A stretch of DNA of 64,000 bases from Cantharellus purpuraceus (taxonomy: Eukaryota; Basidiomycota; Agaricomycetes; Cantharellales; Hydnaceae): NCBI GenBank assembly GCA_025174535.1, contig JALBUN010000012.1:124001-188000 (forward strand). Reading direction: 5' to 3'. Each line of letters opens with the position of its first letter. Position 1 is the first letter of the stretch. Shown in pieces: positions 1 through 64,000 of the stretch. Made by a program: the position numbers and the translations under genes. The notes under the pieces were generated by a model, which had not been told where the DNA came from, searched no databases, and saw only the letters and a program-made list of their open reading frames with translations.

Positions 1-2
1 AA

Positions 3-1806
3 ATTCCGTCACAGCAATCCGAGGCGCACCTGACGTCTGAGGCGCACTCCTCTGGCATCGATGTTGCGCACGTACATGCATATACTGACCTTGATGCCGA
101 TGTGGACGCCAAGACGCCCATTGCAACGCAACCATCCCGCGTGAAGACGCCGCCACAGTACATCCACGCGCGTCGTATCTCCAATATATATCACTTTGAC
201 TCTGTGGGGAAGGTGCCTATTCCGCGTACGGCGCCGCGCCCGAGGAGTATCTCTGTGGTGAGCGATACGGAGAGTCCTATAGCAGGGTGTGGGTTGGTTC
301 TGGAGGGGGAGAACGATGTGAGTACTACGAGCCTAGGTGGAGGAGGAGGGATGGACAGTCCTACGGGGAGAGTGGCGGCGTTGGATGGGAGTGCAACGGA
401 GAGTCATGGAGGGATGGGGCTTGAGCTTGGGTTGGAGGCAAGTCCGGCTGGGGTGGGGAGGGCGATGGCACTTCTTCCGTATCAGGGCCCGCTTCCTGTC
501 CCTTTTGTAAGCACCGGGGAGGAGGACGCGCATTGGCCGAGGGAGCGGAGTGGGAGCGTGGGTGCTAGCGCTAGTGCAGCCGCCAGCGGAGGGTATTCCC
601 CTGAGCAGTATTTTATGGCGGCGGCGGCGGCACAGCAGCAGCAGGTGTATCAATCCCAACAGGCTCATCATGAAGCTTATCAGTCGGCGGCTCAGTTTCC
701 GACGTCGGTGTCTGCGCGGCGTCCGTTAGAGTCGGGTGGTCTTGGGTTGCGGCGCACGCATGCACACCCTCAGGGGCATGGGCATAGTAACTTTGGCTTG
801 GAGATGACGAGCGAACGGGAGAGAGACAGGGAGAGGGAAAGGGAGGCACTGCCGGAGCGGAACAGAATTGATATTGGAAAGATTGAGCGGGGGGAGGAGA
901 CTAGGACTACAGTGAGTTTTTTTTTCTTTTTCTTTTAACATCAACACGTTGGGCCTCGCTGACCCTTGCACTCGATGAAATTTCAGGTAATGATCAAAAA
1001 CATCCCAAACAAAATGAGCGACCGTCACCTTATCGAGTTTATCAATGATGTGTGCCCTCGCAAGATTGACTTTCTCTACTTGAGGATGTGCGTTTCTCTT
1101 CTTAGCACGTATCGATTATTGTGTGCGCAGTTCTGACGCCTGTGTGCAGGGATTTCACGAATGGATGTAATGTGGGCTATGGTGTGTGCTCCCCTCGCGT
1201 GGCGTGCTGCACGCCGCTGACCGCGCCCTTGCACAGCCTTCGTGAATTTCATCCAGGTGGAGGATTTGCTGCAGTTTGCAAAGACGAAGCTCGGGACAAA
1301 GTGGTACGTGCTACACATGTATGGTACATCTGGATATTGACTATATTTCCCTTTGTGTACAGGAATTTGTTCTCTTCGGAGAAAGTGTTGGGAATGAGCT
1401 ATGCAAATTGTACGTTTCGAATTGTGGGGTTGGTATGGTATGTGCTGACATTTATTTTCGATGTGTAGATCAGTGAGTTGGACTAGCTTGAAATATAGTC
1501 GGTATGTTTTACTGACCCCACTGCAGAGGCAAGGAAGCCCTCATCGATAAGTTCCGCTCAAGCTCTATCGTACGTCCCCTTTTCCCTCTTCCATGACCAT
1601 GAGGTTAACTTGCACCGCACCCGTAGATGGACCAACGCGAGGCTTGGCGCCCCAAGCTCTTCTATTCTTACGGCCCCAAGAAGGGGCTCCCGGAAGACTT
1701 TCCTGCGCCGACGCATATGCGCCGCAAGGAGAGGTCTAATCTGCTTCCCAATGAGCTTCACCAGAGTAGGGCGTTGTTTCATCATCCACCGGGGATGAGG
1801 GGATGA
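3..1806 (+). CDS. mei2: Mei2-type RNA-binding protein, C-terminal part (5' end outside window)
   Basis: The frame is open from base 3, so the gene begins to the left. Exons I can place are 3-911, 987-1087, 1150-1181, 1237-1303, 1363-1409, 1469-1472, 1527-1569 and 1627-1806; together they keep frame and give 460 residues. The first 300 residues are low-complexity (Ser/Gly/Gln/Ala, with an RERDRERERE-like charged run). The C-terminal 150 residues are the Mei2-specific RRM: VMIKNIPNKM opens beta-1, then DFLYLRMDFTNGCNVGYAF and VNFIQVEDL, closing with SYANYQGKEALIDKFR and WRPKLFYSYGP. Mei2 of Schizosaccharomyces binds RNA and promotes meiosis; Mei2-like proteins are widespread in fungi and plants, and the role here is inferred from family only. 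A 4-nt exon (1469-1472) is needed to preserve the YQGKEAL motif. Confidence 0.9.
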
Positions 1807-4800
1807 AGGGGGACTGGGAGGTGTGTTGGTGAGGCGTGAGGGATGTTGTGGTATTATTCCATTGTGCTCGTTTTCAAACCCACACACCACACGCCTCATC
1901 GATGCCTCCGAAGTCCGACGTTATACTCGAACTCAAACTCGACATTTATGCGTTTCTCAATAATTCTGCAATTCTGTTATCACCAAGGCCTGCAAAGCCT
2001 TAACTCAAACTCAACATATTATTCCATCCTCATACCTACCTCGAACCTGCCATACACCGCCCGTCCGTCGAAAGACGAGATTGAATAATGGAACTTATCA
2101 CACACTCTTCAGGCGTGGCACGTCACTCGTTCGTCGACCCTGGTCCATAATCGTATGTCATCCTCTTCACTGCTCGCGCCGATGATGGGTCACTGCACCC
2201 CTGCTGCACACATACAACTCGGCGCGTTGATTCTTTCTCTTTGTAGAAATGTACCAACCACCCACCCTTACCATGAATGCTCCCCTTTTAAAAATGACTT
2301 TTGACTCCCACCTACGCTCTACTTTGTGCCTGTTGCCCGCCACTTACGCTGCTTTATCATGCTTTCGCTCGCTACCCCACGGACTGCCTTGATTCGATCC
2401 CAAACTATTCAATACTACTCATTCCCATCCATGTTGCATATAGATACCAAAGCTGCATCTTTCCTTTCCTCTACCCCCTTTTCCTTTCCACCCCCCTTTC
2501 CTCGTCCTGTTTGTTACATACATTTGAGTTTATTTTTTTTTCGCACTGTTTTACTCACCCCTCCCTTCTGTTGTTGAGGGTTGTGCGTATCAATATTACG
2601 TATTTCGTGGTACGCTCTTGTACTCCTTATAGCTTAGCTTTTAGGTTTGTGTTGTTCATTCTCCCCAAGATGAAGTAGTTGCAATCAATATTTGCATTTG
2701 TACTCTTATTCCAGGTTTGGGAACGAGATTCAGTTTGGTACGATCTAGAGATTCAAGTGATTGGAGAAAATTAGAAAAGAAGTTTGTCTGCGATCAGCCG
2801 CGCAGAAGAAACGTGACTTAATGAGTCTTCAATCGGATTCTGGCATGAGAAGCAAGCGGTAGTACCCGGGTATCCATTGATATGTCCCCAGTAAGGGTGT
2901 TGATGCATTCATCTGGACGATGACACTCCTCTCGCCCTATCATGCATAGACAACCTCGGAACTGTCGGATTTCTGGAGCCTAGTCCTCTGTAAAGGTCCA
3001 TGTTTCGCTATGCCCACGCCGGAGGACATAATATTCCGTCCTGTCATGCTTTTTATCTTATCTGGTTCGATAAGGTAAAAAACGGACAATTACGAAGGTT
3101 GATGCAGGACTAGCACCTGAGGTATCCTGTTATTAATACCATTCATGTTATGCTATATTTACGTACGTACGGCCTCCGTCCCGTTGTATCTTGTTGTACA
3201 CTGGGTCCTTGCCTGCTGGGGCAAGAATAACGCTTCTTGATAACATTTATCACTCCGGGTTCTTATCTGGTTGTCCAATCCAATCAATACTACCGATCAC
3301 CACGAGCAAGCCATCCGGTTATGTATATGGCTCGTTCAAGTGCATTACTATTGTCCCGGCGCATCACGTACGGGACACGAGGTGACTAAGTTCGACTAGT
3401 TTCACCGACTCCATGCAATATCTTTAAGCCAATTTCAAAACGCGGAGGTTATGCGTGATACCGATAAGCTATCGACTTGAGTTCATGATCCCTATACCCT
3501 ACTGCACTGGAGCTTCGTGGAGCATGGTGCTATTCATCGGAGGGATGGCGGGAGAATCGAACGTCTTGATGGGACGCCAAGGGTCCGAATTGGCAATCAG
3601 CAAGAGGGTACCACTCTCTCAAGGTGGCGATTTCGTAGAAGAATCAAGCAGTGTACAGTTCTAGTTGTGATAGAGAAGCATGTGGTAGTGAAACCTCACA
3701 GCCACCCAACCGAAACATGCCTCGCGCAACCAGCTGCATTGGTTGCTTCCTTTTCTCCGCTGCCCTTGTCTACTTTTATCTCACAATCCTCGTTAGACGA
3801 TGGACTTGCAATACAATTCTCCCCAAACCTTCCCAAGGCGTTTAGGCTCATTGAATTGCGACTTGGCAATTGAATCTCAGCTGGGTGCCAAACCTTCTAG
3901 CTAAGACGTTGCATGCCTTGCCTCTCTACCCTGAGCATGCTGCAGAAGCCGCGACAAGATAGACGGTAGAAGGCAGAGGGTTCTTGCCTAGAAGATCGTG
4001 CGGGTCATTTTGCGTGCGCCTCGACCGCGTTCCACATTCGGCGCTCAATGCTGCAAGTTCCTTGACGGGCTACCTTTTAAGCAACCTGTCGAATTCAAGA
4101 TGTTGGATGTGCTTCGTCTACCATAATTTCCCTCGAGTTCTCTGGAATCACATTCCAGAAACGAATAGTGTATGATCTTGTATTAAGTTCGCCGCCCGGA
4201 CGACTCCTTGTGTACGAGGTCATAGGACGCCTTGCTTCGTGAGACTTTCCAGGTCAGCGTCATCATATGACGGTATACGATGCAGAGTACTAATCACGTG
4301 CTTAACAGCAGGACAAACCTTGTACAAGCATTGGAACATGTCCTCGGCTTCAGGCGATGGTCGAAATCTTGACAGCAGCTTCTCTCCGTCGATGAGTCTA
4401 TTGAGAGTGACAGGTCCTTTTCATGAAAAGCGGATCTGACAAACTGTCCACCGTGGGCGTGTAGTACATATATACGGTCTAAATCGTAGACTGTCAGGGC
4501 TTTAAGCAGGCAGACCTATGAATGGACTCCAGGACCGTAGGTTGAATTTAAATCCCTTGGTTGCCGCCGGGTTGGCGATCTATGGATCCCAATGCCTGTC
4601 TCCCTCTCCCAGGCCCATACGCCCAGGTCCATTTGGTGCCAAACTGTTGCATCATTGGGTTTGATAGAAGTGCATCGCTTGTCGAAGCTTTCAATGAAAT
4701 CTCAGATTCGTTCCGCCCACAGGAGACAATATGGCGAGCCGTGTACAACTAGTGCACCCTGCTGTTAGGAATCGTTCGAAAAGCATTTACGAACGCCACT

Positions 4801-5095
4801 TGCTGATGGACATTGGCAGATCAGCGGAGTCGGAGTTGAAAATATTTGAGTTCCCCTTTTCACAAGTATTCCATCAATATCAATGTTGGGAGGACATCTT
4901 GAGCCATCCTGGGGAAAAGATTCTGGAGGATCAGCCGTGGAAGGGTTCACTCACAGTCTGTGAGGACTCTTTCAACCTCAGACACACAAGTTGCCTGTCT
5001 GCTGCCATAGCTTTTGACACTTTTTTTTATAAGTATTTCATCTACGGTGTACACAACACCAGGGGCACATGAAACACATCCAAATGATCATTCAG
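1807..5095. other. 3.3 kb gene-poor stretch
   Basis: No convincing coding exon on either strand. The first few hundred bases after the mei2 stop are probably its 3' UTR. Roughly 2420-2580 is strongly pyrimidine-rich on the plus strand, which in basidiomycetes can mark a promoter. The open frames here (the longest about 125 codons) have no family signature, no consistent splice continuation and little codon bias. The right end should contain the missing first exon(s) and promoter of the orphan gene that follows. Confidence 0.5.
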
Positions 5096-7387
5096 CAGTT
5101 GAGTGCCCCCATGCGCAGAAGCGCAGACGTCTGCACTCAACTATACCAGGACCATCCCCCACCAATATCAACGCGCACTTCGACCGGATGCTCGAACGCG
5201 CAAATGCTGTTCCCCTTGTAACGCCTTACGAGGCTCCATCTCTATTCATGAGGCGTAAGAAGCGGGGGCGGGGAAGTACGGTGTCATCGTCATCTGGAAG
5301 CTCAGAGAGGGCGCCATCGACGCCGGTGGATGCATATGGTGCCGTTGAGGGCGGAAGCCTCGGGGATGGGTTCGCAATTTTCAAGTCGAGATCACGGCAG
5401 CGCCAGGGGGAACATCCGTCCTTCGATGTCACTGAGGTGATTATACGGGTTGGATACTCTGTTTTGCGTGGCATATATGCGTTGTTTCTCGTTATTTTGT
5501 TTTTTCCGGTCTCACATTGTCTGCCTTCTCGCTCTGTGATTATCGCCTTGAATCTACCTCACCTACACCAATAGGTCTCGCGTTCACGAAGTCCTCTTCC
5601 CTCCTGGCTTTCACAGACATTCGCCACCCTGGAATCGGACAACCCTCTACGGAAGCTTGCCGCTTCTTCCGTTACAAGTCATTTTTCTGGGCACTCTGTG
5701 CATTTAGAATGCACAGGTGCAGCAAGTAGCTCTCCTCACATGGAACATGGTGAGTTCTGGCAGGATACTTGCCGTCCCCTGTTGGACTAACTCTACCAAG
5801 TAGAACAGAAAGACATGGGGGAGCTGTGCCAGGACAACGTCTTTGCGTTCTCCCCTCCACCAATAGTTAAAAGTGTTACACCCACTACTCCGCCCTCTCC
5901 ACTCTTTGACCGCTCTTCTCGGACCCCACTCCCCTCTGAGCATCTAACCAGCCTACTAGAGATCTCGCCAACGTCTCGTCCATTTGGGACACCTGGACCT
6001 ACGTTTTACCCTAAGATGCCTGACGCTGCCTCTCCGTCAGCTGATTATACTACTAAAGGTCTTCCGATCATCTTCACCGCCTCTCATCACCCTCCCTCGT
6101 TTCACTCGACCTTCCCAGACTCCAGCGAGACCGATATTATACGAAGCAGAGAGTGTGACATTTCCGCGGGGCCGCTCAATGATGCTTCTGCCACACTCAA
6201 CCTCTCTCATGACCCCCCTCCCAGCTACAACGGACCCATCAATGGAAACAATAGCTGTTATGTCTTCGAAGCAAAGTTAGGCGACTTAGATGTCAGGAGA
6301 TTTGAGCAGTCTGATGCAGAACAAAGTCGTACGGCTGTCCCAAAAAGACCTTATCTCGAGCCACCAACCGATCCTCTTGACATTGACGTCGACTTCTGCT
6401 TCCCCAGAGCACCTCATGCTTCGGTTCATGCTTCTGACAGACTGAGGTCATCTTTGCTGGGATCTGTGGGGGCGAAAACGACCGAATCGCCTGCTCACGC
6501 CTATCTCGAAGAAACTCGTCATTTTCGTCCACAGGCATCACTACCGCTTATGATGAGCACAAGGCCCGCGGCTGAAGGGAATCAATTGAATGGTGAATTA
6601 GGAATGTTTCTATCTGACAATGGTACCTCGAGAAAGACTCTTGCCGATTCGCTGATACAGGGTGGCGACGACGTTGGCCGGCGGGATATTGTGTCACCCA
6701 AGTTATCCACTTACACTTATCAAGTTCCGCAATTAGTCCATTCGATGGAGTGTCGAGGATCGCAGAAGTTTGGTGGCAATCGGGGTGGCAATCGGGGTGA
6801 CTCCGCGCGATTGGCACCGGTCTTAGATGACAGAGTTACGCAACCCCACATCAACGTTACTAACCGGACGCAGAGCAAGGAAGTAGCTGTGGATTCCGCA
6901 ACAGTTATTAAGGAAGATTGGAAGCCTCAGGACGACTCTAACAAGGAGCATCGAAATCAACGCATTGTTTCCGATCATGTGAGTGGTACAATTGGGCTGC
7001 ATCAATGTTTACAGTAAATTCGTCCATCATGGCCTTTCTGTCCAGGATCATCTTTCTGAAGCCCACATTGGGGTTGACCCCCCTTCAAGTTCACCTCTTC
7101 CCCACACCCCAGAAAAATGGCACAGCATCACTCAAGCCGATCCCGCCATTGCTAATGTCTTGAGATCCGGTACTTCACAAGACGTAGATGTGAAGCAGAA
7201 GCTAATCGCTACACTTCCATGCCTACCCGCTAACGAACCTTGCACTCCCATCCCGAAGAAGTGTACTTCAACCCCGATTCCGCAGACGGAAGAGTTGGAT
7301 GATGCGATGTACTGGTCACAATTTTCAAACGACAGCATCATGAGTTGGGGCGAATTTGATGGTGCATTGGTGTCAAAAGTAGATTAA
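5096..7387 (+). CDS. Disordered orphan protein (5' end unresolved)
   Basis: Exons 5096-5436, 5575-5749, 5804-6978 and 7046-7387 read as one protein of about 675 residues. GTGATT, GTGAGT and GTGAGT donors meet AG acceptors in phase, which supports a real gene. I do not recognise the family. The product is Ser/Pro-rich and probably largely disordered, with a basic start (KRRR) followed by HFDRMLERANAVPLVTPYEA, the best-looking conserved patch. No signal peptide or membrane segment is visible. The first in-frame ATG is at 5188, but the frame is open and protein-like upstream to an acceptor at 5095, so an upstream first exon is likely. Residues near 6772-6795 form a two-copy GGNR repeat. The function is unknown. 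Confidence 0.65.
6772..6795 (+). repeat. 12-bp tandem repeat x2 in coding sequence
   Basis: GGTGGCAATCGG occurs twice head to tail, encoding GGNRGGNR inside the orphan protein. In-frame micro-duplication. Confidence 0.8.
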
Positions 7388-7665
7388 ATGACATCGGGTT
7401 CCAATTTCCGTGACATAAGAGACAGTGTGCATTATGAATGTCAGCCAAATATGTTGCTGCATATAGATAGGCTGCCAGGGTCTACGTCAATCTATCAAGC
7501 TCAATGTTGACGGAATGATCACGTTGAGAGATTCGATGTCTGAATCAGGACTCCGTCCCAGACAGTGAATGTCCCAGCCACGCCAGAAAGCAATGAGTCC
7601 AAAATTGAGACATCATACCAGAATGGTCAGTGAATACATGCATAGTAGTATGCCGAAGGGGTTAA

Positions 7666-10600
7666 TCATGGAATTTGGCTTTCGGCTCGTGTAGTCGGTC
7701 CCATCTCAATGTCTTCCATCGACTGTCGTAACGTACTTGACGTCTCCATCGGTGGCTGCATGTTGATACGGGGGCGTGGCATTGTGGGACGAGGGTTCGA
7801 CATTGCCAACTGTTCTGTTTCATCAAAAACATCGTGAGAGGAATCCACTGTGACACCATTCAGTCTTTGACAGGTCCAACTCTTGCTGCACAACATACGT
7901 ATGACAGCATTATGGTCCGCTAATCGATAGCTCCCAAAGTTGGGCTTGGATTCTGGCCCCGGGTCTAAGTCAAGCTTGGCAGCTTCTTGCGCTTTGACTT
8001 CGTCCCAAGGCACTTCAGTAAAGCGTGTTGGATCAGGTATAGCTTTGGGGTTTCCGGCAGGTCCATCTGTGCAGTAAGCGAAGTGATTATCATGTAATCA
8101 GAACACTAAACATAAAATCTTACAAATTTCCAAGTCAGCCATGAACTGTTTCAGGCTGCAGATCCACTTGTTTCGCCGTTTTACTAAAGGACTGTCAATG
8201 AACTAAATCAGCGTCAGAAACTTGGAAAGAGGTACCCTTGAGAGCGGCTTGCTGCCAGTTGCTCTTGTACTTGATATTGGCTGTCAGGCTCATCTTCTCC
8301 TGGTCCGGGATATCTTGGTTTGGGTGAGTCGTGTTCAGAGGATCAGACAATTGTGTGCTAGACATACCGACTACCACTACATCGAAACTGGGTAAAAAAT
8401 CACGGCTCTGGTTTTTCACAAAGGCTAGCATCTTGTCCCTCAGCGCCTCAACTTGCTCGAACGTGGTGTCAAAAGCCACGTCAAAGGCGAAAGTCTCAGA
8501 CATGGTGGGACTGCGGCGTATGTTGGATATACACTTCGTAAAATAATATTAATAAAGGGACAGGTTGAAGACTAGTCATGCAAGGTACAAACCTTGGCAT
8601 TGAGAATAGTGTTTGGTGCTTGTACTAGCGTGTTATTCTTGATAGGCGTGTCAGTGTGACCCCAGCGATAACGCTAAGTATTCAAACCTTGTCAAGAAAT
8701 AAGGTACTCAATAGTCTGCAATACTAGTTCAGTCATGACGCAGTGACTGCAATGCATACGGACCTGATTTCTTTGACTGTATAACTATCCTTTCTATCCC
8801 AGTTTGAGTAGGCTCAATGCCAAGGTTATGAGCAACAAGCTGCATAGACGCACTCGATAACAACAGAATCTCCGACATCGTACGGATGCTTGATGAAAAG
8901 GAAGATGATACTAGTGAGTACTTCTGCAAGACTGCTTCCAATGAGCCAACTAAGGCCTGCAACGAAACTCAACCACTGCAGCAACTTTAGGATGATCAAT
9001 GGCCACATACCTAGAATGAGAGCACCAGTTCCAGTTAGGAGAGTAGTGAGTTGGCTATCCAAAACGACGGCAATAATAATGATTGCAACCACTGAGTAGC
9101 TAATGTAACGGTAAGGCGAGCCAAGAAGAGTGTCAGAAGGTACAGTCAACACTGACAGGGACATGAATATATTGTCCAGCCTCCCAACTGCCGAGTCAAG
9201 GTCTTTCATAGAATTTGCGATTGAGAGCTGTTCGCGGTGGCACTCCCTAGGAAGGAAATGCTGTAAGTCAGTCGGTGTTTGGTTTATGTCGGACATACAT
9301 GCATGCCTGAGTCGAGTATCAACAATAGTTAGGATTCAAAAGATAGCAGATATAACAATGGAAGAGCTTTACATACCATCTCAACTTCATCACGTGTCGC
9401 ATCTCCGTTTCCATCTTTATCGAACAAGGCAAACGCCTCGTCTGCGTCCTCCTGTGTAGCAAAGAATTTCGCAATGTTCGACGGCAACAGACTATCCTTT
9501 CCAGGCCCAACAAACGAATAGAACAAACGTCGAGCGAGCTAGATACCGCTATGCATTCATATGGTCTCTAGTGTAGCATGTAATGTCCGGGACTTACGAG
9601 ACGTGTCTTGTTTGCAGAGCCCAAAGCAGCCGCGACCATGGCTTGTGGAGAATTCGGCTGGAGAACAGAACTGGTGGTCGGAAAGTAAATATAAACAAGG
9701 GAAAACAGATACTAAAACACTCTCACCTCCCGGCAATCTCACTGGCCAAATTCCCAAATGCTGTTGTAGTAGTTTGCGCCACTCCCTTGACACCCTTCAA
9801 TGCCTTCTTGAATACTCCAAGGGCATCCATAGATGGTTTGGAGGTGTGACCAGTATATAAAGCATCGGAGCGACTAACATCCGACGAGTGCTGGTACAAG
9901 ATTACGAGGATTCTGGTGGCCTTCTTCTGATCAGCGATGCGCTCTATTTGAAATATCAAGACGCCATCGTGTTCGAATTTTTGTCTGCACCTGACCTGCG
10001 TATGACCGTTCATGGAACTTTCCCGCGATGAACTGTATTGAGAATTTTTCCCCAAGAAGGACCGCGGCACACAAAAACAGTCCAAATAACAACTTGGCGA
10101 TGAGACTAATAACTCGGCGGCTTGAATCTGAGGAGTCCGGCTCCTCTCGAGTAATTATGAATGGCTGCCAGGCGATCCAGCAGACTGATGGAAGAGGGGA
10201 ATGTGGTGAGATGATGATGATTTATAAATTGCACGTCCTGACGTACCCAACGTCCATAGGAAAAGTGCAATATACCTAGCCATTCATTACATAATAAAAC
10301 AGTTTATCAACCAAAAGGCCTGACCTGTGCAAAGCGCTGAGCCAGTCGATGTATCGCCTTGTTGTGACAGCAACTACGCCGACGGTGTATCTTGCAATGC
10401 GTGGCAAAGCAAGGCTGACGCAATTTCAGAGGAAATGTTAGATAAATAAATCTTCAAGAGTTAAGTAATCTTACGCCAATGCGAGTGCTGCCCACCAACC
10501 TATATAATAACCAGCCAAGATGAAGCATGCTCAACAGTAATTCTTGCGCCTACTTACCCCCCCACGCCACCGATAGCCAAAGTGACCACCATACCAACTT

Positions 10601-11331
10601 GACTCCCCAGATTGTTGCGTTTGGGACTGCCGTCAGTCCGATAATGCCTATAACGTGAAAGGCAGAGTCAAACGATAGCTGCTAAGCTCGCTAATACCGG
10701 AAATACCTGGTATCCAAAAAATCACCAGCACAGGAACGATGAAGATAATCCATCGCGTCACGATGGAGACATTCAACAGATAGTTATAAAGCCGAGAGAA
10801 CTGCGTCAATTTCAGGTGGATTGAGTACAGCAAGCACCGAGTCTCAACAAGAAACGTCTATACCTTGTTCATAGGGACGTCACCTTCGGCAAAGGCGAGG
10901 TGTGATTCGCCAGCATTCCGCGTGTCAAAGCCTTCGACCTCGTGTTCGAACTTCTTGATTCCTTAGAACGCCGATTCGACTCTCAAGCGATCAGAAGACA
11001 TCAAGTAGCTATATTCCTTACCAGCGAACACATCCCAACTCGACTCTCTGCCGGCAGAGGGGCGGTCAGCCTCGCTGTCGCGGAGCTTGGCAAAACCATG
11101 ACGAGAGCCGGGTTCTACATCTCGGACACGCCCTGCTGGAGGGTAGATTATCGGCTCGTGCTGGGTATTGAACTGGGCTCCAGGATCGGCTTTGTGGTAT
11201 GGGTCATAGAGAGGCTGTCCGTCCTCGTGGAACAAGGTCTCACTGGTTTGGGTGTTGAAAGTGGCCGACCTGGGAGTATGGCCCTGCGGGTGGCGCAAGC
11301 TGACGGGATTGAAATCGCCTTCCTTAGCCAT
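7666..11331 (-). CDS. MscS-family mechanosensitive channel with EF-hand
   Basis: A many-exon minus-strand gene starting at ATG 11331 (MAKEGDFNPVSLRHPQGH) and ending at 7666. In order: a disordered cytosolic N-terminus; membrane segments around SIVTRWIIFIVPVLVIFWIP, GVKLVWWSLWLSVAWGG and AKLLFGLFLCAAVLLG; the ERSYA-ERIADQK helix; a canonical EF-hand loop (DKDGNGDATRDE, near 9390-9430); then the MscS core with SYSVVAIIIIAVVLDSQLTT, LSWLIGSSLAEVLTSIIFLF, HPYDVGD, YTVKEIRLLSTLFLDK and VQAPNTILN, followed by NIRRSPTMSET and a tail. This is the layout of fungal Msy1/Msy2-type channels, which sit in ER or cell-periphery membranes and limit calcium rise after hypo-osmotic shock in fission yeast. The calcium-binding loop suggests calcium feedback. 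The membrane address is not visible from sequence. Confidence 0.93.
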
Positions 11332-11950
11332 ACATATAAGCGACAGAGTTTGCTCCCTGTTCGATACAACGAAAGCGTGTGTTGCAACTCAGGCCTAGGG
11401 GTTATGTATAAATAGCCACACGAAGCCATCGATATATAAAATCCAGCTCGAGCTAGCTGCTATATCGGGTTTGCAGGCCTTGAACAAGCACCCCACAACC
11501 ATCATAATTATTATAATTGATGGTGTCAACTACCTCCACACCAGGCGCCGAAAGCACCCGACGGTGCCGTAGCCGGCCTGACACCGACCCTCTCGTGATG
11601 ATTCCTTGTAATAAATTTTGCATTAAATTTTGCATTACTTTTGACTCGCTTTTCACCTTCCCTTTCGAGCGGGTCCAACAGTACCTTGGGTGATGCCCTT
11701 ATGATACCGACCGCGGGTTTCTTTGGCTTCTGGCAGCACAGAATTCATATGCTAGAGTAGTGTTCTCTCTTTGGACGCATACTTGAGTATGCTAGCCGCT
11801 ACTACAGCCGAAGTACGAAGACTTACATTTACACAACATGCCATACCAGTATTTCCTGATCAAGGGTGCCGTACACACACAATTTACATACACACCGTAT
11901 TGCCAACGACGCTGATCGCGACACGGTCCTTAGCAAACTCCGCACCCACC
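11332..11950. other. Intergenic between two minus-strand genes
   Basis: Promoter and 5' UTR of the mechanosensitive channel gene plus the 3' UTR of the cpRAS-VWA gene. There is no coding signal. It contains a short perfect tandem repeat (11612-11635). Confidence 0.6.
11612..11635 (+). repeat. 12-bp AT-rich tandem repeat x2
   Basis: TAAATTTTGCAT is present twice head to tail in the intergenic region. Confidence 0.8.
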
Positions 11951-14806
11951 CTACCTGATTGCTCCCCTTCTCTTTACCTGACTTATCTTCTTGCTCCCAG
12001 ACAAAAGCGAGCTACTGGATAATACGGCCATTTTGGAAAAAATCTTGACTGCCCGGTCCCTCGCCGGTCCAAACGTCTCGCCAGATATCATGCGTTCTAG
12101 TTCATGGTCCAGTTGAGCGCTCTCGTGGCTGAAGTTCGCGAGTTCTTCCTGTGCCGTGCTTGTCTTCGCCGCACGGATCAGAAGCTGATGGCTTGCGTAT
12201 AATGTATCTCGCAACGTGCTGAGCTGTCTCGTCGTCTTCTTTCCGAAAGATAGGTTCTCGATGAGTACTTGGTTCATTTGGAACGCAATCTTCTGCAGAA
12301 AGTAGGTCCCCGTAAGAGCAACATGTGCAGCATTCTCCGCATATATGCGGTCCGCCGTCACAGGGATAACTTTATTGAGGACTCGTACGTTTGTATTTCC
12401 CGTAGTCGCGGATGTGTAGGTAATATGTGCTTGGCAGGGGATTGTGTCTGTGAGTACACCTGCTTTGCTCTCCGATCTGTTGTTGACTGCAAATGCGAAA
12501 CCGACACTCGTCTCGTCATCGACCAGGGAGAGAGTATAAGCCAGTGTGTTTATGTTGATGGTAACGCCTGGCCTGGGGTCAGAGACAAAATGCCACTCCT
12601 TCGGCAGATGTAGCTTGACTGTTACGTTACTCGCAATGTCACGACGTTGCGAGACGGCCCTTATCTCCCGTCTGAGTTCGTCGGCTTGGACTGTGGTTAC
12701 GACTCCCCCAGAGACTTGTGCCGCAACTGCTAGGACGTCCAGAGCAACACCACCCCCCGCAATACCGATGATGTTGATCTTCGCTGATTGGCCAAGAGCG
12801 ATCTCCCCAGCTTGAGAGTAGAAAGAGCGTCCATGGGATGAGGTTTGAACGTACTGACAATCTGTGGAACCGATGCCCGTGTTGGATGCTCCGTCGGTGC
12901 ACAAGAATATTTCCGTAGCTTCAGCATATTCTTGTTTGTGGTATCTAGCAAGCCCAAGTGCAACAGCCAACGCGGGACCGAGCGCGGTCGAGCCTTTCGT
13001 CGTTAAATCAAGCACGTGCTTGCGATATTCGTCAATATTCTCTCTAACTGTCTTCCACTGATCCGGCTTGCTTATAATCTGGTGGGCAGCATCCATGCCT
13101 TGTTCGAGGTGTTTGATATCATTAGGATCAATAATCTGGGTGAGCCTTCCTGGTCCCCTTCCGATGAAGCACTCAAGAGAGCTGTGGAACGCCACAATGG
13201 CCACCTTGCGTTCCGGAAAGTATTTTTCCAAGCGATCAAGGTGAACCTGCATCGCGTCTTGGATGCATTCCAACCTAGAAACAGTGTTGGAAAAGGAATT
13301 CCCGCCATGTGCTTTGGAAGCCTGCCACATGCCCTGCAATTTGTTTACTTTGTGGGTTAAAGCCACTTGTGAGGATGGTCAGCAAATAACGGGAATATGA
13401 TGTACCGCTCTAGTGACTCACTAGAACCGGAGATGTCAATACAGAACACAACTAGACCTCTGTCTCTCGTGTTGGAAACAGAAGTCATGTTCGTTGCATT
13501 GTCGGGGGAGGCTCGTAATCCTCGAACGATTGTGTATTCTTCGGCAGTTCTGCGGACATGCAGTTGTTCTTGTGGAATAGAATTGAATGTCCCACAAAAG
13601 AAACACGTTGGAGTCGAAGAAAGAATCGCTGAACAATAGGAACAGGAAGGGGGTGGAACTTCCAACTGGTTAATTTCCAACATCTCAAAGTTTTCGGGGG
13701 AAAGTGTGCCCAGATTCAAGAGAACAATATTCGTGTCTACTTTGGGTACCCTTCTGATCTTGCGAACGGCACCGGATGCTGTTCCAACCGTCATGGTTGT
13801 AGCTTCATCGTATGTGGGAAGTGGTGTCTTTGGAATCGACGAGGATGACCACTTTGTACAGAATAGCCGGGAAAGGAACGAGGGGGTTCGTCTCGCCACC
13901 GAAAGGAACATTGAGGATCGTCTCGTTGCCTTTGTTGCAGAGCTTGAGCTTGCGCCAGACCTAAGATGCTTATTCGGTGATCGACCTTCATTCTTAGTGG
14001 CCATGGGAGGTAGATTCGGGACATAAATCTGCTTTCTATATGAATCCTCAATCGTGGGATCCTGCCAAACCATGCTATTAGCTCTCGGGTTATAGCCTGC
14101 TTGCCAGCGATGCTCACGTATGAATCGACGAAGGAGTTCTGTATAAATTGAATCGTGATTGAGGATTTCCCAACACTCCCCGCGCCGAGTATGGCGATCT
14201 TATATTCAACGCCAGTCCGTGGCGTTATCTGTACAAGCTTGATGAATGCCTCGTCTATGTTGCGGCGCATTTTTGCGCTTGTGCGAAACATGGGAATTCC
14301 CACACTGTTGGCCCATCTCCCGGCCTCGCTGTCTGTCACCTGGCGTAAGTATTCCAGATCGACCTTATTTGCACAGAGAACGGCAGGCACTGTGCTCGTG
14401 TTTCTGAAGGAGCAGCAGAACTGATGACGGGTTGATAGAGTGGCTGTGCGCTACACGACAAAGACGCACATTGTAAATAGCCTTGGCTTCTTCAAAGCTT
14501 TCAGCGGATGTGATAGAGAAGACGATGAGGAATGCTTGTGCGGTCCGCATATACAGTTCACGCAAACTAGAGTATTCTTCTTGCCCCGCTCTACATCACT
14601 TCAAGTCAAGCTTCGACCAAAAAAAAAAAAAACAGAGTCACATACGTGTCAATGATATCGAGAAGACACATATTGTCACCCCTCGAGTTTATGTTCTGAT
14701 GCAAAGCCGTGCGGACACCTGCAGAATAATCACTCTCATCGATCTCTTCGAAATCTTTAGATGGGTTGATGGCTTTGCTTAAAGCGAAGGCACTCCCAAA
14801 CTCCAT
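11951..14806 (-). CDS. Circularly permuted Ras-like GTPase (cpRAS) fused to zinc ribbon and VWA domain
   Basis: Five exons (14646-14806, 14470-14590, 14118-14420, 13422-14061, 11951-13365) keep phase and give 879 residues. GTPase motifs appear in permuted order: G3 DTAGQEE at residue 53, G4 NKVD 112-115, G5 TSAK 141-144, then a short linker, then G1 GAGSVGKS 173-180 and G2 Thr198 in DPTIEDSY. All are intact, including the switch II Gln, so nucleotide binding and hydrolysis are plausible. A Ser-rich linker follows. Next come two CxxC pairs (Cys335/338 and 348/351) resembling a zinc ribbon, then a VWA domain with a full MIDAS (D404-x-S-x-S408, T535, D566) and a helical tail. This matches the cpRAS-VWA architecture described from a few metazoans and protists (Elias and Novotny 2008, from memory). 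The substrate, partners and location are unknown. ATG 14806 is the first start; no P-loop exon precedes it. Confidence 0.9.
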
Positions 14807-15219
14807 AGTTTAGAGGTTGGCTCGGGGGTGGTGTTAAGGCTGGATCTTTATGTGAAGTGAGAGGTTGGATCTTTATGTCAAGTGAGAAGCTGTACTTGGC
14901 GCATTCGAAGTGGAAAAGATCATGCAAATACAATTCCTTAGCACAGCCCATCGAACCAAGGTTACTCAAATGGTGCGTCCATGTGAGTGACATAGTGATA
15001 GGGACCTACTATCAGAGATACACAGGGTACCTGCATTAGAACGCGTGTCTGAATTGGCCATAAGGCTGTGCTGCACTGGCGTGTCAGAAAGAACCACAAC
15101 TTTGGCGCCGTATATTGACTATCACGTGACGTAAGTGCAGCCAGTGCTCCTTAACCTCCTGTCCTTGGGTCACAACAGACCTCCTCAATCGTATTGCAGG
15201 GTGTGGTCTTCTGATAGAA
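14807..15219. other. Divergent intergenic region
   Basis: Lies between the start codons of the cpRAS-VWA gene (-) and the following unknown gene (+), so it should hold both promoters. No coding signal. A short near-duplication around 14853-14885 (GTTGGATCTTTATGT-like) is visible. Confidence 0.5.
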
Positions 15220-17297
15220 ATGTGGAAGCGTTGGTCGACTAGGTCTTCTACGGGTGCTACCTCAGAAAACGACAAGGTGAAGCAACAAGTAGCAGATCCT
15301 TCGGATCGAGGACCTTCAACAACGTTGGCTTCTGAGGTGAAAGTTGCGAATGGTAATGGTGCGAAACAAGAGACTGTATCGGCTGCCCTGGAGCAAGCGG
15401 ACAAGACAGCTGAGGGTCACACTGTTCCCGCTGGTCAGGATCCAGTGGATGTCTCTGGAAAGCAATCGACAGCCCCTGTGAGAGACGGCCGATCGCTTTC
15501 TGCTGAGTCTCCCGGAAGCGTTTCTTCGAGCGCACACCTGCATTCCGAGACCGCCACTTCCACTACTCCGCACGCAGAGCACGCAGAAGTTCCAAAGAAA
15601 TCCTCATCAAGCGAGGTCAGACCTAAAGATGCATCCTCCTCACCCACTCCGGGGAGTGTGGTCAATACCCCTCCATTTTCCAATACCCTTTCAGTCCCAG
15701 GTGCCGAGCTACCAAATGTGCCAATTCACGCACGTCGCCTCTCTTTTCGATCTCTCGCATATTTTTATGGACGCGACAAGGCGATTTCTTCCAGCTCCAC
15801 CTCTCCTATACCCGTTTCCCGGATGCGGGGGCGCACTGAGAAGAAGGCTTATTTATCAGCGATCACGCTTAGGACGCTTATGATCGGATCTAGTTCTCCA
15901 CCGCCACTGCCTGAGACTACGACACTCCTCAAATTGATCAAGTTGCCGAACTCTAAATCTACTGCTGCCCCGCCCTTGCCTGATATCAGGAAGGTCAAAG
16001 GGCAGCTTCTCATCCCCGATTCGGCAAATGCCATCATTTTCCAGCTTCGTCGTCTACCTGTCCCTGATGGCCCTTCATTCCATGTCTCTGGCCATGCCAG
16101 CACTGATTCACTTGTCACCCATCCGGTTTCAGGCTGTGCGCCAATCCATGCTGTTTGCCTCCCATGCACAGATGAAGAAGCGGAGAAGACCTACTTTTCT
16201 CGCCTACATACTGGACATAATCTGTCTCTGTCCCCACAATCGCCACCCGATACAAAGCCTACGGGCTCTTCACCTAATATTGCTGTCGCGTCCTTGGAAT
16301 CGCTTGTATCTGTCTTGAGAGATTTGCATCTTGTCTCGCTTCTTGAATCCCCAGACCTCGGATTCGGGCAACCAGTGGGAGAAAACAACTCTGGTCTCCT
16401 TGCAGGAAGTGTTCCAAGCGCGATTACTGTTATGGAAGGCTTTGAGGAGATAACGGTGCAGCTCATGAAGCTTGGATTTGCTACGAGCAGCGCTGTTCTC
16501 CCTAGCCATGTGGGAATATACCCGCCCACGGACAGGATGTCTGTTTTAACATGTGAGTAAGGAAAGACCTCTTAAGCTTCTATCTGGCGTCTTAAAAGTT
16601 GGACAGACTGGTGGGGATTGGAACTGGTCCTTCCCGAACCCTCAATCCAATTTCTCGCTGTATGTTATTGGTTTCTACTGTTACGACGCTGTTCCTGAGT
16701 ATTATATTTCACAGAAAGCCAAGTCCATTTCTAATACACTGCTCAACTTCCTTTCTGCATTGGCTTTGTTCAACAATGGTGTTCGAGAGGCCTTGCCGTT
16801 CATCCGTTACGTAGCCAGCTTTGTTGATTTTGAGTGGTCGGCAATCAGAGGTCAGGATAGAGGACAAGGCGTTGTTTGTGCGGCTACATGGTAAGCAGCC
16901 GACTCACGGTGTTGCAACTTGCTAACGTGCATTATGTCAGGGTGATGCCTGCTGCTATGGTGAGTATTCTGTAAAGTCAGCTTAGTTTTGTTGTAGATCA
17001 ATCCGACTATAGGTACCACGACCATGGGATTTTGCTCCCCGTCCAAAGGCATCTCCTAAGGCCCCGGCTTCGCCTGAAACCCCGACAGCAAATACTGGTA
17101 AAGGCGACAAGGGTACGGAGGGTACAGGTGCTCCCACTCAGCCAGCTCCCACTCAGCCAGCTCCCGGTGAAGATTCCAATCCATTCGAGACCCCCTACCC
17201 TGTTGCACCCTCCATGCCGATGATGCCACAATTGATGGTCACGCCAGCGACGCTGCCTAAGAGTTTCCCTGTCCCTCCACAGGAGTCAGGTAGTTAA
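15220..17297 (+). CDS. Conserved-looking protein of unknown function
   Basis: Exons 15220-16556, 16599-16659, 16715-16890, 16941-16959 and 17013-17297 give 625 residues in phase. The first intron is only 42 nt and uses GTAAGG. The N-terminal 150 residues are Ser/Thr/Glu-rich and disordered. The middle has an ordered stretch containing PSHVGIYPPTDRMSVLTCDW and DWWGLELVLPEP, followed by a helical region (NFLSALALFNNGVREALPF, RYVASFVDFEW) and WVMPAAMVPRPWDFAPRP. The tail is Pro-rich with a PAPTQ repeat. No signal peptide or clear transmembrane helix. The ordered block looks like a basidiomycete-wide unknown family, but I cannot name it. A 19-nt exon (16941-16959) is required. Confidence 0.75.
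17130..17165 (+). repeat. 15-bp tandem repeat, about 2.4 copies
   Basis: GCTCCCACTCAGCCA repeats in frame and encodes a PAPTQ repeat in the Pro-rich tail of the unknown protein. Confidence 0.8.
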
Positions 17298-17556
17298 TCT
17301 TCGTACATTTTTCAGACTGAGCTTTCCATGTCCTTTCACACACTGCCACGCCAGTGCCAATTCATAATACAATATGACAGCGACTTTACGACTTTATGAC
17401 TTATTCTATTTATTGTATCATGATATGGATGATACTTGTTCGCGGGATACATTTGCATCACGTGTGTAAGCTTGACAATCCCTATATGTCTACTGGGTAG
17501 TAACTTGTCCATCAGGCTCTACGCAGGAAATCAGTTTTGCAACCAGCATTACACTT

Positions 17557-17924
17557 TCAAAACCCACCAATATAATCTATCTCATCTCCTTGCAGAGATT
17601 GTAATGTCGTGAGATATTGGTCGGGTATCGTGGCAGCGAACCCTTTCAAGGCGGTGTCATAGCGATGTGTCACTGATCCACCTATAAACCAACCATGAGT
17701 CCTGCCCCGGCGCTGTGACTCACAAGACCTACCATTCTCGGTGACATCGTTGACGACTTTATCAATCCGTTCCTATTGTTCGCATGAACTGGATGGCATT
17801 TGAGCGCATACAAGCTAACCTACTTTGTCGACATTCTTCTTGAAGACAACGACGTATTCTGCATAATATCCACCGTCAGCAATAAAGAGAATGAAATAAT
17901 GGGCTTGGATTTACTTCCAGACAT
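17557..17924 (-). CDS. I9-type (Pbi2/PIA1-like) subtilisin propeptide inhibitor
   Basis: A small gene hidden by splicing. Exons 17915-17924 (10 nt), 17824-17858, 17733-17772 and 17557-17681 add up to 210 nt, 69 residues. The protein begins MSGKYVVVFKKNVDK, continues ERIDKVVNDVTENGGSVTHR and YDTALKGFAATIPDQYL, and ends DEIDYIGGF. This is the inhibitor I9 fold of subtilisin propeptides, present as free inhibitors in fungi (yeast Pbi2 of vacuolar proteinase B, Pleurotus PIA1), and the length matches them. There is no signal peptide, so it is probably cytosolic, controlling a vacuolar or cytosolic subtilase. It lies tail to tail with the unknown gene upstream, 259 bp away. A weak TATA-like ATAAATAG lies about 65 bp before the ATG. 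Confidence 0.9.
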
Positions 17925-19104
17925 TGATACGAGTTTGGCTGTTGAAGCTGAAGGTTGGGGTTTGAGAGGGGTTACGATGACGCTTGAACTATTTATCTAG
18001 GCGATCTCGGCAGGTTGCGGGATGGCAGGCTGTGCCGCAGCATCGACAGTGGCGGTTGGTACCTGGACTGGGTTTGAATACCGCAGCTATTGGCGTTACA
18101 GTAACTCGAGAAGACAGAGTACAGTGTGGCGAGCTATATCAATCCCAAAGTCTGAACCTAAATCTCAAATCCACCCGTGAATGTATAAGCTGCTGGGAAC
18201 GGCACATCGGCGGCCTATATTCGCCACTGGACACCACCGCTGCTAAGGGTGCCATGTAAGAATTGTTTCTGACGCACCCAGAGCCAAGCTCATGTATATT
18301 TGTTGCACGCGAGCATACAGGACGATAGACAAGGAGTAGAAGGGCGAGCAATAGTAACAAAAACGGGCATCTCGTAAATGATGGAGGGGAAACGCAAGCG
18401 ATAGATTAGAAGTGCACCACGTCATATCGCAGTGCTCATCATTCCTAATGTCGTTACTTGCGATTCAGAGGCGAGAAGAAGGAAAGAAGTGTATTAGTAG
18501 TCCGCGAATAGATGAAGGTATTATTAATGCATTCTCATGTCGTCGAACTTGCATGGTAAAAAAAATATTCACCTACTGCTTTCTTCGTTCGAGAGACACT
18601 CGCCCTGATAGCTCTCACCACTTCATGCTTGTTAGACCAAGAACGTGGCCGCGCATCTCATGGATTGCGTTGTGCTGGGTAGGCTAGGGGGAGGTCTCGC
18701 TGCCACGTCATCGAGAGCAACTTATGTCGTATACTGTAGGAATGGGCCGGAAATTGAATGCAAACGAGTCGCTCTATGTAACATTGTGCGGTGCCAACTG
18801 CTACTCATGCATGTCCGATGGAAAATGTCGGGTTTGGTATAAAGCTGACGATGTCAGCGGCGTCCATTCGGTGTGCAGGAGAGATATAATTTCGGAAGAG
18901 CACCTAGCGGGTGCACTAGTGTGCATGCTAGCTCCAGCTCTGGGTAACTTGGACCGGAAACGGCAGGGGTGTATTAGGTAAGCGAAGAAATCACATGAAC
19001 GGGATCATTTCGCGCGGAATACAAATACCTCACACCGGTCAAGTTCTTTCTATCAACCACACCACCATCTATCTCCTTTTGCATTCACTGTCTTATCCCT
19101 CATC
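17925..19104. other. Intergenic, 1.2 kb, divergent promoters
   Basis: Separates the I9 inhibitor gene (-) from the fumarate reductase gene (+). Short open frames occur, one Leu-rich on the minus strand near 18150-18360 and one Cys-containing on plus at 18724-18981. None has supporting splice sites, a family signature or a credible start, so I treat the region as regulatory. Confidence 0.5.
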
Positions 19105-21485
<2,381 letters not shown>

Positions 21486-21866
21486 ATGATGTATTCTGTA
21501 TATGGATAAAATTTGTGGTTCTTGTGTACATCTCGTACACCTAAGATTGTCTTTGGCAACTTATTCCAAGTTGTTGGTAGTGAGATTGTCTGACAAGTCC
21601 TGTATGGTCGAATCATCTATATATAATGGAGTTCAAGGGATTTCTTCAGTTCATTTAGTCTGTCCGGACGTGTTTATGATAAAATTACAGACGGAAATAT
21701 CGATTTACAGGGGGTGGTAACTTGCACGGATCGCTGGGCGAGAATACACAACACTTCTATAGTTAATCTAACATCATTCGAAACTTTGAGACATCTAAAG
21801 AGGCAAAACGAGAAGGATTGCTATTCTACTAGATCAGACGCACAGATACGCAGTCACACCTAATAC
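21486..21866. other. Convergent intergenic, no feature seen
   Basis: Tail-to-tail spacer between the fumarate reductase and phosphomevalonate kinase genes; it should hold both 3' UTRs. No coding signal. Confidence 0.5.
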
Positions 21867-23734
21867 CTAAAGCTCGTTTGTCTTCAGAATGTCATTCAAT
21901 CCAGGGACCATGTCGAGGCGTTCAATGCGTACACCTCGTTCTCGACTTTCAACCGCAGATAAAGGCGACACATCAAGTTCCGCCCAAGAAGACCAGACGT
22001 CCTCGACAAGGCTCACAGGAGAAGGTGTGGCGTCTGGTTGAGGTTCGAGTACCAAAAGCCAGATAGCATCGTATCCCCCCGCTGTAGGGATCGAGGAGTG
22101 AGATCAAATTATGCTGGCAGAAGTAGCACGTACCTCCTGGGACGCCCCCGGCGACAACACCTGCTTTCAGTAAACAAGCATCAAGGAGTCGGGTTTGTTC
22201 AGGGGGCTCGATTGGTGCACCAGATGCAGACCCCATCTGGCGCATGAATTCACGAATAATCTTTGATCGCTGTGTCAGAAATATATCCATGATGATGGGA
22301 CGCGACATACTTCTGCGACCGACCGGACTCGAGAGAGTTGGTGGACAATTTTTCTTTCTTGTTCGGTGATGCCAAGTGTGGGCCACTGTGGTTTGAAAGT
22401 GTGAGAGATGGTGTGAGAGATGGAATAGGTGACACAAACACGCTCACATTAGAATGCTCGAGGGCTGCCGCGCGAACAATCACAGAATTGTAAGAGCTAG
22501 CATCAGAGGCGTGAGCATCCGTCAACCCGTTGAGTACAGAAGCCAATTCGACATTGCGGGCAGAAAGTGAGTCCCACAGTTGGTTGGCTAGACGGTCATC
22601 AGAAAGCAATCACAAAGGCCGGTCAAATGAAACTCATGTCTTCCGCACCTTCGCCTGGTTTATCCTTTCTCCACCGCAACACTGTGCCGACAAGAGAGGG
22701 CGTATCACTTCCAGCATCCACGTCCGCTAACATGAGGCGCATCCCAGGTGGGAGACGGAATGGCTTAACCTCATGGTTCCAAGCGTGGTTGGACGTGCCG
22801 ACCACTGACAGAAGGGACACATCAGATCCCTGGTAAAACACCGCTTTGAAAATTATTTTTTGGTAATAAATGTACACATACTGTGTCGGACATGAGGGGG
22901 GCGAGAACAGCTGGATCGAACCGCTTGTAGATATGGCTCCCAAAGACGGCAGATGAAACATCAAATCCACTGCCCACTTTTCCCTGTGCAAGACAATGGA
23001 CAAACTGTGCAGTGTTATGGGCTAGTGATCTACCCTCCTCCTTTTCCAAGGAAGATATCGTGATCACAGAGAAATGTACTAAGAGTGCTGTTACAAGTGA
23101 CGTGATAAGAGCAGCCGACGATCCCAGGCCAGTCTTATGCACATTTCCCAATGTGACATCTGTGAATGCGAAAGAAGGTATTTTGCGTAAGGAGTCAATA
23201 GTAGAAGAGAGGCCCAGTGCTGAAAGCTATAAAGATGCTGTGAATTGCGCTGCAGCCACGAGAAAATCAGGCTGACCTGCAACCGTTGCGAATAAAAGTC
23301 GTTGTCGCCAACAATTGTGATATCTAATCCCTTTGAAAGCTGAGAGCAGAGCGCTGACTTTCCCTTGAGTTCGTGAACCAGTGAAAGTACTTTTTGAATA
23401 GCAAGATATACGAATTTGTTTGCCGACAACGACTTGGTGCTGTCGTTTGCGTGAACAGGCGCAGCAAAGAGCAACTCTAGCCTAGAAACTAGATTTACCT
23501 ATCCCTGTCGTTCAGAACAACACGGCCATTGTCATGCACTGTCACTCTGGCCTCCCATTCTGCATTGATGAATTGCGGAGATCGAACTTGAATGAGCGAG
23601 GCCGCGCCGCCCTCACGAATGATGGTATAGAATCGCGATGATGTAGAAACCACGGTGCCAGAGTACTTGGGATCGAGGACAAGATATCCCCCTGCTATCA
23701 AGACTTTTCCTGGTGCAGATATCACAAGGGCCAT
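21867..23734 (-). CDS. ERG8: Phosphomevalonate kinase
   Basis: ATP-dependent phosphorylation of mevalonate-5-phosphate to the diphosphate, in the mevalonate route to ergosterol. The start is ATG 23734 (MALVISAPGKVLIAGGYLVL); the codon upstream that would lengthen it is TTG. GHMP-kinase features visible in order: the substrate-binding N-terminus above, NKFVYLAIQKVLS, the ATP-binding motif KTGLGSSAALITSLV (near 23091-23150), GKVGSGFDVSSAVFGSHIYKR, and FRLPPGMRLMLADVDAGSDT. The C-terminal part runs DACLLKAGVVAGGVPG to the stop at 21867, with the last residues KTNEL. Several short introns interrupt the gene. The length of about 500 residues is usual for fungal Erg8. Cytosolic. Confidence 0.95.
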
Positions 23735-24001
23735 TGTGGTACGATTCAATCAAGGGTGCACAGGCGACGAGCCTTGCGCTTGGTCCTGCAGTTTCAAGCT
23801 CCGACCGCAAGGATATTGACGGTGGGTCACGTAGCGCCATAAGACTAGGAACGGCATGTTTGTCTATGCAATAGGGGGAACTACAGGTATATCATGGCCA
23901 TCGTTATTACTGCAATGCGTCCTATGCAAGGACTTCAAAAAAAGTGGCTGATGGTAAGGCCCAGGACATCGCCATGCACAAGAGCACGATATAAATAAAG
24001 G

Positions 24002-25010
24002 CTAGTTGTAGAATTTGCGATTGTCATTCGTGCCAAACAAATCTTTCCGAATTTCTGGTAGCATCTACAGAGAGTGAAGTAGGCTCAGAACACAGCGACA
24101 TGGCGAAAGGATGCAAAAAGCGCACTCGATCTTCCAACAATCGCAATCTCTCGTCTAGTGTGTTGTTGATACTTATTCGTCTTGTCCCGCTGACAAGCTT
24201 AATACCACCAGCACTTTCCAGATGTATCAGCCATTAGAAATGCGATAACATAACGGTGCTTAACTCGCACCTATCGTCAGCCAAGGTTCCCTCCACTTCT
24301 ATGCTCACACCATTGCCACTTATTTCCGTGTATTGCCTCTTTGGGCCTTGTATCGCACGCTCCACAATGGGCACGTCCTTCTTCCTGCAATGTACGGTCA
24401 CCGCTGGCTCCTGCATTTGAAGTACACCCTATCCAGAACTCAGCTGCAAACAATGACAACAGAAACATAGAAGGTGCACCTGTAGAATAACCCCCTCAAG
24501 CAATTGTGCGTACCTTCCCTCGTCTTTAGACAGCTTGAGGATGCTAGAGCGTGCAGTCGAAAACATATCCTGAAGGTGTTGTTCACGGGCTTGGAGCAAG
24601 CGCAAACGAGACTTGTTCGTTTGTGTGGATTGAGCACTTGTAAAGAATACATCACCATCCCCCTCTAATAATGTTCGAATTACCTACATTTTCTGTGCGA
24701 CTTCCGCGCCCTTTCGTTTCTTTTCATAATTTGCGTCGATAGCCTGAGATTCCTGCTTCACGATCTTTGCCTATTACGACATTTATGTGAGCAGGCTATC
24801 AAGGCTCTCTAATAGGACTTACCTTCTCAATGGCAAATTCCTCATCTGCTTTGACCTTGATTTCGCGAGCCTTTTCGAGTGCCTCCTGCCTGATGAAGGC
24901 CACCTAGGATATCTTTGTCCAAAACACAGCACTGTAATTCACTCATATTCACGGACCATCTTATTCATCTCGGTGAGAACCTCGTCATCGTTCAGGGGGC
25001 GGGACGACAT
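24002..25010 (-). CDS. VMA4: V-ATPase subunit E
   Basis: Peripheral stalk subunit of the vacuolar proton pump. Starts MSSRPLNDDEVLTEMNKM at 25010, followed by the long N-terminal helix (VAFIRQEALEKAREIKVKAD, EEFAIEKAKIVKQES) and KSRLRLLQAREQHLQDMF. A C-terminal globular half ends GGIKLVSGTRRISINNTLDE, LRLLEDR and MLPEIRKDLFGTNDNRKF. At least six exons; the last intron (GTGCGC donor) precedes MLPEIRK. The length is about 225-230 residues as in other fungi. Its ATG is only 93 bp from the ATG of the divergent LSB6 gene, so both must share a very short promoter. Confidence 0.94.
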
Positions 25011-25103
25011 TGTGTACAGGAGGAGTTACTTTAGTGCGTGACAACGTCACTAGTCCACCACCGCATCACGCAAAGCAAGCGCCGCGGTCACTTCAAGATC
25101 TTT

Positions 25104-28100
25104 ATGCCTGTAAACCGGTCTGACTACCAACCCCTCGCACAGTCAGTTGAGGATGATCTTGAGCAAGGAGATGTCGGACTCCACCAAACCCAGCCCACTT
25201 CTCCAACGAGGACGCTTGGAAGACGGCCACAGATTGACTTGCGTACCATAGACACTGCATTTAAGAAATGGACGGAGAACATTGCCCAGAAAGTGAAGAG
25301 GAAGAAGGTGCGTATTAGTTTTTCGTTCTCTATAAACGCTACATTCTTGTGGGAGTAGAAGGCGTCCAAGTTAGAGAAACGAGAAATTATGCACACTGTT
25401 TTTGGACCGGAAGTTCCTGTACCTTATACTTATACTCGACCGGTAGGCAATCATCACTATGGGCTAGTCATATGTTAACAAGCTATGAAGCTCAAGACCC
25501 TTGACCACAACGCTCCGATGACGCATGAGGAATATATGTCGTGCGTCGCTAATTTGATGGCATATGATACATGCTAATGATGTCTATAGCTTGGTCGACT
25601 CTGTTCGGGGAGCCATTTCTGAGGGAATACATCCCAAGATGATTACAAAAGGGAGCTCTGGATCCTATTTTGTCCGCGCCAAAGTTGATGGCCGCTTGCA
25701 AATTGCTGGGTGAGTTCACATTGGTTTTCACTAATAACCCTATACGGAAGATTATGTTATGTAGTGTTTTCAAACCGAAAGATGAGGAACCATATGGGCG
25801 GCTCAACCCTAAGACGACCAAATGGATCCATCGACAATTCCGCTGGATTATTCCCTTTGGCCGAAGCTGTTTAATCCCAAACCTGAGGTACTCAGCATCT
25901 ACAACTTGAAGTGTGATTTTGTGAGGCTTAGTAAATTTGCAGCTATATCAGCGAGGCAGCTGCCTCGCTTCTGGATGAGCGCCTTCAATTGTATATCGTT
26001 CCTCGCACCGAGCTTGTAACACTTTCTAGTCCCGTAAGCAGTTCTTAATTATCTTACTGTAATACTGCCTCATCCATAGTCTTAGGCATTTTTCTACGAT
26101 TGGCTGGACCGCAACGCAGCCAAGAAAGGAAAGCCTCTACCAGGAAAGATCGGTAGCATGCAATGTTTTTTAAACGGATATCAAGGTGATTTTCTTAGTT
26201 TATAATTCCAAGGAGACATGAACATCTTGAACACAGATGCCACTGAATTTCTGCGGGCACATCCGGTTCCTGGACGATCCATTTCTGACACCTTTGATGA
26301 CTCTACCCACCGAACCGGTGGTGCTACAAAACGGTGTCTTAGCACACTGCAGGTTATTTGCGGTCGTACTGGCGACGAAGATTTCACTGATGACGAAGAT
26401 GATGACGAACGCCTATATGGAGGGTACACAAACTTTGATGGTGGTTCGGACCGATTCCACTGGACAAAACTAATGCAACAGGAATTTAGAGAAGAGCTAG
26501 AAAAGTGAGTATCAAGGACATTATGAGTCATTGCGAACACTGATCAGAAGACCAGACTTGTTATATTAGGTTCACGTCGCCTCATGAATCTGGCAGTAGT
26601 TGGTCATCGCACAGCTAACTTTTTTTCTGGTTTCCAGATTTTTTGATGCGCAACACAGATCGTGGAGCCGATAATTACATGCTGAAGTCCTGTGAAGGAA
26701 ACAATGAACGCTCCCTTATCGACATCGCTCCTTCGCGCTTGTCAACATCTACCATGCCTGTGATGCGTGAGCGCGCTATCCCCGAACCCCGCATTGCGAC
26801 ACTTTCAACGGCATCTGTTGCGCATCAGGGTCCCTCACGCTCCTCATCTTCTAATGGTCAGGACTCTGGCGCATCACCTTATGCACGTTTACCTCACTTA
26901 CATGTAAGATCTATTCATTGTCTACTCTCATTATCTACCTCGCTTAGACTCACACGTATTAATATGTGATGCGTATCACCCTATTATTTAAATCACATAC
27001 GGCACTCTGCACACGGTACTTTTCGCACTTGATTTCCTGTTAGTTGGCAGCTATCGACAATAGTCTTTCCTGGCCACATGAACATCCTAAAGGGTGGCGA
27101 TCATACACCTATGGGTGGCTATACCTTCCTGTCAGCGTCATCGGCCGGTGAGTCTTGATCAGAAAAAATACACTGTATATTATACTGAAGAATTTGACAG
27201 TCCTTTTAGCGAGAAAACAAGGAGTCACTTTTTACCCCTTCTTACCTCTAAAGCATGGTGGGAGGAAACTACCTTTCAACTACGTAAACTATTTGCTCTA
27301 GATCCCGATTTCCACCCCAAGATGTTTCGGGTACGTTGGTTACTCTGGCGTATGGCTCCTTATTTCAATGAAAGTTGATCTTGATGCACCACATAGCGTC
27401 AACTTTCAGTAATGAAAGGCCAAGCGTGGAACATTGTCCAATGCCTGAAACATTCCGTATGTTTTTTGCGTTCAAATTACTGTTCCGTTCCATTTTAACG
27501 GCTTTTTAGGATGAGGGTATGTATGGTCGCGTTTCTTGTTCAAGGTCCCTCTCATCTCCCATTTAGGTCCTTTGGAGCTTACCCGACGACAGAAAGTGCT
27601 TGTTTGGGATGATGAGATTGAAATCACGGATGATGATCCGTTAGACCACTCATTACCACTTACAAGACCCGTACCCACCCCTTTAACTCCTGATGAGCGC
27701 ACTGCAACTCGACCACACTCTGAGCGACGTGTCCGAAGTCGCAGTATTGGATCTTTCCCGTTCCCTCCACCTATGCACCGGTCAACAACAGAGAGTGCAG
27801 TTGGCCCTGGTACAAGGCCTGTACCTTTTGCCAATAAGTTCCAAAAAATAAACCCTGGTGCAAGTGGCGTGACAGTTTTGGAGCACATGGAGCGTTTGGA
27901 CGAGGTAGAGCGAGGCTTGAAGAAGCTTGGTATGGAAGAAGCTGTTGTTGAAGAAGAGGAAGTGGAAGAGGATGATGTCGGTATAATCGCCACAGATAGG
28001 GATAGGGCACAAGAGGTCAAGGGTGGCGATCTGATAGATCACGACTTGGGCGATGCAGATTCGGACCAACAGCTCGAAGCGTTAGCATCGTCCACCATCT

Positions 28101-28403
28101 CTGCGCCAATGCTATCAGGCTATGAGTCAAACAACGAGAATGAGGGTGGCGATCACTCCCAGCCATACGAGACACAGCGGGAGACACAGGATCGACGATC
28201 GCATGACCGGGCAGCAAGCGATCAAGGAGGACGTCGAAGTCTTGATTGGTTGCGGCTTCGTCATGGTGGGGAGTCTAGCACGAAGAAACGGACGGTTATT
28301 GTTGAGGTGTGTTTACTGTCTCAGCTATTAATTTGGTTGCTCAAAATCATCCTGTCAGAGACTAGAGACGATTGATACAAAGCCCTTCTTTGGCTGCTGG
28401 TGA
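25104..28403 (+). CDS. LSB6: Type II phosphatidylinositol 4-kinase
   Basis: Makes PI4P on Golgi, endosome and vacuole membranes. Starts MPVNRSDYQPLAQSVEDDLE. Kinase landmarks: GSSGSYFVRAKVDGRLQIAG (nucleotide-binding lobe), VFKPKDEEPYGRLNPK, a Cys in the RSCLIPN segment where other type II kinases are palmitoylated, LDYLMRNTDRGADNYMLK (catalytic loop) and HIAAIDNSLSWPHEHPKGW (metal-binding Asp). About 70 Ser-rich residues are inserted between the catalytic loop and AIDN. A long acidic, disordered C-terminal region follows, ending ERLETIDTKPFFGCW at 28403; the last intron (GTGTGT donor after VIVE) is needed to reach this ending. Many short introns. The 28403 stop faces the CUS2-like gene tail to tail, 113 bp apart. 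Confidence 0.94.
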
Positions 28404-28516
28404 TGAGCAGTGCAAGAGAAGCTGATGACGTCTTATCCTGATTGATATTATTACTATTGCTACATAACGCCGTATCTGAAAACAAAATAACAATTAGAAC
28501 ACGACATAAATCCATT

Positions 28517-30009
28517 TCAGTCCCCTTCAGCCATCAACCAATTTGCGAAATCGTCCAGTCTCTTCTTTTCAGCTTCTTCTGTATCCTCATCGTCCTGACT
28601 ATCACCAACACCACTTCGCTTAAACCTTTGTTGACCATTGAAGAGTGTGGCTTCCACCTGCCGGCCAGAGAAATAGCGACCGTGCATTTTCTGTAACAAG
28701 GGATGTGAGTCCAAAGAAGACCAGGAAAGCCGCTGTGGGCGTACCAAAACACACGCTTGCGCGCCTATTGGATCACGAAATTTTACTGTCATAACACCCT
28801 CTGGCTCTTTCTAAAATATGACTAGTTAACGTGACGGCCCTTAAAAGAGGCGGATAAACGTACATCGTACAGCACGACGTTGGTAACCTCTCCAAGACTC
28901 GAACACTCTTCCCGAACGTCCTCTTTGAGATCAAGGAGTAAAGTAGCGTCTTCCTCGAGTTCTTGGAGTGTAAACATATGTTTCAGAACTACCACACGGC
29001 TTTTATTTGTGGTAGATCCCTGCTCAAGAGAATCCATTGATGGTCCAAATTGGTCTTCGTCATCCCAATCCTCCAATTTCCTGTTGAAGTTGTTCAATGG
29101 ATGGTACCAAGACCTGCACAGAGCAATATGGAGCTCACTTCTGCATTTTCCCGATCCTCTTCGACGCCTTTTTCTTATCGACTTGTCTGGGAGGTTTTTC
29201 CATCTCCTTCCCCTCTTCCTTCTTGTGTCCGAACTGAGCGAGTTGTACGCTCATCCTTGTTTGCGGCTCGCCCAATCTCAGCTCCGCGTCGTCCAATATG
29301 GATAAAGCCAGCGAAACGCTTTCCTCTTTGAAATACACGATTAGGGCCTCTCCATTGAACGATCCGTCATCTTTGGCGTAGAGCTTGACTTTCGATTGTG
29401 CTTGATCATCTTCCATAATAAGGCCACACTTTGAGAACCGGGAAACAAGTTCATCTGTCGTAGTGTCTGAAGGAAGGCCTGTAACGTAAACAGCCGTATT
29501 CTTGGAAGGACGAGGTTCTGTAGAAGAATTGCCGGAGGTTTTGGAGGCTTTACCACGTTTGATTGAGTGGCCGACCTCTGAAGGCGTTGTATTTGAGGTA
29601 TAATCTTCTGGTTCTTTCCGTTTCTTACTGGTTCGTTTTAGCACTGGCGCTGCTGGTGTCTGGAAAGCATTAGCAGGAATTGCAAATCAATGCTACAAAC
29701 GTGTACCGCTTCATCGACGCCTGGAATTGAGTAGGCAGCTTGCTGAGCTTTCACAAGGTCCTCATCCACCTGCATATGCATTTAACAACCATTAATTGAA
29801 AACGAACACGATTTCGATACCAGCGGGACCCAGGCACCCTTCGACGCGTCCCATTCCATTTCTGTACCATCGTCGGCTTCATACTGCCATGTTCCAGACG
29901 CTTTCGAGAAATGTATGCGGTCATCAGAGGCAAAAGCAGCTTTTTGCTCCTCGAAAGTCTTGGCTTGCAGTGCAGTTGGTGGTTCAGTTGAAGCAACTGG
30001 AGAAGGCAT
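28517..30009 (-). CDS. Tat-SF1/Cus2-type U2 snRNP splicing factor
   Basis: Nuclear protein acting with U2 snRNA and SF3b before spliceosome assembly in yeast (Cus2) and animals (HTATSF1). Starts MPSPVASTEPPTALQAKTFE at 30009. An N-terminal region carries FSKASGTWQYEADDGTEMEW, typical of the family start. RRM1 has AVYVTGLPSDTTTDELVSRF and NGEALIVYFKEESVSLAL. A basic linker leads to RRM2 (SRVVVLKHMFTLQELEED, DVREECSSLGEVTNVVLYD, EGVMTVKFRDPIGAQACV, MHGRYFSGRQVEATLFNG). An acidic tail ends FANWLMAEGD. Divergent from the AVT transporter with 106 bp between start codons. Rse1, an SF3b subunit, lies 20 kb away but on present evidence this is coincidence. Confidence 0.93.
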
Positions 30010-30115
30010 TCTTGGAGGCGCCGTGGCCGCCTGAGCGGAATCAAATCATCGTATACTTCTTGTCACGACGTTATAGAGAAAACCCCAAATAGGCTGGTAA
30101 ACTCAGTAATGATCC

Positions 30116-32237
30116 ATGCTCGGTCGTTCAAGTCCTCAAGAACCCCAGGAGCATGCCGAGGACAGTCGGCCGCTACTACCTCAGTCCGAAGTCATCTTTT
30201 CTGCGGAAGGCGACGACGACGATTATGAGGATCATGAAGAATCCGCATTGCATGACCAAAGACCTATCCCGGAGGAACGAACAGTGGCTCTGCCCTTGAG
30301 GTCCACGATGCAGAGTCGTGAGACAGGTATGAGTAGGTCTATGAGTGGTGATATAAATATGCTTATACTTCCGCAACCCTCAGAGTATGAACTTGACACC
30401 GACGAGCTTGATGACGCTTCGGTATCGAATGTACATTCACAGCGTGGAGAAGAGTATGATGGCCAGTCTATGCCCCTCCTCGTGGGTCTCGTGGACTCGG
30501 CACATGCTCGTGCAAGTTTTGACGGGTCTCCAGGATTCCCTTTGAGACAGGATGGGGAAGTAGAAGAGGAGAATATCGATCTGGAAGAGCTCGCTGCGAA
30601 AAGACATGCAGGGGGTGGGTTACTTGACTCTGTCGCAAATATGGCCAATTCTATCCTAGGAGCAGGTAAGTCTCTTACTGTTTCTTTCTCTCCAAGTTGC
30701 GAGAATCTAACTGCATGGAAAGGAATAATAGGTAGTTTGTTCTTTGGGTTGACCTCAAGCTGCAACTCTAAGCTCTCTTCCAAGGTTTACCCTATGCTGT
30801 CCGACAAGCCGGATTTTTTACTGGAATTTTCCTACTAATTGTTCTGAGTGCCATCACGGACTGGACAATCCGTCTCATCGTCCTTAATGCCAAAATGAGT
30901 GGTAGGAAGTCATACATTGCTATCATGGATCACTGCTTCGGGGGTAGTGGCCGTGCTGCCGTGTCACTTTTTCAATTCGCCATGGCATTCGGAGGTAGGG
31001 ACCCTCGTCCTATTCCATGACCTTCCTTATCATTATTCTTCCTTCTTCCCTCCAGGCATGTGCGCATTTGGGATCATCATCGGTTTGGTTTGGACTCTTG
31101 ACTACGAAGGCACGATGCTGATACATTCCCTTTCAGGTGACACCATCCCTCATGTTATGCGCTTCCTCTTTCCTACTCTCTACAAAATCCCTGTTCTTTA
31201 TCTTTTTACCTCCCGCCAGTTCGTCGTCGCTTTCTGTACCCTCACTGTCTCTTATCCCCTCTCCTTATACCGCGACATCCATAAGCTTTCACGTGCCTCT
31301 GGTCTTGCCCTGATTGGGATGCTCATTATCATCACCTCTGTCGTCATTGAAGGTGCAAAAGTCACACCCGAACTGCGCGGATCCTCTTCACCATCTGTCC
31401 GATTCAGCGTAGTAACACCACGAATAACCGAGGCAATCGGCGTCATCAGCTTCGCATTTGTTTGCCATCATAATTCTCTCCTGATATACGGTGGTCTCAG
31501 AACACCCACACTTGATCGGTTCGCATATGTGACCCACATCTCAACGTTGGTGTCGTTGGTCGCGTGTTTGACTCTGGGGGTGTCTGCGTTTTTGGTATTC
31601 ACAGATAAAACGCATGGAAACATTTTGAATAATTTCTCCCAGGTCTGTCTGCGATTAGAGACGTGATGTTTTTTTTTTGGTACTCAACGTCTTCCCAGAA
31701 CGACACGCTCATAAATGTCGCGCGTTTTGCCTTTGGGCTAAACATGTTCACCACGTTTCCATTGGAGCTCTTCGTTTGTCGTGAGGTAGTAACATCATGT
31801 ATGCAATCCAATAGTTCTGGTGTGCTAAACAACGTTTTGTCACAGGTTATCGAACAATATTTTTTCTCGCACGAGCCATATAACCAACAGCGACACATCC
31901 TTTTCACAACATCCATCAGTTTTGCGGCCATGTTTAGTCGGTCTTCCGTATACTGTCTGCATACCCACACACTGATGTACTTTTAGTTGCCTTAATCACC
32001 TGTGACCTGGGTGTTATGCTAGAAATCACTGGCGGAATTTCTGCTACCGCGCTCGCCTACATATTCCCTGCGGCTTGCTATCTGCGTTTACTTCCCTCCT
32101 CCATACCCTGGACAAGTCGTACGAAACTGCCTGCAGTGCTTTGCGCTGCGTTTGGTGGCATCGTAATGATCTTAAGCTTGTTTTTAGCACTGGGCAAGGT
32201 ATGGACACGAGAGGGCGACGCAAAAATTTGCGTTTAA
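30116..32237 (+). CDS. Vacuolar amino-acid transporter, AVT/SLC38 family
   Basis: Starts MLGRSSPQEPQEHAEDSRPL with about 150 acidic, disordered cytosolic residues. Then the family entry motif MANSILGAGIIGLPYAVRQA (spliced at 30665/30731) leads into 10-11 membrane segments: SAITDWTIRLIVLNAK, CAFGIIIGDTIPHV, RQFVVAFCTLTVSYPLSLYR, GLALIGMLIIITSVVIEG, GVISFAFVCHHNSLLIYG, TLVSLVACLTLGVSAFLVF, FAFGLNMFTTFPLELFVCRE and ISATALAYIFPAACYL. The last residues are REGDAKICV. The family (AAAP superfamily, yeast Avt1-7) exchanges neutral amino acids across the vacuole membrane. The long acidic N-terminus resembles Avt2-like members, but the subtype is uncertain. Tail to tail with NAR1, 184 bp apart. Confidence 0.92.
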
Positions 32238-32421
32238 TAGTAAAATCATTGCGGTTCGTTAAGTCCTCCAGCAATAGATTAAGACCAGTCAACGGCCGGC
32301 AATATTATTTTTATAGACGAACAGCTCCCCGAGCCAATGCTCGAGCGTCTAATATGAAACGTGAAGTCAATTCCTCCATAACACACAAGCCCTAGCGTAT
32401 TGTATAAGACATGTCCGCCTA

Positions 32422-34478
32422 TTACCATTTGACGGCAAGGCCGACGACCTCACTCTCGACTTTTCGATAAGTCGTTCTAAAAAATTCTCTACGCAACACT
32501 TCTGCTTGGACATCCATGCTTTGCATCCATGTGTCATCAGTGGTTGTCGATTCAGTACCCAAGTTCTCCTTGTCGCGTGACCTATCGAATGATCCCGAAT
32601 TCGGACGGCACATATCCACAAGAACACGGGTAGCAATGGCATTTGGACTTGTGCTTGATGGCTTGGCTGAGAATGGTAATGATTGTGACTGGTCCTCGTC
32701 CTCATTGGTAGCAGACCAATAAGCCGACTCAACCTTCTGAATCCAGTCTTTGTTTCCCCACTTGGCGGCAGCGTCTTGGGTCATACCTGTTCCAAACTCT
32801 GTATCCGCCGCAGCTTGAACCCCTTCGTCAATCCATTTTCTTGAGTACCCTTCCGCATCCTGGGTTCGATCCTCGAGAACCTTCTTCGATGGACGAATCT
32901 GACCACCTCCATTTACGCAACCACTCGGGCAAGCCATGACCTCCACGTAATCGTAACCCTTGTCCTGGGCGCCCTGACTTTCCGCTTTGCGTCTCGCCCG
33001 CGCCCGTACGGCGCCTCCTGGCAATCCACGTACCCCATTCTCCTTGCCAACCTTACGCACGATGTTCTGAAGGTTCCTAAAACCATAGCACTTGGCGCCC
33101 TTGAACAGAATCTCACCCGTGGCGACGTCCTCCAGAACGTACTCCTCGTAATCTGTCGAACGAATGGTACGCGTGTTCAACATTAAATCGCGATTTCGTT
33201 GCTTGTGAGAAGTCGAGACGAGGGATATCAATGAGTGCAAGTACGAGCCGGAACTGGTACCGGGGTGTGAAACGAGTTCCGGAAACATGATGTTATCGGC
33301 CACAATGCAAGGTTCTGGTCTCTCTTCCTCTTCCACTCGCGTGGAAAGGTCCCAACCCTTCCCATTCATAAGGAGTTCGAGTTCCCCGGTGGTGATGACA
33401 CAGTCAACATCTCTCGTCTTGTAGACATCATTGTAAAAGTCCTGCCGTGAAGCTTCAAGCTTTTTATCATAGCATGGCATCACTGACACATGGTATATCT
33501 GGTCAGGACTTCAAAGACATGTCAGAAAGATATCTTGAAGTACATGAACTCCGACGTTGAGACTCACTTTCGACCCCATTTCTCAGCCATCCAGTGTTTG
33601 ACCAGAGTGCCCATGATCTGTTGGGGGCTTTTAGTCCCGCTGATAAAAGGAAGTAACTCTGAATGCGCCTTTTCCGCGTAGCACACCCATCCGGGACAAG
33701 CACTCGCTAACATCGGTAGAGTGCTTTCGCCTTGTCCACGAGCCGCCTTCCTTTCATTAAATTCTCTTCCGTGTTCCAGAAGTGCAAGATGGCGAGCAAA
33801 AGTAGTATCGAAGACATGGGCAAACCCGAGCTCGTGTCGACAAAACGCCCGAACACGCCGTAATACTGTTTGAGGGGATACAGGGTGGCGAGAGGTGGAG
33901 GATGTCGAGGCGGCAAGAGATGCAAGGGACTGAGGGGAAATTGAGAAGACAGGGAGGCGATGCCCTGCTGATCCCGGAGATGGGTTTGATGATAAAAATG
34001 AAAGAACCTCTTCATGAGACTGCATTGTTATCAGGACCGATTCCGCAGAAGTAATACACCCGCTTTAAAACACGCATGATGAGCTTATCAAGAACAAAAG
34101 TTTTCAATGCTGCACACCTGCATGCCAGACAGTCATTCAAGCTGATCTGTGCTGTTTGCAACTTCTTTCCGGTGCTGTGCTGCTCTGATCGGCGAGCGGC
34201 CACTTCAAAGTAACCTCCAGACGAATCCACACGAATTTGAGTCTGTGAAGATATCAGGCATTAAATCAGGCACGGATATGGCTACACTCACGAGTGCGTC
34301 GCCGGGCTCCGCAATTTCCTCAGAAGACTTGATTTGTTCTACTGGCTTGATACATGCCTGAGATGGTGTTATGAAGTCATTCAAGTCTATCAGCGTCTGA
34401 TAGAAAGGAGTCCTATGTGAATTATGATAATAGAAGGTGAGCAATTCAAGAGCGTACCAGTGCCCCCGAGACTGCCAT
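32422..34478 (-). CDS. NAR1: Cytosolic Fe-S cluster assembly factor Nar1 (iron-hydrogenase-like)
   Basis: CIA-pathway protein linking early scaffold proteins to the targeting complex. Start at 34478 (MAVSGAL), then TLIDLNDFITPSQACIKPVE after the first intron. The N-terminal ferredoxin-like cluster shows Cys24-equivalent QACIKP and NDCLACSGCITSAESVLI. The hydrogenase-like region has ACPGWVCYAEKAHSELLPF, SPQQIMGTLVKHW, VSVMPCYDKKLEASRQDFYN, DVDCVITTGELELLM and VMACPSGCVNGGGQIRP, giving the remaining Cys ligands. It ends VGLAVKW, with the C-terminal Trp common in CIA clients. Four exons are placed: one intron follows ATG-proximal MAVSGAL, one splits CSGC, one follows KWGRK. Confidence 0.95.
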
Positions 34479-34806
34479 GAAGGTGAGTTATGTCAGGGAT
34501 TACGCTTCCGGATTTGGTAAGCAGCGCAGTGATTATTTTAGGCTGGATACGAATCGAATTAGCAAGTGCACCGAGTTGCCCGCTCAATGCTTCGAAGAAG
34601 CCCTGAATTCTTATTTTCCATTCTGATAGGGTTGTGAACATACATGATGGAGCGGCCCACCACTTGCATATGTATGGATACCACTGTTAGTGCCAGTCGA
34701 GTGAGGAGGTACCGCCTCCAAGAATCCTTTATTATCTCAAGCTTGCATGGTGTTCTGGGTTCACCTTAGAAGCAAGTCCTAATCCCATCGCTCTGTGTTG
34801 TCTGCC
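34479..34806. other. Divergent intergenic, 328 bp
   Basis: Between the start codons of NAR1 (-) and the secreted orphan (+); presumed shared promoter space. No other feature seen. Confidence 0.5.
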
Positions 34807-35935
34807 ATGTTTTTTACTGCCTTACTCTCGCTCCAGGTTGTCCTTAACTTCGCGATCGCCATACCCCTTCTCCATCGCTCGCAGTCTGTCGCATACATCC
34901 CACCAGTTGATGGAGGGGGATCACAACTTGATGACGCGGGAAATGGGCTTGGAGAGCCACTGAATGTGGGTACATAGATCAATACTACCGAAGAGGCCCT
35001 GAAGCTCTTATGCTAGGTAATTATCTCTGGACTTAGCTCTCCTGATGTTCTTTCAGACGACGGTGTCGTAAACTGGGCTCGCTCAATTGGATTGTTAGTG
35101 CTATGCATTTCCCTGGTCCACGTTCCTTTAATATCCTGCCTTATAGCTCCACAGAGTGCTTGGGTTAGGAATCATACTCATTCGAGAGCCGGGAGGCTGA
35201 TGTGTAATAAATAGGAACACATCTGGGAGCACCGCAGAAAGCCAACTTGGGCGACGGTAATGGACCTGTTGATCAAGTCAATGAACTTCGTCAGGACTAT
35301 GGGAATTCAGACCTTGGAACCTGCCTAGAAACTCTTGCTGGAGGAAATCATTTCCGGTATGTAAGCCAACATGCAGGCAACGACATTCACGTTTAGCGGA
35401 TGGTTTTACCAGCTACTGGCGTCAGAATGGTGCTATGGCGGACAGTGAAGCTCTGTTTCTTGCGTGAGTCGCATTTTTGCTCTTATCTGCTCTTCGTTTA
35501 ATAGCTACTAATGACGCATGGCACGTATGTCTCAGGGTGTCCCACGAAGAAGTGAGTTCCCTGTCGCCTTTTCGCTCTCTCAATATATGAGGTGACATGC
35601 GAGTAGGATCTGGGAAAGGGACATACCATATCACCCAATGGATACGACGCTGGACGGCATGTCATACAATCCTCCACCGATCACAGTATAAAATGCTAAT
35701 TGATGTTGTTTCTAGTGACGAACTTGTTGCTTCGGCAACTGCTGGACCAACTTCCTTTGGTAATATTACGTATATGACGACGAAGGAGACAATCACAGGT
35801 CTTCTTCCAACTGGTACCGCGGGTGTCAACCATGGTGAGATTTCAATTCTCCGGGCTTCTTTCACATTTATATTGCTTGCATTAGATATAGCATTGGATG
35901 GGCTAGTTGTCGTGCTGACGATCATAATCGTGTGA
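34807..35935 (+). CDS. Secreted orphan protein with nine exons
   Basis: Exons 34807-34965, 35017-35093, 35147-35163, 35215-35356, 35413-35463, 35536-35551, 35607-35656, 35716-35834 and 35892-35935 give 224 residues in phase. A signal peptide (MFFTALLSLQVVLNFAIAIP) is followed by VIISGLSSPDVLSDDGVVNW, IGFSTECLGTHLG, GDGNGPVDQVNELRQDYG, DLGTCLETLAGGNHFRYW, RQNGAMADSEALFLAVSHEE, GHTISPNGYDAGRDELVASA and GLLPTGTAGVNHALDGLVVV. The pattern (single Cys pair, GGNHFRYWRQNG core) recalls an uncharacterised fungal secreted family; I know no activity for it. The seventh intron (35657-35715) begins GC rather than GT. Two exons are only 16-17 nt. Function unknown. Confidence 0.8.
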
Positions 35936-36163
35936 CTGTCGCAAGTCTTTAGGACTTGAAGCCATAGCACTTTTATCTTAACATTCATTTGATTATATAT
36001 AGTGTTGCATGAATGTATTCTAATAAGGACGTTACATGGATTTGTAATGCAGGTGATGCACTTTCAAGTGAATGTCTAAGGGTACAGTGCGGTCCAAGTT
36101 TTTGTTAAAAATTGCAATTGTAAAACATACTCTGATCATGTCATGATCATTGGACGCTTCATT

Positions 36164-38295
36164 TCAACTATAATCCTCGTCGATAACAATTTGTGGAATA
36201 CAGGGATCCTCGCACCCCAGGTCCTCACCTACGACGTCCACCTGCAAGTCTTGTTCTGGCGATAAATAAAAGTAGTCACCTGGATAGAGACATGCGTCCG
36301 ATGATGGACCATCTTGAAGTTCAACGTCCTCATCCTGCGATCCAGTATCAGAGGCCTCGCTCGTCTTCGGTTTCCGCTCCAGGCGGCGGAGAACAAAGTC
36401 TAGATCAATGTAGTTGCTTTCATTTTGGGCAAACTTTTGATGTCGCGCGCCGCGGATGTGCTAATATGGCAGGTTCGATCAGAGTTTAAAAGGCCAAAAT
36501 ATAGAAGAACAATGCCAACCTCTGTAAAGTCTTCAAATTTGATATGGCAGGCTTCGCAGTATCCCGGCTTCTTACTCTCTTCACGCGTGGGCAGTCTTAT
36601 TGTCGTGGTGCTCTTTGCTTTCCGTAAGCGTGCTTCAAATGGGTTTGTGTTCTCCTTGGCCCCCGCGCCTTCAAGTCGACGACTTGTGATCACCTGGCGT
36701 ACTAACCGCTCTCGCAAGTTTGGCGGAAGACGGGAATTAATCCCCCTCTGTGCGAACGACGTCGTAGTAGTGGATGTTATGGGGACACTGTTTCCCGAAG
36801 CAGCAAGATATCCATGTCCGGTCGCTGGCCCTGTCGTGGAGGGGCCAAAGCCAGACGCAACCTGCTGGTGACTGTCGTCTTTCTCTCCTGCAGGCTTGAG
36901 GGTACAGGGCCCTGCACCACTACCAGAAGTCTCGGAGCCAAAGTCTTTGAAGTCTGTGTGAGTGACGGCTGGTCTTCCCAGATCGCTCATGGAGGCGCAT
37001 CGCCGCAAGGTCTTCTCCCTTCTTCGCATCTCTTCACGTTGGCGTTTAAGCAATTCCTTGACCTTGGCCCGATGCTTCTGCCTCTCTATTTCCTTCAACT
37101 TCTCATTCGCTTCCAACCTCTCCAGCTTCCGCGCCTCTTTCTCATCGTACTTCACAAAAGGACTTCTTGCCCGGAGATCCATGTATAGTACCGGATATGT
37201 CGGTGGCTTGTCCTTCTCCACTGACCGCACATGCCCAGAATACTCCATGATAGAAATTGGAGCGAGTTCACCCCAGATGTCCTCAACAAGGAGAAAGTAT
37301 GAACCTTTCGAGAAATATTGGAAGTCATGGCGCTTCTCGCGAGGGTCTCTCTCAGAGGTTGTACCATGGAGTCGCTCATGTTGAAGCAGTTGCGTCAGGG
37401 GAGGCGATCGCTGGCTAGTTTTAGTTTTGGAGAGGCTAGAGCTAGAAGGGACAAGCCTCGATAGGATGTTGTCGAGTTCTGTATGAGTGATGTGAGAAAA
37501 GCGAAAGGCGTTACGGTGGGCGACGCACTAGAAATGCTCCAGATCTTCTTGTCAAGCTGTACAGCATCGCGTACCAGTTTGTCATAACCACCGTGATCAT
37601 GACCACTAATCAAGCATAAGCATATTTCGGCTAATCATGTGAGAGGATACATACCGCCCCTTGAGCTGGATAGGGCTCTTCAAGATGCTTCCGTTTATAC
37701 CTGTTGGCCTATGAGCAATGTTCTCCTTGTTGGCTGGGTCATATTGCTCATTCTTGGGAGGCTGAGGCTGGCTTGTGATGACATGGGTTACAGCAGAAGA
37801 GAAAAAATGCTCAGTCCTCTTCCGTGTGAATCAACAAAGTGAATGGAGGTAAAGAAGCGAAACGAAACATACGGCACCCAAGGCGAGGACCCTTGACTCT
37901 GCCAACTGTCTGATGCCCCCATCACGCTCATCAAAGTAGAACACGAATGACGGAAAGGCTTTCGTGTATTTTGTGATGAATTCCTCTTTGGCTTGTTGAC
38001 GCTCCTCTTTCTCGCGAAGCCGATCCTTACGTTCCTTGATATCTCGCGTATTCGTCATGTGGGGTGTCGCAGTCTTCAACAAGGCTTGCTGAGAGGATCC
38101 CGATTTGACTCTCTTGAGCTTAGCGGCACAGATGGCTTCGTCCGCATCAGGAGAGCGAGGCCTCTTGTTGGTAGAGATGGATTGCAAGGATTGCAAGGCC
38201 TGTGCACGGGACGATTGTGAGGCAGCAGGAGGCAACAGCTTCTCAGAGTGGTCCGGGTGACGAGTAGTGAGAGGGTGGCGCAGTACACTAGTCAT
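36164..38295 (-). CDS. DBF4: Dbf4-type regulatory subunit of Cdc7 kinase
   Basis: Activator of the DDK kinase that licenses replication origins. Starts MTSVLRHPLTTRHPDHSEKL at 38295. Motif N/BRCT-like part: PSFVFYFDERDGGIRQLAES, VLALGA, then HFFSSAVTHVITSQP. A basic linker holds ILKSPIQLKGRSGHDHGGYD and LDKKIWSISKLDNIL. Motif M is PPTYPVLYMDLRARSPFVKY, followed by a long Lys/Arg/Glu coiled coil. Motif C is a CCHH zinc finger, GYCEACHIKFEDFTE joined across an intron (near 36475-36525) to HIRGARHQKFAQNESNY. An acidic tail ends VIDEDYS. The length of about 600 residues fits. All three motifs are intact. Confidence 0.95.
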
Positions 38296-39652
38296 GGTCG
38301 CGACTGACTGACTGGAGTCGGCGCAAATACCAACAAACAACACGTACAAGCACGTCACGTGCCAACTTGTCTTCCCACGCTATTCCTCGTCGGTAGGTGC
38401 CGGAGCCTGATCATACCACGCGTTTCGTCTACAGATCGATCATGAAATTTATGGGGCAGCAATATGAGTATACTAGCGAATTTCCCAAGGATGCATTAGA
38501 GCTATCGAACGTTTTTCACAAGTCTGTAACAAATGCATCGGATCCATAGCGGATGTTGGCAACTGCAAGAGGGACATCGGACTGGCCGACAATTTGAAAG
38601 ATGACAATGATTTGAGTAGACTTGGCTGTAGTGATGATGGCCGAGCATCTGGCAGAGCTAGAGACGCGTCACTGCTGTCCCAGGACGTTTACAACATTAG
38701 GCCTGGGGACCATTCACTTATCACGCTAGAGACACTGGAGATACGCATGGCTTTGGAGCACCGGAAACGCAACGCCTGGTAGAAGATAAAAGCTTGACAT
38801 TGTGGATAGTCCCCGGGAATTGGTCAAGCGCGGGGGCGCGCCAGCGGCGTATTGTGCACTCGAGACGCCTGAATGCACTCTATGGAGGTAACGTGTTGTT
38901 GGTCGGCTTTCAGGCTGAGGCGAACAGCCGCGCTGTGCAACTGTGACAGATGTGATATACTTGCGCCTTTACCAGCGAGAATGTGACGTGCGCAGAGAGC
39001 TAGAGCTAGAGCGAATGTGATTGTGAGACCCCCAGCGAAAGGCTGGGGATCATGCGACGTGTTGAGCAAGAGTCAGGGCAAGTCCAAATGACTTTGTAAA
39101 GGCATCTTCCTACCCTGATTCATGAATAAGACTATCGGCATGGTTGATGACAACGTGCTGCTGCGGAATGTGGTCTATCTATGTAACGGAAACTGGCCTC
39201 CGAAAATCCTGCGCTGTCGACGGCGCTGGGATGGCTGAGCTGGCAGAATGGGAGTGGTAGAGGAGCCTGACGCGTTACGGCAAGCGAGCGGAGCGGCAGT
39301 GGATCCACATTGCGGCGATGACATAAGCAGTACCGTGCAAGAGACCTTTTATTAGACCGCGGAATATGTGTGTCGTGTTGCGAGCCCAGTCCCCTTCTCC
39401 TCTCCGAGGTGCTTGTACACAGCTCTTATATTCCAGTGAATTACAAAACCGGTGCATTCTCACGACCACGCGGGGGGAGAACAAAGGGTGAAAGGCCTCG
39501 CTTCGAGAACAATAGCCCTACTGACAAAAGCCGCGTCAGGCTATTTAGACTGCAACCTATAGTGAGTGTAGTACCTCCCACTTGGTTGACCGACTGAAGA
39601 CTTGACGTCTTTCTCCTTACTTTCTCTTCTACAGTAGAGCTGGTTGCCCTTC
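38296..39652. other. Intergenic, 1.36 kb, divergent promoters
   Basis: Lies between DBF4 (-) and the TRP-like channel (+). Only short open frames with no splice or family support. It is the second largest gene-free block and presumably regulatory. GC content begins to rise towards its right end. Confidence 0.5.
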
Positions 39653-42176
39653 ATGCCCTCTCCTTTCGCCTGGCCGCGAACGCTCCTTGCTCTTGTATAC
39701 GCAGCCTTCTTCTCGCATGTCGTCCACGCCAAAGTCGATTCATTATGTGAGTGGCTTCTTATCCAGTCAGGCTGGTGCTCAACCGCTGCAAGTCACGTCC
39801 TCGGTCACCTACTGCGTTCCGCCAGAGGCCATCCTCATCCAAGAGTTCTCGATCATTTACTTTGCGGCAAACCAATCCGTGTCCTTTAACATATCCGCTG
39901 CCAGTGTGGTGCGTGCCTTTTATGCTTGTTCACTGAAGCACGTGCTGAGAGAGAGAAAACGCAGCAACCCAATCTCCGAGTTCGAGCCAACATTTTGCTC
40001 AATGTCTACGGTATGCAACCTGTCAACGTTACACAAGACTTCTGCAGCGTCTTTGGCAATGCCTTATGTTGGTATCGCCTTCCTTGTCGCAGGCTTGTGC
40101 TTATATGTCTTCCTCCGTCTAGGCCCACTTCCTACGTACAATTTCACTGGCTCCAGTTCCATCGCACTACCATCCTCCATCAACGTCGCATCCAAGGTTC
40201 CCAACATTGCATACAAGATTCCAGACTTGGAGTCATTCGCACAGTTGACCCTTACCGACGTGAACACCGGCAATGTAGCCGCGTGCATCCAAGCCACCCT
40301 CTCTAACGGTTGGTCAACGCATCAGCCTGCCGTGGCATATACCACCGGCGCGTTCGCCCTCTTTGCGCTCTTCTCCGCACTTTTGCATTCCTTTCTCCCA
40401 AGCACGCCCCTGAGCCCCATGTCGTTGTATGACTTGCCTTCCATCGCACCTGCCCGATTCGTGGACTTTATCCTCCTGTTCCAGCAGCTTGCCTTTACTG
40501 GCTTCCTCCATCTCAACTTTCCCCTTGTCTACCGTGCCTTTACGCTCAATTTCGCATGGGCTCTCGGCCTTTTTCCTAATTCACGACCTATCCAACTTGC
40601 CATTGACCGCATGCGTCATTTGACGGGAGGGAGTTTGCAGGATGGTGTGCAAAGCCCGACTGCGTTCGTTAATCGGCAGTTGTCGCCGTACAACGCGCCT
40701 GTCTCCAGTGGATCATCGCCCTCGTCGTTCTTGGCCTTGGCTAACGCCGCGTTTCTGGCTGCAAACCGTACGCTCACGGCCCGGGACACGTCGACAGACT
40801 CGAGCTCTGGTAATGGCCCGCCGGCGACGGTGACGACGGGCGACTCGGACATTTTGCCGGCGGGGATACCGGTTTACGTGAATTCGTTGAACATTGGCAC
40901 GACGGATGCGTTCATGTCTGTGTTCTTCACGGTGTTGATTGGCGCGGTTGTGGGTGCTGGTGTGTTGGGCATCATGCATGTGGTCTTGACATTTATGGTG
41001 ACGCGGTTGAGGGGGAACAAGTGGGCTTGGACGGATGTGATGCATGCTGAACTGCGATGGTTCGCGGTGTCAAATGGTATCCGATATGTTCGTTGTTGTT
41101 TTCTCATGGTGGGAGCGTCGTGCTTATTGTACTGGCAGGCCATGGTCGTTCTTTATCCGGTCCTCATTTTTACATTTTTCCAGTGGACGTTGCACGATAG
41201 TTGGCTCGCTGTGTTGCTCTCGGTGATACTGGTGCTCTGCACCGCCACGGCGATCCTCTACCCGACCGTGCGGACGTTAGTTATTGCGCGCGGCACCTCT
41301 CCACAGGCACTGTACACGACGCCGTCCCTCCTCCGCACGTATGGCGCCTTTTATATCCCGCTCCGAGAGGCGCGCTACGGTTTTTTCGTGCCGCTGCTGG
41401 CGGCGGCGGTACTGAAGTCGCTGTTCATCGGGTTTGCGAAGACGAGTGGGCTGGTGCAGGTGGTGGCGCTGCTCGTGATCGAGGTGGGGGTGCTGGGGAT
41501 GCTGTGTGTGCAGCGGCCGTACCGTGCGCGCGGGGGGGACGTGCTGGGGGTGTACCTGGCGGTGACGCGCGTGGCGGCGGTGGCGCTGATGCTGCCGTTT
41601 GTGGAGAGTCTGCGGATAAAGGCGATTCCGCGCGTGGCGGTGGGGTTTGTGCTTATTGTGGTGTTTGGGAGTGCGGTGGTGGTGATGTGCGTGAGTGTGG
41701 TGGTGAGCTTTGGGAATGGTCTGTTGTGGCGCCGGCATGGGGGCGCGGTGCTGCGGTCCTCGTCTGGCGGTGGGGGGTCCAGCGAGGATGTGGAGAAGGG
41801 CGGGGTGCCGGGGTCTATTACCCCTGCGGCGCCGCCGTCGCCAGGCGTGGACACCCAGCTGCGCCCGGTGAACCCCACACCGAACACGTCCTTCTCAAAC
41901 GACGCATCGGTGCACTCGCGGCACACGCCCAAGATGACGGCCGCCGTGAGTCCGAACTATACAATTCCCAGCTTTTACACGTCCGAGGAGGAGGACAACG
42001 GCGTGAATGGGGAGAATGTTGGCGGGAGGGGGGAGGATACACCGCGGGACTCGACACGGCCGTCGAGCTTCCTCACGGCGTCGTCACCGCCGTCGACGGC
42101 GCAACACGCTCAGTTCCCGCGGCCGCCAGACTATACGCCCGCGCCTCCATCGCAAGACCACGACCGACGGCCATGA
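39653..42176 (+). CDS. TRP-like membrane channel (fungal ML/TRP family)
   Basis: Exons 39653-39746, 39793-39908, 39950-40067 and 40123-42176 give 793 residues. A signal peptide (ALVYAAFFSHVVHA) leads into an ML-like lumenal domain (TSSVTYCVPPEAILIQEFSI, NILLNVYGMQPVNVTQDFC, CPLPTYNFTGS). Several membrane helices of the fungal TRP family follow: AFALFALFSALLHSFLP, FVDFILLFQQLAFTGFLHL, VFFTVLIGAVVGAGVLGIMH, a tight set from 41090 to 41270, and YGFFVPLLAAAVLKSLFIGF. The tail is a long Pro/Ser-rich cytosolic region. Relatives are Flc1-3 of yeast (flavin/haem uptake, calcium), Pkd2 and Trp663 of fission yeast; which one this matches is unclear. Codon use is strongly GC3 in the last 1.3 kb. Confidence 0.9.
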
Positions 42177-42250
42177 TAAAAACAAGACTACTATCGCACT
42201 CGCATTTTTTTTGTCTTCTCTCTCATCGGTTCATCGGTTCATTGTCATTT

Positions 42251-42287
42251 ATCATCATCATCATCATCATCATCATCACACACACAC
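42251..42287 (+). repeat. (ATC)n then (CA)n microsatellite
   Basis: About nine ATC/CAT units run straight into six CA units, in the presumed 3' UTR of the TRP-like gene, between two convergent genes. Likely length-polymorphic. Confidence 0.9.
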
Positions 42288-42420
42288 GCTCATTCATTCC
42301 ACCCCCAGGGAGACGAGAACCCCCTCATACATGACACGTTTTGTTTGGAATATCTTTATGTAGCCCCGAAATAGACTCTAATAACACTGCCGAGGTGATA
42401 TTCACATCTATGGATAGTAA

Positions 42421-43197
42421 CTATACTCCCTCTGTGAGAGCAGAGTGCCGTTTGAGTGTGACAAAGAGAGATCGCAATGGAAAGGACGCACGTTGCAGAA
42501 TCGTGTTGAGCTTGTTGACGCGGGACGACACGCTCAAGTCGATCGTCTTGTCGCCAAAGTCCACGACGAGTCCGCCGAGCAGGGACGGGTTGACCTGGTG
42601 TGTGTGTGTGCGTGTTAGAAAAAGCGAGCGAGCCTCTGCGATAGTCACCTTGTTGGTGATCTTGAGCACCTTGGCCTGCTGGCCCACGTGGGACTGTCTG
42701 AGCGACGCCTCGAGGCGGCCCAGGGTGGCGCGGTCCAGGGGCGCCGCCGAGGTGACGACGACGGCGACCTCGCCCCTGTGCCTTGCGACGAGCTCGTTGA
42801 AGCCCTCGATGACGCCGTGCGTCTCCGCGAGCCGGCCGTTCTCGGAGAGCACGCCGAAGAGGTTCCTCGTGATCTCGCTCACAGGCTCCTTCTTCGTCGG
42901 CGCGGTGCCCTCGGCGGCGACAAAGAGCGCCTCGAGCCCGGCGCGGCGGTCGCGCGCCGACAGCGTGGGGTTGGCGACGTAGCTGGCGAGCGGCGGGGAC
43001 GCCCTGATGCCGTGTGCGATGGCGGCGAGCTCCGCCTGCACCTTGGAGAGGGTCTGCGGGGACTTGGCGAGCGCGGCGGCGTACGCGGCGTGCGAGTATT
43101 TGTGGGCGATGGAGGACGCGGCGCGGCGCGCGGTGGGCGGGGCGGATCTGCTGGTGGAGGCGGCGGCCGCTGTGCGGGCGGCGGCGGTGAGGAGCAT
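42421..43197 (-). CDS. ATP5: ATP synthase subunit 5 / OSCP
   Basis: Peripheral stalk subunit joining F1 to Fo in the mitochondrial inner membrane. Exons 42649-43197, 42492-42594 and 42421-42431 give 220 residues; the final exon is 11 nt and encodes the end QQGV. An Ala/Arg/Ser-rich presequence (MLLTAAARTAAAASTSRSAP) is followed by HKYSHAAYAAALAKSPQTL, SYVANPTLSARDRRAGLEAL, LFGVLSENGRLAETHGVIEG and FNELVARHRGEVAVVVTSA. The C-terminal signature NPSLLGGLVVDFGDKTIDLS and VSSRVNKLNTILQ is the PROSITE-like delta/OSCP ending. Very high GC3. Confidence 0.96.
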   Translation of the reverse strand: MLLTAAARTAAAASTSRSAPPTARRAASSIAHKYSHAAYAAALAKSPQTLSKVQAELAAIAHGIRASPPLASYVANPTLSARDRRAGLEALFVAAEGTAPTKKEPVSEITRNLFGVLSENGRLAETHGVIEGFNELVARHRGEVAVVVTSAAPLDRATLGRLEASLRQSHVGQQAKVLKITNKVTIAEARSLFLTRTHTHQVNPSLLGGLVVDFGDKTIDLSVSSRVNKLNTILQRASFPLRSLFVTLKRHSALTEGV

Positions 43198-43663
43198 GGT
43201 GGGTTGAGTGAGGGGCTTTGTGGAGACGCGCGGGACCAAAATCAAAGTCCGCGGCTCCCAAGCCGGCAAATATCCATCTCAAAAGCCGACGCTGACCGAA
43301 CGCTAGATGAGGTGATGTGCTTTGCAGGGATAGGATAGCAAGTTCTAGGGATCACGCGAAATATATGTACCAATAGCACCGTCACGTGATCCTAAGAACC
43401 CTTTGAGCGCGAGGATGTGGATAGAATCCACCACCCAAAACAGAATTTGACGAGAATGAAGACGGAGGTCAAGCAATTTTCTGTTTTGACAGACTCAGAT
43501 TTCAACTACTTAAGGGCATATGAGAAGTTAGCTAATGATCAGCCCTGTGGCAAGCGCTCCACCTCACAAGCTCGTTCGGCGCTACAACATAACAGCTAGT
43601 TATCGTTACAAGCCCCTCGGTATCATACACACGGAATCTCACAAGTCGACGCTGGCGTCGGTC
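43198..43663. other. Tandem intergenic, 466 bp
   Basis: Promoter of ATP5 and 3' UTR of the pyroglutamyl peptidase gene, both on minus. GC content drops here relative to both flanks. No coding signal. Confidence 0.5.
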
Positions 43664-44571
43664 TCACACTGGCAGCGCCTTCTCCTGGGTGCACACCCAG
43701 GCAATGACCTGCCTGACCGCCTCCGTCACCTCGCCTACGCTGTGCGGCTGGTGCTCGTCATACGGGACGTGCATGAAGAGGCTCTTGCTGCGCTTCGAGG
43801 GTGCGCCGTCGGCGGGGTGCTCGAAGAGGGGACGCTGCGACTCTGCCAGGGAGCCGAAACATATAAAGTCGCAGAGAAAGTGGCCTGCGTCGGTCGACGA
43901 CACCACTCGCTGGCGCGGGGGTGTGAGGGGGGGTGCAATGCAGACGGGCTGCGGTGCTTACGGACTCGCCCTGCTGCTTGAGATGGTCTATGAGGCCGGG
44001 CACGTCGACCTCTGTGCGCAGCTCCTCGGGGAAACACTCGTATCCGTCTGCGAACCCGCGCAGGGCGTCGCCGTCGGGGGCGGGGGGGGACGGTGTCTGG
44101 CGCACCCGCTGCGTCTCGAACTGCTCCGCGGCGGACGGGGGGGGGAGCGGGGCGGGCGAGGGGCGGGCGATGACGGGGGCGAGTGTGCCGTCCACGCCGG
44201 GGAGGCGGTAGCCGGACTTGTGGCCGACCTGCTCGAGGGAGAGGGCGCCGTTGGGGCCGACGCCGAGGTGGAAGGTGAGGTCGTAGCCGTCGGCGGGGGC
44301 GTCGGGGAGGGTGGGGGGACGGGCGTGGAGGCGGGGCACGAGGGCGAGGATGGCGGCGTAGGAGACGGTGAGGGGGCCGAGGGCGGTGACGTGGATGGCG
44401 GCGGAGGGGGTGTGGACGAGGGTGTTGTGGAGGGGCGCGACGGCGCGCCAGGAGAGGTTGTGCGTGATGTTGGCAAAGGGCTGGGGGAGCGTCAGGGAGG
44501 GACATGCGCTGTGGCTGTGTGCTTACGCCGTAGCCGGTGACGAGGACGTGGTGGGTGGGCGTGGGCGGCAT
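43664..44571 (-). CDS. Pyroglutamyl peptidase I (peptidase family C15)
   Basis: Cytosolic cysteine peptidase removing N-terminal pyroglutamate. Starts MPPTPTHHVLVTGYG at 44571; an intron follows, then PFANITHNLSWRAVAPLHNT, matching the family start VLVTGFxPFxxxxxNPS. Next come LTFHLGVGPNGALSLEQVGH and KSGYRLPGVDG, and, after a second intron, STDAGHFLCDFICFGSLAES with the catalytic Cys. The SLFMHVPYDE segment carries the catalytic His, and VRQVIAWVCTQE closes the chain. Active-site Cys and His are in place; the acidic member of the triad is probably the Glu in SLEQVGHK. A Pro-rich insert lies in the middle. Its ATG is 45 bp from that of GET1 on the other strand. Confidence 0.9.
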
Positions 44572-44616
44572 GGTGCGGCGGGCGTCTACACGAGAGCCTG
44601 TTTTTCTGCTTCCGCC
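44572..44616. promoter_or_regulatory. 45-bp bidirectional spacer between PGP and GET1
   Basis: Both genes must initiate transcription within this spacer or inside each other's coding sequence. It has a short CT-rich run (plus strand) and no TATA box. Confidence 0.6.
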
Positions 44617-45279
44617 ATGTCGCTGGCGGTGACGATCTTTGTGTTGGTGTTTCTGACAGAGCTCGTGTCTTGGGTCGGCAAGACGGTGCTGCTGGACACG
44701 GTGCGGGCAGCTGGCTCTGTGGCACGGCTGGGGGCTGACGGGACGCACAGTGCTACACGGTGCACCAGCACGTGTTCCTGCGGGGGACGGTGCGCCGGCA
44801 GCGGGCGCTGAGGCGGGACATTCTGGCGACGAAGCAGGAGCTGCTGCAGACGAGTGCGCAGGACGAGTTTGCAAAGTGGGCGCGGCTGCGACGCAAGGTG
44901 GACAAGGGTCTGGAGGCGCTGGAGAGACTGAGTGAGTGCGCACGCATGGCACACGCAATGCTAACCCTGGGCCAGACGGCGAGGTGTCTGCGGCGCGGCG
45001 CGCGTATGCGGCGACGTTCCAGACGGCGGTGTGGGTGGGCACGTCGGGGCTGCAGTACGCGGTGGGCTGGTGGTTCGGCAGGTCGGCCGTGTTCTTCCTG
45101 CCGCCGGGGTGGTTCGGGCCCGCGGAGTGGGGGCTGGGTCTGTTCTTTGCTCCGTCCGGTGCGTGCTTCCCGTGTGATGTCATTGTCCCGCGGCTGAGTC
45201 CCCGCTGCCAGGATCGGTCAGCTGTGCCGTGTGGCAGATCGTCTGCACCCGCGTCCTCCACCGTCTCCGCGGCTCCTAA
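44617..45279 (+). CDS. GET1: Get1/WRB, tail-anchored protein insertase subunit
   Basis: ER membrane receptor subunit that with Get2 accepts tail-anchored proteins from Get3. Exons 44617-44700, 44751-44931, 44976-45158 and 45212-45279 give 171 residues in phase. TM1 is [20 protein letters not shown]. The cytosolic coiled coil contains [20 protein letters not shown] and the family hallmark [20 protein letters not shown]2/TM3 are [19 protein letters not shown] and [20 protein letters not shown], and the end is ICT-like VLHRLRGS. The [14 protein letters not shown] motif is the Get3-contacting signature. The length is slightly short of the usual 180-230. Confidence 0.94.
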
Positions 45280-45386
45280 TAGTTTCAGGCACATGTACAT
45301 ATACTTTCTCCCAATTTTCACGTGTCTCTCTCTCGTGTCTTTCCGGAGTCTCAGAGCCCACTGGCGGCACTCCGTCACCGCCTCCC

Positions 45387-45394
45387 TATAAAAG
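45387..45394 (+). promoter_or_regulatory. TATA box of malate synthase gene
   Basis: TATAAAAG lies 31-38 bp before the malate synthase ATG and is followed by a C/T-rich tract reaching the start codon. The 145-bp spacer after GET1 leaves little other room. Implies a very short 5' UTR and a strongly regulated promoter. Confidence 0.55.
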
Positions 45395-45424
45395 TCCCCC
45401 CTCTGGCCCCCCTCCCTCCCTCCA

Positions 45425-47457
45425 ATGGCCAAAGGCGTCGCCGTCCTCGCCAGCGTCCCCGGACGCGCACCCAGCATCGTCCTCTCCGAGCCCGCCCTCC
45501 ACTTTCTCGCCGCCCTCCACCGCACCTTCGACGCCACCCGCCAGTCCCTCCTCCGCGCCCGCCACACCACCCAGCTCCGCCTCGACGCCGGCACACACCT
45601 CGACTTTCCCCCGGAGACCGCCCACATCCGCGCGGAGCCCTCGTGGCACTGCGCCCCCCCCGCACCCGGCCTCGAGGACCGGCGCGTCGAGATCACCGGC
45701 CCCACCGACCGCAAGATGGTCGTCAACGCCCTCAACAGCGGCGCCAAGACCTTCATGGCCGACTTTGAGGGTGCGCACCCCCCCACCCGCCCCACACGCC
45801 CCCTTCTCACCACCGCACACAGACTCCAACTCCCCCACGTTTGCCAACCTCGTCAACGGCCAGCTCAACCTCTACGACGCCGTCAGGCGTCAGGTCGACT
45901 TTGAGCAGGGCGGCAAGTCCTACAGGCTCTCCCCCCATCCCGCAGTCCTTATTGTCCGGTGCGCTTCCTGGTGCGCTCATAATACCCTGCTCACCCCTCT
46001 CACAGCCCCCGCGGCTGGCACCTCGACGAGCCCCGTGTCACCGTCGACAACCGTCCCCTCTCGGGCTCCCTCTTCGACTTTGCCCTCTACTTTTTCCACA
46101 ATGCCCATGAGCTCGTCAAGCGCGGCTCCGGCCCCTACTTTTATCTCCCCAAAATGGAGCACTATCTCGAGGCCCGTCTCTGGAACGACGTCTTTCTCTT
46201 CTCCCAGTCCTACATACACATGTCCCACAACACCATCCGCGCCACCGTCCTCATCGAGACCCTCCCCGCCGCCTTCCACATGGAGGAAATCCTCTTTGAG
46301 CTCAGGAACCACTCTGCCGGCCTAAACTGTGGACGGTGCGGCGTCCGTCCTATCCCCGCGTACCGCCACTCACCGCACACCCACAGATGGGACTACATTT
46401 TCAGCTTTATCAAGAAACGACGCGCAGACCCCACGGCAGTCATGCCCGACCGCAAGGACGTCTCCATGGAGGTCGGCTTCATGGACGCATACGTCAGACT
46501 CTTGATCCAAACGTGCCACAAGTAGGTCCACGCTGCAGCTCTGTCGGTCGCGTGACCGTGACCCGTGCTTGTCCGCAGGCGTAAAGTAGCCGCCATGGGC
46601 GGCATGTCTGCGCAGATCCCCATCAAGGGCGACGACCAGGCCAACGAGGTGGCCATGGGCAAGGTGAGGGCCGACAAGCTGCGCGAAGTCTCTGCCGGCC
46701 ACGACGGTACGTGTCGCCTGTCGCCGCCTGTGCAGCGGCGCTTCATATACCGCATACAGGCACCTGGATCGCGCACCCTCTCATCAACACAATTGCCACG
46801 GACATTTTCAACGAACACATGCTCGGCCCCAATCAGGTACGTTGTCGTGCGAATGGGGAGCCGTGTCGGGAGGGTCACCTGTTCGTACAGTACCATGTTC
46901 GCCGTGAGGACGTCAAGGTGACCGCCGCCGACCTTTTGAACACGCACGTCAAGGGCAAGATCACCGAGGACGGCGTAAAGTCGAATGTATCCGCGTAAGC
47001 ATGGCATCAAGTGAGTACGACGCTTTGCTGATGCCGGGTGCGCAGCGCGTTGGCGTATTGTGCCGCGTGGATGGCGGGGAATGGGTGTATCCCGCTGAAT
47101 TATCTCATGGAAGATGCCGCCACGGCAGAGATTGCGCGGGTGCAGCTTTGGCAGTGGGTCCGCTATGGCGCTACCCTTGTGCGTCCGTCGCCGTGTCGTG
47201 TGTGGTTACAGTCGTGACATTTGGTTTAGGACTCGGGACACCCGATCACGGCGTCGTACATTGACGCGCTGGTGAAGCAGAGTTTGGGCGCTGTGAAGAC
47301 GATCGTGCCGGGGTTGAAGGAGGAGCACGTGCGTGTTGCGGGGGAGTATTTGCAGGCGCAGGTGAGGAGGGAGTGGGCGAGCGAGTTTTTGACGACGGAT
47401 TTGATGCCGTATCTGGAGAGGGTGGATGGGGCAAAGTGGGTGAAGAGTGCGTTGTGA
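45425..47457 (+). CDS. MLS1: Malate synthase (glyoxylate cycle)
   Basis: Condenses acetyl-CoA and glyoxylate to malate. Starts [20 protein letters not shown]. Landmarks in order: [20 protein letters not shown] and [71 protein letters not shown] [90 protein letters not shown] and [21 protein letters not shown]. Catalytic Arg, Glu and Asp regions are present. Many introns with high-GC exons. The C-terminus is KSAL, not the usual SKL peroxisomal signal. Confidence 0.95.
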
Positions 47458-48350
47458 TGGTGAAGCGGGTGATTTGTGAGAGGTTCGGTTTGTAATCGTG
47501 CAGCGGTCGAGTTTTGTAGCGAACGCAAGTATAATTGATATGAGCCATGCAATACCATCCGTCACCAGGTATCGGCAATAATTGAAGATGTAGGACATGC
47601 CCTCGTGCAAGTCGCTCTATTTTGTTGTCAGTTATGGCTATTTACACACTTGGACGAGTGTCCTAGGGATTAATATGATGGTGATTTCAGACACCTGGTG
47701 GGTGTGGATGGGTTTCGGCGGAGAAGATGCAGGAGAAGCGGTGTGGAGCTAGCGTGTGGAGCAGTAAATGTGGGGTGGATTCGCGGCTTCTTCTTCTGGT
47801 ATGATAGATATATGATGGTGTGTGCGCGGGTGTCTTCCGGCGGCTTCTCACACACACACGCACATGTTTGGTGTTTTCTTCTCTTGTAAAGGTATTTGAA
47901 ATTGGTTTCGGGAGTGTTAGGAGGGTTATGGGGTCTGGAGGGGATGGGTGGAGGGGGGGGATTGGATTGGATCTGGGTGAAGGGAAGGGGAGGGGAAAGG
48001 GTTTGTGAGCTGTTAGGTTGTATATGCTGTAGGTGAGGTGTGATGTTTTTGGTGCGGTAGGGCGTGTGTGTAGTGGATGTCTGGTTGGGGAGTGGTGTTT
48101 GTGGTTGATGGATGAGTGATGTGGTGGTGGGCAATAGCTGGTAAATGGACGCGGTGCGGGTGGTATGTGTGATATTGGAGATTTGGTGCGGTGCAGGGTG
48201 CGTTCTTTTCTTTTCATCTTTGGGCACAAGTTCAAATCATTATCGTCGCATCAAAGTGTAATATCCGGAAAGGATCTGCTGATCGGGATTTTGCGCTCCA
48301 ATTGCAATGTAATTTCAAGCACCGAACTCCGTTGGGTGTTTCCGACCGTC
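47458..48350. other. Intergenic, 0.9 kb, strongly G/T-skewed
   Basis: The plus strand is G/T-rich and C-poor for about 500 bp (47690-48180). Open frames on the minus strand here (Pro/Thr/His/Ser-rich) are products of the skew. It contains a G-quadruplex-type tract. Presumed 3' UTR of malate synthase and promoter of the Ohr gene. Confidence 0.5.
47930..47960 (+). other. Candidate G-quadruplex motif
   Basis: Four runs of three or more G are separated by loops of 6, 2 and 4 nt, satisfying the classic G3+N1-7 pattern. It continues into more G runs up to about 48000. Confidence 0.6.
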
Positions 48351-49097
48351 ATGATCTCCTCTATGATGTTTCGCCCTCTGGCACAAAGGACGACGGCCTT
48401 TATTGCGGGCAGGACGCCTGCCACCGGCGTGCAGATGCAAAAGCGGACTATCTTGACTCTCAAAGATCACAAAGTAAAACGTCTTTCTCCCCGTCCCGTC
48501 ATGCGGACTGTGTGCTGAATGACGCTGTGATAAAGTATACGGCGCGTGCGACGGCGGAGGGGGCGGGGAGGAATGGGAGGGTGGTTTCGAAGGAGGGGGG
48601 GGCGGCGGTGTTGGAGATGCAGTTGGCGTCGCCCAAGGCGTTGGGGGGGACGGGGGAGGGGCATAACCCTGAGCAGCTGTTCGCGGCTGGATATGCCGGT
48701 GAGCGACGTTTTGTTTGATGGGGTGTTCGGCGGCGGTCCGTGTGCGTGCGTGAGTGTGTTGAAAAATGGACACGATGGGCAGCGTGTTTCCTGGGTGCGC
48801 TGCAACTTATGGCGGGGCGGACGGGGAAGCAGGGGATGGCTGCGAATGCCAGGATCCACGCCGCGGTGCATATTGGGGAGCCGGCTGAGGTGCCGGGGTT
48901 TGGGATTGGGGTGGATATTGAGGTGGAGGGTGTGCCGGACGAGCAGCTCATACAGGATGCGCATGCGGTATGTGGTATAGATGGTTTGTTTTTTTGTGAG
49001 GGGTGGGGCCTGAATTTGTGTTTTTTTGGTGCGGTAGATGTGCCCTTACTCCCGGGCTCTTAGCCGTGGTGCACAGGTTACTGTCAAGAGCAGGTAA
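48351..49097 (+). CDS. Ohr/OsmC-family organic hydroperoxide reductase, probably mitochondrial
   Basis: Exons 48351-48473, 48536-48698, 48783-48967 and 49038-49097 give 176 residues. A 40-residue Arg/Ala/Thr-rich start lacking acids (MISSMMFRPLAQRTTAFIAG) looks like a mitochondrial presequence. The Ohr domain begins YTARATAEGAGRNGRVVSKE, with ASPKALGGTGEGHNPEQLFA, the first redox Cys in AACFLGALQLM and the second in MCPYSRALSRG; it ends VTVKSR. Bacterial Ohr reduces organic and lipid hydroperoxides with a Cys pair re-reduced by lipoylated proteins; mitochondrial lipoyl enzymes would suit the inferred location. Both Cys are intact. Confidence 0.93.
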
Positions 49098-49869
49098 AGT
49101 GGCAGGGGGCGAAGAAAAAGGGGATATATCTTGTTGGCTTTGATGTGAAAGGCAGTGTAATGTTTATCCCATTGTTGAATTCATCCGTCACGCGTAAACA
49201 AATTGCCACTTGACTGCTCTGTTGTAGGAATCAAACTATCCACGACGACATGCCCGGCCCCTGCACATCCCCTCCCCCTCTGCTAGTCAGGTCCAGACTG
49301 GGAGGATTTGGCTTTAGATGTGCTGCGGCATTCTTCAAGTGGTTGGACGGGATTTTAAACTTGGCCTTGGCAATCAATCTTATCAGTGCGCTTCTCAAAC
49401 GCCAGGAAGGTGCCCCCAAGGGGTGCCATGCAGGCAGGCTGGATTGGGGGATGGAGGGTGTGAGCGCTTGGTTCCCTATGATAGGGGTGATGGGTTCGCT
49501 GCCCCGTCCGGCCGCATACTGGGGGGAAGTGATTGAGGATGTACGAGAAATTCTCTTTTGCAACAATCCCGGTTCACTTCCAAGAACAAGATGTGTTCCG
49601 GCCGTATAATCACTACATATATCACGTTATAGTTATATATGTTGAACGAAACTGTATTGCATCACCATTTTAGACGTGAACCAGGGATGTTATGAGTTTT
49701 TCTAGTCTTTTTTTTTGTGGAAAACCTCCCTCTGCAGCTGGATTACGTAAATGTTCAAACAAGGTCGGAGTTGAGAGGGCGTCAAGTTTTTCTAGCGCTT
49801 GCCCATCTGCCACCGGAAGCCTAGGTCGCAAAAGCTAGGCAGCGGCCTCACATTCCAGTTTGTGGTACG
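49098..49869. other. Intergenic, 0.77 kb
   Basis: Between the Ohr gene and RSE1, both on plus. Overlapping open frames of about 110-119 codons occur on both strands at 49231-49609, with no recognisable domain and no splice support. Treated as non-coding but not excluded. Confidence 0.45.
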
Positions 49870-52800
49870 ATGCATCTCTACAACCTCACGCTGCAACCCC
49901 CGACAGCAGTTACCCAGGCCATTGTAGGGAACTTTTCGGGTGTCAGACAGCAAGAGATTATCATCTCTCGAGGTACACGGCTCGAACTGTTGAGACCTGA
50001 TGTTCAAACAGGGAAGATTACGACTGTTCTGGCTCATGATGTTTTTGGATCGGTTCGCTCTCTTGCAGCCTTTCGGTTGACTGGGGGAACTAAAGGTGTG
50101 TTGTATACCATGACGGGCGTCCTCCCTCCTTCCACTCGCTCCTTTGTAACCGCCATCCGCTCCCCATCTGCAGATTACGCGATCGTAGGCTCCGACTCTG
50201 GTCGTCTAGTCATCCTGGAATATGACCCAAAAAACAACAGCTTTATCAAACTTCACCAGGAGACCTATGGCAAGTCGGGGGCTCGACGTATTGTGCCGGG
50301 TCAGTACCTCGCCACGGATCCAAAGGGTCGAAGCGTGATGGTCTCCGCTATGGAGAAGGCAAAGCTCGTCTATATCCTCAATCGCGACGCCGCCGCCAAC
50401 CTGACTATTTCATCGCCACTTGAAGCCCACAAGAACGCCGCGATCATCCACCATATTGTCGGTCTGGATGTTGGATTTGAAAATCCAATGTATGCTGCGT
50501 TGGAGGTTGATTACACCGAGTCGGATCAAGACCCTACTGGCGAGGCGTTCAATAACGCTGAAAAGGTTCTGTGTCTGTCGTTGAATTTCAGTCTTAGGAA
50601 TATTGATGAGTCCCGGCAGATGTTGACGTTTTACGAACTAGATCTAGGTCTTAACCATGTTGTGCGCAAGTGGAGCGAGCCGACGGATCCTCGTGCAAAC
50701 CTTCTTGTTCAAGTACCAGGGGGACAATTGGCATCGTCAGAAAAGTTTGACGGCCCTTCAGGTGTGCTCGTGTGCTGCGAGGATCACGTAATTTATCGGC
50801 ACATGGATGCCCCTCAACATCGCGTCCCGATTCCTCGGCGTAAACATCCTCTTGAAGACAAGGAGCGAGGTTTGTTGATTGTTGCTGCCGTCATGCACAA
50901 GATGAAGGCGCGTACAAGTCGTGGTGATGTGTGATGTCCTTTCTGATGGTATGCCTTCCTTGACAGGGCGCCTTCTTCTTTCTCTTACAAAGTGAAGAAG
51001 GTGATTTATACAAGGTGACGATTGAGCACGAGGGCGAAGACGTAAGATCACTAAAGATCAAGTACTTTGACACCGTGCCTGCTGCTTCAAGTTTATGTAT
51101 TTTAAAGTCTGGTTTTTTGTTTGTTGCTTCAGAGTTTGGCAATCAGTACGTGGTCATCTTCCCACTATCCGTTTCAGCGTCACTCATCATCAAATCTAAA
51201 GCTATCTGTATCAATTCCAAAAGCTCGGAGATGATGATGTAGAGCCCGAGTTCATCTCGACATCGTACAGGGGCTTTGGCATGGCATCTCCAGACGCACC
51301 GTTGCCTCGCGCGTATTTCCGTCCCCGTCCTCTCGAGAATTTACTGCTAGCTGAAGAGATGGAGTCTCTGGATCCCATTATCGATTCGCGGGTCCTTAAT
51401 TTACTTCCAAATTCAGATATTCCACAGATCTTCACTGTTTGCGGTCGAGGGTCACGGAGCTCGTATAGAATGCTACGTCATGGTCTGGATGTTGAGGAGA
51501 CCGTCAGCTCCGATTTACCGGGTATCCCAAATGCCGTGTGGACAACCAAAATCAAGGAAGATGGTATGACATCTTGTTATCTCTCCGATTTAAACTGTTA
51601 AGGATGCTTCCAGATGCATATGACTCCTATATTATTCTGTCTTTCGTTAACGGCACGCTTGTTCTGTCGATTGGTGAAACCATCGAGGAAGTCCAGGACA
51701 CCGGTTTCCTTTCCTCTGCACCCACTCTTGCAGTCCAACAAATAGGTTCTGATGCATTGCTACAAGTTCATCCTCACGGTATTCGCCACGTCCTTGCTGA
51801 CCGTAGAGTCAACGAATGGAAGGTTCCTCAAGGAAAGTCGATTGTTTGCGCAACGACGAACAAGCGGCAAGTTGTTGTGGCGCTCAGCAGTGCCGAACTT
51901 GTATATTTCGAGTTGGACCTAGAGGGACAGCTAAATGAGTATCAGGATCGAAAGGCTATGGGCAGCACCGTGATGGCGATGAGTGTTGGAGAGGTGCCGG
52001 AAGGCAGGCAAAGAACACCATATCTGGTCCGTCCCGACATGACACCTGTTTGTCATTTCCTTCGTATACTAAGTTAATCCTGCTAGGCTGTGGGCTGCGA
52101 AGACCAGACCGTGCGGATTGTATCATTAGATCCTGAGAGCACTCTTGATACTATCAGTCTGCAGGTGAGGTTTTTCATATGAGCGCGCGTTTTTTCCGCT
52201 CATTCATTTTCCCTTAGGCCTTGACTTCGCCGCCGTCAGCCATTTGTATAGCTGATATGCTGGATGCAAGTATCAATAAGAGCCAGCCAACAATGTTTGT
52301 TAACATTGGTCTTCAAAATGGCGTACTGCTTCGAACGGTGCTTGATCCTATCAATGGTCAGCTAACGGATACACGGACGCGGTGAGCGGAATGTTATTCA
52401 ATATCAAACTGGGGGAGTTCTCATGAGCCCTCGTCATAGTTTCCTTGGCACGCGTCCCGTGCGCTTAGTTCGCGTCTCTGTCCAGAAGAACCCTTCCATC
52501 CTTGCGCTGTCATCTCGATCATGGTTGAATTACACACATCAGCACTTGATGCACTTTACGCCTTTGATATTTGAGAACCTAGATCATGCGTGGAGTTTCT
52601 CGGCAGAATTGTGTCCGGAAGGGTTGATTGGTATTGCTGGTAGTGTATTGAGGTGAGTGTCTATCCTCTTGCTTCGTCCGTCGTGGCCGGACCACCAGCT
52701 ATGATGAGTTTTAGGGATCGGAGTGCGTCAACTCACGCGTGCCGAAGCTTTTATATATTATACCAATTGTTCCTACTGAGCATTCTTTTTCATTATGGCT

Positions 52801-54397
52801 ACATTATTCTCAAGATGCCCAGGTCCTGATCAATTTTCTTCTAGAATCTTCCAAATACCGAAACTCGGGATGAAACTCAAGCAGGACGCGATGCCTCTTA
52901 GCTACACACCGCGCAAACTGATTTCCCATCCATCGCAGCACTTGTTCTACACTATCGAGTCGGATCATCGGACCTACGGCGAGGAGGCTGTCAAACAGAA
53001 GCTAGAAGACCTTGTTCGTTCTGACTTTGTGTACTGTGCATCTAGTATGACTAACCATGGCAATTAATGGTAGGCTAATAAAGGACAATCGATTGATCAA
53101 GATATGGTTGACCTTCCTCCCGCCACTTTTGGTCGAGTGAAAGCTCCTGCTGGTACTTGGGCGTCATGTATACGCATAATTGATCCAGTACAAGTATGTC
53201 TTCCATGTTGGTATTCGGTTGAACACGGTTTTTGACGTCACGTAGTCTACGACAGTGGCTGTGTTCCCTCTTGACGGGAATGAGGCAGCGTTTTCCGTTG
53301 CTGTCGTACCATTCAGCGCTCGAGATAATGAGCTGCATCTTGTAGTAGGTACCGCTGCGGACACGTTCTTGTCTCCAAGGTCATGCGCTAGCGGGTATTT
53401 GCGGACATATAGGCTCATGGAAGGAGGTCGGAAAATTGAGTTATTGCACAAGGTGAGTCTTGATGTCCTACAACGTTTTCACAGAAGAAAGTAACACAGA
53501 TCACTGTGACAGACTGAGACTGACGACGTACCTATGGCTTTGTTGGCTTTCCAAGGTCGACTAGTGGCTGGCGTTGGAAAAGCACTCAGGTTATACGACA
53601 TGGGGAAGAAGAAACTATTACGGAAAGTTGAAAACAAGGTTTGCTTGCTTCTTTTCCCCAACGAACACATGGGTGATTGATGCTTTTCTTAGTCCTTCCC
53701 ATCAGCGATCGTGACTCTAAATACTCAAGGGTCTCGCATCATTGTTGGAGACATGCAAGAATCTGTTTTCTTTGCGGTATACAAGTCCCCTGAGAATCGT
53801 TTGCTCATCTTCGCGGATGATACATCGCCACGATGGATTACAGCCACCACCATGGTCGATTATACGACCGTGGCTTGTGGCGACAAGTTCGGCAATGTAT
53901 TCGTCAATCGTCTTGCGACGGCAGATTCTCAACAAGTAGACGACGACCCAACTGGGGCGGGTATCTTACACGAGAAAGGTCAATTTATGGGCGCGCCACA
54001 CAAGACAAAGTTGATCGCACACTTCCACGTCGGCGATGTCGTCACAAGCATTCACAAAGTGTCTCTCGTTGCTGGTGGACGAGAAGTGCTGTTATATAGT
54101 GGATTACACGGTACCATCGGCATTCTTGTCCCCTTCGTTTCAAAGGAGGACGTTGACTTCATCAGCACATTGGAGCAGCATATGCGTACCGAGCAGTTGA
54201 GTCTGGTGGGGCGTGACCACCTATCTTGGCGAGGATACTACACGCCTGTAAAGGGTGTTGTAGATGGCGATCTCTGCGAGATGTTTGCGCGGTTGATTCC
54301 CCAGAAGCAGAGTTCTATCGCTGGAGAGCTGGACCGTACGGTCGGCGAAGTCCTTAAAAAACTCGACCAGCTCCGGGTCACTGCGAGTGGATTCTAG
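49870..54397 (+). CDS. RSE1: SF3b subunit 3 / Rse1 (SAP130) of U2 snRNP
   Basis: Large WD-like beta-propeller protein of the SF3b complex that helps recognise the intron branch site. Starts [20 protein letters not shown] and ends [11 protein letters not shown], about 1200 residues, the usual length. Family landmarks: [53 protein letters not shown], KDYxxYxQ-like [28 protein letters not shown]-like [72 protein letters not shown] and [20 protein letters not shown]. About 14 exons with mostly 50-60 nt introns, but one intron at 52653-52844 is 192 nt. Confidence 0.96.
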
Positions 54398-54554
54398 GAG
54401 TAGTATCTGTGTGGTGTTTCGAGGCAGCAGTTGTGTAGCAAGCTTGATTGTATCATGGCTTTGAAATAATTACCGTAAAGTAGTGTAGCACATTGATTTT
54501 GAGCTGAGTTTGAAAGTGCATCACATTGCCTCTGGAGGTTCGAGGATATATACC

Positions 54555-55307
54555 ATGCAGCGGCGTGGACCAGGTCTTGCTGCTTTCGAACGGCAGACCC
54601 AGTCGCTTGCATCGTATGCACAGCTGTCGTCTTCTATTACTACGTCGCAAGTAACCCACCTTCATTCTCAGCTAGCCCACTTTCGAACACAACTTTCGCA
54701 TTTTGCGGTCACACACCGTCAGCAAATCCTGAAAGACCCTGCATTTAGGCATCAGTTCCAGCGCATGTGCGCAGATATTGGTGTGGACCCGCTTGCAGGG
54801 CCCAGACGGGGCGGGTGGTGGAGCGAGGTGCTTGGTGTGGTGGGTGACTGGCAGTATGAACTGGGCGTGCAGATCGTGGACATTTGCGTGAGCACGCGCG
54901 AGAGAAACGGTGGCATGGTGGAGATGGGTGAACTTGTGAGGCTCTTGACCAAGTTACGCGGTGGAGGGGAGGAAGTGACGGAGGAGGATGTGGTAAGGAG
55001 TATCAAGACGCTCAAGCCACTGGGTGCAGGATACGAGGTTGTGCAGGTGGGCGGGAAGAAAATGGTGCGGAGCGTGGTGAAGGAGCTGGATGGTGATGGT
55101 GCCATAGTGCTAGGTCTTGCACAGGAAGCCGACGTTGGCGGACGCGTCACTGAAGACTTGTTGGCTAAGCGTCGTGGCTGGGAGTATGCCAGAGCACGGG
55201 CTGCACTGGAGAACATGCTTTTGAGGGATGGTTTATGTTGGGTGGATGAGCAAGACGAGGGCGACAGATCATTTTGGCTTCCATCAGCATTGACGTGGGA
55301 GGAATAA
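54555..55307 (+). CDS. SNF8: ESCRT-II subunit Snf8/Vps22 (EAP30)
   Basis: Endosomal sorting subunit needed for multivesicular-body formation. An intronless 250-residue frame, unusual among its neighbours. Starts MQRRGPGLAAFERQTQSLAS, the conserved N-terminal helix, then LAHFRTQLSHFAVTHRQQIL, the family signature FRHQFQRMCADIGVDPLAG, WQYELGVQIVDICVSTRERN and GGMVEMGELVRLL. Two winged-helix domains follow (EEDVVRSIKTLKPLGAGYEV; WEYARARAALENMLLRDGLC), ending SFWLPSALTWEE. ATG 54555 lies 157 bp after the RSE1 stop. Confidence 0.95.
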   Translation: MQRRGPGLAAFERQTQSLASYAQLSSSITTSQVTHLHSQLAHFRTQLSHFAVTHRQQILKDPAFRHQFQRMCADIGVDPLAGPRRGGWWSEVLGVVGDWQYELGVQIVDICVSTRERNGGMVEMGELVRLLTKLRGGGEEVTEEDVVRSIKTLKPLGAGYEVVQVGGKKMVRSVVKELDGDGAIVLGLAQEADVGGRVTEDLLAKRRGWEYARARAALENMLLRDGLCWVDEQDEGDRSFWLPSALTWEE

Positions 55308-55751
55308 TGTAGGTGTCGTATGTTGTATTCCATGAATTCTTTAAATGTACCGATACAGGCATCAACTTTCCGCACCCAAACTTCGTAACTTCCACCGATG
55401 GATGTTCACTCATCCTCCCAAAGGTACTTAGAAAGCCATACTTTTGTATTGTGAGATGCTCACCATATTTAGATGAAAAGCTGTCTGCAAGTTTGACAGT
55501 GAGGCAGATGCTGCACACGACACCCGAAGAGGTCTGTATAGGGTCTTCCGATTATATGGGATCTTTTGCTCGTGACCATACCTTCTGAGATGTCAAGCAC
55601 TATTCTATACGGGCCTTGGCTCAGCAAATCCACAGGGAACCAACATGCTTTTATGTGGACGCGACTTGAGAGCTGCTGGACTTGGTGCTAAAGATATAGC
55701 TGCAGTACATTACTAATCACGTCGATATCTAGGAATTAACACTAATAATGT
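55308..55751. other. Convergent intergenic, 444 bp
   Basis: Holds the 3' UTRs of SNF8 (+) and the LETM1 gene (-). No coding signal. Confidence 0.5.
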
Positions 55752-57180
55752 CTACTTCCCGCTGTGCGTAGCTTGTAAGACGAGGTCAATCCTCGCCTTA
55801 TCATCGCTGGCACCCTTCAACCACCACTGCAACTTCTGTAGCATATGTCGTGGAGATGCCGAGCTCAGAATGCTCAAACAAATAGTCAACGAAAGGGTAA
55901 CATCATGTAAACTTGGCAAGAATACTCACAAACCACGTTCCTCGAGTGCCTCAACCAACTCTTCTGGTTTTAGTCGGGTGCCCATCTCTTCTTTAATAAG
56001 AAGTGCATCATCTGTCGAGAGATGGGCAAGGTATCTAGCAATGCGGTACCGTTGTAGGAAAATCGGGCCCCATGTCGCCCGCCCTAGGATTCTGTCAAGC
56101 GCGATGAAAGTCAACAAACTAGTACCGTCATTAGTTTGAGTGCTTAAGCATACCCAGAGACAGCTCGGGTGAGCTCGTCACTCAAAGACACTAGTCCCTT
56201 CTCCTTTACTGTGTCAACCTGGTTATGGCGACGTAATCGCTCGAGCTCGAGCTTGGCAATCGCAACATGTGCCCCCTGCTTCTCTCGGCGTTTGGCTTCT
56301 ATGCGTTGACGTTGACTTGGGAGAAGACACGTTGACGGTAGAAGCCCCGGCAAGTAAAGGACAACAAAGGGTAGTGCCTCCTCGAGGATTATAATCGTTA
56401 GTAAAAAGGGCAATAACCTTCAAAGTAACCTTTAGGCTCGGAAACATAACAGAACCAAATGCATGGCGCTGACTTTACGAGATCCTTTCTAAATGTTTGT
56501 ACAAATCTGCTTTCCGACCGAGTCATCGCAGCCTCCTCCCCTCGTGCCCGAGCCTCCTGGACTCGCCGGCGGATGGCGTTTACTTGCTTGCGGTGTGTTA
56601 CAAAAATTAACTTGATACCACGCGAATAGAAATAGAACATTTGTTTAAGGTTGTGCCAAAATCTGCCAAGCGTGGAAGCGCTCTCAGGAGGTGCTGACAG
56701 GATACCCCTCTTCGTTGCATCTAAGATGTCAGCTTGGGTAGTCTGGAGAAGGCCTTCGGGTGGCGATTCAGACGTGATAGATGCTGTTGGTCTGGGGGAG
56801 GTGGCTGAGGAAGAAGAAGTTGCAGCGTCCTCTTGTGAGTTAAGTTTTGCTGGTCTTTGCGGTTGGGTAGTGCCACCGCGTGTTTCCTGCTTCAAGGTCT
56901 TTGGAGCGGGTCGAAAATCCGCCTTGGGCTTGAGTGAAGGGATGGATGTCGATGGGGGAGGAACATTCTTAGTTTTTGCATTGGTCTCGTCTGGTGATGT
57001 TGAGAACCGAGCATGAGGAAACCTCGCAGGTGCGAGCGAGGTGTACGGAGGACCTTGGGAAAGAGGTTGAGAGGAAGCTATTAGAACACTCCATCTAAAA
57101 CTTGAGAATGAACGTGGATTTGGAACTGGTTTTAGAGCTTGTGCAGCGGTCCTGTAACACGGTGAGCACGCGACGAACAT
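55752..57180 (-). CDS. LETM1/Mdm38 mitochondrial inner-membrane protein
   Basis: Family involved in mitochondrial K+/H+ (or Ca2+/H+) exchange and in tethering mitoribosomes. I chose ATG 57180 (MFVACSPCYRTAAQALKPVP), which yields a good presequence with Arg/Ser/Ala and few acids; an in-frame ATG at 57315 would extend it without improving it. A disordered Pro/Ser/Thr segment precedes FWHNLKQMFYFYSRGIKLIF and basic helices (RRRVQEARARGEEAAMTRSE, RFVQTFRKDLVK). The membrane segment ends with the family motif LPFVVLYLPGLLPSTC. The ribosome-binding-like domain carries LDRILGRATWGPIFLQRYRI, ARYLAHLSTDDALLIKEEMG and KPEELVEALEERG. It ends LQATHSGK. Confidence 0.93.
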
Positions 57181-57592
57181 TATTATTACATCGGCAAACC
57201 AATTAGAAATACTCACCACTCCTTCAACAATGGCTTGTTCAATGACCTGATCATAGGACGACGTTAACAAAGAGGTTTGAGGAGTCGTAGATGAGAAGGA
57301 CGCGTCTGCTTTCACAGCGGGATGACAAATTTAGAGGTCGCGAGGCGCGCCATCCGTAAAGAGACGCTAACTAATCGTTGCTTTAGCGTGATTCATTTTT
57401 TCTTCTCACGAAAGTTATTGGACTCAAAATATCGCACACTTGGCACTTTGCGAGAGTATGACTCGGAAGGTGTAATGTGATTGCTGGAAATTCTTCCCCG
57501 TCTGAAACCAAAAAAAAGAAAGAAAAACGAAAAATTCGAAACAAATGGTGGCGACGACTTGATTGGTATTTGGACGAAGCTAATTCCTCTTC
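57181..57592. other. Tandem intergenic, 412 bp
   Basis: Promoter of the LETM1 gene and 3' UTR of the GH92 gene. No other feature. Confidence 0.5.
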
Positions 57593-60500
57593 TCAGCGTG
57601 CCGCGGCCCATCCACCAGTCGACAGGGAGTCTGGCAAGGAACCGGCGCAACTGTTCACCTCCGTCTTGTTACTCGTTAACACGATGGTGATGTTTCCACC
57701 CACTCGGAAGGTATCGTAGAAGTCTAAATGACACCTAGACTCTGCTGGAGTTCCATTGATGATGACAGACTTCACGTAAGCCGAGGCTCCAGCTGGGATC
57801 GTAGGATTTAAGCTTTTAGGATCGAAGCCCTCCACCGTGACAGTGGTGCTCCTGTTAAGACCGGTATTGTGGATAGTGTAAGTGGGCAGGAAAGGGCTAA
57901 CAACAAGGTATTGTGTCGTCGTTGGTACTGGGATAGCGATTGATCGGAATGGCCAACAAATAATGATGGTGATATCTTACCGGGGTACAGACCAAGCAGA
58001 TGGAAAATCAACAGCGTGCCCATTGCGCATTGGTCATCATTCCCTGGAAGTCCTGCAGGGTCTGCAGAACGTGGTATACATAAGCTAATCTCCAAGTTGG
58101 CATGTTTTATCAGGCCTACTGACCGATTCCAAAGTTGTTGTACACGACCTGCCTTACTTGGTCCACAGACTTGGTAGGCTGGTTGCCGTAGTGATATCCG
58201 ACCGGAGTCTATGAAGGCACACTTTTACAATCAAATCATTGATTAAATTGAGCCGCCTCACCTGGAAAGAAGGCTCGTTCCCCGGAGCAAAATACCCAGC
58301 CTAGAATGTAGGTACTTGAACTCAATGTCACATATACTACGAAAGGAGGAATCACTTACACTGAAGAAATGATCTAATCTCTTCACGAAAGTTGCCTTGG
58401 CGTCAGACAATCAAGGTCAGTTTTTAAAACTCGATGCGCTACAAAGCTGCCTCACATTTCCACCCATCAACTGAATGAGATGGGCTGTGTCGTGCGGCGC
58501 AAAATTCGAGTACTCCCAAGAAGAGCTGTTAGGGTAGTGAATAGGCTGGAAACTTTCCCATACAGAGCGGCCACACCTCTCATAGAATCCATTTTCGTTG
58601 TTGCTCTGCAATGAGCATGAGCGAGACGAATTCGTATCCTTGGGCGAGCAATTAATTGGGTCCTGGAATACAAAGGTTCCATTGGAAAGGCGCTTTTGCA
58701 TAAACCCTGACAGGCTCTTCTGCGTTAATGTGCAAGATATACACAATATGTCTGACCTTTGAAGCCATCGCTGGTGACATCGGGGTCCCAGATGTTACGG
58801 TAGAACTGGTGACGTTGTTCTCAACTTGCTATTTCCGAGGTGTTGAATCAATGTACTCACCAAGGACTACATGAAACCGATGGGAAGTAGGCACATAAGG
58901 GTTGAGCGATGCTCGATATCTATATATATGACGTACCCTATTGGCATAGTAAGCTTCGTCACTCGGTTTACCTAGCAGTTGTGCGACTTGACGAATGCCA
59001 AAGTCGTTGAAAGCATACTGCATCGAAAGAGCGAGAATATTAGCAATCCATTCTGTTATGCACGAGGCTCTGGTCACTGACTTCGAGTGTACGGCTACCC
59101 TCTCGTGTCTGACGACCCGTACTGGAGGTGTCTAACACCCCGAAAGGCACAAACCCAAATTCTCTACGGTATCAATTAGTGAGCTTGAGCACCAGCATGA
59201 AGAATAACCGTATATATGCGCACTTGTACACATTAATTTGACGCCCTGAAATAAAAACATCTGGATTCAACTCGATAGACAAGGCTGTATGCGCATACCT
59301 TGGGTATTCCACTCCGGAGGATTCACTTGGCCATCCGATACGATGGCGGTATAGAGTTCATTCACGTCCACGCCTAGTGCCCGCGCCTCATTGTGGTATT
59401 TCACCGCAAAGTCTGCCAGAATGGGTACACCATTGCTCCCGCCTTGGGTGTACCCTGGTAGATTGTTTGAGCGACACTGTGGAGACACAATTGCACATCG
59501 TGCTCAGCTTCTCCATCATGTGCGCGGCGAGGAAATAGTACCAACCTCGGGAATCCAACCATTTTTGCGCCAGCCATCAATGTAATTCTCGACGATCTCC
59601 GCAAAATCTGTAGGAGAGTGCAAAGACATCCATGGATAGAACGTGCGGAACTGTTATACACCGAGGTCAATGATCATCCCGAATCCAGTGCAGACAGGAA
59701 GGGCTCACAGTATCCCAGGAACAATACAGCGAATCAAAGTAGGGTGAGCTCGTGTTGGTAAACAAACCCTGGCCCTCTCCTGTCGCATTATTCGGAGTCA
59801 ACGCCGCACGATAGACGGACGAGTACAACATCTCCGTGACATTCGGGTCCGTCTTTCCTACGTTGATTTCGATTTTCCCCAGCTTCTCATTCCACAATGA
59901 AACCGAACGCTGGCGGATTTCTTCAAACGAGGCACTGCCGATCTCGCTCTCCGCGTTTGCACAGGCTTGCTCGGCGGACACGAACGATACACCGACGCGA
60001 ATGTTAACCTGGCTCGGTGTGTTGGCATAGGAGAAGAGGGCTCCACTTTGGTAGGGTGCACCGCCAAAGAGGTTAACACTCAGGTTGAGATGGGTTTGCC
60101 CAAGACCTGATTGAGACGAAATGAATATATTAGTGGCTGGGAAACATAAATGATGTACTCACCTTTCGCATCCATACCGAAAGTGTCACCTGTCCAAACA
60201 CCATACTCGCTCAGTTTCTGCTTCCCACCATCCAGAAGATCGTAGCACGCGAAGGCCTGACATCAAATTGAGTCTTTTGAAGCTGTAACATGAGGGAGAC
60301 TGATACCTGGTAGATGAAACTAAGAGGTCCGAAACTGCAACGAGCTTGAGAACTGGAACCAGCGTCTCATTTGTGCAGTAAATACACCCACCTAGGTCGC
60401 CAATTGCCGCCGAGCATAACCCTGCCTTTCGTTGGGTCAATATCCATGACACCACCTGCAAAACCTGTACCAAAGTCAATTACTGATCCTATGACTTATT

Positions 60501-61320
60501 GGTTAAAGATGTCATACTAGCGGGGAGGTCATTTGCAAGATCCAGGACAAAATATGGCTTTGAGCCTTTGGGAAATATGAAGCGTTCCAAGCCGGCACGT
60601 CGTGTTGACGTTGCTTCCATCTTGATATCATTGTCAAGTGTGGATGTGAAATATCCGGGGGAAGCATCTTCAAGGCAAGTGAGATAATCATCAGTCCTCC
60701 GTGCATGAAGGGTCTCACCATCAGTGTTCGCTTTTCGGAAACGAAGTCGTTCATTGATAATGGTCGTGCAGCTGTCAAACCCATGTGGGCAGAGTAGCGG
60801 CATAATTTCAAAGTTTCCATATGAGCCTGTCCAACACGTTAGGTATGTGAAAGGTCTCAGCTTGTCAAACGCTACATGCCCAAAGAGGAGCCGGTTCCGC
60901 TGTCGTGCAGCGGACTCAAACCTCTAACCATTTGTGTTGGGTCGACGACATAGCCTGCGGGTGCATAGCCTGTCATATCGATGCTAAATTTTGCCTGTAG
61001 TTGATATATTTTATATCTATACTTCTTGCACGACAATCCAACACACCATGCCAAAAGGAACAGATGCGCCCGGACAGACATCCCCAAAGTTGTCGGTACC
61101 TGTATACAGTTTAATTCTATAAATATATAAAAGAGCGATGTTTTTCACCAATAAATGGGTTGACAAACTGGGTCCAGTCAATTGTCGTATTATGGGCAGC
61201 ATTCTTAATTGCAGCAGATATTCGTTTCTGCTGCTGAGGGTTTGGCTGAGCCTGCACAATACCTGCGAGGGCAGTGCACGCTACCAGAGATAAAAACAGA
61301 CGAAAAGGAGTGGAGAGCAT
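57593..61320 (-). CDS. Secreted GH92 alpha-mannosidase
   Basis: Glycoside hydrolase family 92 exo-alpha-mannosidase (mostly alpha-1,2 in the family), calcium dependent. A signal peptide (LFLSLVACTALAGIVQA) starts at 61320. Landmarks: DWTQFVNPFIGTDNFGDVCP, GASVPFGMVKFSIDM, GLSPLHDSGTGSSLG, a galactose-binding-like N-terminal domain, GGVMDIDPTKGRVMLGGNW, MLYSSVYRAALTPNNATGEG, PYFDSLYCSWDTFRTFYPWM, IVENYIDGWRKNGWIPECR, SNNLPGYTQGGSNGVPILAD and FAVKYHNEARALGVDVNELY. The C-terminal beta-sandwich ends GGNITIVLTSNKTEVNS. About 16 exons. Probably acts outside the cell on N-glycans or mannoproteins. Confidence 0.95.
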
Positions 61321-61856
61321 TATCGACAGGCGACAATGGGTCAGACGAAAGAGCGCGTTGGTCTTATTTTATGGGGGTTGATGTAGGTAGCGAAGATAGT
61401 GCATATCGAAATGGCGTATGGAAGCCCCACACGAACCGACATGACGAAGAAATGCAATTGAACGCCAGAAGAACATACAATGAATCCCTAGCTAGCCCGC
61501 GTGATTGAAACGCAATGCCGGTATGCGCTGGCACAGCGCGTGACGTCACACGCGATATGTCACACGCTCATGCAGGTGGGCAGCTTGCTTTCGCGTATAC
61601 GTGTCCAATCTTCAATGCCGTACATACACCTCTCAGCGGCCCGTGATAGAGCGCGGCCAGCGCATGCTATGTCGACTAATGAGCCGGCTTTCACTGGAGG
61701 TAGGACATGCGATGACATGTCTCACATGGATCCTCAGACATGGTATGGTCATCTTCAATGTCCAATGACCCATGCCAAGTCAGATGCCTCAATAATTGAG
61801 CTAACAAGGATAAGTCAAATACGCACCCGAGGCGAGAATAGAAGAACGAGCAGGAG
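61321..61856. other. Tandem intergenic, 536 bp
   Basis: Promoter of the GH92 gene (an A/T-rich ATAAAATA lies about 45 bp before its ATG on minus) and 3' UTR of the PTH1 gene. No coding signal. Confidence 0.5.
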
Positions 61857-62608
61857 TTAGCCTGAGGAGTCTACTGCCATAGTCTCTATCTCCTTCCATA
61901 CAAGATCTAGTCCCTCCACGGTCCAGAATCCTCTCTCTTCTGCGCTCAACCGCCCAAGCACGTAGGCAGCGAGATCCCCCTTGCCCCTGCCTATTCCAAC
62001 TCGGATTCGACGGAATTTCATATCCCCGCCTAGAGCCTGGATGATGCTCCTAACGCCATTATGGCCCTCGGCGGAGCCCCCCACCTTAGGAGACACATAC
62101 ATAGGACGATGGGACGATGAATCGTGCACCACAATCAAATGTGACGAAGATGGCGAACGAAAGCGTTTCCGTAGAGTTTGTGCGACCGCGTGACCGGATA
62201 TATTCATCAGAGGTTCTGGCCCAGGAGTAAGTTAATCATCTTGCTGAGGAGCTAGATGTACATACTAGGCTTAATAAATGTGAATTTTGCGCGAACTGGT
62301 GAATGTGACCGTAAGGCTTTGCCTTTGCTAGCTCCATAAATGTCAAGTTCTTTGCTTCCCTCCCAGCAAAGACTGCTGCGGTCGAACTCCATTCGTACAC
62401 CGAATCGCGCCGCCAGAGAGTCAACAATTAGATGACCCACACTGATGCGTTGGTCAACGTTGGCACAAGAAAACATGAATACTAAGAGGCACCTATGTCT
62501 CGTCCCAGGATGTGTGATATTACCGAGACCTACTATAAGGTAGTGCGGGAGGCTGCTCATGAATGGGCTGTACAAGGAGCTTGATGAGGGAAGTTGTGAA
62601 AGACACAT
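61857..62608 (-). CDS. PTH1: Peptidyl-tRNA hydrolase (bacterial-type Pth1)
   Basis: Recycles peptidyl-tRNA released from ribosomes, probably in mitochondria. ATG 62608 gives MCLSQLPSSSSLYSPF before MSSLPHYLIVGLGN; the internal ATG at 62560 is the alternative start. The family core: YLIVGLGNITHPGTRHSVGH (Asn and catalytic His, made by splicing), IKPKPLMNISGHAVA (motif KPxxxMNxSG), LIVVHDSSS, VSPKVGGSAEGHNGVRSIIQ (normally GxGHNG) and FRRIRVGIGR. It ends MAVDSSG. Divergent from TAF12 by 169 bp. Confidence 0.92.
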
Positions 62609-62777
62609 AGCACCAACAACATTATAAAGTCCGGCAAGGGAGTCAGCGCAGGTAGCGATTGAATCCGTCAACAGCACCGCCAACTGCACCACAGTGACTC
62701 GTCGAAAATAACAAAGCGAGAGTGAGCACGTGACGTTTATCTGACTCAGCACAAGTCATTGTACATACACGACGACG

Positions 62778-64000
62778 ATGGCGACTCACGCGGCCGCGGC
62801 GCCTGACCCCGCAGCTGGTAACCTGATAGCATCGCTTGGTCAAATTGTGAGGCCTGGTGGTGGTCCGAAATCACATGAAGAACTTGTCCAAATCCTCATT
62901 GACAATATGCCTAAACTCACGGAATACGCGAAGCAAGGCAAACTCAACGAGAGTCAAATGAATCAGGTATTCAGTTGTTTGACCATTGTTTCATTTTACT
63001 TCTCCGCTGCATAGCATGTTGTTATTTTTTTGCTAGCTATGAGGGTCTTCTGCGAAGACGCAACCCTGATACATATGTCCCTATAGCTTCGCATCTTTAC
63101 ACAGCGCGCGCAACAACAACGTGCAGCACAACCAAACGGACAGTCCGCTTCAACATCACAGACTGCCGCCTCTACCCCTACCGCGCCTTCACCCTCCAAG
63201 GTTATTTCTTTCAAATGCTTTCCTTCTTGTTTCGTTCAATCTTTTCTAGTCCACACCACCTATGGCAACCCCAACAAGTACAGGGAGCTCCGCTTTGAAG
63301 CGCAAGTCCCCCGGAGCCGATATTCCAATCTCTGCTACTACAAGTCAGGGATATCTGATCAGTGCCACCCTCAACACGACAAACCCTGGCCCACAGGCTT
63401 GGCCTAATAGTTCAGCACCAGGACGCCCGACGTTGACAGGTGGTCTTCCTGCAGGTCGGATGTCAGGTGTGCTATCTGGACTATTGTCAAGGTCTAGTGG
63501 TAGCTGAATGTACGTTGCTCAGGTACACCGGCGCAGTTGGAACGCGTGCCAGAAGATCTTTCCATGTATGGACTGGGAGAAGGGAGGGTAGGCCCGCGAA
63601 AAATGACACCTGCCGACCAAAGTATGCGGCGATCTATACAGGATTTAGTGTCTAGTATCGATCCCAATGTGAAGATCGAACCTGAGGTGGAAGACGTGAG
63701 CTTATTATATAGCAAATTGACCATATGACCAGCCTCACCGTATGGTTCCAGCTCCTATTAGATATTGCTGACGAGTTCATTGACTCTGTGACTAATTTCG
63801 GGTGTCGCCTCGCGAAGCACCGTGGGGGAGACACACTAGAAGTGCGTGATTTGCAGCTACATCTCGGTATAACCTCTCTGTTCTTTGCGGTTTCTTCTTG
63901 TTCACATGTATCCAGAGCGCAATCACAACATCCGTATCCCTGGTTTCGCGTCCGACGAGACCCGCATTTCAATCTCACAGAGCGCTACTGCGTCTGCGCC
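62778..64000 (+). CDS. TAF12: TFIID/SAGA subunit TAF12 (3' end outside window)
   Basis: Histone-fold subunit pairing with TAF4 (TFIID) or Ada1 (SAGA). Starts [20 protein letters not shown], then a Gln/Ser/Thr/Pro-rich linker across several exons. The histone fold appears near 63630-63880: [60 protein letters not shown], then after an intron [20 protein letters not shown]. The frame continues to the window edge with SQSATASA, so the stop should lie just beyond 64000. The H2B-like fold is complete. Confidence 0.94.

Follow-up and report, generated by a model that had tools for sequence, protein, structure and literature searches.

Circularly permuted Ras proteins carrying a VWA domain (CPRas of the cpRAS-VWA type) were described in 2008 by Elias and Novotny from Dictyostelium, Acanthamoeba, Naegleria, Monosiga, Capsaspora and three animals (PMC2430557). 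As given there, these proteins are about 840-970 amino acids (aa) long and comprise an N-terminal stretch of 40-66 residues, a Ras domain with its motifs in the order G3-G4-G5-G1-G2 and a TIE sequence in G2, a linker, a four-cysteine zinc finger and a VWA-containing C-terminal half. No function is assigned to them in that paper, and the words fungi, fungal and basidiomycete are absent from the main text. The later mentions found in the literature searched are incidental, consisting of entries in expression or proteome tables (PMC11764893, PMC5560681, PMC3505798, PMC4082629) and of a citation (PMC8296547). Two other systems invite comparison. Sec23 and Sec24, of the COPII inner coat, work with a separate GTPase, Sar1. 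In archaea, ArnB/ArnE (VWA2) goes with the zinc finger of ArnA; the ArnB chain has no GTPase, its zinc finger resides on a separate chain and the system is controlled by phosphorylation (PMC12852372).

We analysed a window of 64,000 nucleotides from the basidiomycete Cantharellus purpuraceus (contig JALBUN010000012.1, positions 124,001 to 188,000). One gene on its minus strand encodes what, to judge by its sequence, is a bona fide CPRas, a new member of this known family. The protein shows the sequence features given for cpRAS-VWA proteins in the 2008 paper, including motif order, TIE in G2, zinc finger and VWA half (PMC2430557). The earlier note on this DNA had recognized the permuted motif order and the cpRAS-VWA architecture. 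It also gives long alignments with named CPRas proteins at about 30% identity, which makes the VWA-containing half homologous as well. A difference from the proteins of 2008 is that the zinc ribbon is shortened in the fungal ones. Co-linear architecture and full-length trees (canonical Ras left out) are compatible with a single origin of the cpRAS domain. What appears to be new here is the fungal occurrence and, more so, a predicted Sec23/24-like core with an apparently inserted Ras domain; neither was found in the open-licence literature searched. As a separate observation, a [YF]Y pair lies within the last 14 residues of 91 of 158 homologues, fragments included; it occurs in none of the seven fungal proteins listed (five named species, with two Exidia copies, plus P0004) and in none of the six related metagenome proteins listed.

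The features of the gene are collected in Table 1.

Table 1. Features of the CPRas gene and its predicted product (positions in the 64,000-nt window).
Feature	Position	Strand	Remarks
CPRas gene	11951..14806	-	five exons; predicted 879 aa plus stop
Exon 1	14646..14806	-	aa 1 to 53.7; MEFGSAFAL strand, EEIDE..Y..G segment, beta3 to DT of G3
N-terminal MEFGSxFVY-type strand	14780..14806	-	aa 1-9; common to part of the Ras-less paralogues
cpRAS domain, inserted part	14023..14674	-	about aa 45-208 (beta3 to beta2); from secondary structure of homologue model and gap against Ras-less paralogues
G3 DTAGQEE	14575..14650	-	aa 53-59; broken by intron 1
Intron 1	14591..14645	-	55 bp, GT-AG; splits codon 54 within DTAGQEE
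Exon 2	14470..14590	-	AGQEE of G3, helix 2 to helix 3
Intron 2	14421..14469	-	49 bp, GT-AG
Exon 3	14118..14420	-	G4, G5, helix 5, joint TPRTGVEYK, beta1, G1, helix 1 to Y195
G4 NKVD	14358..14369	-	aa 112-115
G5 TSAK	14271..14282	-	aa 141-144
G1 GAGSVGKS	14163..14186	-	aa 173-180
Intron 3	14062..14117	-	56 bp, GT-AG; between Y195 and D196 in effector loop
Exon 4	13422..14061	-	G2 (DPTIEDSY), linker, zinc ribbon, VWA start to DISGS
G2 DPTIEDSY	14038..14061	-	aa 196-203 (Y195 in exon 3)
Putative zinc ribbon	13594..13644	-	C335-x2-C338-x9-C348-x2-C351; shortened as in other fungal copies
Predicted VWA / Sec23-type trunk	12641..13455	-	about aa 398-650; intron 4 inside; boundaries from homologue model
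Putative MIDAS start DISGS	13423..13437	-	aa 404-408
Intron 4	13366..13421	-	56 bp, GT-AG; splits codon 409 (M of DISGSM)
Exon 5	11951..13365	-	remaining VWA, beta-sandwich, helical domain, stop
Predicted Sec23-type beta-sandwich	12350..12640	-	about aa 651-747; boundaries from homologue model
Predicted Sec23-type helical domain	11954..12349	-	about aa 748-879; no room behind for gelsolin domain; boundaries from homologue model

The gene structure agrees with the homologue from Ramaria rubella, which is co-linear with the window protein from end to end (554 of 862 aligned residues identical; E reported as 0 for the full-length match in the protein search). All four exon junctions (aa 53.7, 94, 195 and 408.3) fall in gap-free stretches of this alignment. 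At the 5' end, an in-frame TAA directly precedes the ATG, the predicted N-terminus begins with MEFGS, the usual start in the family, and the EEIDE..Y..G segment of exon 1 is conserved. Over 3 kb upstream, none of the three frames of the minus strand contains a P-loop pattern (GxxxxGK[ST]), although one split by an intron would escape such a search. It is thus barely conceivable that the open reading frame joins two genes or two separate GTPase fragments: the full-length homologue, the junctions, the family start motif at the ATG and the outcome of the P-loop search all speak against an artefact of this kind. The coordinates, the five exons and the 879 residues proposed earlier stand, and the scenario named as their refutation, an upstream exon with a normal P-loop, finds no support. 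A search at E <= 0.001 detects a single CPRas-type gene in the 40-Mb assembly, which at other places contains further matches to the Ras family and three genes with Sec23/24 trunks.

The permutation can be read independently of splicing: when all six frames of the genome are searched with the Pfam Ras profile, its positions 56-95, then 75-158, then 1-40 are matched in succession down the minus strand. In the predicted protein the Ras match (E 2.3e-43, far beyond chance) is in two stretches, and a single chain carries the motifs in the order G3-G4-G5-G1-G2. In the predicted homologue model the elements run beta3-alpha2-beta4-alpha3-beta5-alpha4-beta6-alpha5-beta1-alpha1-beta2. Together, motif order and element order bear out the proposal that Ras was cut between beta2 and beta3 and its old termini rejoined. 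With its former C-terminus running into beta1, the domain has no C-terminal tail for a lipid anchor. Otherwise its likeness to canonical Ras (HRAS/KRAS) is high in sequence: the 60 best PDB sequence matches of a CPRas profile are Ras proteins, nearly all KRAS, HRAS or NRAS (best E 1.7e-85), but the CPRas domain is permuted.

All five motifs are intact in the basidiomycete protein, as had been claimed. G2 includes the TIE motif, and the effector loop YDPTIEDSY (aa 195-203) is identical to HRAS 32-40. G1 to G5 and the effector loop are nearly invariant across distant CPRas rows, the Exidia protein P0010 excepted. These features argue for a working switch, and the domain would accordingly be expected to act as a GTPase. 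The contrary reading, a dead or constitutively bound structural module, could appeal to P0010, where degenerate G2, G3 and MIDAS imply that at least one copy tolerates their loss, and to the serine in the P-loop of the window protein, where 143 of 169 matched P-loops have glycine; given near-invariance of the motifs over great distances in the other rows, we consider it quite improbable. Alanine takes this position in 23 of the 169, and P0151 is the only other protein with serine. P0010 is the second CPRas of Exidia glandulosa, a paralogue that evolves fast and in which G3, G1 and G2 are degenerate and the MIDAS is broken (DVSAAM); it is possibly a dead-GTPase version, or in part a gene-model error.

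The part of the protein outside Ras had been described simply as a VWA domain. The VWA itself is borne out: the window protein has the putative MIDAS ligand motifs DISGS (404-408), TALG and CTDG, whose columns are kept in 97-99 of 99 CPRas proteins. VWA_2 itself scores only 24.6 bits, below the cut-off of 27. The account of the partner changes, however, since it resembles the whole core of Sec23/Sec24, with Ras apparently inserted near its start. In predicted models of the Ramaria and Capsaspora homologues, the core has an N-terminal strand, zinc finger, VWA trunk, beta-sandwich and helical domain in the same order and fold as Sec23/Sec24. The four putative zinc-ribbon cysteines are kept in 96-98 of 99 homologues. 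At E <= 1, Pfam lists no Sec23 family for the window protein, and in Ramaria Sec23_BS reaches 14.0, short of the curated Pfam cut-off of 33.5; zf-Sec23_Sec24 scores for the zinc finger in 19 of 30 cases. Among Ras-less paralogues, Sec23_trunk exceeds its Pfam cut-off in four of six, the zinc finger in two and the beta-sandwich in none. A PDB sequence search with the C-terminal part alone gave borderline matches to Sec24A (best E 0.001), besides weak matches to unrelated proteins with E values of up to 1, so that the link to Sec23/24 rests mainly on the predicted fold and the Ras-less paralogues.

The gelsolin domain of Sec23/Sec24 has no counterpart in the models. In that of Ramaria, 15 of 16 rows align residues 862-867 with Sec23 616-623, which leaves 11-16 residues behind them; in that of Capsaspora, four of the 16 rows stop at 695-704, but whichever row is taken, only 14-26 residues remain beyond the end of the alignment. 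Neither tail has room for a gelsolin domain. With this domain absent from the predicted fold, CPRas is not to be filed as a Sec23 or a Sec24. It differs from them further in having its GTPase inside the chain and in keeping the MIDAS, which is broken in the three Sec23/24 trunks of the same genome (VDTCLDEE, IDVSHAAV, IDVSYEAM). Consequently, the scaffold may bind a metal-dependent ligand that Sec23 and Sec24 do not. Apart from these proteins, the CPRas models are matched by Sec23/24-like chains of the Toxoplasma pre-conoidal ring (PDB 9ya0) to roughly the degree seen with Sec23; these chains provide an example of this fold outside the COPII coat; a search of the literature for the pre-conoidal ring together with Sec23 returned nothing.

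The resemblance to Sec23 might reflect nothing beyond a shared three-domain blueprint, the core being an ArnB/WAV3-like signalling or ubiquitin-ligase scaffold, rather than a coat-like one, whose protein-protein contacts are gated by cpRAS. The ArnB-like layout of VWA, split beta-sandwich and helical bundle is indeed matched (rows 8s05 and 5a8j); because the blueprint is shared, this is not decisive. Against such a scaffold, zinc finger and trunk follow each other in one chain, the zinc finger gives the zf-Sec23_Sec24 scores stated above, the Sec23_trunk cut-off is passed by four of the six Ras-less paralogues scanned, the alignment with Sec23 is longer than that with ArnB (476-498 residues against 371 aligned with the CPRas model), and Vwaint, the WAV3-type family, is listed for none of ten proteins scanned. 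We regard the ArnB/WAV3-like alternative as possible though rather unlikely, and lean, on the predicted models, towards the Sec23/24-like scaffold over an ArnB-type signalling or ubiquitin-ligase role. A RING finger ends some CPRas proteins (P0044, P0091, P0143 and others, from Physarum and other sources), hinting in sequence at a link to ubiquitin; Pfam lists none for the window protein.

If the Ras domain had been inserted into such a core, Ras-less relatives would be expected to begin with the N-terminal segment of CPRas. Searching with pieces of the C-terminal part gave 62 proteins, 55 of them new, and 50 of these had no Ras motifs; after dropping 13 without an initial methionine, 37 N-termini were scored. 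The position-specific score was built from 109 distinct CPRas N-termini, and the threshold was the 99th percentile of both of two controls, 3802 internal methionine sites and the 1549 ATG sites of the window. Thirteen of the 37 exceeded it, against 0.4 expected by chance, several of the 13 being close relatives of one another. Of the distinct, complete CPRas N-termini themselves, 83 of 109 passed when each was left out in turn, and MEFGSxFVY-like starts are found in fungi, animals and amoebae alike. When nine proteins picked from the 13 are aligned with six CPRas proteins, both groups have the MEFGSxxVY segment and a DTN / zinc ribbon segment, while in the Ras-domain columns the former have 0-41 residues and the latter 164-166. 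Two of the proteins counted among the 37, P0180 and P0181, are probably truncated CPRas models; P0180 starts within the DSYRKQ segment.

These results make the cpRAS domain look like an insertion after the conserved MEFGSxFVY segment, not an N-terminal fusion. A simple fusion, as drawn in 2008, would leave the first residues as an unrelated leader, in line with the statement that the N-terminal 40-66 residues are poorly conserved and have no recognisable homology (PMC2430557). By our score the motif is also absent from 24 of the 37 Ras-less N-termini. However, its presence in the remaining 13, its recurrence throughout CPRas, a pLDDT of 97 for residues 1-10 in both homologue models (Ramaria and Capsaspora) and the fact that the Sec23 alignment rows begin at model residue 1 already disfavour the fusion, which we hold to be very unlikely.

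The interswitch of Ras is a hairpin made of strands beta2 and beta3. A domain that begins with beta3 and ends with beta2 has neighbouring ends fitting a loop; that the ends do lie side by side in CPRas is suggested by the order of elements in the model. The insertion would supply a structural reason for the permutation. The 2008 paper reports another cpRAS domain inside an alpha-2-macroglobulin-like protein of Dictyostelium (PMC2430557), which would mean that insertion of the permuted domain into a host protein was not a single event.

Altogether, the reading we favour, with some reserve, is that of a core resembling Sec23/Sec24, in which an N-terminal beta strand, zinc ribbon, VWA trunk (its MIDAS intact), beta-sandwich and helical domain are present but no gelsolin domain, and that carries a complete permuted Ras domain and would serve as a GTP-switched, MIDAS-bearing scaffold. 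Ras would lie between the N-terminal strand segment and the zinc ribbon, permuted so that its ends are the beta3 and beta2 of one hairpin, as a loop insertion needs. Binding and hydrolysis of GTP would move switch I, switch II and the interswitch and, with the domain attached through its interswitch, the nucleotide state could be passed in cis to the core, which might then gate ligand binding at its MIDAS face or assembly with partners. The architecture is well supported by prediction, and where a Ras had simply been set beside a VWA it offers a concrete device that can be tested. More tentatively, CPRas and its Ras-less paralogues might form a third, MIDAS-keeping branch of the Sec23/Sec24 superfamily, possessing its own GTPase in cis as a self-contained counterpart of the Sar1-Sec23 pair and a permutation that arose from the hairpin insertion. 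The interswitch movement of Sar1 acts in trans; were this third branch real, the same movement would work in cis in CPRas.

The protein search returned 289 matches. Among the best 120, which were listed, the top ones come from Ramaria, Hysterangium, Sphaerobolus, an ENA protein, Exidia and Auricularia, followed at about 30% identity by animals, amoebae, Capsaspora and others, many annotated as circularly permutated Ras protein 1. The fungal copies bear the annotations ras-domain-containing protein, hypothetical protein or VWFA domain-containing. Among the matches listed, at least five named Agaricomycetes besides Cantharellus carry CPRas: Hysterangium, Ramaria and Sphaerobolus belong to the Phallomycetidae, Exidia and Auricularia to the Auriculariales. 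No early-diverging fungus is named as a carrier among the matches listed (best 120 per search).

Two rows on very long branches in a quick tree of 56 rows, P0010 and P0118, were left out of a 31-row tree along with other fast, partial or unnamed ones. In the latter, taken as unrooted, the window protein groups with the three Phallomycetidae (support 98/95), and the fungi and metagenome proteins P0008, P0011 and P0121 are joined (100/99), apart from the rows of Amoebozoa and Holozoa. A topology that unites the opisthokonts is not rejected by the AU test (p-AU 0.119). Holding fungi with Holozoa to the exclusion of the sister metagenome rows is rejected (AU p 3.6e-06), which says only that those rows belong with the fungi. 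The eukprot m.number rows, presumably choanoflagellates, were labelled unknown in the tree and held with Holozoa in the AU tests. The CPRas-like metagenome proteins P0008, P0011, P0022, P0121, P0122 and P0123 could be from early-diverging fungi or near relatives.

The earlier note had offered two explanations for a fungal CPRas, the filling of a gap in an ancestral distribution or transfer. The copy is a real CPRas but not the sole fungal one, and of the two explanations the first is favoured by the 100/99 branch and the p-AU of 0.119, without being proven on the unrooted tree. Acquisition by horizontal transfer from an amoeba or animal would suit the patchiness of the distribution, the named fungal carriers among the matches listed being confined to Phallomycetidae and Auriculariales and six other named fungal matches not being CPRas. 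It has to contend with the branch separating the fungi and three metagenome proteins from Holozoa and Amoebozoa, with joint opisthokonts not being rejected and with the lack of a confirmed prokaryotic or viral relative in GTDB and IMG/VR, and we think it improbable. Old presence with many losses is favoured over recent transfer on these sequences, the tree fitting vertical inheritance without proving it. The fungal copies close part of the gap between animals and amoebae in a distribution from which parallel loss was once argued, and they provide fungi in which CPRas can be tested.

Several candidates were set aside. In a single scan each, a CPRas profile gave 14 pattern matches in GTDB genome contigs and 29 in IMG/VR, none of them a confirmed relative, and a prokaryotic or viral origin was dropped. 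Metagenome proteins with prokaryote-style names (P0143, P0145 and P0155, for example) were not accepted as archaeal CPRas; as the prokaryotic scan was empty, they are probably eukaryotic genes. Among named fungal proteins, P0163, P0165, P0166, P0167 and P0169 have G1 before G3 and no MIDAS motif, and Serendipita indica P0159 has two tandem Ras copies, the first of which lacks a P-loop. P0159 may be two merged genes; a permuted Ras could arise by way of such a tandem form.

The linker of the window protein (13747-14022) and those of homologues contain a short GFFSxLF-like motif, often with basic or serine flanks, found in 38 of 132 linkers against 9.3 expected from shuffling; similar segments also occur in Ras-less paralogues. 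By its sequence it may be an amphipathic motif for a membrane or a partner. Around the gene, a scan of 17 open frames yielded no functional hint and no tRNA gene was found; the divergent open frame at 15133-16557 (plus strand) matches no Pfam family at E <= 0.001. The neighbours between 30902 and 55304 look ordinary: an amino acid transporter, an Fe-hydrogenase-like protein, a Dfp1/Him1-type protein, a TRP-like channel, an RSE1/DDB1/CPSF1-type propeller, CPSF_A and an EAP30/Vps36 protein.
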